From assembly GCA_011523385.1 (NCBI GenBank), contig WTGX01000008.1:1-60473 (forward strand): 60,473 bases of DNA. The letters are read 5' to 3'. Shown here in pieces: positions 1 to 60,473 of this stretch (positions are counted from its first letter, which is position 1; each line of letters opens with the position of its first letter). Made by a program: the position numbers and the translations under genes. Source of the stretch: Nitrospira sp. GTDB lineage: Bacteria > Nitrospirota > Nitrospiria > Nitrospirales > UBA8639. The notes under the pieces were generated by a model. It was not told the origin of the DNA. It saw only the letters and a program-made list of their open reading frames with translations, and searched no databases.

Positions 1-71
1 CAGGGGGGTGGTGCGGGGGAGGGAAAGAACGCAGTCGTCCCCGGTCAGGGGGACCTTGCCGTTGAGAAAAA

Positions 72-1952
72 TTACCGTGTGAGCGGAAGGCTCAAGAGGG
101 GCGAGGAGTCCGGCAGCAGCCGGGTGATCCTGCTTGAGGCGGACGCGGATTCGAGGAATTCGGCAACCGTGATCGTTCCGTTCTTGTTTCCGTCCGCATT
201 GCCTGACAGGCCGGCCAGCACGTTGGCCGGGTTATCCTTTTCTTGTCCGGGCCGTCTGCGTAGTTGAATGACGGGGGTCGCGTCCTGCTTGGACAGGCCG
301 CTGTCCCAACGCACCGCAGAGGATGTATCGGCAGATGTCCCTTCTCCGGCCTGCTTGACAATCGGTGCATCGAGGATCAGCAGGGTCAGCCGGTTTTCCA
401 GCTTTCCCAAGAGGCGCTGGAGCGTTCGAAGAGAGATCAACTGTTTGCTCGATGCGTCGGGCGTCCCTTCATAGGGGACCAAATAGACCTCGCCGTTTCC
501 CTGGTCTTGAACGGCCTGACCGGAAAAATATACGACCAGCACGGATTCCTTCCCGATTCTCTGACGGACCCACCTGAGCAGTGTTGTGGTGATGTCTCCT
601 TTTTCGGCATTGTTCCCTTGGAGGACGCGGATGTTCTGATTAGGGAACAATCCGGTGCCGTGCAAGGTTTCCCGCACGGTCATCAGGAGACCTTCGGGTG
701 TACGATAAGCCTCAGGCCAAGCGTCCTGATAGGTGTCCATGCCGACGAGCATGGCCACGTACGCATTCTCGTCGCGAGGCTTTTCCTGCATCTTGGACCG
801 GCTGGATTGCGCGCCTGACCCACCGGTGCCGGGCTGGAGAGGCGCGACAATGCGGTGCGACCCGATGGGGGTGCCATCCTCGAGTTGGAGCGCGATCACC
901 AACTCCGCTTTTTGTGCGGTCACGCTGACCGGCATGCGGCCGCGAATTTCCGTCGTTCTGGTTTCTCCGGGCTGGAACGTGCCCAGGGAGATGGGAAGTG
1001 GTGTCATCTGTGCAAAGGCTTCGACCAGAGTCGTGTTCCCCCTCACGTTGGCATTGGCTGTGTTGATGGCGGTGCTCCCGAGATTGGTGGCCTCGATCAT
1101 CAGCACAATTGTTTCCCCGCCTTCGAGAATCAGATTGTCGTTCCCGTCCTTCAGCATCGTGCGAAAGGTAAAGAACGGCCGGTTGCTCGGTGCAGAAGAA
1201 GACGGTGCCGAAAATCGAGGGGCGGCTTGGGGTGTGAATTGAGGCGCGGCCTGGGGGAACGCCGGTTGGCGCCTTGGGGCCGTGAGGGGTTGCGTGCCTC
1301 CATTGTTGAGCACCTGCGGAACCACTGCCACGAGTTGTTCGGCCAGTTCCGCCGCCACGCCGTTGATTTTGGCGTCATATTGTCCGGTGGTACAGGTGAC
1401 GGATTGGCCGGTAATGGCCGGTGCCCAGACCCTGACCTGGCCGTCGACACTCAGGGGAAGTTGCCCCAATTGAGCGCCGTCTTTATCAATGAACACCGCT
1501 TGCAGCTTGAAGTTGAGGTTGGCCAGATAATTGTCTTCCTCGGCCATACGGTCGACTTCCTGGAACGCTTGATTGACCATGCTGATCTGGATAATGAGAT
1601 CGCTCGGTTTGGTGGCTTGGACAGCTTCTCCGGTTCCCGCATAGGCCGTGACCGACTGAAAGGTTTCCTGTCCCAGGATGAGAAAGTTCTGGACAATGCT
1701 CTCGCCGGTTTGCAGGGTATACGGAAGGTCGCATGCCTGAATTTCGAGCGTGGCTTCCGTGACGCTGGGGTCAAAGGCATACGCCACCGAAATGGGAATG
1801 GCCGGCTCCTTCGGTTTTTCTTCTTCGCCAAATCCAAAGCTGGGCAGGCTGATGTCCGGCATACTCACGTCCGGGAGATAAGAGCAGGCTGAAAACGGGA
1901 GGATCGAAACGATAAGCAGGAGTCTCGGAAGGGCACACGTTTTGAGACGCAT
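72..1952 (-). CDS. Caspase-fold (peptidase C14-like) lipoprotein, catalytically dead
   Basis: The product is an exported lipoprotein. A hydrophobic leader ends at Cys23 (PFSAC), followed by a Pro/Ser-rich linker region. Residues about 30-370 form an unknown region with beta-rich stretches. A C-terminal domain at about 405-560 has the caspase/metacaspase pattern: VAMLVGMDTY, then VVYFSGQAVQ, then LLILDAPIV. In active C14 peptidases the second motif carries His (SGHG) and the third Cys (DAC). Here these positions are Gln479 and Pro530, so proteolysis is not expected. The last 60 residues include a D-x-N-x-N-G-like stretch resembling a calcium loop. The gene stands alone, divergent from the lipoprotein gene at 2078. 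The fold assignment comes from motif recall; the biological role is unknown. Confidence 0.7.
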   Translation of the reverse strand: MRLKTCALPRLLLIVSILPFSACSYLPDVSMPDISLPSFGFGEEEKPKEPAIPISVAYAFDPSVTEATLEIQACDLPYTLQTGESIVQNFLILGQETFQSVTAYAGTGEAVQATKPSDLIIQISMVNQAFQEVDRMAEEDNYLANLNFKLQAVFIDKDGAQLGQLPLSVDGQVRVWAPAITGQSVTCTTGQYDAKINGVAAELAEQLVAVVPQVLNNGGTQPLTAPRRQPAFPQAAPQFTPQAAPRFSAPSSSAPSNRPFFTFRTMLKDGNDNLILEGGETIVLMIEATNLGSTAINTANANVRGNTTLVEAFAQMTPLPISLGTFQPGETRTTEIRGRMPVSVTAQKAELVIALQLEDGTPIGSHRIVAPLQPGTGGSGAQSSRSKMQEKPRDENAYVAMLVGMDTYQDAWPEAYRTPEGLLMTVRETLHGTGLFPNQNIRVLQGNNAEKGDITTTLLRWVRQRIGKESVLVVYFSGQAVQDQGNGEVYLVPYEGTPDASSKQLISLRTLQRLLGKLENRLTLLILDAPIVKQAGEGTSADTSSAVRWDSGLSKQDATPVIQLRRRPGQEKDNPANVLAGLSGNADGNKNGTITVAEFLESASASSRITRLLPDSSPLLSLPLTR

Positions 1953-2077
1953 GGCATGTAACCTACCCGATGCCTTCAGAGGATTGCAACTTTACGTTCC
2001 GCTTCGCTCGCACGTTTTACAGCGCTGGAATATAATAGAGAAGAGGGCTTGATCTGTATGGGACTGGAGAATTCGTT

Positions 2078-2875
2078 GTGAACCCGCGCGGAAACAGTAT
2101 TCTTGACGAGGACGATGACCGGAGGCCGGGTCCGGGTCTTCTCCCCGCCATCCTTGGAGTCCTGTGCCTCGTCCTCGGAGGTTGCGGCGAATGGCCGCAG
2201 GCCCGTCTCGATGCGTTTCTCGGCCAGCAGCCGGAGAACGGGCGCTTTGGAGTCGCTGAATGGCCGAAGGGTCCGGTACACGCGGGTCTCCGGGTGATCA
2301 ACGACACCGGCGCTCCGGGTTCGGCCCCCAAACTTTCCGAAACCGCGTTCGCCGACCTGACCGGGCACGTGCGGCAGCAATTGCTGCATGCCGTGCCCAT
2401 CAAGGTACGCGTTGTCCACTCATCGGATTCTGGCGCCTCGCCCCCGTCTTTCGCTGCCATTCTTCACTGGGGGCACGACCAACGTGTCGATTACCTTGTG
2501 CTGGCCATTCTCTCGAGTACCGAAATCGAAGTGCCGGAAAGATTTCCCTGGCGGGGATCTACGCTGGGGGCCATCGCGCGGGGGTTGCTGTTCGGGTATC
2601 GTGCGGAAAACCTGGCCCTGGCCGAATTGGCGTTGGTCGACGTGCGTACCGGCCGCGTGTTGGCGCGAGTCGAGGGGAATGCCTGGGCTTCCCTGGACCG
2701 GCTGGACCCGCCCATCGAGTCCAACGAGTACCCGGTGGTTCGACGGAACCTTGAGGACCCGCCCATTTACCCCGAGAAAGAAGCAGATGCCCACGACGTC
2801 ATGCGAGCGGTTGCCGCCGGCGATGCCATCGATCAGGCGGTGCTGCACTTGAAAGAGGCTTGGGGCGGGTCCTGA
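2078..2875 (+). CDS. Hypothetical lipoprotein
   Basis: A 265-residue protein starting at GTG 2078; the nearby ATG at 2058 runs into a stop after seven codons. An acidic, Pro-rich N-terminus precedes a hydrophobic segment (about 21-34) and a lipobox LGGC with Cys36, so it is probably anchored to a membrane facing the periplasm. The rest has no motif I recognise. It contains alternating hydrophobic stretches (VDYLVLAILSSTEIEV; LALAELALVDVRTGRVLARVEG) of the kind seen in conserved outer-membrane-associated lipoproteins of unknown function. It ends 14 bases before the convergent yajQ gene. The coding call rests on length and lipobox; function unknown. Confidence 0.6.
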   Translation: MNPRGNSILDEDDDRRPGPGLLPAILGVLCLVLGGCGEWPQARLDAFLGQQPENGRFGVAEWPKGPVHAGLRVINDTGAPGSAPKLSETAFADLTGHVRQQLLHAVPIKVRVVHSSDSGASPPSFAAILHWGHDQRVDYLVLAILSSTEIEVPERFPWRGSTLGAIARGLLFGYRAENLALAELALVDVRTGRVLARVEGNAWASLDRLDPPIESNEYPVVRRNLEDPPIYPEKEADAHDVMRAVAAGDAIDQAVLHLKEAWGGS

Positions 2876-2888
2876 ACAGTCGCAGGGT

Positions 2889-3386
2889 CTAGCGATAATT
2901 GACGAATTGCAGGTCGATGCCGAAGTCCTGCTGTTTCAGAAAATTGATGACGGTTTGCAGTTCGTCTTTGCTTTTGCTCTGCACGCGTACCTGATCGCCT
3001 TGAATCTGCGCCTGCGCCTTGAACTTGTTCTCTTTCAGACTCTTCGCGATGGCCTTGGCTTTGTCTTCGACGATCCCGCTCTGCACCGTGACGTGTTGCC
3101 GCACGGTCCCCCCCAGGGCCTGCTCCACCTTGCCGTAGTTCAGGGCTTTCAACGACACGCTGCGTTTCACGCACTTTCCCTTGAGGATGTCGATCACCGC
3201 CCTGAGTTTGTAATCGTCGTCCGCCACGATCTCCAGGTCGTGCTCTTTTTCCTTGAGCGTGACTTTGGATTGCGACCCTTTGAAATCGAAGCGTTGCCCG
3301 ATTTCTTTCATGGTTTGATCAACCGCGTTTTTGACTTCCTGCATGTCCACCGTGGACGTCACGTCAAACGAGAACGTCTCCGCCAT
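2889..3386 (-). CDS. yajQ: YajQ family nucleotide-binding protein (UPF0234)
   Basis: A 165-residue soluble protein, the normal length for the YajQ family. It starts MAETFSFDVTSTVD, a family hallmark, and has two ferredoxin-like halves (FDFKGSQSKVTL; then VKRSVSLKALNYGKVEQALGG). YajQ proteins bind nucleotides; in some species they bind cyclic di-GMP and modulate transcription, in others they bind nucleic acid or tRNA. Nothing here tells which applies. It is monocistronic and convergent with the lipoprotein gene on its left. Confidence 0.93.
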   Translation of the reverse strand: MAETFSFDVTSTVDMQEVKNAVDQTMKEIGQRFDFKGSQSKVTLKEKEHDLEIVADDDYKLRAVIDILKGKCVKRSVSLKALNYGKVEQALGGTVRQHVTVQSGIVEDKAKAIAKSLKENKFKAQAQIQGDQVRVQSKSKDELQTVINFLKQQDFGIDLQFVNYR

Positions 3387-3437
3387 GAAGTTGTCTCCTG
3401 TTTACGTGTTTCCATAGATGTCGGATGATACGGCTTA

Positions 3438-4640
3438 TCATTGTTTCTTCCATAGCGTTACCTTGAAATGATCTTCAGTCACTTCAAAATCCGGTTCTCT
3501 CGCATTGTGTTGTTGCATGAGTGGAATAACCTTTCGGCGAATGCCTATACCCTGGTCTTCAACGTAGCCGTAGTCTCTAAAAATCCTGACGGATGACGGA
3601 TTGCGTTGTAGTTGCGCCCCGCTTTTGATTCTTTCGGTTGTCATGCCATTCGGCAGAGACCCCGGGCTGGATATTTCCATGCGGTTATTGTAGACGACAA
3701 CGCGCACGTAGTTCTGCTTTGTCCAATCTCGATGGATAAACGCATTAATCAAAAGCTCCCGTATGGCCTCAAACGGATAGTCCCAAACCCGTCTTCGACT
3801 CATTCCGTGTAGTGTCTCGTTACTGATATATGGTTGAATGAGCGTGCTTACTCTTTCATGCAGCGCCGGCTCAAGAGGATCATGAGGACCGCCGCTCCCC
3901 CGGCGTTCGAGCAAAGGAGCGTCCAATACCTTGTCAAAAACCGTGTTGTAATCCTTGTCATTCCCGTCATAAACGGAAAGCCTTACGCCGGCTTGCGGCA
4001 ATCGCAACTGGGGTTTTTTCGCAAACAACGCATAAGCGAAATAGCTGCAAGAAAGGGGTGTGGCGTCGCCGACCAGGAAACTGTGGTTGATCATCATCTC
4101 CTGCACGTCTTCATCCGGCGACTGAATCAGAATATCCCGAAAATATTCCTGGTAACGATGTTGATCCAAATCTGAAACTGAAGATCCGTGTACGGGAAAT
4201 TTTTCCGCTGATAGCAGGCCGCCCGAATCGAACAACCGCGCCTGTTGTTCACGGCCCGCCAGTTGGCAAGTATCACCGTATCGCACGTAGATATCTTGAC
4301 GGTCTTTGTGTTTCAAAATATAGGGTTTAGCGTTGCCTTGAGGAATTTTTACGACTGCCACGCGCTTCCCCTCAATACTTATCTCCTCGTAATCCGGTAA
4401 TAGAAAAGGGTGGACGTACCTGCCAATGACCGTATCCATCAGCCACTCTTGAAGATTCGTTCGCCGAATGCCGCTAATACTGCCGTCATCCTCGACGCCA
4501 ACCAAAACGGTGCCGCCGTTCATGTTGGCAAAAGCCACAATTTCTTTGGCAAATGTCTCGGGACGTTCATCATCACGCTTAAACTCAAGCTTTGCACCTT
4601 CAGGCTGGTTTGTTAATTCCAGTAAATCACTGATTAACAT
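3438..4640 (-). CDS. AlbA_2/RecG-like ATP-binding transcriptional regulator
   Basis: A 400-residue protein. Residues about 10-130 form a Schlafen AlbA_2 domain (LEFKRDDE, then VAFANMNGGTVLVGVEDDGSI), used by the family for nucleic-acid binding. Residues about 285-370 match the C-terminal ATP-binding region of the 'putative transcriptional regulator / RecG-related helicase' group: YPFEAIRELLINAFIHRDW, and VEDQGIGIRRKV, a GHKL-like arrangement. Such genes are frequent in accessory regions and often linked to defence or stress. It stands alone between yajQ and cstA, with an AT-rich upstream stretch (4641-4727). Lower GC than its neighbours hints at acquisition; this is an impression, not measured. 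Confidence 0.8.
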   Translation of the reverse strand: MLISDLLELTNQPEGAKLEFKRDDERPETFAKEIVAFANMNGGTVLVGVEDDGSISGIRRTNLQEWLMDTVIGRYVHPFLLPDYEEISIEGKRVAVVKIPQGNAKPYILKHKDRQDIYVRYGDTCQLAGREQQARLFDSGGLLSAEKFPVHGSSVSDLDQHRYQEYFRDILIQSPDEDVQEMMINHSFLVGDATPLSCSYFAYALFAKKPQLRLPQAGVRLSVYDGNDKDYNTVFDKVLDAPLLERRGSGGPHDPLEPALHERVSTLIQPYISNETLHGMSRRRVWDYPFEAIRELLINAFIHRDWTKQNYVRVVVYNNRMEISSPGSLPNGMTTERIKSGAQLQRNPSSVRIFRDYGYVEDQGIGIRRKVIPLMQQHNAREPDFEVTEDHFKVTLWKKQ

Positions 4641-4727
4641 GGGAAACCGTTTCTATCAGAAACTCCATTCTCTGATTTTTTCTTCATGCACGTATTATAT
4701 TATGTCTGCAGCCACGAATTTGTCTAT

Positions 4728-6680
4728 CTAGCAACACTTACCCTCCGGGACCCGGATGCCTTCGCCGTCGATAATTTCCGTGGTGGTATAGGGCCGTTTC
4801 AAGACCAGGTATCGGTACCATTTCATCGCGCTCTCGGTCAGGACTACGAGGGCCAGGAACGCGACCAGCCCGACCAGCGCCGCGTTCAGCGCCATGGTGA
4901 CGCTCGCCACCGGGTCCGTAGCGGTTCGCGCACGGTCCAGAAAGATCCACCACAGGTCATGACAGCCCGTCAAGGTGATGATGCCCACGAACACCATGGG
5001 GACGGCCGTGACCCACAGGTAGCGAGCCTTGTCCATTTTGATGAACAGGGTCGTGCCGATACACAACGCCATGGTCCCCAACAACTGGTTGGCGGCTCCG
5101 AACATGGGCCAGACCGTGGAGATCGTTCCCGTGGCGATGAGCCATCCCCAGGCCCCGACCACGAGCGCGCTCGACAGGACGACCCCGGGCCACCAATTGA
5201 TCCGGCGAAGCGGCGCATACAGGTGCCCGCCCATTTCCTGAACGAGGTAGCGCGCCACGCGCGTGCCCGCGTCGATGGTCGTCAGGATAAACAAGGCTTC
5301 GAACAGCAACGCGAATTGATACCAATAGGCCATGAGCCCCGCCATGCCCGGTAAAGCCGAAAAAATCCAGGCCATGCCCACGGCCAATGACACCGCGCCA
5401 CCGGGCCGGCCCGAGACGTCCACTTCGACCAGTTGCGAAAGCGTGTGAATGTTTTGAACGGGAAACCCCATGGCTGCCAGCGTCTCTGTCGGCAGGCGCG
5501 TGTTGATCGCAAAGTAATCGCCCGGGATAAGGAGGGACGCCGCGATCAACGCCACGACCCCGACGAAGCTCTCCAGCAACATGGCGCCATAGCCCACCAT
5601 GGCCTGTGATTCGCGGGCGATCATCTTCGGGGTGGTCCCCGATGACACGAGCGAATGGAAGCCCGAAATGGCCCCGCAGGCAATGGTAATGAACAGAAAC
5701 GGAAAGAGCGGGCCGGGGATGATCGGGCCGCCACCGGCGATGAACCCGGTGACCTTGGGCATGTGCAGGTCGGGCGCCAGAATGATCACGCCGATTGCCA
5801 GCAACCCGATGACCCCGAGCTTCATGAACGTCGAGAGGTAATCCCTCGGCACCAACAGCATCCACATCGGCAGGACCGAAGCCAGAAATCCGTATCCCGC
5901 CAGGAGCCAGACCAAGGTGGTCCGGTCGTGAGTAAACCAGATCGCCAGGTCCGACTGCGCCACCATTTTCCCCAGGGCCACGGACAGGATAAGCAGGATG
6001 ATGCCCATCAGGGACATTTCTCCCACGCGCCCGGGTCGAACGTGATGATGATACCATCCCATGAGAAAGGCGATCGGGATGGTCATGGCAATCGTGAACG
6101 TGCCCCACGGGTTGTCCACGAGCGCGTTGACCACGGCCAGTCCCAGACCGGCCAGGGCCACGATCACGATGAACAACACGGCTACGGCCGTGGCCGTACC
6201 GGTGATCCACCCGATCTCCGCGCGCGCGATTTCCGGCAGGGAGCGGCCGTTGCGACGCAGGGACCCGACCAGGATGACGAAATCCTGGACCGCGCCCGCG
6301 ACCACGGCCCCGATCACGATCCAGAGAAATCCCGGCAGGAACCCGAACTGGGCCGCCAACACCGGACCCAACAGCGGCCCGGCGCCGGCAATGGCTGCGA
6401 AATGGTGTCCGAAGAGCACGTATTTGTTGGCGGGATAGTAATTGGTGCCGTCTTCCAGTCTACAGGCCGGGGTGCCGCGTTCATCATCCAGTTGCATGAC
6501 GCGCCGGCCTAAAAATCCTCCGTAAAACCGATAGGCGAGCACGTAAAAGCACCCGGCAGCCGTTACCAACCAGAGCCCGTTGACCTTCTCGTCGGGATTC
6601 AGCAAGCCGGTGACAAAGCCGAAAGACACGGCGCACAGGAGGGAGACGAGAATCCACGCGGTCGTCTTCAGGGTCTTCAT
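4728..6680 (-). CDS. cstA: Carbon starvation protein CstA (peptide/pyruvate transporter)
   Basis: A 650-residue polytopic membrane protein with many hydrophobic segments across its whole length. The CstA signature is clear: YRFYGGFLGRRVMQLDDE, then NYYPANKYVLFGHHFAAIAGAGPLLGPVLAAQFG, then AISGFHSLVSSGTTPKMI. CstA proteins import peptides, and in Escherichia coli relatives (BtsT) pyruvate, at the cytoplasmic membrane. The usual small YbdD-like partner is not seen next to it. The gene stands between an AlbA_2 regulator and a small membrane protein with no overlap, so it is probably transcribed alone. The family is certain; the substrate is not. Confidence 0.95.
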   Translation of the reverse strand: MKTLKTTAWILVSLLCAVSFGFVTGLLNPDEKVNGLWLVTAAGCFYVLAYRFYGGFLGRRVMQLDDERGTPACRLEDGTNYYPANKYVLFGHHFAAIAGAGPLLGPVLAAQFGFLPGFLWIVIGAVVAGAVQDFVILVGSLRRNGRSLPEIARAEIGWITGTATAVAVLFIVIVALAGLGLAVVNALVDNPWGTFTIAMTIPIAFLMGWYHHHVRPGRVGEMSLMGIILLILSVALGKMVAQSDLAIWFTHDRTTLVWLLAGYGFLASVLPMWMLLVPRDYLSTFMKLGVIGLLAIGVIILAPDLHMPKVTGFIAGGGPIIPGPLFPFLFITIACGAISGFHSLVSSGTTPKMIARESQAMVGYGAMLLESFVGVVALIAASLLIPGDYFAINTRLPTETLAAMGFPVQNIHTLSQLVEVDVSGRPGGAVSLAVGMAWIFSALPGMAGLMAYWYQFALLFEALFILTTIDAGTRVARYLVQEMGGHLYAPLRRINWWPGVVLSSALVVGAWGWLIATGTISTVWPMFGAANQLLGTMALCIGTTLFIKMDKARYLWVTAVPMVFVGIITLTGCHDLWWIFLDRARTATDPVASVTMALNAALVGLVAFLALVVLTESAMKWYRYLVLKRPYTTTEIIDGEGIRVPEGKCC

Positions 6681-6771
6681 GATGCTTCAGAACGTCGAGT
6701 GAACGATGCGTCTGCGCCGGGTGTGGCGAAACGACGCTTCGCTCTCGTTGTCCCGGCGGTAAGCCCGTCGC

Positions 6772-7242
6772 TCATGCCGGCTGTGAAAACGGGGGTTTAT
6801 CGAACTTTTGTCGAATGGCGTTCATGGCGTTGAAAACCATGGGTTTTGTGAGCAGTCGATGTTCAATCGCGCGTTTGCCGGGAAAATCGAGTAAGGATAC
6901 TCCAATGACCATGGTGAGTAAACCTTGGCCCGGGAGGACCAGCATGGCAATCCCCGCCAGGAGAAACACCAGGCCAATCGAGTTCTTGATGATCAACCCC
7001 GCGTAGCGCAGAACCGGATGGTATCCTTCCAGCCACACGTGTTCTTCATCGTGCAAAAAGTAATCCACGGGCAGGCGGATGATGATGACGGGAATGAGCA
7101 GGATGGTCCCGAAAAACATCACGACCGAGACGATGGTGATGGCAATCAGGGCCTCAGGGGGAACCAGGGCGGTCAGTTCGTCATAGACTGTCAACATGGT
7201 GTTCATCGGGCGAGTTCTGTGCGTCGCAAGGGGAAATAGCAC
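6772..7242 (-). CDS. Small membrane protein, PGPGW-like
   Basis: A protein of up to 156 residues with two or three hydrophobic segments (about 33-57, 87-110 and possibly 108-120). The second ends in LVLPGQGLLTMVIG, resembling the PGPGW motif of small transmembrane proteins of unknown function. The frame opens at GTG 7242, but ATG 7206 (MNTMLTVYDE) is a likely alternative; neither has a clear ribosome-binding site. It is on the same strand as cstA with a 91-base gap, so co-transcription is possible. No biochemical role is known for the family. Confidence 0.65.
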   Translation of the reverse strand: MLFPLATHRTRPMNTMLTVYDELTALVPPEALIAITIVSVVMFFGTILLIPVIIIRLPVDYFLHDEEHVWLEGYHPVLRYAGLIIKNSIGLVFLLAGIAMLVLPGQGLLTMVIGVSLLDFPGKRAIEHRLLTKPMVFNAMNAIRQKFDKPPFSQPA

Positions 7243-7369
7243 GTTCTAAGCGATTCGACAAGCATCGCAGAACGTTCGGAAGCGGATTCGTCGCCGGAAG
7301 TCCGTTGAAGGGGCATTGTCGAACAGGATAGGATGCTGTTCCATTTGCCGAGGAGCGGAGGCTCAGCGG

Positions 7370-7840
7370 ATGCCGGCTTACTGGTTACTCAAATCGGAAC
7401 CTTCGACGTTTTCCATTGAGGATCTGGCGCGTTCGCCCAAACGGACGACGTGCTGGGAAGGCGTGAGAAATTATCAGGCCCGCAATTTTCTGCGATCCAT
7501 GTCCGTCGGCGACCTGGCGTTTTTTTATCACAGCAATGCCGATCCTCCGGCGATCGTGGGTATTGTCGAGGTCGTCAAGGCCGCATATCCCGATTATTAC
7601 GCATGGCAACCCGGGAGCCGGTATTTCGACGACAAAAGTTCGGAACAGAATCCACGATGGGTAATGGTCGACGTCCGGTTGCACAAGGTGCTGCGCACGC
7701 CGCGTTCCCTGGAAAGCCTCAGGGGAGTGAAAGGTCTGGAAAAAATGGAATTGCTTCGCAGGGGCTCCCGTCTCTCGGTTCAACCCGTCCGCGAAAGCGA
7801 ATGGGAGATCATTGTGCGGTTGTCGGGCGCAACAGTGTGA
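7370..7840 (+). CDS. EVE domain protein (thymocyte nuclear protein 1-like)
   Basis: A 156-residue protein from ATG 7370, with the purine-rich stretch GAGGAGCGGAGG 9-20 bases upstream. The start MPAYWLLKSEPSTFSIEDL is the textbook opening of bacterial EVE proteins. It is followed by WEGVRNYQARNFLR, GDLAFFYHSN and VGIVEVVKAAYPD, which form the pocket. EVE domains are PUA-related folds that bind modified bases in DNA or RNA. Upstream codons 7316-7369 are in frame but do not resemble the family. It is monocistronic. Which modified base it binds cannot be read from the sequence. Confidence 0.92.
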   Translation: MPAYWLLKSEPSTFSIEDLARSPKRTTCWEGVRNYQARNFLRSMSVGDLAFFYHSNADPPAIVGIVEVVKAAYPDYYAWQPGSRYFDDKSSEQNPRWVMVDVRLHKVLRTPRSLESLRGVKGLEKMELLRRGSRLSVQPVRESEWEIIVRLSGATV

Positions 7841-7919
7841 ACCATCTATTTGTGAGGGGTTCCGGGACTTTGTTACACTGAATACATAATCGGTTGAGAG
7901 GAAAAACGCCATCGAACTG

Positions 7920-8354
7920 ATGAAAACAATGAAACTGGCCGGCGTCGTTGCGACCTTGACGTGTGGTACGTGGAGCCCCGTCTCCGGCTTTGGCGCAGCC
8001 GTGCCCGCTGCGGTATTGGGTCAGGAAGACGTCGCCGTGACCGTTCACATCGAGAATCGCCGGTTTATTCCTCACGTGGTGAACCTGCGCGTCGGGCAAC
8101 GCGTCCGCCTGACCTTCAGGAATGAAGACGTTGAACTGCATGCGTTTGTTCCCGCGGGTCTTCTGGTTCGGACAAACGTCCAAGTCAGTGGCGATGGGGC
8201 GCCGCAGTTCGGCAAGGAAGGGTTTCGCCGCGTGTTGATTCCTTCAGGCGGCCAGGTCGAATTGGTGTTCACGTCGAAGGAAGCCGGCTCATTCCCGTTT
8301 TTCTGCGATTTGCCGGGACATATCATGAACGGGACGATCGTGGTTGACGGTTAG
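7920..8354 (+). CDS. Exported cupredoxin (type 1 copper protein)
   Basis: A 144-residue protein with an N-terminal signal-like segment (about 5-34). A single cupredoxin domain follows, with all type 1 copper ligands visible: His74 (ELHAF), Cys129, His134 and Met136 in FFCDLPGHIM. It should be a periplasmic electron carrier or copper-binding protein. It is the first of five genes for exported proteins on this strand (7920-12098), including a cytochrome c, which suggests a shared role in periplasmic electron flow; that link is inference. Copper oxidase subunit II is excluded by the lack of a CuA motif. Confidence 0.85.
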   Translation: MKTMKLAGVVATLTCGTWSPVSGFGAAVPAAVLGQEDVAVTVHIENRRFIPHVVNLRVGQRVRLTFRNEDVELHAFVPAGLLVRTNVQVSGDGAPQFGKEGFRRVLIPSGGQVELVFTSKEAGSFPFFCDLPGHIMNGTIVVDG

Positions 8355-8429
8355 ATGGATAAATTGGATATGCTGGAGTGAGGTGTCTATTTTTGTGTCC
8401 AACTATGATTTTGAGGAGGAGAAGTGCTC

Positions 8430-10172
8430 ATGATGTATAAGATGGTTGATGGTGGTCACCGGACCTCCACGTATAGACGAAACCAATCGCAAGTATCGAA
8501 ACGACGCGGTCTTGGCCTTGGGGTCCTTATTTTGGGGCTGGCGGGCTTCGGCGCGGCCGATTTTTCTGGCGCTGCGGAGCCCGCTCCGGCTGCGCAGGGC
8601 GAGGCGGCCGTACAGGCGGTCCTGACCTACGCCCAGGCGGTGGCCGACCGGGACTCGAATCGGGTGGCGCAAAACGATTTTGTCTGTCTGTTGAAAATGG
8701 TGGAAGCCGGGGCCTCGGGGCAGGGGCAGTTTTTGCCTGAATCGGACCCGGTCTATTCCTGGTGTTGGGACCGGCTCGCTCAGGCGCACGCGGAGGTGGT
8801 CCAGAGCCGTGACCTGGCGCTGGACGAGTTATGGCCGGGTGTGGGCAAGCTGGTGAATTTCCGGGATTTCAAGCGGTTCGAGATCGCGGAAACCCAAGCG
8901 CATCAGCGAGCCCCGTCCTTTTTTGTCATGCCCGAGATCGGCGACATGTCCGGGGCGCCCGGGTTCACCCTGGAGGTGATTGGTACCGGCCCGCTTCCTC
9001 ATGCGTCCTTTCAGGTTCCGGGCTCCGACCACATGGTGGCCGTGCCCACGACCCTGGTCCGGGTCCGCGTTGCCTATCCGGACCCGATGACGTCACCGGC
9101 CGCGAACGGCCCGGGTCAGCAGGATTGGGTCGTGCCGTATAAAAAACCGATCCATCCGGTCAAAGCCGTGACGGTGAAGTGGGTGGTGTTGTCAGGGCTG
9201 CAACAGCATGGGTTTCCCGTGGATACCGCAGTCCTCAATATGCCGATGACCTCTTCCATGGGGACGCCGATCCCATTCCTCGTGGACGCGGGTGGGTTTG
9301 AGCAGCGGTCCACGGAATATTGGAAGGCGAATGAAGCGCAAGCGGCATTCACCGCCGGGCTGGAGCGGGTGAAAACGTTACCGACGCGCCGGGAACGGAT
9401 CGCCATGCTCAACAGGATTTTGGTTGTGAACCCCTCACACCTGGAGGGGCTGCAAGCGATTACCGCCGAATTGTATGCCGGCTTGTTGGATTTTGGCGCG
9501 CGGACGCATGGCGTTCAATTGGAGAGCGGTCCGCTGTATCAGGCGTTTAACGCCCTCTATTGGACGATCCAGTCGTCAACCGACCGGATGGACATTTCTC
9601 TTGAGATGGAAATGGGCGGCAAGACCGAACCGACTCCGGCCGATTATCTGTATCGTTTGATTCCCGCGATGGAAACCTTAGTGGATCTGGAGCCCGGTGA
9701 TATTGAAACGCGCTTGAAACTGGTGATGGCCTATCGATGGACGAACGACCAGGTGTCGGCGATCATGACTCCCCAGCAGTTGCTCTCGGAATTGCCGGCG
9801 GAGCAAGCGGACATGCGGGCCAGGGTGTTGATGGCCATTGCCTGGTCGCGAATCAGCAAGGTCGCGTGGAATCGTTTCTTTGACGACCCGGATATTGTCC
9901 AAGGGTACAAAGAAGCCGATGAGGCCTTTACGTTGTCCTCTGATCCCCTGATCAAATTCTCCGCAGCCTATGCCAAGGCATACAGTTTGGTTTTTCGCCC
10001 CAAGCGTGACGATGAAGCGATGTTCGCACTTTTGAAGGAAGCTCGACGTTGGTATCAGCAGATTCCGGGAGCCACGCCCCAGTCCTGGACCTTTCTCCTG
10101 CAAAACGATACCTTGAAAGGGTTCGTGGACACGGACCCGAAGTTTCACTCGTTGGTGACGGCGAATTCTTAA
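8430..10172 (+). CDS. Large exported protein of unknown function
   Basis: About 580 residues. ATG 8430 is preferred to GTG 8424 because GAGGAGGA lies nine bases upstream of it. A Lys/Arg-rich stretch and hydrophobic segment (about 27-50) form a signal sequence ending near GAAEPAP. Residues 60-130 contain two Cys (DFVCLLK, YSWCWDRL). The middle is beta-rich with a Tyr/Pro-rich segment. The last 250 residues are helical and TPR-like (RERIAMLNRILVVNPSHLEGL; ETLVDLEPGDIETRLKLVMAYRW). I do not recognise the family. Its neighbours are a cupredoxin, a DUF1264 protein and a cytochrome c, so a periplasmic scaffold role is possible. Confidence 0.7.
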   Translation: MMYKMVDGGHRTSTYRRNQSQVSKRRGLGLGVLILGLAGFGAADFSGAAEPAPAAQGEAAVQAVLTYAQAVADRDSNRVAQNDFVCLLKMVEAGASGQGQFLPESDPVYSWCWDRLAQAHAEVVQSRDLALDELWPGVGKLVNFRDFKRFEIAETQAHQRAPSFFVMPEIGDMSGAPGFTLEVIGTGPLPHASFQVPGSDHMVAVPTTLVRVRVAYPDPMTSPAANGPGQQDWVVPYKKPIHPVKAVTVKWVVLSGLQQHGFPVDTAVLNMPMTSSMGTPIPFLVDAGGFEQRSTEYWKANEAQAAFTAGLERVKTLPTRRERIAMLNRILVVNPSHLEGLQAITAELYAGLLDFGARTHGVQLESGPLYQAFNALYWTIQSSTDRMDISLEMEMGGKTEPTPADYLYRLIPAMETLVDLEPGDIETRLKLVMAYRWTNDQVSAIMTPQQLLSELPAEQADMRARVLMAIAWSRISKVAWNRFFDDPDIVQGYKEADEAFTLSSDPLIKFSAAYAKAYSLVFRPKRDDEAMFALLKEARRWYQQIPGATPQSWTFLLQNDTLKGFVDTDPKFHSLVTANS

Positions 10173-10285
10173 ACGAGCACGTCCGGATCAGCAGCATATT
10201 TTGGCAGACAGTATGGGAACCTCTGGTTGTTTTCCCGCTTTGTAGAGAAGGTTCCTTTATTCATTCAACCGCAAGGAGGTGGCTA

Positions 10286-10801
10286 ATGTCGTATTCGATT
10301 CGCCCGGTGAGTTCCATTGCGCTTGTCAGTTGTCTGTTTATTGTATTGATGATCACTCCGGCCATGAGCGATGGGGGGCCGGCCGATGGCTTCGGTCTGC
10401 ACGTCCAGGCCCCGCACATGATGGCTGACGGACAGGTCGGCGGTCCTTTCCATCACTATTGCAAAAGCATCTCCGATCAAATCATCCAATGCCTGCTCTT
10501 TCCCTCCACCGACGCCAAGGCACCGTTGATAGGGGTGGAATACTTCGTGGCCAAGGATCTGGCCCGCAAGGAAGTGCCGCTGATCACGTGGAACAGGAAC
10601 TTCCACGACCATGAGGTGGAAATAGCCACCGGTCGGGTGCTCATTCTGGACATCGAGGATAAAAAGAAAGTCGCGGAAATCGCCGCCGTCGCCGCGCAAA
10701 CGGACGGCGTCATTTATCACCTCTGGCAACCGGGCCAGAAAGTGCCTGATGGTACGGTGACGATTCCGAATTCCGTCGGTCACCAATTCCGAACCGAGTA
10801 A
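10286..10801 (+). CDS. DUF1264 (OBAP-like) exported protein
   Basis: A 171-residue protein from ATG 10286, decided by a perfect AAGGAGGT ribosome-binding site eight bases upstream; the open frame further upstream overlaps the previous gene and is not used. A signal peptide covers about 1-28. The mature part matches DUF1264, the family of plant oil-body-associated proteins and bacterial homologues: HHYCKSISDQIIQCLLF, then APLIGVEYFVAKDLAR and WNRNFHDHEVEIATGRV. Several conserved His and two Cys could bind metal. The biochemical role of the family is unknown. It lies between the large unknown protein and the cytochrome c gene. Confidence 0.82.
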   Translation: MSYSIRPVSSIALVSCLFIVLMITPAMSDGGPADGFGLHVQAPHMMADGQVGGPFHHYCKSISDQIIQCLLFPSTDAKAPLIGVEYFVAKDLARKEVPLITWNRNFHDHEVEIATGRVLILDIEDKKKVAEIAAVAAQTDGVIYHLWQPGQKVPDGTVTIPNSVGHQFRTE

Positions 10802-10883
10802 TGCATTGTGCCGGTGCGGGAGCGTCTGACTGCCCGCACCGGCTCTTTCCCACCGTCGTTTCTTCACGAGAAGGAGAAGTCTG

Positions 10884-11330
10884 GTGTCGTTGATAAGCAA
10901 ACGAGGGGTGAGTTACGTCTTCGCCATGTTCCTGTTGGGAGGTTCGGTGGCCTGGGGTGCCGACCCTGCGGTGCTCAAGCCTCGTGTGCCGCCTGACCGG
11001 ATCGAAGAAGCCAGAACGTGGCAGAATCCGTTTCTCGAAACTCCCGAACGTCTTGAACGCGGCAAAGCGATCTTTCATGGCAAGGGGTTTTGTGTGACGT
11101 GTCATGGGCGGGACGGCAAGGGGTTGGGAAACATTCCGGGGCTGCGAGGAAAGCTCCCGAGAGATTTCACGGATAAGGCGTGGCAGGCCGCGCGGACCGA
11201 TGGCGAACTGTTCTGGATTTTGAAAAACGGCAGTCCGGGCACGGATATGGCCTCGTTCATTCCGCTCGTGTTGACGGAAGAAGAAGCCTGGGACGTTCTC
11301 CTGTACGTGCGTGCCTTTGGCGGAACGTGA
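10884..11330 (+). CDS. Mono-haem class I cytochrome c
   Basis: A 148-residue exported protein with a signal peptide (about 1-26), starting at GTG 10884 behind AAGGAGAA. One haem site is present, CVTCH (Cys70, Cys73, His74), with Met123 in NGSPGTDMASF as likely distal ligand. The surroundings (GRDGKGLGNIPGLRGKLPRDF; ILKNGSPGTDM; AWDVLLYVRAFG) are typical of small soluble electron-carrier c-type cytochromes. It should act in the periplasm. It closes the cluster with the cupredoxin and DUF1264 genes, so it may share their electron pathway. The partner oxidoreductase cannot be identified here. Confidence 0.9.
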   Translation: MSLISKRGVSYVFAMFLLGGSVAWGADPAVLKPRVPPDRIEEARTWQNPFLETPERLERGKAIFHGKGFCVTCHGRDGKGLGNIPGLRGKLPRDFTDKAWQAARTDGELFWILKNGSPGTDMASFIPLVLTEEEAWDVLLYVRAFGGT

Positions 11331-11384
11331 TGAGTTGTTGTATTATGAAGGAACATGAATTTCTCTCCGCACGTGGTTAGCGGC

Positions 11385-11474
11385 ATGAAGACGACGCGCT
11401 ACTTCGAGGAGCAGGTACGACGCAATCTGAGGAGTCACGTCGTTTCGGTCCGTCTGAATTGGACGATTTCCTGA
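11385..11474 (+). pseudogene. Remnant of a small conserved gene (MKTTRYFEEQV type)
   Basis: A 29-residue open frame starts MKTTRYFEEQVRRN. This is the opening of a widespread small uncharacterised protein of roughly 70-80 residues that I recall from many bacterial genomes. After residue 16 the match fails and the frame ends at 11472. It looks like a decayed copy broken soon after its start. No clear ribosome-binding site is present. The family recall is from memory, so confidence is low. Confidence 0.3.
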
Positions 11475-11549
11475 ACCGGCTCTCTAACTCACAAAATTCG
11501 GATGCTCAGTAGAGCATAATCATGAACCCATAACAGAGGAGCATCAAAC

Positions 11550-12098
11550 ATGAACGACAAGAAGCTCAAATCCATTAGTGTGGCTGCAGTCATGAGGAAG
11601 TACTGGAAATCGATGTCTCTCGTCATTGGAATCCTTGGCGTCTGTGGCTCGATCCTGATGGCCGTACCATCCGTTGCTCGTGCTGACGCCTCGCAGCATG
11701 ACGTCAACGAAGCCTTTGCGCCGGTGTTGAAGTTGGAAGGAAAAGCCCGTAAGGAGATTAATGCGATTGCGAATATGATTGCTCCCGGGTCGAAGATGGT
11801 GCCCATTGATGCCACCAAGGCCAGTGGCGAAATGTGCATGCTGGAGACGGTGACCAAACACAATATGGTCCATTTTTCGCAAACACCCGAACAAACACAT
11901 GAGGACGTCGTGTATTTCATCAATCCCGCCCAGTTTATCGAAAGCGGCATGGACATCACGAAACTTCCTCGTCACCCCAGTGAATTGGGAAAGATGGAGC
12001 CACTCCAATGGTATTACTATGATGGGACCTATGTGGAACCTCATCAGGGCAGCCAACTGAACAAGGCATTCGTCATTATGAGCGTGGACGTGAAATAG
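11550..12098 (+). CDS. Exported protein of unknown function
   Basis: A 182-residue protein with a clear ribosome-binding site (AGAGGAGC) before ATG 11550. A long signal sequence spans about 20-47, ending SVARADA. The mature part (about 135 residues) has no motif I know. It holds EINAIANMIAPGSKMVPIDATKASGEMCMLETVTKHNMVHFSQTP-type sequence, broken here into a Met/His-rich centre around 90-110 with one Cys, which could bind metal or haem. The C-terminal half is Tyr-rich (QWYYYDGTYVEPHQG). It is the last of the run of exported proteins that starts with the cupredoxin. Confidence 0.6.
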   Translation: MNDKKLKSISVAAVMRKYWKSMSLVIGILGVCGSILMAVPSVARADASQHDVNEAFAPVLKLEGKARKEINAIANMIAPGSKMVPIDATKASGEMCMLETVTKHNMVHFSQTPEQTHEDVVYFINPAQFIESGMDITKLPRHPSELGKMEPLQWYYYDGTYVEPHQGSQLNKAFVIMSVDVK

Positions 12099-12256
12099 CC
12101 CAGGCGGATCAATATGAGACAAACTCCTGTCATAGAGTCGCTCGCCGAAGCGTAACTCTCATCTCGTCGCTCTTCACGAAACCTCTGCGTCGCGCTCCAT
12201 CCCTTCTTTACCGATACCTCTTGCACGCTGACTGGTGTGCGAGCAGCCCGGAGGGG

Positions 12257-12286
12257 TTGACAAACGGGGGAAATTAGGAGTGTATT
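12257..12286 (+). promoter_or_regulatory. Possible sigma-70 promoter of the secretin operon
   Basis: TTGACA at 12257-12262 is a perfect -35 element. With 18 bases of spacing the -10 would be TGTATT at 12281-12286. It lies about 95 bases upstream of the secretin start at 12380. The -10 match is mediocre, so this is a candidate only. The 280 bases between 12098 and 12380 otherwise show no gene. Confidence 0.35.
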
Positions 12287-12379
12287 AGACTGATCAATTC
12301 AATTCTGAGTGTGTTCTGCGGAAACCGGGAGTCTCCTGGAATTTCATACGGCATGGTCAATCAAGAGGTGAAAGTATCG

Positions 12380-13924
12380 ATGAGGGCGCCCCGCTGTCCC
12401 CGTGGCCGGAGACGAGATGGGGTGCAGCCGCCGGGGATCGTCGGGCTGAGTGTTCTTCTGGCCTTTATGGCGGCAAGTTGTACGGCCGGTCCAGTGCAAT
12501 CAACAAGTCCGCTGAAACGTGAATTCCCCAAACCGGAAGCTTTCCAGCCTCCCGTGCCTTCTGCGGAGGTCTCTCCCGGGGAACGTTCTGATCCAAATCC
12601 GGTTCCGTTTTCTCTCGAAGACCGGATGGCGCTTGGAACTTCTTCAGGACGACCTCTCAAAGACGGCGAACCTGTCCGGGTGTTCAGTTTTCGGGCACGG
12701 GAAATGTCGCTGGTCGATGCTCTGCGGCTGTTCTCACGCGCCAATACGCTCAATATCGTCGTGGAGCCGGGAGTCGAAGGCGTGGTGACGGTCGACTTTC
12801 AGGGTCTTGCGCTCGAAAAAGCCATGTCCGCGCTGCTGGATACGCAGGGGTACTATTGGGAAAAAGATGGAGAACTGATCGTCGTCCGCCGGTTGAAAAC
12901 GCGTATGTTCACGCTGGATTACATTCGCCTGGAACGTTCCGGTGAGGGACGCAATAAAGCGCAAGTCACGTCCGGGTCCGGGAGAAGCGGTGGGCAGGAC
13001 GCGGGCGAAGTCATCCTGAGCCAACAGGACCAGATCAAGTTCTGGGAAGAGATCGAGACACAGATCGGCACCCTCCTCTCAGCCGAAGGACGTTTCGTGG
13101 TGAACCGGTTGTCCGGCACCATTCAAGTGACGGATCTGCACAGACGGGTTCAAGAGGTGGCGACGTTTCTGGTCAACGTCCGCAACTCTCTCTATCGCCA
13201 AGTCGAGATCCAGGCCAGAATTTATGAAATCGCGCTCCGGGACGATTACAGCCTGGGAGTGGATTGGAGCCGGATCGATCTCAGCACGCCCAAGGGCAGT
13301 TTCAAGCTGGCCAACGTCATCACGGCGCCGGCCGGCGGCTTTGTCGCGCGCGCGGCGACTGCGACTTTCAGTTTCAACGACGGTGATTTTGAAGGCGTCA
13401 TCCAAGCCTTACAGGAGCAGGGCGACGTGCAGGTGGTGTCCCAACCCCGGATTCTGACGCTGAACAACCAGCCGGCGCTGATCAAGGTCGGGACGGATCA
13501 ATCATTTTTTACTTCAACGACGACGCAAGGGACGGCAGGGGCCGGGAACATTGTGACGGAACAGGTGCGAACCGTGACCTCGGGGCTCGTTCTCTCGGTG
13601 ACCCCGCAGATTTCCCGGGACGGCTGGATCATGATGGACGTGTCGCCCATTATCACCCGGTTGACCGATACCGTCGAATCGCAGAATGGATCCACCGCGC
13701 CTGTTTTGGAGGTGAAACAGTCCGGAGGGCTGGTCCGTGTCCGTGATGGCCAGTTGGTGATTATCGGCGGGTTAATCCAGGAACAACTGACTACCAGCGA
13801 ACGAAAGGTCCCCTTGCTGGGAGATATTCCCGTGCTTGGGACGTTCTTCAGCGGCACCTATCAGGCCGGGCGAAACACCGAACTTGTCATCTTCCTCATG
13901 CCTCGTATTCTGCGGGTGACGTGA
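12380..13924 (+). CDS. mshL: Secretin, MshL/PilQ-like outer-membrane pore
   Basis: A 514-residue protein from ATG 12380, chosen over upstream in-frame starts because GAGGTGAAAG lies just before it. The leader ends near Cys34 (MAASC), a weak lipobox. An N-terminal secretin/STN domain follows (about 90-190: FRAREMSLVDALRLFS; ALEKAMSALLDTQGYYW), then a short-domain region and the C-terminal secretin ring domain. That domain carries VVSQPRILTLNNQPALIKVG and VPLLGDIPVLGTFFSGT. Such rings form the outer-membrane channel for type IV pili or type II secretion. Its order with the next ATPase and TPR genes matches mshL-mshM-mshN of MSHA pilus clusters; the symbol is by context. Confidence 0.9.
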   Translation: MRAPRCPRGRRRDGVQPPGIVGLSVLLAFMAASCTAGPVQSTSPLKREFPKPEAFQPPVPSAEVSPGERSDPNPVPFSLEDRMALGTSSGRPLKDGEPVRVFSFRAREMSLVDALRLFSRANTLNIVVEPGVEGVVTVDFQGLALEKAMSALLDTQGYYWEKDGELIVVRRLKTRMFTLDYIRLERSGEGRNKAQVTSGSGRSGGQDAGEVILSQQDQIKFWEEIETQIGTLLSAEGRFVVNRLSGTIQVTDLHRRVQEVATFLVNVRNSLYRQVEIQARIYEIALRDDYSLGVDWSRIDLSTPKGSFKLANVITAPAGGFVARAATATFSFNDGDFEGVIQALQEQGDVQVVSQPRILTLNNQPALIKVGTDQSFFTSTTTQGTAGAGNIVTEQVRTVTSGLVLSVTPQISRDGWIMMDVSPIITRLTDTVESQNGSTAPVLEVKQSGGLVRVRDGQLVIIGGLIQEQLTTSERKVPLLGDIPVLGTFFSGTYQAGRNTELVIFLMPRILRVT

Positions 13925-14754
13925 TGGATACACTCGATCTGAACGTGTGCTACGAACAACTGGGCTTCACCGAAGCCCCGTTTCGGATGACGCCGGACAC
14001 CGATTATTTTTTCCGCTCGTCGCAACACCTGCAAGCCTTGGCACATTTGCGATTCGGGCTCGCCGGTGGTGAGTTGACGATGCTGACCGGTGAAGTCGGG
14101 GTCGGGAAAACGCTGGTATGCCGGTATCTGTTGCGGCATCCTCCGAAAGGTATACGCTTTGCGTATCTCTTAAATCCCGATCAATCGTACGTGGATCTAC
14201 TGAGTTCTATTTATCGGGACCTCACGGGGCAGATCCCCGAAGATCACAGCATCGGCGCTTTGCAACGCAGGTTGTCCCACGTGTTGCTGAAATTGGCCGG
14301 GCAAGGTGAACGGGTGGCCGTGCTGGTTGACGAAGCGCACCGGTTAGGCCGGAAAGCGTTGGAAGGTCTCAGGCTGTTGTCGAACCTGGACACCGAAAAA
14401 GAAAAACTCATGTGTTTGTTGTTTGTGGGCCAACCCGAACTTGAGCGGACGTTATCCCATCGCGTGCTCCGCCCCCTGTCACAACGCATCAGCATTCGAT
14501 TCCGGTTAAAACCGTTCGATTGTCGGGAAACCATGGAATATATACGGCATCGCCTGCGGGTTGCAGGCCCGCGGACCCGGTTCCAGTTTCCTCCCGCAGT
14601 CATGATGCTCACGCACTACCTGAGCGGAGGCGTGCCTCGCCGGATCAACCAGCTTTGTCATCGTTCCCTGCTTGCGGCCTATGCCAGTCGCCGGTTCCAA
14701 GTCAGTCTCCGCATGGTCCTGCGTGCCAGACGGGAAATCATCGGTCTGACCTGA
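13924..14754 (+). CDS. mshM: ExeA/GspA-type AAA ATPase (MshM-like)
   Basis: A 276-residue cytoplasmic or membrane-attached ATPase. It begins YEQLGFTEAPFRMTPDTDYFF, the standard opening of the ExeA/MshM group. It has Walker A GEVGVGKT at about 58-65 and Walker B VAVLVDEAHRL at about 129-139. The TGATG overlap with the secretin stop shows translational coupling. In related systems ExeA helps to assemble or place the secretin, and MshM belongs to MSHA pilus biogenesis. Unlike ExeA there is no C-terminal periplasmic peptidoglycan-binding domain, which fits MshM. The frame also has a GTG one codon earlier. Confidence 0.9.
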   Translation: MDTLDLNVCYEQLGFTEAPFRMTPDTDYFFRSSQHLQALAHLRFGLAGGELTMLTGEVGVGKTLVCRYLLRHPPKGIRFAYLLNPDQSYVDLLSSIYRDLTGQIPEDHSIGALQRRLSHVLLKLAGQGERVAVLVDEAHRLGRKALEGLRLLSNLDTEKEKLMCLLFVGQPELERTLSHRVLRPLSQRISIRFRLKPFDCRETMEYIRHRLRVAGPRTRFQFPPAVMMLTHYLSGGVPRRINQLCHRSLLAAYASRRFQVSLRMVLRARREIIGLT

Positions 14755-14778
14755 TGTGTAAGGACTATTTGTTCCTCC

Positions 14779-14816
14779 CCTTTGCCTGTCCTGAGCGGAG
14801 TCGAAGGGTAAAGGGA
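14779..14816. repeat. Short fragment of interspersed repeat family A
   Basis: Between mshM and mshN lies CCTGTCCTGAGCGGAGTCGAAG flanked by CCCCTTTG and CAAAGGG-like sequence (ends CCCTTTGCC / GGGTAAAGGG). The core (CCTGAGCG..GTCGAAGG) is the same kind of sequence as the longer elements at 20543, 24660, 34210 and 43303. It probably interrupts the operon without ending it; a hairpin could form but no T-run follows. Confidence 0.45.
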
Positions 14817-14884
14817 GGGAAGAGTGGGGTAGAGCACCAAATATTTGTAGCAGCGACATCCCTGCTCGGAAGCAGCGACGGACA

Positions 14885-15925
14885 ATGAGTATTATCGTGG
14901 ATACGCTGACCCGGTTGCAGGCTGAACGTCCGCGGCGCCCGGACGAACCCCGGTCTTCGGTGCCCCCGGATAGCGAGAAAGCGGACAATTTTCAAGACCT
15001 GGATTTTTTCGCTCCCCTTATCCCATCCCGGGCGCTTGGGAATCGTCTGCCGGCTCTTGTGGTTGTGCTGGGGTGTCTTGGGATTGCGGTCTACCTATGG
15101 GGCCTGCCCTTTCTTGCGGCTCCTGATAAGGTGATGCCGAAGCAGGAAAAGGTGAAGGCAGTTCAATCCGCAAAGCCCGTTCCATCCGGGATCGTGGAGT
15201 CGATACCTGAACAACGGGAAGACCTTCCCGTTGCAACCACGACAGACAAGCGTGAGGATTCCGATTCAACGGGGCCGGCTTCAGTGCCCGACCCGCCGGC
15301 CTCGCCTGATGTCGGGAATGCACGCGCCCGCAAGCCTGGTCCCCCTCCCGGCATTCAGTTCACGGCAAAACCGCCACCAACGCGCCATTCCCATTCCGCT
15401 TCATCCAGTCAACGAAAAAACCGGGGTTCCTCACGGCTTCGGAATGCCACTCCCTTTGAAATCAGACTCGCCCGCGCACAATCTTTTATCAAGCAACGGC
15501 AATACGCGCAGGCTATCAACATTCTGGAACCTTTATTTGCGAAGCCTCCTGAACGCTGGGAACCCTGGTTTTGGCTGGGCACGGCGCAGTTGGGGTTGGG
15601 TCAATTGGAGAAGGCCCGGTCGTCGTTGGTGGACGGGCTTGCGCGGGATGCCGCGGTGCCGCAACTGTGGGTGCAACGTGCCTTGGTGAGTCAACAGCAG
15701 GGCCGGTTCGGGGAAGCATTGGATGCCCTCAGGCAAGCGGAGTTATTGGCTCCAAAGCTTCCCGAGGTCCATCTGAACTTGGCGTATGCTCTCGAAGTGG
15801 AGGGAAACAGGCTTGTTGCCGTGAAGCATTACCGGACGTTTCTGACCCTGACCGAAGGCAAAAAAGCCTACCACGCAACCCGCAAAAAAGTGCTGGACCG
15901 CATCGGTCGCTTGAGCAAAGCCTGA
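14885..15925 (+). CDS. mshN: TPR membrane protein, MshN-like
   Basis: A 346-residue protein with a short N-terminal cytoplasmic part (MSIIVDTLTRLQAERP is typical of the MshN/GspB-like group). One transmembrane segment lies at about 57-80. A Pro/Ser-rich linker follows (about 85-185), then a C-terminal TPR region (about 190-345: AQSFIKQRQYAQAINILEPLF; AWFWLGTAQLGLGQ-like; LPEVHLNLAYALEVEG). It should span the inner membrane and meet the secretin in the periplasm. The gap to mshM (130 bases) contains a short repeat, so coupling is looser. The MshN assignment rests on order and layout, not on strong similarity. Confidence 0.75.
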   Translation: MSIIVDTLTRLQAERPRRPDEPRSSVPPDSEKADNFQDLDFFAPLIPSRALGNRLPALVVVLGCLGIAVYLWGLPFLAAPDKVMPKQEKVKAVQSAKPVPSGIVESIPEQREDLPVATTTDKREDSDSTGPASVPDPPASPDVGNARARKPGPPPGIQFTAKPPPTRHSHSASSSQRKNRGSSRLRNATPFEIRLARAQSFIKQRQYAQAINILEPLFAKPPERWEPWFWLGTAQLGLGQLEKARSSLVDGLARDAAVPQLWVQRALVSQQQGRFGEALDALRQAELLAPKLPEVHLNLAYALEVEGNRLVAVKHYRTFLTLTEGKKAYHATRKKVLDRIGRLSKA

Positions 15926-15980
15926 GCCGCTTGTCCCACTATTATCCTGCACGTCGTACCGCTGGTTTGGGTGGCCGCAC

Positions 15981-16328
15981 TTAACCTTCCTGAAACTTGC
16001 TTCGGATTCTCTGCAACAGTCGAGCCAATATTCCCTTGGGCTCGGGGTCGGGGTGTTCTTCCCAGAGTTCCTGGTTACCCAAATAGGCTTCTCCTCGAAA
16101 TTGGAGCCGGCTGCGAAGTTGGGTGTATCCCTGGTCCTGTAAGTGGTTGACCAGCAGCGTGATGGCAGTTTGTTCGGTGGCTTGCGGTTCGGTTTCCACA
16201 AGGAAGCGTTCATACCGGAAGACGGCCTGAACCGTTTCGTTCGAGACCTTCATTTCGACCTGTCGATTAAACCCCCGACCCAAGTCATCGAGCCCGGCAA
16301 TTTGATAGGTGTTGGTCGGGGAGTCCAT
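15981..16328 (-). CDS. Hypothetical protein
   Basis: A 115-residue soluble protein starting MDSPTNTYQIAGLDDLGRG. No signal peptide or membrane segment. It contains an internal pattern of alternating beta residues (RQVEMKVSNETVQAVFRYERFLVETEP) and a basic C-terminus (ILARLLQRIRSKFQEG). I do not recognise the family. It sits between the convergent TPR gene and, 47 bases upstream, the stop of the NtrC-type regulator on the same strand, so it may be the last gene of that operon. Confidence 0.6.
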   Translation of the reverse strand: MDSPTNTYQIAGLDDLGRGFNRQVEMKVSNETVQAVFRYERFLVETEPQATEQTAITLLVNHLQDQGYTQLRSRLQFRGEAYLGNQELWEEHPDPEPKGILARLLQRIRSKFQEG

Positions 16329-16375
16329 GGCATCGACTGGGGTGGGTGAACCGTTGAGTCGTTTGCCGGACCAGG

Positions 16376-17770
16376 CTATTCCAGGTCGTCGGCAATCTTT
16401 TTCAGGCGCCGGTCCAGCGCAAACCGGGTGAGCCCCAATTTTTGAGCGGCTAAACTTTTATTCTGTCCGCAGAGTTTCATCACTTCTTCGATAATCGCGA
16501 ATTCAGTTTCCGCCAACGTTTGCCGTCCCAGGACCATCTCCATCCGGAGAACCGATTCGTCGGTTTGGGTGGTGGATGAAACAATTTTCTTGGGTTCTTC
16601 ACGGAGTTCCCCGGACAAGTCCCCGGGTGTTAACGTTTTGCCGCGACAGAAGATCACGGCTCGTTCGATGATGTTTTCCAGTTCGCGAATGTTCCCGGGG
16701 TACGTGTAGCGCTCAAGCAAGGCTCGGGCCTCAGGGTCGATCTCGCCGATGTCTTTATTGAGATTCCGGCTATGATGAAACAGGCAGCGAAGGCTCAGGG
16801 AAAAAATGTCTTCAACGCGTTGTCTCAGGGGTGGGAGTGCCAACGACACGACGTTGAGCCGAAAAAACAGATCTTCCCGAAACGTCCCTTGATTCACTTC
16901 CTTTTTCAAATCCCGATTCGTCGCGGCAATCAGCCTGAAATCCACGGCAATGTCTTCCCGGCCACCCAGCCGTTTGAAGGAGCGTTCTTGAAGGACGCGA
17001 AGCAGCTTGGCTTGCATGGAAGGGTTCAAATCACCGATTTCATCCAGGAACAGCGTTCCGCCTTCGGCCTGCTCACAGAGTCCCGGTTTCCGCTGGGCGG
17101 CGCCGGTAAACGCCCCGCGTTCGTATCCGAACAGTTCGCTTTCAAACAATTCCTGGGGAATGGCCGTGCAATTGACGCCGACAAAAGGCGCGTCCCGTCG
17201 CGGGCCATTGTGATGCAGGACGCGGGCGATGAATTCCTTGCCCGTTCCGGTTTCACCCTGGAGCAGCACGGTGGTTTTGGCGTTCTGGCTCAATTCCTGG
17301 ACTTGGGCCATCAACTCTCGCATGGCGGGGCTGTCGGCAATAAGTTCTTTGAGTGCGTATCGACCGGCGCTGCTTTGATTTTCGAAACTGACCCGGCGAC
17401 GGAGGGTCAGATAATCGATCGCTCGTTCGACAACCGGACCGACACCGGACAGATCGACGCTTTTGATCAAAAAGTCATACGCTCCCAATCGCATGGCTTC
17501 GACGGCGTCTTCAATGGTCCCGTAGGCCGTCAAAAGGATAACGAGCGTGTCGGGGGCTTTGGGCCGGATATGCTTGAGGGTCTCGAGGCCGGTCATGCCC
17601 GACATTTTCAGGTCGAGCAGGATGATGTCGGGAATATCGTGGTCCAACCCTTTAAGAAGAGCTTCTCCGGAGTCGAAGCTTCGCACGTCGTGCCGGCCGC
17701 GGGTCAACCGGCGGGTGATCGACGAGCGAACGACTTCATCGTCATCCGTGACGAAAATTGACGCGCGCAT
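16376..17770 (-). CDS. Sigma-54-dependent response regulator (NtrC family)
   Basis: A 464-residue activator with the standard three parts. The receiver domain (1-120) has Asp53 as the phosphorylation site, the acidic pair Asp9-Asp10 and Lys103. The AAA+ domain (about 145-380) has Walker A GETGTGKE (172-179), the sigma-54 contact motif GAFTGA (219-224) and Walker [10 protein letters not shown] Fis-type helix-turn-helix (about 420-464) ends in [20 protein letters not shown]. It activates sigma-54 promoters once phosphorylated. It is the partner of the histidine kinase directly upstream (one base between genes). A sigma-54 promoter is visible at 24322, a possible but unproven target. Confidence 0.95.
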
Positions 17771-17771
17771 G

Positions 17772-19700
17772 TCAAGCCAGCATTGCGGGTTGATGTTGAA
17801 GGGTTAACGGCAGCCAGACGGAGATGACGGTGCCGGCTCCCACTTGACTGTCGGCCCGGATGTGCCCCCCATGCGTTTCAATGATGTTCCGGCAGATAGC
17901 CAGGCCCAGCCCGGTGCCCCGTCGTTTCCCCATCGTGAAAAAGGGATCGAAAATTTTGGGTAGATCCTCGGGACTGATGCCTTTGCCGTTGTCCTGAATG
18001 GTGGTGAGCAGTCCCCTGTGTCCGTCCCGTAATTCCTCTTGCGCTTCCACCCGGATTTCCCCGTCTTCTCCCAACGCCTCAACGGAATTTTGAATCGCGT
18101 TGAGAACCACTTGCTTGACTTGGTCACGATCGGCTTCGAGCGCAGGAAGGTCAGGGGGAAAGGATACGGTCAGATTGAAGAGTTTCCATCCGGCGGAATG
18201 ACGCACGAGGTCCAGGGTTTCCTCGACCAGCGCAGCCATCTCGAACGACCCGGGAACGATGTCACGAGGTCTGGCGTATTCGACAATCTGGGTCACGATC
18301 CGGTCCAGCCGCCTGGTTTCCTTGAGGATCGTTTGCAGGTCCTGTCGTTTGTCGTCTTCGGGCGAAAAGTCTTCCATGAGCAACGACGTGGTGGACCCGA
18401 TGCCCACGAGGGGATTGCGAATTTCGTGCGCGATGCCTGCGGCCACCTGTCCCAAGGTGGCGAGGCGTTCCGTCCGGCTGAGTTTTTCCTTCATTTGTTC
18501 AAACGCCGTGATATCGACGTTAAAGCCCTGATACAGAGAACTGCCGCCTTGCCCGTCCTGGATGGGGATGGCTCGGCTCAGGACCTTGCGCGTGGTTCCA
18601 TCGGGATGCACGAAACGGAAGACGCTTTCAAAGGAAACCTGCTTCGCCGTCGCGTTGGAGAACGCCTCATGCACTTGGGCACGGTCACCGGGGTGAATGG
18701 CGTCCCAGACACGTTCCGGGTCCAAGGGCTCGCCGGGGTCGTGTCCGGCCAATTTCCAATTCTCGCGGTTGCAAAAAATAATGCGGCCGTCCCTGGCAGT
18801 GAAAATACCGAACGGGGCGTGGTCCACAATACCGCGATATTTGGATTCCGAACTCGACAGGTCGATGTTCAGGTTGCGCAACGCGGCTTCCGATGTCTGG
18901 ATTTGGCTGATGAATTCCCGTATCTGCTGACCCATTTCGTGCATGACCCTGGTCAGGTCGCCGATTTCATCCCCCCGGTCCAGGACCTGCACGTCAGGAA
19001 CCGTCCCATCCGGCCGGTTCTCAACGGATTTGGCCAGGGAAACCAGGGGGCCGGCAATCGATTGTGCCAACAAGCGGAGCACGAACACCATGGGGATGAG
19101 CGCCAAAGACCCTCCACCGACGATCACAGTCAACAGAAAACCCCGATCATTCGACGTGCGTTCCAGGGTTTGCCGTAAGACTTCATCTTCCCGCTTGTCG
19201 AAACGGGCAATTTCCTCTCGAATGTCCAACATCAGTCTCCGTCCGGCTCCGGACTCGATGTACTGCAACGCTTCTTCCTCATGACCCAGCTTGGCCTGTT
19301 CAATCAGCCGGTCCTTATCTTCCAGTAACGTTTGAACCAGGGCTTGCGCTTTCAGGATTTCGGCGTGTTGCTCCCGATCATGTTCCACCATGTGGGCGAG
19401 GGTCCGTCCAACCTCCAGTACACGTTGTTTGGCGGCAACATAGGGATTCAGAAATTTCGGTTGGAGGGTCAGGACGAACCCGCGGAAACCCGTCTCCAAA
19501 TCGACGATCAGGCGCAAGTAATCGGCGGCCGTGGTTTGAACGTGGTACACTTGGTTCAGCCGGTCCTCATCACGGGAAAAGGTCTGGACGCTGTTGAAGG
19601 TGACAATGCTGAGGACGGCGAGCGTGAGGATCGGAATGACCGAAACCAGAAGGAGCTTTTTTTCAATCGGGAGGTTATTGAAGTGTCGAAAAATTCGCAT
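17772..19700 (-). CDS. Membrane sensor histidine kinase (CHASE3-HAMP-PAS-HisKA-HATPase)
   Basis: A 642-residue kinase. Transmembrane segments at about 16-34 and 185-208 enclose a CHASE3-like periplasmic sensor region. A HAMP stretch follows (about 208-260), then a PAS domain (about 280-395, VDHAPFGIFTARDGRIIFCNRE). HisKA has the phospho-acceptor His425 in AGIAHEIRNPL, and HATPase_c has DNGKGI and GTGLGLAI. Because the sensor is periplasmic and the PAS lacks an obvious haem Cys, the ligand is unknown. It pairs with the NtrC-type regulator at 16376. The layout resembles nitrogen, envelope-stress or exopolysaccharide kinases; none can be chosen. Confidence 0.93.
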   Translation of the reverse strand: MRIFRHFNNLPIEKKLLLVSVIPILTLAVLSIVTFNSVQTFSRDEDRLNQVYHVQTTAADYLRLIVDLETGFRGFVLTLQPKFLNPYVAAKQRVLEVGRTLAHMVEHDREQHAEILKAQALVQTLLEDKDRLIEQAKLGHEEEALQYIESGAGRRLMLDIREEIARFDKREDEVLRQTLERTSNDRGFLLTVIVGGGSLALIPMVFVLRLLAQSIAGPLVSLAKSVENRPDGTVPDVQVLDRGDEIGDLTRVMHEMGQQIREFISQIQTSEAALRNLNIDLSSSESKYRGIVDHAPFGIFTARDGRIIFCNRENWKLAGHDPGEPLDPERVWDAIHPGDRAQVHEAFSNATAKQVSFESVFRFVHPDGTTRKVLSRAIPIQDGQGGSSLYQGFNVDITAFEQMKEKLSRTERLATLGQVAAGIAHEIRNPLVGIGSTTSLLMEDFSPEDDKRQDLQTILKETRRLDRIVTQIVEYARPRDIVPGSFEMAALVEETLDLVRHSAGWKLFNLTVSFPPDLPALEADRDQVKQVVLNAIQNSVEALGEDGEIRVEAQEELRDGHRGLLTTIQDNGKGISPEDLPKIFDPFFTMGKRRGTGLGLAICRNIIETHGGHIRADSQVGAGTVISVWLPLTLQHQPAMLA

Positions 19701-19905
19701 CGTGAAACTCTGTTCGTATCTTAGGGTTGACTCGTGGGGGTGTCAAACCAGCGGTACAAACAGGACGGCTATCTATGTAAGCGCACCGGTGATGAAGCGT
19801 CCGTGAAAACCGGCTCTGGTGGGCCGGACCCGGATCAGGTATGATGCTTCCCCATCCCCCGCACGCGGAGCGAAGCGGGTTACATTGGAGAGGTGCATTG
19901 AACAT

Positions 19906-20484
19906 ATGACGAAACGAACAGTCGCGTTGTACGGGGTGATCTTTGTGATGGGGATTGTGGCGGGCTGGATGCTCAGTACGCAACGATTGCCCGTTGAGGG
20001 CATACCCGCGCGAACCGTGGCCGATTACCTCCACGGGGTCATCGAGGCCGACCGGACGTTTTATACGCAGCACATTGTCGAGCGAATGGAAGCCATGCTG
20101 ATCGTGAATGCGTCGGAGGACTGGATCAACGACAAAACCCTGCCGCTGCCCGCCCAGTTTCTGCGGGAATCGTCTCGAAGCCTGCGTTTGCGTGATGCGC
20201 CGTTTCGCTACCGGTTGGTCAGCCTCTGGCCGCTGAATCCCCAAAACGCGCCCGCTTCCGATCAGGAACGGAAGTTGCTGCAGCAGGTCGTCGAATTCGG
20301 GGAGGTTACGGAGGGAGAAGTCACGTTCAACGACAAACGCTACTTTCAGGCGATCTATCCCGACCGGGCCGTGAGCCGGGCCTGCGTGTCCTGTCACAAT
20401 GCGCACGTCGAGTCGCCGAAGCGCGATTTCAAACTCAACGACGTGATGGGAGGGCTGGTCATCGAAGTGCCCCTGGATAGTTAA
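19906..20484 (+). CDS. Haem-binding DUF3365 (Tll0287-like) protein
   Basis: A 192-residue protein from ATG 19906; GGAGAGG lies about 15 bases upstream, and codons before this do not fit the family. One N-terminal membrane anchor or signal (about 7-25). The periplasmic domain matches DUF3365: a single CVSCH haem-c site (Cys160, Cys163, His164) near the C-terminus after RYFQAIYPDRAVSRA. Related proteins (Tll0287) bind one haem with PAS-like folding and may sense redox. It precedes the NhaD gene on the same strand, separated by a repeat. Confidence 0.85.
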   Translation: MTKRTVALYGVIFVMGIVAGWMLSTQRLPVEGIPARTVADYLHGVIEADRTFYTQHIVERMEAMLIVNASEDWINDKTLPLPAQFLRESSRSLRLRDAPFRYRLVSLWPLNPQNAPASDQERKLLQQVVEFGEVTEGEVTFNDKRYFQAIYPDRAVSRACVSCHNAHVESPKRDFKLNDVMGGLVIEVPLDS

Positions 20485-20542
20485 AGGTGTGTAAAAAGTT
20501 CGCGTCCCTCGGCATGAACAATAGTCAAACATACCTCGAACC

Positions 20543-20649
20543 TGTCATTCTGAACGAAGTGAAGAATCTCTCCTTCAATGACCGGGCACTTCAACGACGA
20601 GATCCTTCGCTAGGTCCTTCACTTCGTTCAGGACAAGCTCAGGATGACG
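20543..20649. repeat. Interspersed repeat family A, long copy
   Basis: About 107 bases bounded by TGTCATTCTGA and TCAGGATGACG, which are inverted relative to each other, with nested inverted arms (GAACGAAGTGAAG / CTTCACTTCGTTC). The same architecture and internal text recur at 34210-34388; shorter pieces lie at 14779, 24660 and 43303. It is REP/MITE-like and could fold into a long hairpin. The open frame of nhaD runs through it, which would give a spurious N-terminal extension. Confidence 0.8.
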
Positions 20650-20678
20650 ACCTGGGCCAGGTTCGTCTCCTGGCGTGT

Positions 20679-22130
20679 ATGCGGCCGCCCTGCTTGAGGG
20701 ATTCCCGAACCATAACCAAGTTGTCCTTCAGCGCCGTGGCGTTGGTGCTCGGCTTGCCCGACCTCGTCTGGGGGACGGACGACTCGATCACCCACGTCGA
20801 TCTGACCGAGTCCACCGTCGGGTATTTCGCGCTGGGTATCTTTGTCCTGGCGTATGCGCTGGTCATGGCCGAGGAATTCACGCACCTCAGGAAATCCAAA
20901 CCCGTCATGTTGGCGGCGGGCATCATCTGGGCAATAGTGGCGTGGTCGTATCCCGGCAATGACTCGCATGCCGTTGAGCATGCGCTGCGTCACAACATTC
21001 TCGAATACGCGGAATTGATGTTATTTCTGCTTGCCGCCATGACGTACATCAACGCCATGGAAGAACGGCTGGTCTTCGAAAGCCTGCGGTCGTGGTTGGT
21101 GCGCAAGGGATTCACCTACCGCCAACTGTTCTGGCTCACGGGTACCCTGGCGTTCTTCATCTCGCCGGTGGCGGACAACCTGACGACGGCCTTGCTGATG
21201 TGCGCCGTGGTGCTGGCGGTCGGGGCGGACAATCCGCGGTTCGTCAGCCTGGCGTGTGTCAATATCGTGGTGGCGGCCAACGCGGGCGGGGCCTTCAGTC
21301 CCTTCGGCGACATCACGACGTTGATGGTATGGCAAAAAGGGATCGTGGGCTTCTTCACGTTCTTTCTCCTGTTCGTGCCCTCGGTGGTCAACTACGTGGT
21401 GCCGGCCGCGATCATGCACTTTGCCGTGCCGCAGGTCTCTCCGCCGCCGTCCGACGAAATCGTACGCATGAAGCGGGGCGCCCACATAATTATGCTCCTG
21501 TTCTTTTTCACGATTTGTACGGCCGTGAGTTTTCACAATTTCCTCCATCTCCCCCCCATGGTGGGCATGATGACCGGCCTGGCTTACCTGAAATTTTTCG
21601 GGTTTTACCTGCAGAGGACGCACAGTCGATACGCGGAACCGGGAACATGGAGTGAAAAGAAAGCTCAGGAAACGCTTGGCGACATGATCCCATTCGAAAT
21701 CTATCAACACGTGGCGAGGGCGGAATGGGATACCCTGCTGTTTTTCTACGGCGTCGTCCTGTGCGTGGGCGGGTTGGGCTTTCTCGGCTACCTCGCGCTG
21801 GTGGCTCAGGTGATGTATATCGACTGGGGACCCACGTTCGCGAATACGATGGTCGGGATTTTGTCCGCCATCGTGGACAACATTCCGGTGATGTTTGCCG
21901 TATTGACGATGCATCCCGACATGTCTCAAGGCCAATGGCTGTTGGTGACCCTCACGGCCGGAGTCGGGGGGAGCATGTTGTCGATCGGGTCGGCCGCCGG
22001 CGTGGCGTTGATGGGGCAGGCGCGCGGCAAATATACGTTCTTCAGTCATCTCAAATGGACCCCGGTGATCGCGCTCGGGTACGCGGCGAGCATCCTGGTC
22101 CATATGTGGATCAATTCGAGTCAATTTTGA
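20679..22130 (+). CDS. nhaD: Sodium:proton antiporter NhaD
   Basis: A 483-residue inner-membrane protein with about 11-12 hydrophobic segments. The NhaD signature is plain: AAGIIWAIVAWSYPG, HNILEYAELMLFLLAAMTYINAMEERLVF, FFISPVADNLTTALLMCAVVLAVG, and ANAGGAFSPFGDITTLMVWQKG. It exchanges Na+ (or Li+) for H+. ATG 20679 is chosen because the frame upstream is read through a repeat and does not encode NhaD. The N-terminus before the first helix may be a signal. Next to it is a SulP anion transporter; together they could keep a Na+ gradient for bicarbonate uptake, which is inference. Confidence 0.93.
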   Translation: MRPPCLRDSRTITKLSFSAVALVLGLPDLVWGTDDSITHVDLTESTVGYFALGIFVLAYALVMAEEFTHLRKSKPVMLAAGIIWAIVAWSYPGNDSHAVEHALRHNILEYAELMLFLLAAMTYINAMEERLVFESLRSWLVRKGFTYRQLFWLTGTLAFFISPVADNLTTALLMCAVVLAVGADNPRFVSLACVNIVVAANAGGAFSPFGDITTLMVWQKGIVGFFTFFLLFVPSVVNYVVPAAIMHFAVPQVSPPPSDEIVRMKRGAHIIMLLFFFTICTAVSFHNFLHLPPMVGMMTGLAYLKFFGFYLQRTHSRYAEPGTWSEKKAQETLGDMIPFEIYQHVARAEWDTLLFFYGVVLCVGGLGFLGYLALVAQVMYIDWGPTFANTMVGILSAIVDNIPVMFAVLTMHPDMSQGQWLLVTLTAGVGGSMLSIGSAAGVALMGQARGKYTFFSHLKWTPVIALGYAASILVHMWINSSQF

Positions 22131-22347
22131 GGCGCGGGCCGCTGGGAAGAAAACCCATTGCTCCCCGGACGCGTGCGGGCTACAATTCGGCGAACGACGA
22201 AGCAGAGGAGTGTAAACCGGAACACCGAACAATCCGAACGGCCGTTGAGAAAGTCCCATCCGCGCGCAGGCGGGAGGTTCGTTCAACGGATGTTTCAGGC
22301 ATGTAGGGTAGCTGGCTGTCGGCTGTCTGAGGCCGGTCACAGTACAA

Positions 22348-22397
22348 GCCGGTTGAGCATTCAGGAGCGCGACTCCCTGAATGGCAACCGGTTTTTT
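22348..22397 (+). terminator. Rho-independent terminator between nhaD and SulP gene
   Basis: A long hairpin with outer arms CCGGTTG (22349-22355) and CAACCGG (22385-22391) and inner arms CATTCAGG / CCTGAATG is followed directly by six T (22392-22397). It ends the nhaD transcript or acts as an attenuator upstream of the SulP gene, whose start is 34 bases further on. Confidence 0.7.
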
Positions 22398-22430
22398 GTG
22401 TCACGTATCGTCCACATGGGGGAGACGAGC

Positions 22431-24071
22431 ATGAACGCCGAGAAAGCAGACGTTCCGCGAGGTACGCTTGCCGGGTTACAGCAGAACTGGAAGGCCGACC
22501 TGCTGTCCGGATTCCTGGTTTTTCTGATTGCGCTGCCGTTGTGTCTCGGCATCGCCCTGGCCTGCGGGTATCCCGCCATCGCAGGTATCTTCACCGCCAT
22601 TATCGGCGGTATCCTGGCCACGTTCTTCAGTAATTCGGAATTGACGATCAAGGGCCCGGCCGCAGGGCTCATCGTCATCGCCATCGGTTGCGTGACGGAA
22701 TTCGGTTTCACCGGCGGGAAGGACCCCGCCGCCGACATTCAAGCGTACAGGCTGGCGCTTGGCGTGGGAGTGGCCGCGGGCATCATCCAAATCCTGTTCG
22801 GTGTGTTCCGTGCCGGCATCCTGGGCGAGTTTTTTCCGACCACGGCTATCCACGGGTTGTTGGCCTCCATCGGGGTCATCATCATTGCCAAGCAGTTCCC
22901 GGTGGTGATGGGGCTCAGCCCCGAGGGATCACCCCTGCAACTGTTGGCCAACATTCCGGCGTTCATCATGGAGATGAACCCCAAAATCGGCCTGATCGGG
23001 ATCGTGAGTCTCCTCATCGTATTCGGGTATCCGCTCATCAAAAATCCCAAACTGAAGGTCATTCCGGCACCGATGATCGTGTTGCTCGTCGCGGTGCCGC
23101 TGGGCATGTATTTCAATATCAGCCAGGACGGCACCTATACCTTCAACGGACAGACGTACGCGTTGGGCACCAAGTTCCTGGTGGACGTGCCGGCGAACAT
23201 GTTCAGTGCGCTTACGTTCCCGGATTTCTCGGGACTCACGACTACCATCGGCATCAAGTACGTGATCATGTTCGCCCTGATCGGGAGCCTGGAGTCGTTA
23301 CTCAGCGCAAAGGCCATCGACCAGATCGACCCGTGGAAACGGAAAACGGATTTGGACCGTGACATGCTGGCCGTTGGGGCCGGCAATACCTTGTCGGCCT
23401 TCGTGGGCGGGCTCCCGATGATTTCCGAAATCGTGCGGAGTAAAGCCAATATCGATAACGGGGCCAGGACGCGATTTGCCAACATGTTCCACGGCTCGTT
23501 TCTGCTGGTCTGCGTCGCGTTGATCCCGGGAGTTATCAACCAGATTCCCCTGGCGGCCCTGGGCGCTTTGCTGGTGTTTACCGGCTTTCGGTTGGCGTCG
23601 CCCCACGAGTTTCTCCATATGTATCATTTGGGGAAAGATCAGTTCATCGTATTCGTGTCCACCATCATCGGCGTGCTGGCCACGGACCTCCTGATGGGCA
23701 TTGGCATCGGCATCGCCGTCAAGATCGCGATCCACGTCTTCAACGGAGCTCCGATTCCCTCGTTTTTCAAATTGAACGCCGAGATCACGCAAGAGGACGA
23801 CACCTCGGCGACCATCGTGGTGCGGGAGTCCGCGATCTTCAGCACCTGGATCCCTTTGCGCAAACACCTGGACCGGTTGCTCCGGGAAGAGAAAACCGTC
23901 ACCTTGAACCTGGCCGGGACGAGACTCGTGGATCACACCGTGATGTCGAAACTCTACGAATGGGTCGGGGAATTCGAAGAAAAGGGCTGTGACCTGTTCA
24001 TCCGGGGGTTGTCCGAGCACCGGCCGATGTCCGACTCCATGGTGGCCGCGCACGTCAAACGCAAGGAGTAG
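22431..24071 (+). CDS. SulP family anion transporter (sulfate/bicarbonate permease)
   Basis: A 546-residue membrane protein from ATG 22431 (GGGGGAGA upstream); the longer open frame before it crosses the terminator. About 12-14 hydrophobic segments follow the SulP start KADLLSGFLVFLIALPLCLGIALACGYP; SELTIKGPAAGLIVIAIG carries the anion-site region. A C-terminal STAS domain (about 450-546) includes VTLNLAGTRLVDHTVM. SulP proteins move sulfate, bicarbonate (BicA) or other anions, often with Na+ or H+. Its neighbour NhaD and the DabAB locus 2 kb away favour bicarbonate, but substrate cannot be read from sequence. No carbonic anhydrase gene is adjacent. Confidence 0.92.
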   Translation: MNAEKADVPRGTLAGLQQNWKADLLSGFLVFLIALPLCLGIALACGYPAIAGIFTAIIGGILATFFSNSELTIKGPAAGLIVIAIGCVTEFGFTGGKDPAADIQAYRLALGVGVAAGIIQILFGVFRAGILGEFFPTTAIHGLLASIGVIIIAKQFPVVMGLSPEGSPLQLLANIPAFIMEMNPKIGLIGIVSLLIVFGYPLIKNPKLKVIPAPMIVLLVAVPLGMYFNISQDGTYTFNGQTYALGTKFLVDVPANMFSALTFPDFSGLTTTIGIKYVIMFALIGSLESLLSAKAIDQIDPWKRKTDLDRDMLAVGAGNTLSAFVGGLPMISEIVRSKANIDNGARTRFANMFHGSFLLVCVALIPGVINQIPLAALGALLVFTGFRLASPHEFLHMYHLGKDQFIVFVSTIIGVLATDLLMGIGIGIAVKIAIHVFNGAPIPSFFKLNAEITQEDDTSATIVVRESAIFSTWIPLRKHLDRLLREEKTVTLNLAGTRLVDHTVMSKLYEWVGEFEEKGCDLFIRGLSEHRPMSDSMVAAHVKRKE

Positions 24072-24092
24072 CTACAAGCCGCATCTCCCTCT

Positions 24093-24140
24093 CCGTCATC
24101 TCCGACCCGATCGGGGATCCAGGGTCTTTGTCTTTTGCCG
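24093..24140. repeat. Interspersed repeat family B, copy 1
   Basis: CGTCATCTCCGACCCGATCG then GGGATCCAGGGTCTTTG. The centre is a short palindrome (CCCGATCGGG). The same text recurs at 24561 and 24721. It lies just after the SulP stop, with TAGCTACAAGCCGC before it, which belongs to the same repeat unit. Confidence 0.7.
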
Positions 24141-24321
24141 TAGTAAGTCGAATTTTAGCGAAGCGTAACACGACAATCCCAACTGGAATTCGTGCGATTC
24201 CGCACATCCGAGCACGTGCGCTCTTGCGTGTTCCCTCCCCATTACAGGCCGATCCGGAGCGTTAAATTTATAACGAATTGATTTTTCGACGATTATTCTG
24301 AACACGCCCTACCGTAAAATC

Positions 24322-24338
24322 TGGCACACCCTTTGCTT
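24322..24338 (+). promoter_or_regulatory. Sigma-54 promoter (-24/-12)
   Basis: TGGCACACCCTTTGCT has GG at 24323-24324 and GC at 24335-24336, exactly ten bases apart, with the flanking TGGCAC and TTGC elements of the sigma-54 consensus. It lies 42 bases upstream of a small gene with a strong ribosome-binding site (24380). An activator of the NtrC family would be needed; one is encoded at 16376. No upstream activator site was identified. Confidence 0.7.
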
Positions 24339-24379
24339 TACTACAAGACAGTGCTTGATCAAACCTTTGGAGGAATATC

Positions 24380-24535
24380 ATGAGTGAATTTACCATCCTG
24401 TACAAAAGCCTGCATTGCGAGCAAAGAGAACCGAAGAAAGCCGACAAAAACGAGTCGTCCTCCCAAGCGAAAAGTGAGGCTCAGTCCGGGTCGCCCGTCA
24501 ATCCCTTTCGGGCGTTAATAGCCAAGATTTTCTAA
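24380..24535 (+). CDS. Small 51-residue protein behind a sigma-54 promoter
   Basis: ATG 24380 is preceded by TTTGGAGGAATATC, a near-perfect ribosome-binding site. The product (starts MSEFTILYKSLHCEQREPKK, ends PFRALIAKIF) is hydrophilic and Lys/Glu/Ser-rich in its middle. It has a single Cys13 and a hydrophobic, amphipathic-looking C-terminus that might touch a membrane or a partner protein. No family is recognised. The combination of promoter, spacing and ribosome-binding site makes real expression likely. Downstream (24541-24800) are only repeats. It could also be a regulatory peptide; no evidence separates the options. Confidence 0.6.
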   Translation: MSEFTILYKSLHCEQREPKKADKNESSSQAKSEAQSGSPVNPFRALIAKIF

Positions 24536-24560
24536 GCCGGTCGTTTCTCCCCCCTTGCTG

Positions 24561-24635
24561 GCATTCCCCACCGGGGATCCAGTGTCTTTTCTCTGGTAGT
24601 TGTAGCCGCGCCATCTCATGGCGCTTCATCCCTTC
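24561..24635. repeat. Interspersed repeat family B, copy 2
   Basis: CACCGGGGATCCAGTGTCTTTT followed by TTGTAGCCGCGCCATCTCATGGCGC-type sequence in two blocks: a GATC-centred half and a hairpin GCGCCAT-CTC-ATGGCGC (seven-base stem). It is less well conserved in the first block than copies 1 and 3. Confidence 0.65.
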
Positions 24636-24659
24636 TTTATCGGGACCAATACACCATCA

Positions 24660-24716
24660 TTGTCATTCCGAGCTTGTCCTGAGCAACGCGAAGGACCTTG
24701 CGAGGAATCTCGTCAT
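24660..24716. repeat. Interspersed repeat family A, short copy
   Basis: TTGTCATTCCGAGCTTGTCC then TGAGCAACGCGAAGG..GCGAGGAATCTCGTC. It shares the TGTCATTC end and the GAATCTC core with the long copies at 20543 and 34210 but lacks the second half. Confidence 0.7.
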
Positions 24717-24720
24717 TGCC

Positions 24721-24795
24721 TTCCGTCATCCCCGACCCGATCGGGGATCCAGGGTTTTTTGCATTCGTAGCCGCGCCATCTCATGGCGCTCTTCT
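24721..24795. repeat. Interspersed repeat family B, copy 3
   Basis: Near-identical to copy 1 in its first block (GACCCGATCGGGGATCCAGG) and to copy 2 in its second (GTAGCCGCGCCATCTCATGG then CGC). Two family B copies and one family A fragment lie within 250 bases. Confidence 0.7.
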
Positions 24796-24866
24796 CTCCC
24801 GCTGGAAGAGGGAGAAAACGGTTGTCAGGTTACGCTACGCTAACCTGACCAATGGGTCTACGAGGT

Positions 24867-25238
24867 CTAGCGAAACGAATTATCGAGGTCATTCTCGAGG
24901 GTAAAGACGATCATCCGTTCGCCGCTGTGTGTTTCGATGTCGGTGAACAGGCCGGTGATTTCGACTCCGGTGATGGCGGAAATCTGGCTGCAGAGGCGTT
25001 CCCGTCCTTGGGAGATGAGGTTCTGCCGCATGCGTTTGACCATGTCCACGCCCTCGGCGTTTTTGGCGAGTTGCCGTTCGGCTGGAGTCAGGACGCCCTT
25101 GAGGCGCACCACGACCATGTCGCGCAGGATGAACGCCTTGACCTCCGTGGGTCCGCGCCCCATAAATTCCTGTTCGAATTTGATCACGGCATTGCGGATG
25201 GCTGTTTCCGACTCGCCTTTGGTTAGTCCGTTCCTCAT
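24867..25238 (-). CDS. DUF2294 family protein
   Basis: About 124 residues from ATG 25238 (MRNGLTKGESETAIRNAVIKF). The frame stays open upstream and ATG 25346, preceded by GAAGAGGAAGAA, is a possible earlier start. DUF2294 features are clear: EFMGRGPTEVKAFILRDMVVVRLKGVLTPAER, then DMVKRMRQNLISQGRERLCSQISAITG, then a closing VEITGLFTDIETHSGERMIVFTL. The family is common in Firmicutes and is described only as a domain of unknown function. The gene reads toward the repeat cluster, and a strong terminator (25376) separates it from the lipoprotein gene upstream. Confidence 0.8.
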   Translation of the reverse strand: MRNGLTKGESETAIRNAVIKFEQEFMGRGPTEVKAFILRDMVVVRLKGVLTPAERQLAKNAEGVDMVKRMRQNLISQGRERLCSQISAITGVEITGLFTDIETHSGERMIVFTLENDLDNSFR

Positions 25239-25375
25239 GGTCAAGAGAGCTTTCGGCTGAGCAAAGACCTTGAGACCTCCTGTACGGGGCCCCTGAACTC
25301 GCAATGGTATAAGCAATTCCATGGGAGAGGTCAAGAAGAGTCCCATTTCTTCCTCTTCGCCGGTTGCGGATTTCC

Positions 25376-25422
25376 CGCAAAAAGAGAGAGGGAGACCGGG
25401 ACGTGATCCCGGTCTCCCTCTC
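25376..25422 (-). terminator. Rho-independent terminator of the lipoprotein gene
   Basis: A perfect 16-base-pair inverted repeat (25386-25401 with 25407-25422; arms GAGAGGGAGACCGGGA and its complement) has a five-base loop. On the minus strand it is followed by TCTTTTT. It ends the transcript of the gene at 25486. Confidence 0.85.
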
Positions 25423-25485
25423 GTGCCTGCCAGCCGAACGTTTTTTCTATGACGTCGGTTGGGCTTCTGATAGTCACTCGCTCCT

Positions 25486-25908
25486 TCATTTTTCCAGCAG
25501 AGCAATTTGTTTTTCATGCCAGACAATGTGTTCCCGAAGGTCCCGGACGTCTCCTCGCCACTGACTCAGGAGCCTTGTCCAGCTCTGGCGTTTCAATCCC
25601 TTGGGATCCCGATAGGAGTTCTTGATCATGTCCAGTCGGTCTTCCAGTTTTTGGATTTTTTGTTCAAGCATGGCCACTTTGTTCTGGTGTTGCTGAACGG
25701 CGGCCTTGTGAGAATTCGATATAACGGACCGCCGGGTGACAAACATGTTCTGGCGTTGCTGAACGGTGGCCTTGTGAGAATCGACGGATTGCTCCAGAGC
25801 CTTATCTGCGAAGGGTTCGCCGGAAACGGTTCCATTCGCAGCACATCCAGTGAGCATGAGTCCCACGCAAAGCATGACACTTGGAATCATAAAGGTTAAG
25901 GTTTTCAT
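25486..25908 (-). CDS. Coiled-coil lipoprotein of unknown function
   Basis: About 140 residues from ATG 25908, fixed by AAAGGAGGACGAC directly before it. A lipobox LTGC gives lipid attachment at Cys22. The mature part is helical and charged, with coiled-coil-like stretches (VAMLEQKIQKLEDRLDMIK; RDLREHIVWHEKQIALLEK). An internal duplication is visible: SHKATVQQRQN and SHKAAVQQHQN, about 26 codons apart, with matching DNA. Such proteins may sit at the outer membrane or bind peptidoglycan; no family is recognised. Its promoter lies in the AT-rich region 25925-26010. Confidence 0.7.
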   Translation of the reverse strand: MKTLTFMIPSVMLCVGLMLTGCAANGTVSGEPFADKALEQSVDSHKATVQQRQNMFVTRRSVISNSHKAAVQQHQNKVAMLEQKIQKLEDRLDMIKNSYRDPKGLKRQSWTRLLSQWRGDVRDLREHIVWHEKQIALLEK

Positions 25909-26357
25909 GTCGTCCTCCTTTCTTGTTCTATGTTCATCAACTGTTAATTTATTAATAACCATAAAAAGCAATCCAACAAATAAATAATATAAGGCATATA
26001 TATCTATATTTTAGATGTATTATTGAGGGCTGCGGACGAGCAGCTTTAGGGGACCGGCAGTGTTACTCGTTGATGTTCAGGGAGAAATTGTTCTACCGGG
26101 AGGGAAGAGCACGAAGAGCCTGAAAGAATCCGGGTCTTTCACTGATGACGACACGAATTGTATGCCCAGTCAGGTTTCCGCGAAACATGCCGGAAGGAGA
26201 GAGGTTGGGGAATGTCAGAAAAATCGTCTGCGTCTACATCGAGGAAACAATTCGGCTCTGCACGGAACCACCCGCACGGCAAAGAGACGCGAACCGTATC
26301 GCCTCATTGGCCTTGCGGCTGGCATTTCTGAAGTCACCCAGGCATTCTCACCTGGAT
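25909..26357. other. Intergenic region with AT-rich promoter zone
   Basis: Bases 25925-26025 are very AT-rich, unlike the surroundings, and contain an imperfect inverted repeat (GTTAATTTATTAATAAC) and CAAATAAATAAT at about 25977-25988. That second string also occurs before the Dab operon at 33139. The remaining 300 bases have an open frame of 110 codons (from 26060) without ribosome-binding site or recognisable product; I see no gene there. Confidence 0.5.
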
Positions 26358-26693
26358 TTAGGATTCCGCTGATTCAAAATGGCCTTTTCTGAGAACCCCG
26401 ACGTCCGACACAAAGAGACTGCCGGAATGGCGTTCCAGGAACGGCTTAAGTCCCGAAAGGATGGGTTCGACCTTGTCTTCGGGAACGACAGTCAGGACCA
26501 TTTGCAGGCTGCTCTCATCATTGAACATGAGGTGCCCTTCATGGAAGCCGCTGTGACCTTTGCCCGACAGACTGCTGAAGATGGTGTAGCCACTGGCTTT
26601 TATCCGATCCAGCACTTCCGTCACGAAACTCAGGTGCTCGCCGTTAATAATGATCTTGATTTCCTTCATCGGGTGAAGCGTAATGGTACTCAT
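26358..26693 (-). CDS. PII-like regulatory protein of the Dab operon
   Basis: A 111-residue protein with a GAGGAGGA ribosome-binding site before ATG 26693. It has the ferredoxin-like PII fold pattern: KEIKIIINGEHLSFVTEVLDRIKASGYTIFSSLSGKGHSGFHEG, here given in part, then LMFNDESSLQMVLTVVPEDKVEPILSGLKPFLERHSG. The T-loop is short and its Tyr site is absent, so uridylylation as in GlnB is unlikely. Related PII-like proteins (SbtB, CPII) sit beside bicarbonate transporters and sense nucleotides or bicarbonate. It follows dabA by 29 bases on the same strand and probably tunes the transporter. Confidence 0.82.
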   Translation of the reverse strand: MSTITLHPMKEIKIIINGEHLSFVTEVLDRIKASGYTIFSSLSGKGHSGFHEGHLMFNDESSLQMVLTVVPEDKVEPILSGLKPFLERHSGSLFVSDVGVLRKGHFESAES

Positions 26694-26722
26694 GGTCTGC
26701 TATTCCTCCTCAACCTGATGGA

Positions 26723-29700
26723 TTACTGAATGCGTTGCCATTGTTCCAAAGAATGCTGATGAAAAAATTCCATAGTCACCGGATCCAATGCCACAAGATT
26801 GATCCATTGATTGCCGACGAGTCGTTTTAACACATCATGACGGGCAATAATCGCGCTGATTCGTTCCATAGGGGCTTCAATGATCACAAAGAGGCGCATG
26901 GGTTCGTGATAGGGAGTTTCAACGTCCAAGACCGTTTGGAGTGGTAGCCCGATGCAAAGATCACTTTGGGACCCATACATGACTCCGACGCGTCCGACCA
27001 CGTTGTGATAGACCTTGCTTCCGCTGCCGTATACGACGGGATCCACCGTCGAAAAATAATGTTCCATGTTGATCCAATTCGCGACGATCATGGGGGCGGT
27101 CATGATGATTTCCAGATATTTTCCCGTCGGATCCTGCCGGTGATCATACGAGTGCAAAAAGGTTCGACCTTCGAGATTGAGGCCGTGCGTCAAGCCACGC
27201 CGGCCGACGATAAAAGCCGTGTGCCGCGACAGTCCCCATTCCGGCCGGACTTGCGACCAATCAACGCTGCGTAGTTTCGTATGCGCTGTCGCATGATTCA
27301 GAGATTGCCCATTGTTTCCCTCCGGGAAGCGACTGAGCCGTTCAAGGCTGTTGCGCCTGCCGGCTTCTTCGAGGTCATGAATCAGTCTGTTCAAGTCTTT
27401 CCGGTGTGTCGCGGGAACGTCTTCCAGGTCAAACAGTTGCACCTCGTCCGTCGTGGTATCGTGTTGACCCGGAAGAAAATGCGTATCGGCAGGAATAGTA
27501 ATCCCTCTTTTGGCCAGTAATTGCCGGACTTGGCCTTTGTTGGCCATGGCAGCAAAGGCCCGGGCGTTGGAGACCCCGTGGTTTCCCCCGCAGGCCCCAC
27601 AGTCCAAGGCCGACTCATAGGGATTGTTGTCCGAGGTACTGGCATGACCACAAGCGAGCACTAACCTGGAAAACGTTTTCGTGAATCCTAAAATCCGAAG
27701 CGCGGTTTCGACATAATGCGCCTGTTCGGTTTTCGTAAATCCCCTTTGCGTGATTCGGTGCATCCGATTCGTCACGGCTCGTTTATGGACGCCATACTCC
27801 CCCATGAGTTGTTGAAGAAATTTTTCATGGTCTGCTTCAGTCCAATGTAACAGTCGATGGAGTTCCTGATCTTCTGTGTTGTCTATCGAAACCTCATTCA
27901 GTGCTTGCTTGCGAAGCCGTTCGACCTGGTCGTGGGAGACCGCGTTGCCCGGACGACCGAACCGTTCGATTAACATGCGATAGATAATGGCCCGATGTTC
28001 GGAGGCGACCATTTCCTCAGCCTCATCCTTTGGCAGCTTTTCAACGGTCAAAGTCGTGCCGATGGAAATGTCAAAATGCTCCTTCACCCAGGACGTCAGC
28101 CGTTGATACCACAACGGTGCCAACGTTTGACCGAATAACCTGAATCCAAAAAACCATCCTATGGCTTCAACCATCACGTATGGCGTGATGACGTTTTCCT
28201 TCAAATCATGCAGAAGGGTATGGCCGGTTTTGGCAAGTTGTTGTCGTTCCAGAAATTTGTCCGCAGCGTTGGCTTGGTAAGCGCGAGGCACTTCTTTGAT
28301 GATGTGTTTCGGTTTGAGCAGGACCGGGCATTGGTCGGTCTCATGTTCGCTTCCGAATTTCTCGAAACACAAGGGAACTCCGAAAAATCCCGCAAACCCG
28401 AATGTTTCATTGCCTCCCACTTCTTCAAGGTGTCTTCGAAATCCTTCGGAACGAACATCGATACAGAAGATGGCTTGCGTCAACGGACGTGATTCGGAAG
28501 GATGTTCCACCGACTCATCACTCTGACGAAGTCGTCGAATGTTCGGCGAAAAATCCTGAACAAAGTCCGTGACGAAACTGCGTTCAAGCGCGTGCAGCCA
28601 TAACGGACCGTGATGGGATTCTGGAAAACGGTCAACCCAATCGAGCAGGACTTCCAGGGTTTCCGAAGGACTTTCGATGAGATCCTTCGCGGAGCAATCA
28701 AGGCAACGGGCAAGATGGACAAGGATACAGACTTCGCGCTCTTTTGCCTGTTGTTGACGAACGGTTTGCCACGTGTGACTGGTTGCGACCCCCTGACGGT
28801 CCAACTCATCGATAGGGAGCGGTTCCCGTATGAAGAGAGAAAGATCAAGGTTAGCCACCACTTGCTCGGCCAGTCCCCTGGTGCGCCATTCCTTGTAGAG
28901 CCCGTAGCCGTTCGGATGGTCGCGCAAGAAAGATTGGATCGAAGTAAACGTGCCTGGGATGCCGAGCTTCGCTTCGCATGTACGAGCGACGAGTTCTCGT
29001 TCATAGAAGAGACGAATGGCTATGTACCTCACCAAATCGATGGGGAAGGCCTGTTGCCATTGGTGGTTCGATTGCTCGGATCGCCATTTGATGAAACCCG
29101 TCCATCCCGGCAATTGAGCCAAGTGCAAGGTGAAATAGTCTATCCACAGATCCTGAGGAATGGCCAATGTCTCTAAGCTCTCCCCAATGGCATCTGACGG
29201 GAGGTCCGGAAGGTTTCGGATTTTGGATTTCCAGCCCTGAATGCCGAACAACGGGCCGGTCCAGTCCTCTTGGGCCAACATTTTCCACCCATCGTAAAAC
29301 GTCTTGCTGCGACGAGGCATCGGCCACGGCGCGTGGCCTTCGTCGAGAAAACCACCACACCATTTGATGAGTTCCTGGTTGATCTGGTCTTGGATGCCCG
29401 TCCCGAGCGTGGCATCGCACCAATGGGCAAGAGTGTACTCCGACCCAAGCTCGTTTTCTTCACGGTCAGCGTGAAAGTTGAGTGAAAATTGTTGTTCCTG
29501 CGACCTGGAGAGATCTTGGAGTTTTTCACGCAGCCCGCTCACGTCGGTCTCGCTCAGCGAACGTTCTAACACGGCCGAGGCCACGTCAGGCTCGACGGTT
29601 CCGGTCCCATGGATGAAAATCGTCTCCAGGACGTCCAGGTGGGAAATCTTTCGATCTCCAATGACGACGCTCTCCTCTTGTGCTCTGGGCTTTAAGACTT

Positions 29701-29968
29701 CACGAATGGCTTCCGGGGAGATGCGACCTTGTTGAAAATAATTCCGGTATTCCCTATTGGGCAAATAGCCGTTCCCGCCGATAAATTTTCTGGCCTCCTC
29801 GATGGCTTCTTCGAAGGGTAAATGTTCCAGGCCATGGAGGGGATTATGGTGGATAAAAGTTTGCATGGGCCAGTAATGGGAAATGGTCTCGCTCGCCAGT
29901 TTGACAAGCGAACGCAATTCCATGCGCTGGGTATCTTGCGGTGCTACCGATTGTTTGACGTTTGCCAT
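26723..29968 (-). CDS. dabA: DabA inorganic-carbon accumulation subunit (DUF2309)
   Basis: A 1081-residue cytoplasmic, membrane-associated protein. DabA resembles beta-carbonic anhydrase and, with DabB, converts CO2 to bicarbonate vectorially using the proton gradient. The zinc site is intact: Cys502 and Asp504 in FCIDVRSEG, His775 in ACGHAS, Cys790 in DCGACGG. The spacing (C-x-D; H then C 15 residues on) equals that of the characterised Halothiobacillus protein. The N-terminus HYWPMQTFIHHNPLHGLEHL is a family hallmark. The length is on the long side for the family. It lies between the antiporter-like subunit (11 bases) and the PII-like gene. Confidence 0.95.
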   Translation of the reverse strand: MANVKQSVAPQDTQRMELRSLVKLASETISHYWPMQTFIHHNPLHGLEHLPFEEAIEEARKFIGGNGYLPNREYRNYFQQGRISPEAIREVLKPRAQEESVVIGDRKISHLDVLETIFIHGTGTVEPDVASAVLERSLSETDVSGLREKLQDLSRSQEQQFSLNFHADREENELGSEYTLAHWCDATLGTGIQDQINQELIKWCGGFLDEGHAPWPMPRRSKTFYDGWKMLAQEDWTGPLFGIQGWKSKIRNLPDLPSDAIGESLETLAIPQDLWIDYFTLHLAQLPGWTGFIKWRSEQSNHQWQQAFPIDLVRYIAIRLFYERELVARTCEAKLGIPGTFTSIQSFLRDHPNGYGLYKEWRTRGLAEQVVANLDLSLFIREPLPIDELDRQGVATSHTWQTVRQQQAKEREVCILVHLARCLDCSAKDLIESPSETLEVLLDWVDRFPESHHGPLWLHALERSFVTDFVQDFSPNIRRLRQSDESVEHPSESRPLTQAIFCIDVRSEGFRRHLEEVGGNETFGFAGFFGVPLCFEKFGSEHETDQCPVLLKPKHIIKEVPRAYQANAADKFLERQQLAKTGHTLLHDLKENVITPYVMVEAIGWFFGFRLFGQTLAPLWYQRLTSWVKEHFDISIGTTLTVEKLPKDEAEEMVASEHRAIIYRMLIERFGRPGNAVSHDQVERLRKQALNEVSIDNTEDQELHRLLHWTEADHEKFLQQLMGEYGVHKRAVTNRMHRITQRGFTKTEQAHYVETALRILGFTKTFSRLVLACGHASTSDNNPYESALDCGACGGNHGVSNARAFAAMANKGQVRQLLAKRGITIPADTHFLPGQHDTTTDEVQLFDLEDVPATHRKDLNRLIHDLEEAGRRNSLERLSRFPEGNNGQSLNHATAHTKLRSVDWSQVRPEWGLSRHTAFIVGRRGLTHGLNLEGRTFLHSYDHRQDPTGKYLEIIMTAPMIVANWINMEHYFSTVDPVVYGSGSKVYHNVVGRVGVMYGSQSDLCIGLPLQTVLDVETPYHEPMRLFVIIEAPMERISAIIARHDVLKRLVGNQWINLVALDPVTMEFFHQHSLEQWQRIQ

Positions 29969-29979
29969 GGTCGCTCTTT

Positions 29980-31224
29980 CTAATTGATCAATATACTAAA
30001 ACTTGCGCCGAAAATGATCAGGACCAGGGAGCAGATTTCGGCAACCCTCAAATCGGTATAGGGGATGTCCGATCGTGCTTTTCCAAAGAGTGTGTGGTGC
30101 AGCACATGTGAGAAATGCCAACTTCCAAACATCCAGACACCGACAAACAACAACGAAATGATGACTAAAGAGCCCCCCTGATTTTCCGTTGCCGGCATGG
30201 TCGTAATGCCGCCAAAGATTGGAATGATCGGAAGCAGTACGGCGATGCTGATCAAAAGACCCACTAACGTCCCGAGACGCGGCATGGGAGATGCCAGCCC
30301 GGGGAGATTGCCGATGGGGTGCAGGCCATACCGTTGTTGGACAAAGGCATAGGCGATTAACAGTCCGCTCATGACCAGCCCGATCGTGATCCCGAACGGG
30401 ACTCCCCATTCGGAAAAAGAAGAGAAGACGGTGGTCAGTCCCCACAAGAGCGCCGCTTGGACGATGGTGGCATAGGTGAGCAAAACGTGGATCTGGTTCT
30501 GCCCCAAACACTTCAGACACGCGTACAGCCCGCCCAATAAGGCCAGGAATGCGATGGCCACGTGTATTTCTGTTTCCACGGGAATCACAGTTTGCAGGTT
30601 GTGGATTTCGACCAATCCGAGGGATAAGAACGTTACCGTCCATACCCCGGAAAGCATTCCTCGAGCGGAGCCGACCAGGGAGGTGAAGAGAACGTGAAAC
30701 GGAGGCAGTGGCACGAGCGTAACCGCAAGAAAAAGGCCGGCTGATCCGTTAAAGGAGTCCCCACCCCAGAAGGAAACGCTGATGAGAACAATGGCAATAG
30801 CCGCCTGTGCAAGGCCAATGGTTTTGCGCGTGGCGGAAAGTTTCGACCGGTAGAGAGAAAAGGCTGCAAAAGCGAACAAGCCAATGAGAAAATACAGGTT
30901 GACGGGTGCGGGGCCGCACAGTGCGGCAAGACACAGTCCCAACACCATCAGGGGTTCGTCCGGAAGCGTTGAAGAACGTTTGGAACCCCATTGTCCGAGG
31001 ACGACACAAAACGTCGAAAAGATGACGGCCGCTGACAGATAAATCGCCATTCGAGCGGTGTCGAATGCGGCGTGCATGTAGAGGATCGTTCCGGCTTCCC
31101 ACCCGATACAGAGCATGGTTAAGACCTGAAAGGTCGAATGCGAAATGCTGCAGGTTCGGTTGAGCAGCCAGAGAACAAGGGGGACGAGAACGGCCAGCAA
31201 CGTTATGGAAAACTCTGAAGCCAT
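29980..31224 (-). CDS. Degenerate antiporter-like membrane subunit in the Dab operon
   Basis: A 414-residue protein from ATG 31224 (GGAAGG about 17 bases upstream; the frame opens further up inside dabB's end). About 12 hydrophobic segments give a Mrp/NuoL/M-type topology, but the key motifs are worn. Where DabB has KSAQFPLHVWLPD this protein has LVPLPPFHVLFTS, so the TM7 lysine is a leucine; QNDIKK is QNQIHV. It is therefore unlikely to pump protons by itself. Sitting exactly between dabB and dabA, it may be a third subunit of the complex. No standard name is known to me. Confidence 0.8.
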   Translation of the reverse strand: MASEFSITLLAVLVPLVLWLLNRTCSISHSTFQVLTMLCIGWEAGTILYMHAAFDTARMAIYLSAAVIFSTFCVVLGQWGSKRSSTLPDEPLMVLGLCLAALCGPAPVNLYFLIGLFAFAAFSLYRSKLSATRKTIGLAQAAIAIVLISVSFWGGDSFNGSAGLFLAVTLVPLPPFHVLFTSLVGSARGMLSGVWTVTFLSLGLVEIHNLQTVIPVETEIHVAIAFLALLGGLYACLKCLGQNQIHVLLTYATIVQAALLWGLTTVFSSFSEWGVPFGITIGLVMSGLLIAYAFVQQRYGLHPIGNLPGLASPMPRLGTLVGLLISIAVLLPIIPIFGGITTMPATENQGGSLVIISLLFVGVWMFGSWHFSHVLHHTLFGKARSDIPYTDLRVAEICSLVLIIFGASFSILIN

Positions 31225-31241
31225 TGTGGAGCGACCTTCCG

Positions 31242-32939
31242 TTAATACCGGTGTCCGAATTTTTGTGCCAATTGGAAGAGCATGTTGCCCCACCTCACAT
31301 AGACCTGATCGACGTACAACCGGTTGATCAGAAGAATATAGAGGCGTTGTTGCAATGCAAGAATCCTATCCGGGTTGATAATCGTGTGTCCTTTCGCATC
31401 GGTATAGACGTAGAACCAGCCGAAGAGAATAAAGATGGTGGCCAGCAGGATCATCGTATCGAATACCACAGGATTCAAGGCCGCGGCCACGAAAAATGCT
31501 TCTGCCACACCCGGTTCAGGATATAGAAAGTGCGTGAATTGTTCGCCTGCCCAGAGGTACGTGAACCCAATGAGAAACAACGTGCCGATCATGGCACCGG
31601 ATACCTTCCAGGAAGCTACGTCATGCAGTCGAGATAAACTGAAAATGGCTTGGGAGGCGGTGACCCAACTGAAAAAGAGGAAAATGACTGCTCCATGTGC
31701 GTCCTGCAGCGGAACTTCCAACAGGCCGTGTGCGACCATCAAAATAAACAGTGGCATGATTAAGGTAATGATCAATCCCGTTACCCAGCTTGCCTGGGTG
31801 GGAAGCCTGGCGGGTTTGTGAGTTAACGAAGAAGGGAATTTCGGTTCATGTCTGGCGCTGTGAATCACGGTCCCGGCGCTTAAGAAGAGTGAGGCTTTGA
31901 ACAGCCCGTGCGCAATCAGATGAAAAATGGCCAGGGCAAAAGCTCCGAGGCCGCATTCCATGATCATGTATCCCATTTGTCCCATCGTGGAAAACCCCAG
32001 TGTTTTCTTGATGTCGTTTTGGACGAGCATCATCGAGGCCCCCAAAAGGACGGTGGCGGCACCGACAATGAACACGATATGAAGGACGTCGGGCGAAAGG
32101 GCATACAACGGTGCGAGTCGATTAAGAAGGAATCCTCCCGCGTTCACAATACCGGCATGCATGAGTGCCGAAACCGGGGTTGGAGAGTCCATGGTATCCG
32201 GCAACCAGACATGGAGAGGAAACTGAGCCGATTTGGCCATGGCTCCGATGAAAATGAGCAACGTAATGACGGACGTGGCCGTGACGTCGAGCATATTTCC
32301 GGGCAGCAGTGAAATCACGTGGGCTTGTTCGGAGGCTCGCTGGAAGAGCTCGGCAAATTCGAGCGTGCCGAAATAGTGATACGTCAGGACAAGGCCGCAG
32401 AGGAACGCGACGTCTCCGACCCGGTGCACGATGAACGTTTTGAACGCGTTCTGATAGGCCGGCACGTGTGAAAAATTAAACGCAAGAATCAGGTACAGGG
32501 CCCAACTCAACAACTGCCAGAAGACAAACAGCATTAGGAGGTTCGGACTGGAAACGAGAGAGAGGATGACAAAGGTTATGAAGCCGAGTAACGCGAAGAA
32601 GCGGGCATAGCCGGAATCACCTCGGAGATACCGAACGGAAAATACGTGAATCACGGTGCTGACGCTGGTGATCAGGACCATCATCACGGCCGTGAGCCGG
32701 TCAACCAGCATGCCGAACGTGAAAAACGAGTAACCATCATCCTGGAGCGGCCAGAGGGTCACCCGAAAAGGCTCGCCCGAACTGACGGAGTACAACGTGA
32801 CAATGGAGAGGATGCCGGCGCCGACCGTGGCGCTGATTCCTATGGTGACCACATACGAGGCGAACCGTTTACCGAGAACGCTGATCACTAACCCGGCAAA
32901 CAACGGAAGAAGGGGAATGAGGATCGCTGTCGTCGTCAT
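31242..32939 (-). CDS. dabB: DabB, NuoL-like proton channel subunit
   Basis: A 565-residue polytopic protein of the proton-conducting membrane family (complex I NuoL/MrpA). It keeps the motif MAKSAQFPLHVWLPDTMDSP, with the TM7 lysine, then ALMHAGIVNAGGFLL and VQNDIKKTLGFSTMGQMGY. It supplies protons or Na+ to drive CO2 hydration by DabA. It is the first gene of a four-gene operon read leftwards: dabB, antiporter-like subunit, dabA, PII-like. The start at ATG 32939 lies 254 bases from the divergent LysR gene, with the shared control region between them. Confidence 0.9.
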   Translation of the reverse strand: MTTTAILIPLLPLFAGLVISVLGKRFASYVVTIGISATVGAGILSIVTLYSVSSGEPFRVTLWPLQDDGYSFFTFGMLVDRLTAVMMVLITSVSTVIHVFSVRYLRGDSGYARFFALLGFITFVILSLVSSPNLLMLFVFWQLLSWALYLILAFNFSHVPAYQNAFKTFIVHRVGDVAFLCGLVLTYHYFGTLEFAELFQRASEQAHVISLLPGNMLDVTATSVITLLIFIGAMAKSAQFPLHVWLPDTMDSPTPVSALMHAGIVNAGGFLLNRLAPLYALSPDVLHIVFIVGAATVLLGASMMLVQNDIKKTLGFSTMGQMGYMIMECGLGAFALAIFHLIAHGLFKASLFLSAGTVIHSARHEPKFPSSLTHKPARLPTQASWVTGLIITLIMPLFILMVAHGLLEVPLQDAHGAVIFLFFSWVTASQAIFSLSRLHDVASWKVSGAMIGTLFLIGFTYLWAGEQFTHFLYPEPGVAEAFFVAAALNPVVFDTMILLATIFILFGWFYVYTDAKGHTIINPDRILALQQRLYILLINRLYVDQVYVRWGNMLFQLAQKFGHRY

Positions 32940-33140
32940 CGAGTGCTTTCTGGCAAACGGACAAGGCTGCCGGTCATGACGGTCTGTTCAAACGAAAACG
33001 GCGAAGTTCGGTCACACGTCTCTTCATGTTTCGGTCTGTGCCAAAGAAGGGGGAGGTGATGTACAATCATAGACCTCGTTTCCTTTTCTACTCAAGGCCT
33101 CAATAGTTAGTGGCTATAACCAGGATCTCTCACATAGGCA

Positions 33141-33158
33141 AATAAATAATTATTTATT
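33141..33158. promoter_or_regulatory. Perfect AT-rich palindrome, candidate LysR operator
   Basis: AATAAATAATTATTTATT is an 18-base perfect palindrome 35 bases upstream of the LysR gene and in the control region of the divergent dab operon. LysR regulators bind dyad AT-rich sites with a T-N11-A core, which this contains. It could equally be part of an AT-rich promoter. The region 32940-33193 holds no gene. Confidence 0.5.
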
Positions 33159-33193
33159 GATTCATATATTTTTTAAATGTACAGTTTCGAGTC

Positions 33194-34093
33194 ATGGACT
33201 GGCTGAACTACCATCATTTGCTCTATTTCTGGGTGATTGCCCGGGAAGGCTCCATTAAGCAGGCCTGCGAAGTGCTGACGTTGTCACAGCCTGCGCTGAG
33301 TTCGCAGCTTCGCGCGCTTGAAGACGCGATCGGTGAGAAATTATTTTTTCGCACAGGCCGCAAACTGGTTCTGACGGACGTGGGAAAGGTGGTTTACCGT
33401 TACGCGGATGAGATTTTTTCGCTCGGCAGGGAATTAACGAATACGTTGAAAGGCCATGGAACGCAACGCCCTGTTCGCCTGGTCGTCGGTATTGCGGAGG
33501 TCGTTCCCAAAATGGTGGCCTATAAGCTGCTCAAGGTCGCGTACAAACAGTTCGAGCACATGAAAATCGTGTGCTGGGAAGGCCGTTTGGAGCGCTTGTT
33601 GGGCGAACTTGCTCTCCATACCTTGGACATTGTCTTGACAGACACTCCCGTCCCGCCCAGCGTCAGTATCGAGGCCCATTCCCATCTGCTGGGGGAATCG
33701 GGAGTGACGCTCTTCGGCCCGGAAGACTTGGCCTCTCACTATCGGCGGAAGTTTCCACAGTCATTGGATGGAGCACCGTTTCTGTTGCCCACACCCAATT
33801 CCATGCTCAGACGGGGCTTGGATGATTGGTTTCGAAAACACGGAATAGAGCCATTCATTGTCGGCGAGTTTGAAGACGGGGCCACGATGCAAGCATTTGC
33901 CCAGGAAGGGCATGGGTTATTTCCCGGCTCTTCGGTCGTTGAATCGGAAATCGCCAGGCAGAATCAAGTCCGCAAGGTGGGACCAATCTCGGGACTGCGG
34001 GAACGCTTCTATGGCATTACGGTTGAACGCCGTCTAAAGCATCCGGCCGTCATGGCGATTTCCGAGTCCGCCAAAGAGGAAGTCTTCAAGTAA
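33194..34093 (+). CDS. LysR-family regulator, NhaR-like
   Basis: A 299-residue transcription factor starting MDWLNYHHLLYFWVIAREGS, the NhaR opening. The winged helix-turn-helix covers about 4-62 (SIKQACEVLTLSQPALSSQLRALEDAIG, in part). The substrate-binding domain is at about 92-295, ending in LKHPAVMAISESAKEEVF. NhaR relatives respond to Na+ and activate antiporter genes. Here the gene is divergent from dabB, the usual place for a LysR controlling its neighbour, so it probably senses low inorganic carbon or Na+ and controls the Dab operon. The ligand is unknown; CbbR-type control is an alternative reading. Confidence 0.9.
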   Translation: MDWLNYHHLLYFWVIAREGSIKQACEVLTLSQPALSSQLRALEDAIGEKLFFRTGRKLVLTDVGKVVYRYADEIFSLGRELTNTLKGHGTQRPVRLVVGIAEVVPKMVAYKLLKVAYKQFEHMKIVCWEGRLERLLGELALHTLDIVLTDTPVPPSVSIEAHSHLLGESGVTLFGPEDLASHYRRKFPQSLDGAPFLLPTPNSMLRRGLDDWFRKHGIEPFIVGEFEDGATMQAFAQEGHGLFPGSSVVESEIARQNQVRKVGPISGLRERFYGITVERRLKHPAVMAISESAKEEVFK

Positions 34094-34480
34094 TTTTCCT
34101 GCTGCAGGGCGGGTAGCAGTTGTACCGAAAGTGAGGACGTTCGTCAACGCTGCAGGTATGCTATAATCTCATCATCAATTGGTATGAAAATAGCCAACGA
34201 CACCCCAATTGTCATTCCGAAGCTTGCCCTGAACGAAGTGAAGGGCCTCGCGAGGAATCTCTCCCTCAATCACCGAGCACTTCAACGACCCGTTCGCTTC
34301 GCTCAGGGCAGGCTCCTTGATCCTTCGCTAGGTCCTTCGCTTAGTTCCTTCGCTTCGCTCAGGACAAGCAGGACAAGCTCAGGATGACCACGTGTGCTAT
34401 TTTCATTTCTTGGGGTGCAGGTTGCAAGCCTGCATGGGAGATTCTTGTAATGTTTTCCGGATAACAAGAAGGAAGGTTCT
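34094..34480. other. Intergenic region with repeat, upstream of degQ
   Basis: Apart from the repeat at 34210-34388 there is only a short stretch after the LysR stop with CTGCAG-rich sequence (34100-34155) and about 90 bases before degQ. The ribosome-binding site AAGAAGGAAGG lies just before ATG 34481. I see no gene. Confidence 0.6.
34210..34388. repeat. Interspersed repeat family A, longest copy
   Basis: About 180 bases bounded by TGTCATTCCGA and TCAGGATGACC. Its core (GAATCTCTCCCTCAATCACC then GAGCACTTCAACGAC) matches the copy at 20543 closely. It has an expanded 3' half with several CCTTCGCT repeats and a tandem AGGACAAGC. Long inverted arms (CTGAACGAAGTGAAGG / CCTTCGCTTCGCTCAGG) allow a strong hairpin. 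Confidence 0.8.
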
Positions 34481-36001
34481 ATGCAAGTTCGAGGATCCTG
34501 GATCACTGTCTTGAAAAACCCCGTTGTCATGGGGATCGGGAGTTTTGTCTGCGTGTGTCTGGCGTTGGGCGCGAGTGCGACGTTCTTTCAGCCGTCCACG
34601 GTCACCCGGGCTTCGGAAGAGCAGGCCACATCATTGGTTCAGCCGGCTGCCTTTTCTCTTCCCGCCACGAACGAAGACCTCCTCGGTTTCAACCGGCATC
34701 TCATCGCGATTGCGAAAAAGGTCAAACCCGCGGTGGTCAATATCTCCATCGTGAAGACGACCGCCCCCCGACGGTCTCCGTTCCCTCACAACCCCTTCTT
34801 TGACGACCCCTTCTTTCGGAAATTTTTCGGAGAGCGGTTTAGAGAGGAACGCCGCCAGGAGCCCAGACGCCGGCAACAAGGCATGGGGTCCGGGGTCATC
34901 GTCAATCCCGACGGCTATATCGTCACCAATAGTCACGTGGTGGCCGAGGGCGACGAGATCCAGGTGGTATTGGGCGATCAACAAAAGTTCGAGGCGAAGT
35001 TGATCGGCACCGATCCCAAGACCGACCTTGCCATTGTGAAAATTGAGGCATCGGGTCTGCCGTTTCTCTCATGGGGTGATTCCAGCACGTTGGAGGTCGG
35101 GGAGATGGTCGTGGCCGTGGGGAATCCCTTCGGTCTGAATCAGACGGTCACCATGGGCATCATCAGCGCCGTGGGACGGACGGGCGTGGGTCTTGCCGAT
35201 TACGAGGATTTTATCCAAACCGATGCGGCCATCAACCCGGGGAATTCCGGTGGGGCCCTGGTGAATTTGCAAGGGGAACTCATCGGGATCAATACGGCCA
35301 TCTTCACGCGAAGCGGCGGGTATATGGGCATCGGGTTTGCCATCCCGAGCAACATGGCCAAGGGGGTGGCGCGCAGTTTGAAGTCGCACGGCAAAGTGGT
35401 CCGGGGGTGGCTGGGGGTGTCCATCCAGGACCTGACTCCGGACTTGGCGAAACAGTTTGAGGCCACGGACACCAAAGGCGCCCTGGTAACCGACGTGCTC
35501 GAGGACAGTCCCGCGGAAGACGCGCTGTTCCGGAGGGGTGACATCATTCGTGAATATGACGGACGCATCGTGGAGAATTCGACCAAGTTACGCACCTACG
35601 TGGCCGAGACGTCTCCCGAAACCAAGGTGTCCGTGGGGATTTTGCGAGAAGGCAAACAGAGGCGCCTCGACGTCGTCATCGGCCAGATGCCCAAGGATTT
35701 GGCCGGGCTCGGCGAGGTGGGCACCGTCGGCGAGCGTCATGCCCTGTCCGGGTTGACGGTCGAGTCGGTGGAACAGTCTGCCGGTGACACAGGGGTGCTC
35801 GTCATGAAGGTCCAGCCCGACAGCCGGGCCGAACGGGCCGGCATCCGAAAGGATGACGTGATCCTGGAAATCAACCGGATGACGATTAAGGACGTGGACG
35901 ACTTCGATCGCGTCACCAGCCGCCTCGGAGAAGACGATTCGGTACTGGTGCTCCTCAGACGAGGCCGCTCGACGCTGTTCCTGTCGCTCGGCGGAAGATA
36001 A
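34481..36001 (+). CDS. degQ: Periplasmic serine protease DegQ/DegP (HtrA family)
   Basis: A 506-residue Do-type protease/chaperone. An N-terminal hydrophobic segment (about 17-35) exports or anchors it. The trypsin-like domain has the full triad: His152 (TNSHVV), Asp182 (TDLAIVK), Ser256 (NPGNSGGAL). Two PDZ domains follow (about 300-400 with [11 protein letters not shown], and 405-500 with [13 protein letters not shown]). A Pro/Phe/Arg-rich LA-loop-like stretch lies at 95-135. It degrades or refolds damaged envelope proteins. It stands alone between repeats; degP and degQ cannot be told apart by sequence. Confidence 0.95.
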
Positions 36002-36204
36002 ATACTTTTTTACGTTTGCGGTAGAGCAGCAGTGTTATTGTTCAGACCTTAGGCCGTTTCTTATTCCCGTTTCCCAAATCTTCGGCCTCTATGTGTTGTT
36101 TTTCGGCCAATACGGCTCAAGGGTCGGATTTATCGGCTGGTTCTGTCAAGTGGAAAATTTCGGCGCTCTTGACTTGTTCCATTTTGCGGGTTATCAGTTT
36201 TAGT

Positions 36205-36897
36205 ATGAAGCATTCACGTCCCTTAACCCATGATGAGAAAAAAGCCGCGGAAGCGGCCTACCGGGGCCGAGCATTCGATGCCTCGTGGTCGCAGGCAGCC
36301 CGGGCCGTGTATGACGGCATTCTGACGGCCCGCGGGCATGCGGTGGATGCGTTTGATTCGGGTCGCGACCACCGGGAAGCCGCCAAGGAGTTCGAAACCT
36401 CCGAAACCGTGTTTTCGGAGGCGATGGGGCCGGTGCTCGTGTCCGGGAGACAAGGCGAAAGGGAGCCGGCAACGGCCCATCACGTGCCTTCCCGCCAGGA
36501 AGCCATCGAGGCCGGCTTACTGGTCGACGTCACCAGGAAGGCCAAACGCATCGGGTTTCACGTGGCGGTCGGGATCACGAAGTCTTTGTGGGACCGGAAC
36601 ATCACGAAGTCCTTGGATCTCGACCCGCATGAGTGGGACCTCCGCGTCCGCGATATGTTGTTGGCGGTTCGTCTGAGAATGGCCGGTCAGGGAACGTCGG
36701 AGCCATGGGTTGAAGTGCCGGTTGTGTTTCCGTCCACGCAAGGCGAAGAACCACCCCACGTGTTTTCCATCTACGCGCTGTTTCATAAAGATCCGGTTGC
36801 CGAAGACTGCGTGACCTTAATCCATCCCAACGAATTTTCTTCCATCATGGGTTCCCCTTCGGAGACGGAGGAAAACCCGTCTTTCGATTCCCTTTAA
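36205..36897 (+). CDS. Hypothetical protein (possibly DUF6573-like)
   Basis: A 230-residue soluble protein from ATG 36205 (MKHSRPLTHDEKKAAEAAY); the upstream in-frame codons look non-coding. The first 110 residues are helical and charged. The second half has AGLLVDVTRKAKRIGFHVAVGITKSLW, similar to a small domain (DUF6573) found in phage and plasmid proteins, which I recall only loosely. It ends in a Ser/Glu-rich tail. It follows degQ by about 200 bases. No function is known. Confidence 0.6.
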   Translation: MKHSRPLTHDEKKAAEAAYRGRAFDASWSQAARAVYDGILTARGHAVDAFDSGRDHREAAKEFETSETVFSEAMGPVLVSGRQGEREPATAHHVPSRQEAIEAGLLVDVTRKAKRIGFHVAVGITKSLWDRNITKSLDLDPHEWDLRVRDMLLAVRLRMAGQGTSEPWVEVPVVFPSTQGEEPPHVFSIYALFHKDPVAEDCVTLIHPNEFSSIMGSPSETEENPSFDSL

Positions 36898-36926
36898 GTG
36901 TTCCCGTTGACTCTTCTACATGGAAA

Positions 36927-36965
36927 CCCTCGCCCCTGAGGGAGAGGGCAGGGTGAAGGGGAGTG
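36927..36965. repeat. Short palindromic interspersed repeat
   Basis: CCCTCGCCCCTGAGGGAGAG followed by GGCAGGGTGAAGGGGAG lies downstream of the hypothetical gene. This text (CCCCTGAGGGAGAGGG..GGGTGAGGGG) is a very common REP-like repeat of bacterial chromosomes and can act as a weak transcript end. Confidence 0.6.
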
Positions 36966-37062
36966 GAAAGCTTCAGCCCATCGGCGTCTTGTAACGCCTT
37001 CACGGTCGCCCACCTTCCTTGATGGCCCACTGCCGTGCGGACGTCAGAAGTAATGTGCTAAA

Positions 37063-37521
37063 GTGGCGAACATGCCGGATGATGCTGTAGGAGCGAACCT
37101 GCCAGTCCGCCTTTTAGTTAATGCGGTACTTGGAGCCATGGCTGTCACCGGAGGGCTTTGGCTTCTTCAAGGAGGGCTCTCCCTGGGTGCGACCGTCGTA
37201 GTGGTCGTGGGGCTCATGGTGGTGTTTGCGAAGACCTGCCCCGGCGTTCCTCAGGTTTGGATGTGGTCCACCCTGTTGCTGGGGCTGGAAAGCCTGGCGT
37301 GGCCGTTTCTCATGTTGGGCGAACTCCGGCAATTCGGTCCAGAACCGCCGCTCGAAGAGATGAGCCGGGTCTTTACGGCGGTATTGTTCGGCGTATTTTC
37401 CGGAATTTTCTGGCTGACTTTTGCCTACGGCCTCTATCGCCGGACCCAGGGCGGGACCGAAGAACCGCCTGCCCCGTTAACCCCGAACCAAGCCAAAGCC
37501 AAGCGAAAAAAGAATCGGTAA
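37063..37521 (+). CDS. Small membrane protein of unknown function
   Basis: A 152-residue protein with four hydrophobic segments (about 17-34, 42-56, 66-82, 105-125). The basic tail is Lys-rich (PNQAKAKRKKNR). The last 50 codons and some bases before them have a diverged second copy at 38836-39020, on the far side of the ATPase gene. No family recognised. It may start further in, but ATG 37063 gives a sensible soluble N-terminus. Confidence 0.65.
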   Translation: MANMPDDAVGANLPVRLLVNAVLGAMAVTGGLWLLQGGLSLGATVVVVVGLMVVFAKTCPGVPQVWMWSTLLLGLESLAWPFLMLGELRQFGPEPPLEEMSRVFTAVLFGVFSGIFWLTFAYGLYRRTQGGTEEPPAPLTPNQAKAKRKKNR

Positions 37522-37590
37522 AATGTAGTTGTACGAGTCTGACATCAGTATGTCATGCAGCCTTTGAACTGAGTTGTTCCCGCCAATGAG

Positions 37591-38763
37591 CTATCGGGTC
37601 TTGAATATGTAGGCAATCATGCCATCAAGATCACAGACCGTTTGAGACCCGTTCGTCAGAAATTCACTCCGCCGGCAGACGAGAAACGTCCGGTTGGCAC
37701 CTATTAGCGTCGCGTTGACATTCAGGCGTTCCATATCCGCACGGGACGGGTTGGCGGTCAGTTTTATTTCCAGTGCCCACAATTGAGATGCGGTTTCAAG
37801 AACGAGATCAATCTCCTGTTGATCGCTGGTGCGCAAATACCAGGCTTCACAAGGGCGATCCGCCTGTTGCATGGCAGTCAGAATCTGTTCGATAACGAAC
37901 CCTTCCCAGCTTGCGCCGACCCATGGTTGTGCCAGTAATTCGCGTTTGTGACGGACGTTCAACAGCGCGTGCAGGAGGCCGGAGTCGCGCCAGTAAAACT
38001 TTGGTCGTTTAATGACGCGTTTTCTGATATTAGCGTGAAAGGCAGGCAGTCGACGTGCCAGAAAGGCGCCTTCAAGATAATCCACATAGGAGTTGACCGT
38101 GTGGTAAGACAGCCCGAGGCTTTTGCCGATCTGACTGGCGTTCCACTCCATCCCATGGCTTATTGCCAGCATCCGTACCAGCCGGCGCATCACTTGTGCT
38201 TTGGCAGGCAGGCCCCAAGCAGGCAAATCCCGCTGTATCAGCAAGGTGAGATAGTCCTGTTGCCAGAGTGGAAAACTCCGGCCATCCAGGACACCGCCGT
38301 TGGGATAACCGCCACAGAGCCAGAGACGCTGTCGTTGGGCGTTTTCGGGGAGTTCCATCCAGGACAGCGGGGTAAGTTCAAGAACACTCAGTCTGCCTGC
38401 CAGGGACTCTGAAACTTGTATCATCAACGAAGGCGAGACGGAACCGAGTAAAAGAAAGCGGCCATTGCGTGTGCGTTCATTATCTATTGCGGCGCGTAGA
38501 CGAGGAAAAATGTCGGGTGTGGTCTGGGCCTCGTCCAGGATGAGCAACGTGTTGTTCTTGGTGACTTCCTCCCACTCGATGTCCAGCCTCAGGCGTTCGG
38601 ATTGCTGCTCAAGGTCGTAGTAGTGACCGCCAAGCAAGCTGGCGAGAGTTGTTTTGCCGCACTGGCGCGGACCAACTAGAGCCACGGCCGGGTATGATTG
38701 CAGACGGACTTGCAAAGGTGAACGTGTCCGTCCTTGTTCAAAGTTAACTTTCCTCGTCAGCAT
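37591..38763 (-). CDS. AAA_14/DUF4143 ATPase
   Basis: A 390-residue ATPase. Walker A is VGPRQCGKTT (about 31-40), Walker B is TLLILDEAQ, and sensor-like RFLLLGSVSPSL follows. The C-terminal DUF4143 domain (about 195-345) shows WNASQIGKSLGLSYHTVNSYVDYLEGAFLARRL, in part, and YWRDSGLLHALL, ending with a PD-(D/E)XK-like EIDLVLE..WALEIKLT stretch. These proteins are frequent in accessory DNA; their role is unknown, though the nuclease-like end suggests nucleic acid or toxin-antitoxin-like action. It is flanked by two copies of a gene end, which suggests insertion or duplication here. Confidence 0.85.
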   Translation of the reverse strand: MLTRKVNFEQGRTRSPLQVRLQSYPAVALVGPRQCGKTTLASLLGGHYYDLEQQSERLRLDIEWEEVTKNNTLLILDEAQTTPDIFPRLRAAIDNERTRNGRFLLLGSVSPSLMIQVSESLAGRLSVLELTPLSWMELPENAQRQRLWLCGGYPNGGVLDGRSFPLWQQDYLTLLIQRDLPAWGLPAKAQVMRRLVRMLAISHGMEWNASQIGKSLGLSYHTVNSYVDYLEGAFLARRLPAFHANIRKRVIKRPKFYWRDSGLLHALLNVRHKRELLAQPWVGASWEGFVIEQILTAMQQADRPCEAWYLRTSDQQEIDLVLETASQLWALEIKLTANPSRADMERLNVNATLIGANRTFLVCRRSEFLTNGSQTVCDLDGMIAYIFKTR

Positions 38764-38835
38764 TCTTGCATTATAGAAATATATTTCTATTTTGCAAGCA
38801 TAGGCGGGCAGACAGCCAAGGCCTTCAATCTGAAT

Positions 38836-39020
38836 TCCGGCGAAGAGATGACAGGCGCTTTACGGCAGTGTTGTTCGGCGTCTTTTCCGGAATTTTCTGG
38901 CTGACTTTTGCCTACGGACTGTATCGCCGGACCCAAGCCGGAACCGAAGAACCGCCTTCACCCTTAACGTCCAATCAGGCCAAGGCCAAGGCCAAGGCCA
39001 AGCGAAAAAAGCAGCGGTAA
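38836..39020 (+). pseudogene. Truncated second copy of the 37063 membrane protein
   Basis: The frame reads FTAVLFGVFSGIFWLTFAYG then LYRRTQAGTEEPPSPLTSNQ, the C-terminal half of the gene at 37063 with a few substitutions. DNA similarity starts near 38836 (GAAGAGATGA) and breaks upstream. The Lys tail is longer because of a tandem AAGGCC hexamer. Differences are mostly at third codon positions, so the copy is not recent. It lacks the first three membrane segments and a credible start. Confidence 0.7.
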
Positions 39021-39074
39021 AAAACTTCCTTACATCTTGACCGGATGAAGTTGTTTTCTGTAAAATCGTAAATC

Positions 39075-39317
39075 ATGAAATACGATTCAACGAACAAATC
39101 TCGTAAACCTGTCCCCGACAGTGGTAATCGGGGATGGGTGGTGCGTGAGGAGTCTCCTGTGTTCGGAGTAAATCCTGGGGAAATGAAACGTCTGACGATT
39201 GACGTTCCAGCTTCTCTGCATGCCAATATCAAGGCAGGGTGTGCACGACAAGGCATTAAGATGGCAGAGGCGATAAGGGAACTTCTGGAAGAGCAATTCG
39301 GAAATATCGAGTCGTGA
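39075..39317 (+). CDS. Ribbon-helix-helix DNA-binding protein (ParG/antitoxin-like)
   Basis: An 80-residue protein with a basic, disordered N-terminal half and a C-terminal ribbon-helix-helix: [20 protein letters not shown] then [19 protein letters not shown]. This is the ParG/RHH pattern, a dimeric repressor fold. It overlaps the methyltransferase gene by TGATG (39315-39317), so it is translated with it, like the controller proteins of some restriction-modification systems. No ParA partner is present, so plasmid partition is unlikely. Confidence 0.75.
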
Positions 39318-40099
39318 TGAGTACGAAACAAGTTGAAATGCTTTTTGATTCGACTGAACGTTATACGCCTTCAGGAAGAAGAAGCCCTAATGGCGTGGCT
39401 ACCTCAGACCTTATTTTCTCTGCTTATATCGGAAATAATTCAGACATTTTTCCAAAGGTATTGAAGCTTCACGTTGCGTATGGAGCAAAAATTGCGGATG
39501 TGACGTATGGCAAAGGAGTGTTTTGGAAAAATATCGATACGAGTCAATACGATTTTTCCCCGTCCGATATTGCCGATGGCATAGATTGCCGAAAACTCCC
39601 TTACAAGAACAGTTCATTTGACGCGACAGTCTTCGACCCGCCTTACATGGAAGGGTTTTACCGGAAAGGGAATACGACAAAGGCGGGCGACGGGACACAC
39701 AACACGTTTAGAGAACATTATTCGAATGGCGACGAAGTTCCTCAACCTAACGGCGGCAAATGGCACGAGGCTGTTTTAGAGATTTACAAGGAAGGCGGCA
39801 AAGAGGCGCACCGCATTCTAAAAGACGGAGGAATATTTATCGTCAAGTGCCAGGATGAAGTGAGCGCGAACAAGCAAAATCTTACCCACGTGGAAATCAT
39901 CAACGCCTACGCCACCATCGGATTCTTTTGCAAAGATTTGTTTGTTGTTGTCCGGCCAAATAAGCCCGGAATGAGCAGGGTTATCAATCAGGTGCACGCC
40001 AGAAAAAACCATTCATACTTTCTTGTCTTTGTAAAAACACCGAAGGGCAAGAAGGCATCGCAAAGGCGATTTGCTAAAGCATCTCGTTCATCAAAGTAA
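39317..40099 (+). CDS. DNA methyltransferase, DPPY motif
   Basis: A 260-residue amino-methyltransferase from ATG 39317. Motif I is [12 protein letters not shown] (about 59-70), the AdoMet loop; motif IV is FDPPYMEG with catalytic DPPY at 107-110, typical of N6-adenine or N4-cytosine enzymes. The TRD is unrecognised. [21 protein letters not shown] near the end is reminiscent of motif X. It is coupled to an RHH gene upstream and converges with, and overlaps by 26 bases, a probable restriction enzyme gene. Base and recognition site cannot be predicted. Confidence 0.82.
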
Positions 40100-40655
40100 A
40101 GGGTTCCTCATAGAACGGCGGCTTGGGCGGCCAATGAACCGTCACGAGAGTCGCAAGCAAATGACTCCGTTGATACTCAGTATAGCCTTTGTATTTTGAG
40201 GACGGGAGGTCGCTGTTTTTTGCAAAGACAAATTGCCATTTGTCTTCGAAGGCAAAAACGTTGACTACCAGAATATGAAATTCATTGCGAAGCAAACAGG
40301 TTGTATTGACTTTCGTTCCATCGGGAAGAGCGACTTCGCGTCTGTCGCTTGCGTCTACTTGAGCCTTCCCAACCCAACCCTCGTCTGTTTTCTGTATTGT
40401 GTTGGTCTGAAGAGATTTTGATTCAAATATAAACTCCCTACCTTTGCAAGCAACTACACGGTCGCCTTTCTTTTTCCTATCATGATCGTCATGCTTTGAT
40501 ACGTCAGAAATCTCCGTGCCTCTGAGCCACAAATTTTCCAACTTCAGTTCCGCCAGATAGCCGAGGAGCATTCCTCTGAGGCTTGGGTTCTGATCAACCA
40601 CTTGGGTGAGTTCTTCAACCGTAATGTCCCACCGTTTCAGTATGGATTCAGTCAT
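40074..40655 (-). CDS. Probable restriction endonuclease (PD-(D/E)XK-like)
   Basis: About 193 residues from ATG 40655 ([20 protein letters not shown]); an in-frame ATG at 40697 is an alternative. It has a helical N-terminal part ([22 protein letters not shown]), then [20 protein letters not shown]. Asp65 and Glu78-Ser-Lys80 fit the PD-(D/E)XK layout. [18 protein letters not shown] and [19 protein letters not shown] follow. I recall similar proteins beside DNA methyltransferases. The tail-to-tail overlap with the methyltransferase supports a restriction-modification pair. The assignment is by motif and position, not by experiment. Confidence 0.65.
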
Positions 40656-40853
40656 CGATTTTTCACTCAGCAAACATTTCTCATAAACGGCCGTCAAAAG
40701 AGAGGGTTCGCTGGATGGCTTGCTCTGGGAATTTGGACCAGCAATTATGTGAGAAGATGGCTTCTTGAGGCAAGAGAGGGATTCATCAAGAAGCAGTGAT
40801 TCAGCGAGAAGCAGGTAGTGCGAATAGATTTGGGTTGGAATCCGAAGATAAAT

Positions 40854-40949
40854 CTATGGTTTTTTGTCGACAGCGTCCATTGTTTCGCGCTGGAATTGTT
40901 TGAGGTCATCGAAGAGTTCCTTAATGGCACGAGCATGTGGGAGGAACAT
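40854..40949 (-). CDS. Possible small 31-residue gene downstream of priA
   Basis: MFLPHARAIKELFDDLKQFQ continues to RETMDAVDKKP. The peptide is amphipathic and protein-like, and the frame stays open upstream through priA's end without another start codon. No ribosome-binding site is visible. It could be the end of a once longer gene. The bases around it (40698-40853) show nothing else. Confidence 0.25.
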   Translation of the reverse strand: MFLPHARAIKELFDDLKQFQRETMDAVDKKP

Positions 40950-40993
40950 ATCTTCTATGTAGGCTGGTTGGTGAACTTGGTATCTGTAACCTC

Positions 40994-43225
40994 TTACATT
41001 GCATCGAGTGGCTCCACGTTCACCCCGAATTTCAGGCGTCGATGGGGTCTTGCCTTGGTCATCAACTCGAGCGTCCGTCGGACGAGGGTTCGACCGGCGG
41101 CCCCGTCCGCGACTTTGACCAGCAGATGATAGCGGCTCTGTCCCCGCGGCTTGGCTCCATGCGAGGCAAGAGGACCCAGGATGGCGTCCTGTTGATGCCG
41201 TTGCATGTCTCCTTGGGCGATCATGCGGGCGAGTCCACTGGTGAGATGCTGCCGCCATAGTTTTGCGGCTTCTTCGGTTTCCGCCGTCTCCCGGCCTGAG
41301 ACGTGCAACTGGATGAGAAGCCCGAAGGGTGGGTACCCCACCAGCCGGCGAAAGGCCAATTCATGGTCATGGAAGAGCTTGGACTGTTGTTGGCCGACGG
41401 CCTGCATCACCGGATGCGAAGGCAGGAGCGTTTGGATAATCGCGGGTCCGGAAAGGTTGGGCGTCAACAGGTCGACGGTTTGTTGGAGATGGTGAAACAC
41501 GCGTTCCGACGATCGAAAATCCGGAACGTGCAGGCCGGCGTCCGCGTAGGGGATGACGACGCATCGCACCGGCGTGAACGGTGAGGCCTGAAAGAGCAGT
41601 TGTGTTCCGACGACAATCTGGATCTTTCCTTGTGAAAAGTCCTCTCGGATGCGCTGTGCGGCGGATTCACTCCGGATCGTGTTGCCGTCACAGCGTCCGA
41701 TGGTTGCATGGGGGTAGAGACGCTGCAATTCTTCTTCAAGGCGTTCGGTGCCGAATCCCACCGGTTCCAAACGAGTGCCGGAACAGGATGGACACGCGGT
41801 CGGTACGGGTTCAGCCTGTCCACAATAAGAGCACCGCAGTTGTGATTGTCGGAGATTCAAGGCAATCCTGCAGCGCGGGCATTGTGGCGCCGTTCCGCAA
41901 TCCCGGCAGGTGAGGGACGATGAAAACCCTTTGCGATTGTGGTAGACGACGACCCCGCCTCCTTGGGCCAGGGCCTGCTCGATGCCATTCCGCAGGGGCT
42001 CGGAGAAAATTGTGCCGAACGGGGTTTCTTGAAGGCTGATCACCTGAACCGGATGTGGTGTGCTCCGAACGGCGAAAGCCCGTTGAGACTCCTCGTCGTG
42101 CGCAAAGCGATGGACCGTCTCCAGGGTGGGGTAGGGCGTGTGAAGCACGAGCACGGCGTCATTCAACTCGGCCCGTTTTCGTGCGACCTCCCGGGCATGA
42201 TAGTGCGGACTTGGATCTTCCTTGTACGCGCTCTCCTCTTCACGTTCGACCCATATACAGCCCAGGGAGGGAAGGGGGAGGAAAAGCGCAGACCTGGTCC
42301 CCACGACCACGGGATAGTGTCCGTGTTTGACGGCTTGCCAGTGTTGCAAGCGCTGTTTGTCTGAAAGGCCGCTGTGAAACTCTCCTACCGGATGGTTCAC
42401 CGAGTGCCGGAGATGAGCGGCCAGGCGAGCCGACTGATGGATGTTTGGAGCGATCACCAGGACCGTGCGGGCTTGGGCCGTCGTTGCTCGTATGACGTGG
42501 CTTATCAGGGGGTGTGGAAATGCCGGTTCAGTGGTTAGCACCTCACTGAATCGTCTGGCCTCAAGGTGCCGCTGCAAATTGTCCCACCATGAGGGAAGGC
42601 CGGGACGTTCAGCCGGGACATCGAGCACGCCCTGTACAGAGAACGTTGATGTGGGTTCTTTTGGAAACGGCAGTTCGGTCCAGTCTTGCCGCTCCTGAAT
42701 CCATTTGTGTCGTTTGAGCCGTTGTAAAACCACGGAGGGGTTGTCCAGCAGCGTCTCAATGGTTGATTGCGCCAGGCCGTTGGAACGCTTGGCGAGAGCG
42801 GCAAGGAGTGTGTACGTGGAGGTGCCGGTACGGGCGGTTTCCAGGCGTTGGTGCCCTTGCGGGGTAATGGTCCAACGGGTGCTGCTGCGAAAGGGGATGT
42901 CCGGTGGTTGGACAAGCGCCAGGCAGGTTCCCATCGGGGCCAGGTAATAGTCGGCCATCCATTGCGCCAAGGCAATGAGTTTGGGGTTCAGGTCCCAGTG
43001 CGTGGACGTGAGGAGATGCAGTTGGCGAATACGGTTCGGAGCAATGGAGGGTTGCTTCGCGTTCTCGACAAGAGAGACAATAATCCCGGGCTTGACACGT
43101 GGCCCGAACGGCGCCAGGACCCATTGCCCTATTTTGGGCCGGGAACTCCACGACTGAGGAATACGGTACGTAAACGCTTGAGAGGTCCTGGGAGGAAAGA
43201 CAACGTCGGCGTAGGATGATGGCAT
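40994..43225 (-). CDS. priA: PriA primosomal protein with degenerate helicase motifs
   Basis: A 743-residue protein with the PriA layout. The N-terminal DNA-binding domain (about 1-105) has YADVVFPPRTSQAFTYRIP and GQWVLAPFG. The zinc-binding domain has all eight Cys (440, 443, 449, 452, 465, 468, 478, 481), and the C-terminal domain is present. The helicase core is worn: Walker A (usually GVTGSGKT) is replaced by SEVLTTEPAFPHP (about 227-239), DEEH by EREE (327-330), and the arginine-finger motif VAGRAGR by TVDLLTPN. It probably loads the replisome by structure, not by unwinding. It is probably monocistronic. Confidence 0.9.
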   Translation of the reverse strand: MPSSYADVVFPPRTSQAFTYRIPQSWSSRPKIGQWVLAPFGPRVKPGIIVSLVENAKQPSIAPNRIRQLHLLTSTHWDLNPKLIALAQWMADYYLAPMGTCLALVQPPDIPFRSSTRWTITPQGHQRLETARTGTSTYTLLAALAKRSNGLAQSTIETLLDNPSVVLQRLKRHKWIQERQDWTELPFPKEPTSTFSVQGVLDVPAERPGLPSWWDNLQRHLEARRFSEVLTTEPAFPHPLISHVIRATTAQARTVLVIAPNIHQSARLAAHLRHSVNHPVGEFHSGLSDKQRLQHWQAVKHGHYPVVVGTRSALFLPLPSLGCIWVEREEESAYKEDPSPHYHAREVARKRAELNDAVLVLHTPYPTLETVHRFAHDEESQRAFAVRSTPHPVQVISLQETPFGTIFSEPLRNGIEQALAQGGGVVVYHNRKGFSSSLTCRDCGTAPQCPRCRIALNLRQSQLRCSYCGQAEPVPTACPSCSGTRLEPVGFGTERLEEELQRLYPHATIGRCDGNTIRSESAAQRIREDFSQGKIQIVVGTQLLFQASPFTPVRCVVIPYADAGLHVPDFRSSERVFHHLQQTVDLLTPNLSGPAIIQTLLPSHPVMQAVGQQQSKLFHDHELAFRRLVGYPPFGLLIQLHVSGRETAETEEAAKLWRQHLTSGLARMIAQGDMQRHQQDAILGPLASHGAKPRGQSRYHLLVKVADGAAGRTLVRRTLELMTKARPHRRLKFGVNVEPLDAM

Positions 43226-43302
43226 GCCGGCTATTGTGCCAAAGGAATCGTGTCCTCACAACGAAGAACCGAAGGTTCTTGTTGTTGCAGCGCCAGGTTG
43301 TT

Positions 43303-43357
43303 GAGGGAGAGATTCCTTCCTTCGACAGGCTCAGGACAGGCGCTACGCTCGGAATGG
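43303..43357. repeat. Interspersed repeat family A, partial copy
   Basis: GAGGGAGAGATTCCTTCCTT then CGACAGGCTCAGGACAGGCG and CTCGGAATGG. It carries the GAGATTCC core and CAGGCTCAGGA motif seen in the longer copies, in opposite orientation to the copy at 34210. It lies in the open frame upstream of the EF-hand protein and is not part of it. Confidence 0.55.
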
Positions 43358-43387
43358 CCAAAGCGGAATTCAGGATCCTATGAAGAC

Positions 43388-43933
43388 ATGGTTCAGGTCA
43401 TGACCAACAAAAGAACGTGGAACGGTGTGCTCGTGGCCATGCTCTGGGTTCTCGTCTGGACCGTAGGCCTGCCGGCCTTGCCGGTGTGCGGGCAGGAAGA
43501 TGTACCGGTCCCGCCTTCGAGTTCTTCGGCTTCCCAATCTGCAGGGGAGACGCATTTGCGGGATTTCTCGCCTCTACCGGAAGAACCCGAAGAATTCGAC
43601 GATCGTGAGGTCAGGGGGTATTACGACTGGCGCAATGATTTGTTCTTCCGGGAATTCGACATGAACGGGGACGGCGTGGTGAATTACATGACTGCCCGGC
43701 GGACCTACAAGGTGTGGCTGGATGAATTCGGTACCCCGGTCGTTGTGACGGTCGGGTCTCCGTTATTTTATTGGTTGGATGTCAACGGGAATGGGGAATT
43801 TGAAACGGGCAAAGGCGAGATGTGGTCGGACCCGGATGAGGACGGCATCACCGGCAATGAACGGACGTATGATACCAGCCATCTGGAACAGCAGCCTTCG
43901 CGCATTCCACAGTGGTCTGCGCCCGTTCCGTAA
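43388..43933 (+). CDS. Exported EF-hand-like calcium-binding protein
   Basis: About 181 residues. ATG 43388 is chosen because the open frame before it crosses a repeat; ATG 43400 is also possible. A signal peptide spans about 8-32 (WVLVWTVGLPALPVCGQ). Two calcium loops are visible in the mature part: DMNGDGVVNYM and DVNGNGEFETGKGEMWSDPD. The rest is Tyr/Pro/Glu-rich (REVRGYYDWRNDLFFREF). No other domain. It should be periplasmic or surface-exposed. The partner is unknown, and the gene stands alone after the divergent priA. Confidence 0.65.
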   Translation: MVQVMTNKRTWNGVLVAMLWVLVWTVGLPALPVCGQEDVPVPPSSSSASQSAGETHLRDFSPLPEEPEEFDDREVRGYYDWRNDLFFREFDMNGDGVVNYMTARRTYKVWLDEFGTPVVVTVGSPLFYWLDVNGNGEFETGKGEMWSDPDEDGITGNERTYDTSHLEQQPSRIPQWSAPVP

Positions 43934-44075
43934 ACCGTCGTCGATTTTTGCAACTGTTTCAGATTGAGACGTTTGTCGCAAAACCAGCGATGGCGTTCTT
44001 GAGAAAACGATCGGTAGACTTACGCAACGGCATTCTTTTAAGATGGTGTCGTGACGGAAGAAGGAGGAAGGAGCA

Positions 44076-44297
44076 ATGCCAAGTTCTACTGCCGGAATAA
44101 AGTCGGTTATTCGAGAGAGCGTTCGGACCACGACCCGCAACACGTTGGCCTCGGTGATTCAGGAAGGCACGGAGGAAGAATTACAGACGGCCTTAAAAAC
44201 GAAAAACTTTCGTGAGCCGCTGATGGAGATGATTCAATCCGAGTTACAGCTTGCCATCAAAGACTTGGCGAAAAACGGGAAACGCCCCCGGTCCTGA
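44076..44297 (+). CDS. Small hypothetical protein
   Basis: A 73-residue protein with AAGGAGGAAGGAGC directly before ATG 44076, the strongest ribosome-binding site in this region. It is hydrophilic and helical, with Thr/Glu-rich stretches (SVIRESVRTTTRNTLASVIQ; TEEELQTALKTKNFREPLME) and a basic tail (KNGKRPRS). No known motif. It ends 61 bases before a weak open frame at 44358. Confidence 0.6.
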   Translation: MPSSTAGIKSVIRESVRTTTRNTLASVIQEGTEEELQTALKTKNFREPLMEMIQSELQLAIKDLAKNGKRPRS

Positions 44298-44366
44298 TAT
44301 TTTCTCTCCAAGGCGCTTCCTCAGAAGGGCGAACACCGCCCCTACCTATCATGCCGGGTGTCTATC

Positions 44367-44552
44367 ATGAATCGCGTTCAGCCGGATAACGAAAAACAAG
44401 CAGCCGGAACATCGCCAACGCGTATCCAAACGCAGATCCATCGGCGCAAGAAGGCCAAGGCAATGTCCCCCCTGACGAATGAATGGGAAAGTTCACAATC
44501 GGAGCCTCCCAAAGGCTTGAAACGCCCACCGCAGGATATGCGGGACTCGTAG
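44367..44552 (+). CDS. Questionable small open frame
   Basis: A 61-residue frame (MNRVQPDNEKQAAGTSPTRI at its start) that is basic, Pro/Ser-rich and apparently unstructured. There is no ribosome-binding site and no recognisable family. It may be a real small, disordered protein or chance. Listed with low confidence because no other gene lies between 44297 and 44700. Confidence 0.25.
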   Translation: MNRVQPDNEKQAAGTSPTRIQTQIHRRKKAKAMSPLTNEWESSQSEPPKGLKRPPQDMRDS

Positions 44553-44699
44553 ATCTTGAGTCCCCATTCTCTCCTCGCAGTTCAAGCGCGACGTAAGAAG
44601 ACCCAACCGGTGGGGCAAGGATCTGAGCAACAGGCGATTGCACATGCTCATATGCGTTGCCTGCCATGATGCCGTGGCGTCCTGGTCCGGAGTGAATTC

Positions 44700-45713
44700 A
44701 TGCATGCAGATTTGATTCGAGCCCTTGCCAAAGTCGACCGTCCTGGCGAGGTCTGTGCAGCCAGCGATCTACCCCTGACGATGACGGGTTTGGAAGTAGA
44801 GGGAGTAGGTACGCTACGTCTGCCGCTGGCAGAGACTCAAGCCCGCGCTCTTATAGAGCGATGCCGTCAGGCGCCCTACGGCAAGGGCACGCAAACGCTG
44901 GTGGATACGGACGTGCGCCGCGTGTGGGAGATGGATCCAGCGTGTTTCAAGTTGACCAACCCGAAGTGGCAGCAGTTGATCGAGTCGATTCTCTATGAAG
45001 TCCAACAGCGGCTGGGACTTGAGGAACGCAAGCTGTCCGCACATCTGTACAAGCTGCTGGTCTATGAGAAGGGGAGTTTCTTCCTGCCGCACCGTGACGG
45101 GGAAAAGCTGGACGGAATGGTGGCCACGTTGATCGTTGCTTTGCCGTCGGTGCATGAAGGCGGGGAGTTGATTATCCGGCACGAGGGTCGGGTACATGAG
45201 ATTGTTTTTTCCGGTGCGGCTTCCGGGTTGGAATTGAGTTACGCGGCCTTTTATGCCGACTGTCAACACGAGGTAAAACCCCTGAGCAGTGGGTATCGCC
45301 TTTGCCTGGCCTACAACGTGACGCTCACCACGTCACCAGGCAGGCAGGGTCTCAAAGCACCGGCGTATGGCACCGTGGGCGCCAGGGTTGCCCAACTGCT
45401 GGGAGCGTGGCGAGAGAAGGGAGAAACAGGAAAGCTCGCTATCACGCTGGAGCATCGGTACACGCGGGACGGACTCACCCTGAACAAGCTCAAGGGTGTC
45501 GATCGCGCACGTGCAGAGGTGTTGTTCGAGGCGGCGGAGCAGAAAGGGCCTGCGCAACGTTCGAAAGGGATAAACGCAATCTTTCCCGGCTTACCGGAAT
45601 CGAGCAACGCCTGGGTTGACGCTCGGAATCAGGGCGACCCGATTCCGCAAACACGACCATGTCGCCGTTCTCATTTTATCAAACCGTCTGAGGCTGGTAG
45701 CGCTCGACGTTGA
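44700..45713 (+). pseudogene. Truncated 2OG-Fe(II) oxygenase (N-terminal catalytic part)
   Basis: The first about 285 residues match a large bacterial 2OG-Fe(II) oxygenase/prolyl-4-hydroxylase-like family: GLEVEGVGTLRLPLAETQAR, ERKLSAHLYKLLVYEKGSFF, then LPHRDGEKLDGMVATLI. The iron ligands HRD and AFYADCQHEV are present. Members I recall are several hundred residues longer; here the match stops near VLFEAAEQ, and the remaining 45 residues are unrelated. The 3' end runs into the convergent higA. Probably a broken gene; a functional short form is not excluded. Confidence 0.7.
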
Positions 45714-45972
45714 TTCGGTCTTCGCCTTTGCGCGCTTGCGCCAGATCGTAGCTGGTCTGCCGGCGTAACCAGAACTCGGCGGTGGACCATCCTGCCTTCT
45801 CCAGTCGAATGGCCATCTCCGGTGAAATGGCTGCGTGTCCATTCAAGACGCGCGAGAGGGTGTGACGGGCCACACCCAAAACCTGCGCCGCTTCGGTAAC
45901 ATTCAAACCGAGCGGGTCTAGGCAGTTCTCCTTGATGCTACAGCCGGGATGCGGCGGATGTTTCATAGCCAT
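45679..45972 (-). CDS. higA: HigA-family antitoxin
   Basis: A 97-residue protein. The helix-turn-helix (about 22-75) has the addiction-module HigA/VapI form: [20 protein letters not shown] then [20 protein letters not shown], then [19 protein letters not shown]. It should bind its toxin and repress the operon. It lies 15 bases downstream of higB, the usual toxin-first HigBA order. Its 3' end overlaps the truncated oxygenase frame by 35 bases. Confidence 0.92.
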
Positions 45973-45987
45973 GGCTTCTCCTTCCTG

Positions 45988-46266
45988 TTAGTGATAATCG
46001 ACTAAGTCGACGTCATAGGCGTCACCTTCCTCAAAGCGGAAGATGATCCGCCAGTTACCGGAAATCGAAATACTCCAAAATCTCTCCAGATTACCCTTCA
46101 GCCGATGAAGCCGATACCCAGGCAAATCGAGGTCCGAGGGCATACTGGCATCGTCAAGATCCGCCAAAGCGAGTGCGATTCGTGCCGCCTGATCGGCACG
46201 CACTCTGCTCGGATCTCCGCGTTCATACAATCGCTTGAGACCGCGATGGCGGAGCGTCCGGATCAT
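45988..46266 (-). CDS. higB: HigB-family (RelE superfamily) toxin
   Basis: A 92-residue protein starting MIRTLRHRGLKRLYERGDPS. The family pattern continues with LHRLKGNLERFWSISISGNW then RIIFRFEEGDAYDVDLVDYH. HigB toxins cut ribosome-bound mRNA. All conserved basic and aromatic positions I know (Arg/Lys stretch, W-x-I-x-F) are present, so it looks active. Pairs with higA. Confidence 0.92.
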   Translation of the reverse strand: MIRTLRHRGLKRLYERGDPSRVRADQAARIALALADLDDASMPSDLDLPGYRLHRLKGNLERFWSISISGNWRIIFRFEEGDAYDVDLVDYH

Positions 46267-46467
46267 AGGTCACTGTACCGTATTCCGATACGCGTGCCAA
46301 CTCACAGATTGGTCCCATTTCCATCAAGCACCCGAAAGACCGCTCTTCGGGTATGGAAAGTGGCGGGATTCCCACAGACTCCTGCCAAGTCACCAAGTTC
46401 GTATTGCAGTTTCCCGATCGACGCGAACATGGGGCTTTTGAAACGGGATGGTAGGTCTTTTGTTCTA

Positions 46468-46497
46468 TTGATTCGTTGGAAAATGCGGTGCTACGAT
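46468..46497 (+). promoter_or_regulatory. Possible sigma-70 promoter of the nuo operon
   Basis: TTGATT (46468-46473), 18 bases, then TACGAT (46492-46497), in the 304-base gap between higB and nuoA. The rest of this gap has a small hairpin (ACCCGAA..TTCGGGT, 46330-46352) and no gene. The match is fair only. Confidence 0.35.
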
Positions 46498-46570
46498 TCA
46501 AAATTCTGCGAAAAGATTGAAGTTTTTGACCCCGGATGCCGGGGGCAGGTTCCTGCGAGGTTAAATCCCT

Positions 46571-46957
46571 ATGGTCGGTGGCCTGGATCTGTTTCTGGAC
46601 TATCTCGCGAAATATTCGCCCATAGTTGTGTTTATTGTCCTGGCAGCGGGATTTGGCGTCGCGACGCTCCTCCTGAGTTATCTCGTCCAACCGAAGTATC
46701 CCGAAGCTGAAAAGCTCAGCGTCTATGAATGCGGCAGTGAACCGTTTTCCGATTCCCGGATGCCGTTTCCCGTCCGGTATTACGTTATCGCGATGCTGTT
46801 CGTTATTTTCGATATTGAAGTCATTTTTCTCTATCCCTGGGCCGTTACCTTTGACCAACTCGGCGTGATCGGCCTCATTGAAATGATGATTTTTATCGGC
46901 CTGTTTGTCGTGGCCTACGTATATGCGTGGAGAAAGGGCGCGTTGGAGTGGGATTAA
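46571..46957 (+). CDS. nuoA: NADH-quinone oxidoreductase subunit A
   Basis: A 128-residue membrane subunit with three transmembrane helices. Family motifs: PKYPEAEKLSVYECGSEPF (the loop that lines the quinone site) and FPVRYYVIAMLFVIFDIEVI then FLYPWA. First gene of the complex I operon; a GCGAGG ribosome-binding site lies about 12 bases before ATG 46571. Normal length. Confidence 0.96.
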   Translation: MVGGLDLFLDYLAKYSPIVVFIVLAAGFGVATLLLSYLVQPKYPEAEKLSVYECGSEPFSDSRMPFPVRYYVIAMLFVIFDIEVIFLYPWAVTFDQLGVIGLIEMMIFIGLFVVAYVYAWRKGALEWD

Positions 46958-46996
46958 GGCTCAGACTTCCGGCTGTCGCCGTGAAATGAGGAATCC

Positions 46997-47533
46997 ATGG
47001 GGCTGATTCAAATAGGGAAAAAGCACGAAAAAGACGGCGATATCGGGATCATCACGCTGTCCCTGGAAAAGGCGGCGAATTGGGCGCGGAAGGGGTCGCT
47101 CTGGCCGATGACGTTCGGGTTGGCCTGTTGCGCGATTGAGATGATTGCCGCGGTCTCCTCCCGGTATGACGTGGACCGGTACGGGGCCGGCGTGTTTCGC
47201 GGATCTCCTCGTCAATCCGATCTCATGATCGTCGCGGGCACGGTGTGCCGGCGCATGGCTCCGGTCATTCGCAAAATCTACGATCAGATGCCCGAACCCA
47301 AATACGTCATTTCCATGGGGTCCTGCGCCACGTCCGGGAACATTTACGACAGTTACAGCGTGGTCCAGGGCGTGGATAGATTCGTGCCGGTCGATATTTA
47401 CGTGCCCGGGTGCCCGCCGACTCCCGAAGCCTTGTTCGACGGGATTTTGAAACTTCAGGATCAGATTATGCAGAAGCGGGTCTTTACCAAACAGCCCGAA
47501 CAGGTCAGGCCCAGGGACAAGGTCGTCGGGTAA
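46997..47533 (+). CDS. nuoB: NADH-quinone oxidoreductase subunit B (N2 cluster)
   Basis: A 178-residue peripheral-arm subunit that carries the terminal 4Fe-4S cluster N2. The four ligands are present: Cys44-Cys45 (ACCAIEM), Cys110 (SMGSCATSG) and Cys139 ([10 protein letters not shown]). It hands electrons to quinone next to NuoD. The stop overlaps the next start (TAATG at 47531-47535), so NuoB and NuoC are translated together. The C-terminal 20 residues are basic, as usual. Confidence 0.97.
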
Positions 47534-48033
47534 TGCACCATCTTGCCGAAACCATCCAAGCCCGTTTTCCCGACGGATTCCTAAGCTCTGAGGAATGGCG
47601 GGGTGATCTGGCCGTGACCGTGAAACGCGAGGCCCTGCACGAGATCGGCCGTTTCCTGAAGGATGATCCGTCCATGGACTGCGATTACATCGTGCACGTC
47701 AGTTCGGTGGATTGGCCGGACGAAGAGGAACGCTTTGAAGTCGTGTATGAAGTCTATTCCATTCGCCATCGCCATCGTATTCGCGTGAAAACACGTGTCC
47801 CGGAACACGATTGTTTCGTGGATTCCTTGACGGATATTTGGCCGGGCGCCGAGTTCATGGAGCGGGAAGTGTTCGACATGATGGGCATTCGTTTCAACAA
47901 CCACCCGGACATGCGGCGGATATTGATGCCGGATGACTTTCCCGAAGGCTATCCGTTGCGAAAGGACTTTCCTCTGCAAGGCAAGGGCTGGCGCGATACG
48001 TTTGACTTTTTGAATGAGGGTGCGGCCTCCTGA
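47533..48033 (+). CDS. nuoC: NADH-quinone oxidoreductase subunit C
   Basis: A 166-residue peripheral subunit (30 kDa family) from ATG 47533, which overlaps the nuoB stop. The family signature near the end is clear: EREVFDMMGIRFNNHPDMRR then ILMPDDFPEGYPLRKDFPL. It is separate from NuoD, unlike the fused NuoCD of enterobacteria. It scaffolds the connection between the arms. Confidence 0.95.
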   Translation: MHHLAETIQARFPDGFLSSEEWRGDLAVTVKREALHEIGRFLKDDPSMDCDYIVHVSSVDWPDEEERFEVVYEVYSIRHRHRIRVKTRVPEHDCFVDSLTDIWPGAEFMEREVFDMMGIRFNNHPDMRRILMPDDFPEGYPLRKDFPLQGKGWRDTFDFLNEGAAS

Positions 48034-48054
48034 CGGCCCTTTTCGAGAGCAGCC

Positions 48055-49305
48055 ATGGCGCATTTGGAAGATCAACGCGAAACCATCTATAAAGTCGATC
48101 CGGCCCATCCGGAGACCAAGGATCTGCCGATCCTGCGGACCGAGGAACTGTTGTTGAACATGGGGCCGCAGCATCCCGCGACGCATGGCGTGCTGAAAGT
48201 GATCCTGGACCTCGAAGGCGAGCGGATTACGAAATCCACGGTGGTCATGGGCTTTCTCCATCGGGGCGTGGAAAAACTCGCCGAGCACGGGACGTATCAT
48301 CAATTTATTCCTCATACGGACCGTCTCGACTACGTCTGCGCGATGTACAACAACTTCGCGTATTGCCGGGCCGTGGAGAAACTGATGAACGTGACGGTTC
48401 CCGAGCGGGCGGAATATTTGCGCACCATCGTGGCGGAGGTCCAACGGATTATCGGGCATCTGTTCTGGTTGGGCACGCAGGCACTCGATATCGGGGCGAT
48501 GACCGTGTTTTTCTATACGTTCCGGGACCGGGAGATTCTGCTCGACTGGTTCGATGAACTGTGCGGGGCGCGGCTCACGACCAGTTGGTATCGAATCGGC
48601 GGCGTGGAACGGGACTTTACCGCTTCGCTGGAAACCAGGATCCGGGACTTTCTGGCGTACTTTCCTCCCAAGATCGACGAGTACGTGGTGTTCCTGGAAA
48701 AAAATCGCATTTGGCTGGCTCGGACCGTGGGCGTGGCGGTCATCTCGGCCGAGGACGCGTTGGGTTATGGGTTGAGCGGGCCGACGTTGCGGGGTTCGGG
48801 TGTCGATTATGACTTGCGCAAATACGAGTCGTATGGCGCCTATCCCAAGTGCGAGTTCAGCGTGCCGGTCGGCAAAAACGGCGACACGTATGACCGGTAT
48901 TGGATCCGAATCGAGGAAATGCGTGAGAGCATCAAGATCATTCGCCAGTGCATGGACCAGATGCCGAAGGAAGGCCCGGTGATGGCCGACGTGCCCAGTG
49001 TTACCCTGCCGCCCAAGAACCGGGTCTTCACCAATCTCGAATCCATGATCCAGCAGTTCAAATTGTTTTCCCAGGGATTCGATGCGCCGCCCGGGGAGAT
49101 TTATTGTGGAACCGAAGCGCATAAAGGTGAGCTGGGGTTTTACATCGTGAGTACGGGCGGCGGGAACCCGTATCGCCTGAAGATCCGGTCCCCGTCCTTT
49201 ATCCACATGGGGGCGTTCGATTATATGGCCAAGGGTTACATGATCGCCGACGCGGTCACGATTTTCGGGTCGTACGACATCGTCATGGGAGAATGTGATA
49301 GGTAA
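48055..49305 (+). CDS. nuoD: NADH-quinone oxidoreductase subunit D
   Basis: A 416-residue subunit (49 kDa family) related to hydrogenase large subunits. NMGPQHPATHGVLKVILDLE holds the quinone-site His; FLHRGVEKLAEHGTYHQFIP, and GAFDYMAKGYMIADAVTIFG near the end, are typical. The C-terminus DIVMGECDR is complete. The 66-base gap to nuoG contains only its ribosome-binding site. Confidence 0.97.
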   Translation: MAHLEDQRETIYKVDPAHPETKDLPILRTEELLLNMGPQHPATHGVLKVILDLEGERITKSTVVMGFLHRGVEKLAEHGTYHQFIPHTDRLDYVCAMYNNFAYCRAVEKLMNVTVPERAEYLRTIVAEVQRIIGHLFWLGTQALDIGAMTVFFYTFRDREILLDWFDELCGARLTTSWYRIGGVERDFTASLETRIRDFLAYFPPKIDEYVVFLEKNRIWLARTVGVAVISAEDALGYGLSGPTLRGSGVDYDLRKYESYGAYPKCEFSVPVGKNGDTYDRYWIRIEEMRESIKIIRQCMDQMPKEGPVMADVPSVTLPPKNRVFTNLESMIQQFKLFSQGFDAPPGEIYCGTEAHKGELGFYIVSTGGGNPYRLKIRSPSFIHMGAFDYMAKGYMIADAVTIFGSYDIVMGECDR

Positions 49306-49371
49306 CAGTCTGTGAAGCTGACAACAGATAAAAACATGATGAGCTCCTGAATGGAGGGGCGGGAGAGATAG

Positions 49372-52065
49372 ATGGCACTCAAACCGGTCACGACACCCGA
49401 TACTGAAGCCGCGACGATTGCCCTGAATATCGACGGCGAAACCGTCACCGCGAAAGAAGGGGTTTCGCTGTACGACGTGATTTCCAGCATGGGGAAGATC
49501 GTCCCTGCCATGTGTTATCACTACACGTTCGATCCCTTCGGATCCTGCGGCATGTGCCTGGTCCTGCAGGAAGGCAAGAAGTCGCCGGTGCGGTCCTGCA
49601 CGGCCAAGGCGACCGAAGGGATGGTAATCCGCACGGATGGGGAAGACCTGTTTGCGGCGCGGAAAAAGGCCGTTGAAAAACACCTCTCCGTGCATCCCCT
49701 GGATTGTCCGGTCTGCGACGCGGACGGGCATTGCGAACTGCAAGACATGGCCTTCGAACACCAGGTCACTGACCTGGCCAACGCCAAACAGAAAAATATC
49801 CCGGAAGATACGCGTAGCCTGGTGCTCGACTTCAACATGAATCGCTGCATCGCCTGCGGGGAATGTATCAACATCTGCAAGGACGTCCAGCGTATCGACG
49901 CCTTGCAGTTCATGAAGAAGGGCGGATTTACGCAGGTCGTAGCCAAGGGGGATCACGCCTTGGACTGCGAGTTTTGCGGTGATTGTCTCGCGGTCTGTCC
50001 CGTGGGCGCGATTACCAACAAATTTTCGAAATACGTGTACAAGCCCTGGCAACTCCGGAAAACCACGACGACCTGCAATTACTGCGGCGACGGCTGTCAA
50101 ATGTACGTGGAAACCAAGGATACGGAAGTCGTGCGGGTGACCTCTCCCTTGTCCTGGAAAAATAAATGGGGCGACCGGGGGGATACGATCAACGGGCACG
50201 GAGGGCTCTGCGTGCGGGGGCGGTTCGGGTTCCAGTTTATCGACAGTAAAGAACGATTGAAGGAACCGCTCATTCGCAAAGAGACGGGACTGGTTCCTGT
50301 GCCGTGGATCGAGGCCCTCGACACGACCGCGGAGCGGCTGGCAAGCGTCAAGAGCCGGTACGGGTCCGAGGCCATTGCGGGCTTGATCACGGCGCGGTGT
50401 ACGAATGAAGAACTTTACGTGTTCCAACGATTCATGCGGACCGTGCTCGGGACGAACAACCTGGACAGCAGCGCGCGGTACGGTCATATGAATTTCGTGC
50501 GAGCGGTTCATCACGCCCTCGGGATCAACCGTATGATGAATGCCTCCGCGGATATCACGAAAGCCAAGGCCATCCTGGTGGTGGGGGCGAACGTCACGGA
50601 AACGAATCCCGTGGCCAGCCTGCGGGTAAAGGCCGCGATCGGTACCTATAAGGCGTCGGCCATCGTGGTGGATTCCATGCAAACCAACCTGGCCAAGTTG
50701 GCGTCGCATCCGGTGATGGTCAAACCGGGCACGGAAGGAACCTTCGTCAAGGGATTGGTCAAATCGGCGCTGGAGCAGGATCTCGTCGATCCCGACGTGG
50801 TTTCTCAAGCGCCTGAAGCTTTGGCGGCCCTGAAGGCCGCCGCCGATGCGGTTTCGCTGGAGACCGTGGCCGCGGAAACGGGCGTCGCGGTCGGGATGAT
50901 TCAGGAGGCCGCCAGGGTATTTGCGGAAGCCCCGCGTTCCGTCATCGTGTGCGGAGAGGGAATCGTGCGCCAGCATAACGGCTATGACAATACGTTGTCC
51001 CTGATCGATCTGGCCTGGGTCACGGGAAAACTGAACAAACCCGGATGTGGAATCAATACGTTCGCCGAAGAAGGAAACGAGCAGGGGGCCGTTGATATGG
51101 GAGTCGCGCCCGAATTCCTCCCGGGACCGGCGGCCTACGATCAGGACGCGGCGCGGAAAAGATTTTCCGAAGCGTGGGGCTCGGCGCTGCCGGACGCACA
51201 GACAGGCAAATCCCTCATCGAGATTTTGGAGGACTGTCGCGCCGGAAAGATCAAGGCCCTCTACGTGGTTGGAGAAAATCCCTTGTCCACGCTTCCGAAA
51301 TCGTTCGGCGTGGAAGAGGCATTGAGCCAGTTGGAATTGTTGATCTGCCAGGACCCCTTCCTGACGGAGACGGCGCAATATGCGCACGTGGTGTTCCCCG
51401 CGTGTACGTTTGCGGAAAAGGACGGCACCGTCACCAACCAGGAGGGGATGGTGCAATTCGTCAGGCCGGCGTTGGACCCGTTGGGCGAGAGTGCGTTGGA
51501 TTGGCATATCATGGTGGGCCTCGCCAACGGCATGGGGCATGCGCTTCCGTATGAAACGACGCAGGATATTCAAGCGGAAATTCGAAAGCTGCACCCCGGT
51601 TACTATAACCTCGGCCAACCCCACCCCGTCGTCGCCGACCCCTCGGCGTACCTTCGGAACGGCTATGCGAATTCGGTCGGCGCCAGGTATGCCGCCAATG
51701 GTCATGTCCGTGGACCGGGCCGGCCCTATGAGCTGAAATTGATTCAGCTCATCTATCATTCGGGGAAACTCTCCACAAAAGCGTCCGGGTTGATGGACAT
51801 TTCGCCGAATACCGGGGCGTTACGGATGTCTTTGGAAGACTGCGAACGCTTGGGTCTGACCGGTGGCGGACGCGTTCGCGTGACGTCGGATCAGGGCAGC
51901 CTGGAGTTGGGGGTGCAAGCGGACGCCAACATGTTGCCGGGAACCTGCGCGTTTCCTGAACATTTCAATGATCCTCCGGTCAAGGATCTGGTCCGGGTCG
52001 TCGTGGATCCCGTGACGCGCGTTCCCTATTTCAAATCCGCTCAGGTGACAATCGAAAAACTGTAG
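49372..52065 (+). CDS. nuoG: NADH-quinone oxidoreductase subunit G
   Basis: An 897-residue iron-sulfur subunit. The 2Fe-2S site has Cys48, 59, 62, 76; the His/Cys site has His108, Cys112, 115, 121; two further 4Fe-4S motifs follow (NRCIACGECINIC; DCEFCGDCLAVCP). CNYCGDGCQ starts the molybdopterin-oxidoreductase-like part and also carries the extra N7-type cluster found in some bacteria. Without nuoE and nuoF in the operon, the electron input may be ferredoxin or another donor, or the two subunits are encoded elsewhere. Confidence 0.95.
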   Translation: MALKPVTTPDTEAATIALNIDGETVTAKEGVSLYDVISSMGKIVPAMCYHYTFDPFGSCGMCLVLQEGKKSPVRSCTAKATEGMVIRTDGEDLFAARKKAVEKHLSVHPLDCPVCDADGHCELQDMAFEHQVTDLANAKQKNIPEDTRSLVLDFNMNRCIACGECINICKDVQRIDALQFMKKGGFTQVVAKGDHALDCEFCGDCLAVCPVGAITNKFSKYVYKPWQLRKTTTTCNYCGDGCQMYVETKDTEVVRVTSPLSWKNKWGDRGDTINGHGGLCVRGRFGFQFIDSKERLKEPLIRKETGLVPVPWIEALDTTAERLASVKSRYGSEAIAGLITARCTNEELYVFQRFMRTVLGTNNLDSSARYGHMNFVRAVHHALGINRMMNASADITKAKAILVVGANVTETNPVASLRVKAAIGTYKASAIVVDSMQTNLAKLASHPVMVKPGTEGTFVKGLVKSALEQDLVDPDVVSQAPEALAALKAAADAVSLETVAAETGVAVGMIQEAARVFAEAPRSVIVCGEGIVRQHNGYDNTLSLIDLAWVTGKLNKPGCGINTFAEEGNEQGAVDMGVAPEFLPGPAAYDQDAARKRFSEAWGSALPDAQTGKSLIEILEDCRAGKIKALYVVGENPLSTLPKSFGVEEALSQLELLICQDPFLTETAQYAHVVFPACTFAEKDGTVTNQEGMVQFVRPALDPLGESALDWHIMVGLANGMGHALPYETTQDIQAEIRKLHPGYYNLGQPHPVVADPSAYLRNGYANSVGARYAANGHVRGPGRPYELKLIQLIYHSGKLSTKASGLMDISPNTGALRMSLEDCERLGLTGGGRVRVTSDQGSLELGVQADANMLPGTCAFPEHFNDPPVKDLVRVVVDPVTRVPYFKSAQVTIEKL

Positions 52066-52072
52066 GAGATCT

Positions 52073-52648
52073 ATGGATACTCCAACTCAAACGAAAAGAT
52101 TCCTGGACGCGGTCCTGTTCCGCGAAATCTGGAAGGCGATGAAAGTCACGTTCAGGCACCTGCTCCACCGCCCGATGACCTTCCAATATCCCCGTGAAAA
52201 GCGAACGATCCCCGACGCTCATCGCGGAGCCTTGGGGTTGTTGCGGTACGACAACGGGCAGGAACGGTGCGTCGGGTGCGACCTCTGCGAGGCCGCCTGT
52301 CCGTCACGGTGCATCAAAGTCATCAGTGAAGAGGACAAGTCCCTGCCCCTGCAACGGTACGCGACCGAGTTTTACATCGATATTACCAAATGCGTGTTTT
52401 GCGGATATTGCGTGGAAGCCTGTCCGGTCAATGCGTTGGCCATGACGAAGATGTACGAGTATTCGACTCATGACAAACGGACTCTCCTGTTCGACAAACA
52501 GCGACTCTACGAAATCGGTGAGCAACATTTGGAAGACGCGAAAAAATATCTCTATGCCCATAACCAGGAACAAGATGACGAGGAGAGTCGCGCCTACCGC
52601 TATCATTTCCCGCAGCCCATAGGGAAAACCGAGGCCTCCGACTCGTAG
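52073..52648 (+). CDS. nuoI: NADH-quinone oxidoreductase subunit I (two 4Fe-4S)
   Basis: A 191-residue subunit with two ferredoxin-type clusters: Cys66, 69, 72, 76 (first) and Cys107, 110, 113, 117 (second). It starts 8 bases after nuoG. In most operons nuoH lies between nuoG and nuoI; here there is no room for it. The tail after residue 150 is charged (NQEQDDEESRAYRYHFPQP). Confidence 0.96.
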   Translation: MDTPTQTKRFLDAVLFREIWKAMKVTFRHLLHRPMTFQYPREKRTIPDAHRGALGLLRYDNGQERCVGCDLCEAACPSRCIKVISEEDKSLPLQRYATEFYIDITKCVFCGYCVEACPVNALAMTKMYEYSTHDKRTLLFDKQRLYEIGEQHLEDAKKYLYAHNQEQDDEESRAYRYHFPQPIGKTEASDS

Positions 52649-52654
52649 TCCTTC

Positions 52655-53191
52655 ATGATGATGTACATATTGTTCGGGTACTTTGCGACCGTGAGTATCC
52701 TGTCGGGGATTTTTACGATCGCTTTGAAAAATCCTGTCCATTGCGGCCTGAGCTTACTGTCGTTGCTCTTGCACGTGGCCGGGCTTTTTGTGTTGCTCAA
52801 CGCCGAGTTTCTCTTTGCCGTGCAGATCATCGTCTACGCCGGGGCCATCCTCGTGCTCTACCTCTTCGTCCTGATGTTGCTCAGTTTGAAAACCGAAGAA
52901 CAGTATCTGCATAAGAAATACCCTTTTTCCCTGTTCGCCGGTGTCGCAATCCTCGCGGAATTACTCATTCTGGTGTTTCAAACCCCCTACGGCGGGGCCA
53001 AGGGGACTGCGACCCCGGAAGTCGTGTTGCAGACCGGCCCGAGTCACGCCGTGGGCATCACCATGTTCAGCGACTACTTGTTGTTGTTCGAGATCGTGGG
53101 GGTTTTTCTCTTGGGCGCCATTATCGGGGCGATCGTCCTGGCCAAAACCCCGACAGGTCCGGTTCCGGAGCCGACGGGCCAACGCGAGTAA
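52655..53191 (+). CDS. nuoJ: NADH-quinone oxidoreductase subunit J
   Basis: A 178-residue membrane subunit with five predicted helices. FVLLNAEFLFAVQIIVYAGA then ILVLYLFVLML is the NuoJ signature with the pi-bulge helix region. The C-terminal tail (KTPTGPVPEPTGQRE) is short. It overlaps nothing and lies 6 bases before nuoK. Confidence 0.94.
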   Translation: MMMYILFGYFATVSILSGIFTIALKNPVHCGLSLLSLLLHVAGLFVLLNAEFLFAVQIIVYAGAILVLYLFVLMLLSLKTEEQYLHKKYPFSLFAGVAILAELLILVFQTPYGGAKGTATPEVVLQTGPSHAVGITMFSDYLLLFEIVGVFLLGAIIGAIVLAKTPTGPVPEPTGQRE

Positions 53192-53197
53192 CTCGTC

Positions 53198-53500
53198 ATG
53201 ATTCCTCTGTCGGCATACGTGGCGTTGAGTTTTATCCTGTTTATGACGGGATTGTTGGGCGTCCTGATCCGGCGGAACTTCATTATTGTGCTGATGTCGG
53301 TCGAGATCATGTTGAATGCGGCGAACATCAACCTCGTCGCGTTCTCCCATTACCTCTCATCGATGGCCGGCCAGATGGCGGCACTTTTCGTGATCGCGAT
53401 CGCCGCGGGTGAGGCTGCCGTGGGCCTGGCGATCATCATCGTGGTGTTCCGTGGAAAAATTGCGACGAACGTCGACCAGATTAACCTGTTGAAGTGGTAA
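53198..53500 (+). CDS. nuoK: NADH-quinone oxidoreductase subunit K
   Basis: A 100-residue membrane subunit with three helices. The two glutamates in the membrane that link the proton path are in place: [18 protein letters not shown] (Glu near residue 33) and [19 protein letters not shown] (Glu near residue 69). Normal length. The stop is followed by one base and the GTG start of nuoL. Confidence 0.95.
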
Positions 53501-53501
53501 C

Positions 53502-55484
53502 GTGTCCGATCTTCTCGTTATTCTGATACCCGCCTTCCCGCTGATCGCGGTTCTGGTGAACGGCTTGCTCGGTCACCGGTACGCCACCGACCTGGCCGGC
53601 CGCATTGCCGTGGGTTCCATCGGCCTCTCTTTTCTGTGTGCCGTCGCGGTGGTAGCCGGCGTACTCTCCGATCCCGTGCCCCGTGAAGTCATTGCCTATT
53701 CGTGGATTTTCGGTGGAGACCTGCACGTCAATTTCGGATTTTTGATCGATCCGCTGACCGCCGTGATGTTGATGGTGGTGACGGGAGTCGGATTTCTGAT
53801 TCACGTCTATTCCATCGGGTACATGCACGGAGAAGACGGCTTTACCCGCTTCTTCGTGTACATGAATCTGTTCATGGTCTCCATGCTGTTGCTGGTCATG
53901 GGGAACAATTTCCTGGTGCTCTTCATTGGCTGGGAAGGGGTCGGTCTCTGCTCCTACCTCCTGATCGGGTACTACTTCAATAAGGTCTCCGCGGCCAAGG
54001 CCGCCACCAAGGCGTTTGTGGTCAACCGGATCGGCGACGCCGGGTTCCTGTTGGCGATCTTTCTGGTCTTCGTCAACTTCAAGACCCTGGATTACCTGAA
54101 GGTCTTCGAAAACGCGAACCAGCTCTCCGTCGAAATGGCCACGGCCATTACGCTGTGCCTGTTGGTGGGTGCGATCGGGAAGTCCGCGCAAATACCGCTG
54201 TATACGTGGCTGCCCGATGCCATGGAAGGCCCGACGCCGGTGAGCGCGTTGATCCACGCCGCGACGATGGTCACGGCCGGGGTGTACATGGTGGTACGCA
54301 CGCACGTGTTATACGACATGGCTCCCGTGTCCATGGCGACGGTGGGAATCATCGGTGGTCTGACCGCGTTGTTTGCCGCCACGATCGGGCTGGTGCAAAA
54401 CGACATCAAGCGCGTGCTGGCGTATTCGACCGTCAGTCAACTGGGCTACATGTTTTTGGCCTGCGGGGTCGGGGCGTACATGGCCGCCATCTTCCATCTC
54501 GTGACCCACGCGTTTTTCAAGGCGCTCCTGTTCCTGTCCGCCGGCGCGGTGATCCATTCGCTCGGAGGGGAACAGGACATCCGAAAGATGGGAGGGCTTT
54601 CCAAAAAGATTCCCGTGACCCACGCCGTGTTTCTCATCGGCACCCTGGCGATTGCCGGTATCCCGCCTCTGGCGGGGTTCTGGAGCAAAGACGAAATCAT
54701 GGCCCATGCCTTTGTGCATCACCATTACGTGCTGTATCTGTTTGCGGCGGTCGGCGCGTTCCTGACGTCCTTTTATATGTTCCGTCTCACCTATGTGACG
54801 TTTTACGGGCGATCCCGGGTGGACCCGAAGGTGGAACATCATATTCATGAGTCGCCGCCGGTCATGACCGTGCCGCTCATGATCCTGGCTGGGCTCTCCG
54901 TGCTGGGCGGGTTTCTGGGCGTGCCGCCGGAACATGGCTGGTTCCATGGATTTTTGGAATCCGTAGCCGCGCCCGTGGGAGCGGTGACACATGATGTTAG
55001 CGCGGGGACCATCATCGGATTGATGGCGGTGGCCATTGGGATCGCGTTGAGTGGGTGGGGGTTGGCCCACTACCTGTACGCGATCAAGCCAGGGACCGCG
55101 GATGCATGGTCAGAACGGTTCGCCGGGGCCTATCGGACGCTGTTGAACAAATACTACGTGGACGAACTGTACGACGCCGTTTTTGTCGAGCCCTGCAAAC
55201 GGCTGGGTGAGATATGGGACTGGATCGATCAACACGTGATCGATCGTGTCATCAGGGGGATCGGTCGCGGGGCCGACGTCAGTGCGGCGGGAGCGACTTG
55301 GGCCGAGAAACACATCATCTATGGCGGGATCAACGTGATCGGGTACGCGAATCATCTGGCGGCCTGGTCGTGGCGGAAACTGCAAACAGGGTTGGTCAAC
55401 CATTATGCCGCGGTGATCGTGATCGGTCTGTTTCTGCTCACGCATTTTCTGCTGGTGTGGTTAACCGGAAGTTCTCTCTTATAG
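53502..55484 (+). CDS. nuoL: NADH-quinone oxidoreductase subunit L (proton pump)
   Basis: A 660-residue antiporter-like subunit starting at GTG 53502, about 47 residues longer than the E. coli protein. The pump residues are present: GWEGVGLCSYLLIGYY (Glu), GKSAQIPLYTWLPDAMEGPT (TM7 Lys), and QNDIKRVLAYSTVSQLGYM. The long C-terminal part holds the lateral helix and the last helix. In complexes with two NuoM subunits a longer lateral helix is expected, and the extra length fits; where the insertion lies needs an alignment. Confidence 0.96.
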   Translation: MSDLLVILIPAFPLIAVLVNGLLGHRYATDLAGRIAVGSIGLSFLCAVAVVAGVLSDPVPREVIAYSWIFGGDLHVNFGFLIDPLTAVMLMVVTGVGFLIHVYSIGYMHGEDGFTRFFVYMNLFMVSMLLLVMGNNFLVLFIGWEGVGLCSYLLIGYYFNKVSAAKAATKAFVVNRIGDAGFLLAIFLVFVNFKTLDYLKVFENANQLSVEMATAITLCLLVGAIGKSAQIPLYTWLPDAMEGPTPVSALIHAATMVTAGVYMVVRTHVLYDMAPVSMATVGIIGGLTALFAATIGLVQNDIKRVLAYSTVSQLGYMFLACGVGAYMAAIFHLVTHAFFKALLFLSAGAVIHSLGGEQDIRKMGGLSKKIPVTHAVFLIGTLAIAGIPPLAGFWSKDEIMAHAFVHHHYVLYLFAAVGAFLTSFYMFRLTYVTFYGRSRVDPKVEHHIHESPPVMTVPLMILAGLSVLGGFLGVPPEHGWFHGFLESVAAPVGAVTHDVSAGTIIGLMAVAIGIALSGWGLAHYLYAIKPGTADAWSERFAGAYRTLLNKYYVDELYDAVFVEPCKRLGEIWDWIDQHVIDRVIRGIGRGADVSAAGATWAEKHIIYGGINVIGYANHLAAWSWRKLQTGLVNHYAAVIVIGLFLLTHFLLVWLTGSSLL

Positions 55485-55493
55485 GGATCGTCG

Positions 55494-57065
55494 ATGCTTG
55501 AAGAACTGCAATTCGGATTCCCGATTCTGTCGATGCTGCTCTGGTTCCCGCTTTTCGGGGCGATCTGGTTGTGGCTACAAAGGGATCCCTATCTGATCAA
55601 GGCGGCTGCCTTGGTCGTCGCAGTTATCGAACTGGTTTTCGCCGTGCTCCTGTTACTCCGGTTCATCCCGGAATCCGCGGCCATGCAATTCACGGAACGG
55701 CTGAATTGGATTCCGGCGCTCGGTATTTCCTATCACCTCGCCGTGGACGGCATCAGCATCCTGTTTGTCGGCCTCTCGGCCTTCATCACCGTCCTGATCA
55801 TTCTCTACTCCTGGGATACGGTTCAGGACAGGGCCAAAGCCTACTTCATGAGTATCCTGGCTTTGGAAACGACGATTATGGGGATTTTTGTGTCCATCGA
55901 TCTGATCCTCTTCTTCGTGTTCTGGGAACTCATGCTCGTGCCCAGCTATTTCCTGATCAAGCTGTGGGGCGTGGGTGAGGAAAGGCAATACGCCGCACTC
56001 AAGTACGTGCTGTACACCCTGTTGGGCAGCGTGTTCATGTTGGTCGGATTCGCGCTCTTGAGTCTGAATTACCATGACGTCACAAACACGTACAGTTTCG
56101 ATTTGTTGGAACTCTTGAAAGTGCCCGTTCCGGTCGGGGATCAGATCTTGATCTTCTGGCTCATCTTCATGGGATTGGCCTTTAAGGCGCCGGTCTTTCC
56201 GTTCCACACGTGGTTGCCGGACGCGCTCGTGCAGGGACCGATCGGGATGTCCGTGGTGTTGGCGGGCGTCAAGTTGGGAACGTACGGGTTCCTGCGGTTC
56301 AGCTTCCCGTTGCTGCCGGAAGCCTCGACCAATGCCACCGTGGTCGTGATCGTCATGATTTTGGCCATGGCCGCCATCGTCTGGGGCGCGATCATCGCCA
56401 TCATGCAACCGGACTTCAGACGCCTGCTCGTCTTCAGCAGCATCAGTCACTTGGGGTTCATTGTGTTGGGCCTGTTTGCCTTGAACTTCCAGGGCCTCCA
56501 AGGCAGCCTGCTGCAAATGATCAACCTGGGGTTTACCACCGCAGGGCTCTTTTTCCTGGCCGGGTTTCTCTATGACCGGCTCGGCAATACGCTCATGGAA
56601 AATTGCGGAGGCATTGCCTCGAAGATGCCCCTGTTGGCCACGTTCTTCCTCATCATCGGGATGGCCTCGATCGGGTTGCCCGGAACCAACGGCTTTATCG
56701 GGGAATTTCTGATCCTGCTGGGCGCTTTTCAGGCCCATTGGGTGTACGGGGTCGTGGCCGTCTCGGGAGTGATTTTCGCGGCCGCCTATTTCCTGTGGTA
56801 TTACGAGCGGGCGATCTTCGGCCCCGTCGGCGAGCGAGTTCCGCAGGTGCTCAAGGACCTGACGCAACGCGAAACGGTCATCGCCGTGTCCCTGTGCGTG
56901 ATGATTTTCTGGATCGGGTTATACCCCTCACCGTTCCTGCGAATGGTCAATGAATCGGTGCAGGCCGTAGTGGACCGGTTGGACCGCGGGTCGATGGCGA
57001 GCATTGAACGGGACAGGACGCTGCTGTCCCATGTCGTCACCAATGAACCCGGAGGGAAGGACTGA
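55494..57065 (+). CDS. nuoM: NADH-quinone oxidoreductase subunit M, first copy
   Basis: A 523-residue antiporter-like subunit. The pump residues are Glu145 (FWELMLVPSYFLI), Lys231 (GLAFKAPVFPFHTWLPDA) and Lys260. The Lys260 motif reads LAGVKLGTYGFLRF, two residues shorter than the common LAGVLLKLGTYG, so the helix may be shifted. It lies between nuoL and a second nuoM (3-base gap). Two NuoM copies in tandem are the mark of '2M' complex I, proposed to have an additional pumping subunit. Confidence 0.94.
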   Translation: MLEELQFGFPILSMLLWFPLFGAIWLWLQRDPYLIKAAALVVAVIELVFAVLLLLRFIPESAAMQFTERLNWIPALGISYHLAVDGISILFVGLSAFITVLIILYSWDTVQDRAKAYFMSILALETTIMGIFVSIDLILFFVFWELMLVPSYFLIKLWGVGEERQYAALKYVLYTLLGSVFMLVGFALLSLNYHDVTNTYSFDLLELLKVPVPVGDQILIFWLIFMGLAFKAPVFPFHTWLPDALVQGPIGMSVVLAGVKLGTYGFLRFSFPLLPEASTNATVVVIVMILAMAAIVWGAIIAIMQPDFRRLLVFSSISHLGFIVLGLFALNFQGLQGSLLQMINLGFTTAGLFFLAGFLYDRLGNTLMENCGGIASKMPLLATFFLIIGMASIGLPGTNGFIGEFLILLGAFQAHWVYGVVAVSGVIFAAAYFLWYYERAIFGPVGERVPQVLKDLTQRETVIAVSLCVMIFWIGLYPSPFLRMVNESVQAVVDRLDRGSMASIERDRTLLSHVVTNEPGGKD

Positions 57066-57068
57066 GCC

Positions 57069-58664
57069 ATGGGCCAGTTGGCTTTACAGGCAACCCTGTT
57101 TGTTCCGTTCCTGGGGGCCATCGTGTTGCTGTTTGTTCCCAATCGTGAGCCGCTGCTGGTGCGCGCCGTGGCCGCGGTCTCCGCCGGGGTCGCGCTGCTC
57201 GCCTCTCTGTACGTCTTCATGGCTTACGACCCCGATCAGGGGGGCTTTCAATTCATCACCAAGTGGGCGTGGTCCGAGGAATTGGGCATCGGGTTTCACA
57301 TCGGGGTGGACGGAATCGGGGCACCCTTGGTCTTTGCCTCGGCCATCCTGCTGTTTGCGGGTATCTTCATTTCGTGGCATATCAAGGATCGCACCAAGGA
57401 ATTTTATATCTTCCTGTTGATCCTGGCGGCGGCGACCATCGGGGTGTTCATGTCGCTGGACCTGTTTTTCCTCTATTTCTTTTACGAAATGTCGGTGTTG
57501 CCCATGTACGTGTTGCTGGGCGTGTGGGGGAGTCATACCAAGGGCTATTTGAGCATGACCGATGAGGAAGGCCGGAAGCTTCGTGATTCGGTCGGGTTCA
57601 TCCTGAACTTCGGGGCGAACAGCAAGGAATACGCCGCGATGAAGCTCACGCTGTTCCTCTCGGCGGGAGCGGTGTTCGCGTTGATGGGCATCCTGCTGAT
57701 TTACCATTTCTCGCCGGTCCAGACGTTCGACATTCTGGTGTTGCGGGAAGTCGCCGATTTTGACGGCACGCTTGCGATAATCATCTGGTTGTTGGTCTTT
57801 TTCGGCTTTGCGTCCATCGCGCCCATTTGGCCGTTGCATTCCTGGTCCCCCGTCGGCCACGCCGCGGCCCCGGCCGCGACCAGCATGTTGCACGCCGGCG
57901 TGCTCATGAAACTCGGCCATTTCTCCATTATCCGCGTGGCGTATGAAATTCTGCCCGAAACCACGCAGGAGCTCATGCCGATCGCCGCGGTGTTGTGCGT
58001 GTTCAGCATCATCTACGGTGGGTTTGTCGCGTATTTCGCCAAGGACACGAAGTACGTCATCGGCTATTCCAGTTCCAGTCACATGGGCTACGTGTTCCTG
58101 GGCATGGCCGCCTTGGATTACATCAGCCTGACCGGCGCGGTGATCTACATGTTTGCGCACGCCTTGGCTACGGGCATGCTCTTCGCCATGGCGGGCTGGG
58201 TGTATGACCAGACCCATACCCGGGACATTCCCTCCTTGGGCGGATTAGTCAAGAACATGCCGTTTTTGGCCGGGGCCTTCATTATCGCCTGCATGGCATC
58301 GGTCGGCATGCCGGGTACCGTGAACTTTATCGCCGAAATCATGATTATCGTGGGCTCATGGGAGAAATATCCGTTCCAGGTGGTGGTGGCCGTGCTGGGG
58401 ATCGTGTTGACGATGGCCTATCTCTTCAAAATGATGCGCGGGCTGTTCTATGGCAACATGTCGTCCGAATACGCGCATGCCCGGGATACGTCGCAATGGG
58501 TGGATCGTCTGCCCCTGCTTGTGATGATCGGCTGCAGTATTTTCTTCGGGATCTTTCCCATGCATTTTTATAACGTCGTGCGATCCACGGTCGTGCCGAT
58601 GTTGGATCGAATTAACCAGGTGACTCCGATGGTCACCCACAATACCACGGGGCTGTTACCGTAA
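57069..58664 (+). CDS. nuoM2: NADH-quinone oxidoreductase subunit M, second copy, TM7 lysine lost
   Basis: A 531-residue antiporter-like subunit, diverged from its neighbour. Glu140 (FYEMSVLPMYVLLGVWGS) and Lys281 (AGVLMKLG) are present, and KDTKYVIGYSSSSHMGY matches the TM12 region. At the TM7 position, FASIAPIWPLHSW aligns without gaps with FAVKMPVVPLHGW of E. coli NuoM, so the pump lysine (E. coli Lys234) is Ile250. The following motif is SPVGHAAAP in place of LPDAHSQAP. A large hydrophilic loop (about 155-190) carries NSKEYAAMK. It is complete and in frame, so not a pseudogene. Confidence 0.92.
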   Translation: MGQLALQATLFVPFLGAIVLLFVPNREPLLVRAVAAVSAGVALLASLYVFMAYDPDQGGFQFITKWAWSEELGIGFHIGVDGIGAPLVFASAILLFAGIFISWHIKDRTKEFYIFLLILAAATIGVFMSLDLFFLYFFYEMSVLPMYVLLGVWGSHTKGYLSMTDEEGRKLRDSVGFILNFGANSKEYAAMKLTLFLSAGAVFALMGILLIYHFSPVQTFDILVLREVADFDGTLAIIIWLLVFFGFASIAPIWPLHSWSPVGHAAAPAATSMLHAGVLMKLGHFSIIRVAYEILPETTQELMPIAAVLCVFSIIYGGFVAYFAKDTKYVIGYSSSSHMGYVFLGMAALDYISLTGAVIYMFAHALATGMLFAMAGWVYDQTHTRDIPSLGGLVKNMPFLAGAFIIACMASVGMPGTVNFIAEIMIIVGSWEKYPFQVVVAVLGIVLTMAYLFKMMRGLFYGNMSSEYAHARDTSQWVDRLPLLVMIGCSIFFGIFPMHFYNVVRSTVVPMLDRINQVTPMVTHNTTGLLP

Positions 58665-58670
58665 GCCGTC

Positions 58671-60170
58671 ATGACCTTCGACCTTACCCTGTCAAGCTCA
58701 GACCTCCTTCTCCTGGCGCCGGAGATTTTCCTCACCATCTGGTTGTGCGTGGTGTTGGCCGTCGACTTTACCTTTAAACAGATCGACCACGAAAACCTGG
58801 CCTACCTGAGTGTGGGTGGCGTCATCGCCACGCTCATCAACCTGATCTGGTTCGATTACACCGGAGTCCAGGGCGCCTTGTTCAAAGACATGTTTGTCCT
58901 GGATGGGGTGGCGATTTTCTTCAAGATTCTGGTGTTGATCTCCACGGCGCTGGTCCTGCTGGCTTCGATCGACTACGTGAAATCGTTCAAGTTTTTCAGG
59001 GGCGAATATTATTTCCTGGTCATGATGTCGGCCTTGGGCATGATGTTCATGGCCTCGGCTCAGGACCTGCTCTCCGTTTTCGTCACGTTGGAATTTTCCA
59101 CCTTCGGCTTTTACGTCCTGGTGGCCTATCTGCGGGAAGACCAGAAATCCAGCGAAGCGGGACTGAAGTTTTTCATTCTGGGTGTGTTCGCCGCGGGCTT
59201 GCTCGCGTATGGCATCAGTCTCGTCTATGGCGAGACGGGAACGCTGGTGTTTTCCGAAATGGCATCGGCACCCGGTAGCATTGGGCTGGCCATCGGCTTC
59301 ATCATGATCTTCGCCGCCTTGGGCTTCAAAATCGGGGCCGTTCCTTTTCACTCCTGGATTCCCGATACGTATCAGGGAGCCCCCACGCCCGTCACCGCCT
59401 TTCTGTCGATCGCGCCGAAAGGTGCGGCGTTAGCCATTCTCATCCGCATGTTCTACGTCGCGCTGGCGACCTTCAAACCCACGTGGGTCCTGCTGTTCGT
59501 CGTCGCCTCCATCATCTCCATGACCTACGGCAACATCGTGGCGATCGCCCAGAAAAACATCAAACGGTTGCTCGCGTATTCCGGCATTGCGCAAATCGGG
59601 AACGTCATGATCGGTCTGGCGGCCGGAACCAAACGGGGCAGTGACGCGATACTCTTTTATTTGCTCACTTATCTGTTCGCCAACCTGGGAGCCTTTGCCG
59701 TGGTCATCGGTGTCAGCAACCTGATCAAGAGCGATGAGATTGAAGATTACAACGGGTTGAATCGTCGGTCGCCGTTTCTCGCAGCCGCCATGCTGCTCTT
59801 TCTGTTGTCGCTCGCCGGTGTGCCGCCGCTCGCCGGCTTCATCGGCAAACTCTATATCTTTGTCGCGGCCATCGAACAGGAACTTTACACGCTGTTGATC
59901 GTCGGGCTGATCAATATCGTCATCTCCATGTACTACTACCTGGTCGTGGTCAAGAAGATGTACATCAACGAACCCCACGATCCCACGCCGCTTTCGGTAT
60001 CGACCCCACTGAAAACCGTCATCTTCGTCGGCATCGCCGGTACACTCCTGCTCGGCATTTACCCCAAACCCTTCATCGACTGGGCCGTTTCAGCCACCCT
60101 GATGTTCTCCAATATAGCGGCGCCCACAGCGTCAGATCCCGCAGTGTTGACCTCCCTGGCAGGCGGATAA
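58671..60170 (+). CDS. nuoN: NADH-quinone oxidoreductase subunit N
   Basis: A 499-residue antiporter-like subunit. GFKIGAVPFHSWIPDTYQGA holds the TM7 Lys; VTAFLSIAPKGAALAILIRM the TM8 Lys; AIAQKNIKRLLAYSGIAQIG the TM12 region. It ends the operon 7 bases after nuoM2's stop. No nuoH, E or F follows; after the stop there are no further genes of the complex. Confidence 0.96.
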   Translation: MTFDLTLSSSDLLLLAPEIFLTIWLCVVLAVDFTFKQIDHENLAYLSVGGVIATLINLIWFDYTGVQGALFKDMFVLDGVAIFFKILVLISTALVLLASIDYVKSFKFFRGEYYFLVMMSALGMMFMASAQDLLSVFVTLEFSTFGFYVLVAYLREDQKSSEAGLKFFILGVFAAGLLAYGISLVYGETGTLVFSEMASAPGSIGLAIGFIMIFAALGFKIGAVPFHSWIPDTYQGAPTPVTAFLSIAPKGAALAILIRMFYVALATFKPTWVLLFVVASIISMTYGNIVAIAQKNIKRLLAYSGIAQIGNVMIGLAAGTKRGSDAILFYLLTYLFANLGAFAVVIGVSNLIKSDEIEDYNGLNRRSPFLAAAMLLFLLSLAGVPPLAGFIGKLYIFVAAIEQELYTLLIVGLINIVISMYYYLVVVKKMYINEPHDPTPLSVSTPLKTVIFVGIAGTLLLGIYPKPFIDWAVSATLMFSNIAAPTASDPAVLTSLAGG

Positions 60171-60473
60171 CGATGCAAAACAGGGCACAGAGTCAGCCTT
60201 GTCCCAGCTTATGCTGCAGGCGCGTTCTTTGATTGGTTAACCGGGATTTTTTGATGCGTAACTTATATTTTGCCACGTCGTTGCAAATCTCTTACGACAT
60301 CTTCAAACATCAGCTCGGGCTCTTTTTTTAGGGGAATTATCAAGAGTAGTTGACGGTCTCTCCTCCTTGTAGCTGCGGGCTCCCTGCTCGGGGACAGGGA
60401 CATGCCTTATCCCGCCGTTCTTCCTGGCCGCATAAGATGCGGCAGCTACAAATCAAGGCGTTTTTCTAAGAAG
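60171..60473. other. Region after nuoN: gene remnant and repeat
   Basis: On the minus strand 60361-60263 reads RDRQLLLIIPLKKEPELMFE then DVVRDLQRRGKI and stop, protein-like but without a start, probably the 3' end of a broken gene. It is cut off by a repeat (60367-60451: GTAGCTGCGG..CCGCAGCTAC-like ends, GCCGCATAAGATGCGGC hairpin) related to family B at 24561. No clear terminator for nuoN is seen. Confidence 0.4.

Follow-up and report, generated by a model that had tools for sequence, protein, structure and literature searches.

A conserved 51-codon gene with a sigma-54 promoter among inorganic-carbon transporter genes of Nitrospirales

Introduction

A short open frame in a 60,473-nucleotide contig of Nitrospira sp. 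(WTGX01000008.1, assembly GCA_011523385.1; this whole stretch is called the window below) may bear on the sensing and regulation of inorganic-carbon uptake in nitrite oxidisers that use the reductive TCA cycle. A first-pass annotation had described there a 51-codon gene with a sigma-54 promoter and a strong ribosome-binding site, whose product resembles no known family and which might answer to an NtrC-type regulator encoded in the same window. A recent review asks what carbon-toolkit genes outside the Calvin cycle do and how they are expressed (PMC10880623), and the open-licence papers that we searched held no description of sigma-54 control of bicarbonate transport. The locus offers a candidate regulator, a DNA site and an output gene.

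The named relatives of the window are Nitrospira and Nitrospirales MAGs, including bin75 and sponge-type bins, from which we infer that it belongs to the GTDB genus bin75. This genus has been named Candidatus Nitrosymbion and consists mostly of sponge-associated nitrite oxidisers (PMC11812461).

Results

Coding constraint on the small gene

The frame occupies positions 24380–24535 of the forward strand, from an ATG at 24380 to a TAA at 24533–24535, and would encode a small protein of 51 amino acids. The ribosome-binding site GGAGG (24369–24373, forward strand) lies 6 nt from the ATG and is kept in relatives. A protein search of 97 related genomes yielded intact homologues in 11 of the 14 genomes of the same genus, with 71–80% identity, and further copies in G014 and G024, which belong to other genera; when 235 genomes of the order were searched with a profile, G019 was the sole credible addition. 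Outside the genus the gene is found in these three genomes, from two sister genera, and the three genus members that do not carry it are G001, G007 and G009. All 15 homologous copies, in 14 genomes and three genera, have an intact frame with identical ends, the gene being present as first described; in G006 the gene is duplicated in tandem, and a separate promoter precedes each copy. Weak order-wide profile matches beyond the three genera were dropped, most of them being frames interrupted by stops or matches in mid-gene, and no diverged small gene was found when the surroundings of MpsC/DabA in g9 (L138) and g5 (L143) were searched.

Over 12 genus sequences, pN/pS of the 51-codon frame is 0.25 overall, 0.10 for residues 1–15, 0.43 for the linker and 0.12 for residues 41–51, indicating purifying selection on the sequence of the small protein that is strongest at both ends. 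The coding constraint in relatives on which the first-pass annotation had staked its gene is thus present, and the 51-codon frame is confirmed as a real, conserved protein-coding gene with a predicted translated product. A leader-peptide role was ruled out, since the next gene lies in either orientation among relatives, mostly hundreds of bases off.

The predicted product, which starts MSEFTILYKSLHCEQ and ends NPFRALIAKIF, has two conserved helical ends with a variable polar linker between them. Across genera the N-end keeps the motif M-[SA]-x-F-x-[IVL]-L-[YF]-x-x-[LM]-H and the C-end the motif P-x-x-x-L-x-[SA]-K-[IL]-F-stop, and the linker varies in length between genera, in frame, with both ends retained. 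An AlphaFold2 model has helices at residues 3–12 and 42–50 and a linker pLDDT below 50, at a mean pLDDT of 63, which is low confidence; the two ends have hydrophobic moments that for the most part do not stand out. As had been suspected, no family match was obtained in Pfam, NCBIfam, PHROGs or PDB sequences, and with respect to these the 51-residue protein is a new family. No viral relative of it was found.

Promoter architecture

The sigma-54 −24/−12 element TGGCACACCCTTTGC lies at 24322–24336 on the forward strand, as do the other promoter features, and has the exact GG-N10-GC spacing reported for it; the transcription start is predicted near 24348. Aligned upstream regions of the three genera contain four conserved blocks, namely GTGCGATTTCGC(T/A)C, GTGCGTTTTTGC 24 bp further on, the IHF-like YAANNNNTTGATW and the −24/−12 element. 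The two activator dyads and the IHF-like site are absent from the first-pass annotation. In the window, candidate activator dyad 1 (GTGCGATTCCGCAC, consensus GWGCGATTTCGCWC) is located at 24192–24205, 130 bp before the −24 element; candidate site 2 (GTGCGCTCTTGC, consensus GTGCGTTTTTGC) at 24216–24227, exactly 24 bp after site 1 and 106 bp ahead of the −24 element; and the IHF-like site (TAACGAATTGATT, an exact fit to the consensus YAANNNNTTGATW) at 24271–24283. Column identities, computed over 14 promoters from the three genera, are 0.95, 0.96 and 0.82 for these sites and 0.91 for the −24/−12 element, with 0.56–0.66 in the flanks and spacers and 0.74 in the leader.

The 24-bp spacing of the dyads is invariant (15 of 15 copies), and 13 of the 15 have the IHF-like site, with at most one mismatch, some 50 bp ahead of the −24 element. 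The −24/−12 element is conserved in all copies bar that of G003 (L050), whose spacer is 2 nt too long. Each genus genome has the dyad pair once, only before the small gene, and G006 has it twice, with its two gene copies; these tandem duplicates (L067:9362 and 10667) each have the dyads, the IHF-like site and the −24/−12 element.

Taken alone, the −24/−12 match is not beyond chance: with at most one mismatch, the pattern has 4 matches in the window against 4.7 expected, and genome-wide 172 matches against 251 for the reversed control pattern. It is significant because it is conserved (0.91 versus 0.56–0.66 in the flanks). The genome encodes a single-copy rpoN (PF04552 match, E 2.8e-59) as well as IHF/HU-family genes. 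With its core conserved over 14 promoters, RpoN encoded, and homologous frames preceded by a conserved −24/−12 element found in three genera, the proposal of a sigma-54 promoter holds.

Palindromes of the GATCGGGGATCCAG type are repeated in intergenic DNA at 24100–24130, 24570–24590 and 24725–24760, and likewise downstream of the small gene in relatives.

Gene neighbourhood

Across the genus, the small gene comes after genes for the NtrC-type regulator, the CHASE3-HAMP-PAS kinase, the Tll0287-like haem protein, the NhaD-like antiporter and SulP, in that order; beyond it usually lie MpsC, the PII-like protein, DabA, the NuoN-like protein and DabB. Identified by Pfam matches and, except for the first one listed here, by synteny, these neighbours are, on the forward strand, a Tll0287-like protein with a CVSCH haem motif (19819–20484), which accompanies the kinase and regulator in other genera and is a possible redox or gas accessory of the kinase; an NhaD-like Na+/H+ antiporter (CitMHS, 20487–22130); and, directly upstream of the small gene, a BicA-like SulP anion transporter (22158–24071), whose start codon is likely near 22420. 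On the reverse strand follow an MpsC-family (DUF2294) protein (24867–25526) and the inorganic-carbon uptake cluster of PII-like protein (26358–26693), DabA, NuoN-like protein and DabB (26358–32939). Inorganic carbon is the substrate transported by SulP/BicA, by DabA/DabB (MpsAB) and by their partners (PMC8115632; PMC6689103).

This placement among inorganic-carbon transporter genes, which the first reading of the window did not mention, extends beyond the genus. The small gene is again behind SulP and ahead of DabA in G019 and G024, and in G014 it adjoins MpsC and DabA and follows SMC, not SulP. DabA thus neighbours it in three genera, where MpsC is also near it, and SulP and MpsC do so in most cases.

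A sister genus has two DabA types, of about 1010 and 1080 residues, neighbouring and opposing each other (L064:10800-17469).

Candidate activator

The NtrC-type response regulator (receiver, sigma-54 AAA+ and Fis HTH; 16376–17770, reverse strand) is one of seven true enhancer-binding proteins encoded in the genome and is our proposed activator, on the basis of Pfam matches, synteny and orthologue co-occurrence. Its partner histidine kinase (CHASE3, HAMP, PAS, HisKA and HATPase by Pfam; 17772–19700, reverse strand) is 88–90% identical and syntenic in the genus. Every one of the 14 genomes with the small gene also has an orthologue of the regulator, at 90–93% identity in the genus members and 65–81% in the three outside genomes; the orthologue is absent in G001, G007 and G009 (best match about 41–43%), all of which are without the small gene. 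The link between regulator and small gene that had been suggested from their common window is thereby borne out by synteny in the genus and by co-occurrence.

The co-occurrence profile is not exclusive to this regulator. Across five genomes, its reciprocal best hits are in G014 and G019 only, and a second enhancer-binding protein, L084 on contig C4, has the same pattern, being matched reciprocally in these two genomes but not in G001, G007 or G009; in this comparison, these two proteins are the ones whose profile is clean. It is because of synteny that the regulator at 16376–17770 is favoured over L084. It is probably the activator of the small gene, and its binding to the dyads is predicted from sequence. 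It should be noted that in many members of the family the regulator occurs while the small gene or the exact dyad pair is lacking, and that in G014, G019 and G024 the small gene is not adjacent to the kinase and regulator.

Matching promoters in related genomes

A composite scan for a dyad 70–190 bp before a −24/−12 site, with reversed-sequence controls, was applied to relatives. Three g9 genomes, G027, G021 and G029, have a regulator orthologue with an adjacent 43% paralogue and no small gene; here promoters with the layout −131/−107 or −155/−131 stand before a SulP gene and before a run of two micro-ORFs, Tll0287, SulP and an antiporter. In G027 and G029, a gene for an LCIB_C_CA-type carbonic anhydrase has a single dyad at about −107. 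The reversed-sequence controls gave 0–2 matches per locus and none in these g9 loci. The paralogous regulator, which has a different HTH, may be the one that reads the g9 dyads.

The 24-bp spacing is also found in dyad promoters of other genera, and dyad/sigma-54 promoters lie within the kinase/regulator clusters of five other-genus genomes. Weaker matches in G024 and G017 are located between the kinase and Tll0287 genes, beside the regulator orthologue and before a micro-ORF of 18 to 19 residues. Since these promoters were chosen after looking, they count as support and not as an independent test.

Several minor observations concern the same loci. Hydrophobic micro-ORFs of 18 residues (MEGFTLILLITWAVLSRF) and 24 residues (MEHVPLIAILTIIVIALMNRLGLD) stand behind dyad/sigma-54 promoters upstream of Tll0287 (L182:3904-3962, L183:5628-5686, L187:2682-2740 and L140:6719, all on the reverse strand). 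The 18-residue frame differs between g9 genomes only at third codon positions, and a relative recurs in G024. LCIB/C-type carbonic anhydrase genes with a sigma-54 site and a dyad are at L187:3376-4404 and L182:4609-5568, both on the reverse strand, and the reading frame is apparently split in two in G027. Single dyad matches in G012, G016 and G019 had no sigma-54 site and were treated as chance or unrelated repeats; in G016, three copies of GAGCGATTTCGCAC lie exactly 82 bp apart (L184:5085, 5167 and 5249), with no sigma-54 site found nearby.

Discussion

On balance, we favour the explanation that the small gene, with its own sigma-54 promoter, is controlled by a two-component/sigma-54 system that serves inorganic-carbon uptake, with a product probably acting on the neighbouring transporters. 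The kinase would phosphorylate the response regulator, which would then bind the two dyads 24 bp apart; IHF would bend the promoter DNA, and sigma-54 polymerase would transcribe a short, probably single-gene message. The regulon would concern the import of dissolved inorganic carbon together with the Na+ gradient that powers it. The small gene would be signal-induced, and the signal is probably carbon supply; a role in the response to carbon supply is suggested because, in relatives, the activator sites recur before genes for bicarbonate transporters and carbonic anhydrase. The product, in which a disordered linker would connect two short helices, would most likely bind and tune SulP or DabA/DabB. 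The location of the gene and the helix-linker-helix form predicted for its product agree best with transporter tuning, and action on a transporter, taken as a claim of its own, is a tentative one.

A broader model can be offered as a conjecture that falls somewhat short of an even chance: in marine Nitrospirales, a sigma-54 two-component system reading 24-bp-spaced GWGCGATTTCGCWC dyads governs inorganic-carbon acquisition, and its outputs include new small proteins, the 51-residue one and the 18-residue membrane-type one, that tune bicarbonate transporters. With this locus, nitrifiers from sponges and other marine habitats gain a small-protein family that family databases lack, together with a candidate class of regulated micro-proteins.

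With known NtrC-family regulators and their sigma-54 promoters the system shares the receiver-AAA+-Fis architecture, paired upstream sites (here at 106–130 bp) and a −24/−12 element; to our knowledge, neither the GWGCGATTTCGCWC dyad nor the association with SulP, DabA and LCIB has been described for this family. PII-like proteins of the SbtB/CPII type are small soluble regulators of bicarbonate transporters. The 51-residue protein resembles them in being small and encoded beside inorganic-carbon transporters, and tuning of these is likewise proposed for it; it has no sequence or predicted-fold relation to them and no folded domain. SgrT and AcrZ are signal-induced small proteins acting on membrane transporters. 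The same is proposed here, with no homology to either and with a target that is itself a proposal.

The small protein could belong to the same regulon and serve general membrane or Na+/pH homeostasis instead of a carbon transporter. NhaD and a CHASE3 kinase are also at the locus, other genera keep the kinase and regulator with Tll0287 and often an antiporter and not with the long DabA cluster, and SMC replaces SulP before the small gene in G014. However, the same kind of promoter precedes an LCIB-type carbonic anhydrase and SulP, and DabA, usually with MpsC, stays close to the small gene in three genera, so we regard a homeostatic role as unlikely, if the most serious of the alternatives.

It is less likely still that another enhancer-binding protein, such as L084, is the activator and that the nearby two-component pair is coincidental. 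The matching presence and absence of L084 would fit this, as would a recognition helix of the regulator that is nearly unchanged in g9 genomes without the exact dyad pair; set against these are the synteny of regulator, kinase and small gene throughout the genus and the dyad/sigma-54 promoters inside the clusters of five other-genus genomes.

The nearest known promoter logic is that of QseE/QseF (GlrK/GlrR) and glmY in Escherichia coli, where a two-component enhancer-binding regulator, IHF and sigma-54 likewise drive one very short gene near the kinase and regulator genes (PMC6075780). That gene is a small non-coding RNA, unrelated to the 51-residue protein predicted here; its activator sites are TGT-N12-ACA, unlike the present dyads, and it serves cell-envelope precursor control, unlike the present system (PMC6075780). 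A transcript that is mainly a regulatory RNA, with a secondary frame, is nonetheless improbable in our case, given the low pN/pS, the invariant start and stop, the in-frame changes of linker length between genera, the conserved ribosome-binding site and the lack of an Rfam match at the gene. A chance open frame behind a chance −24/−12 match, which the absence of genome-wide enrichment of consensus matches might suggest, is already refuted by all of the conservation data.
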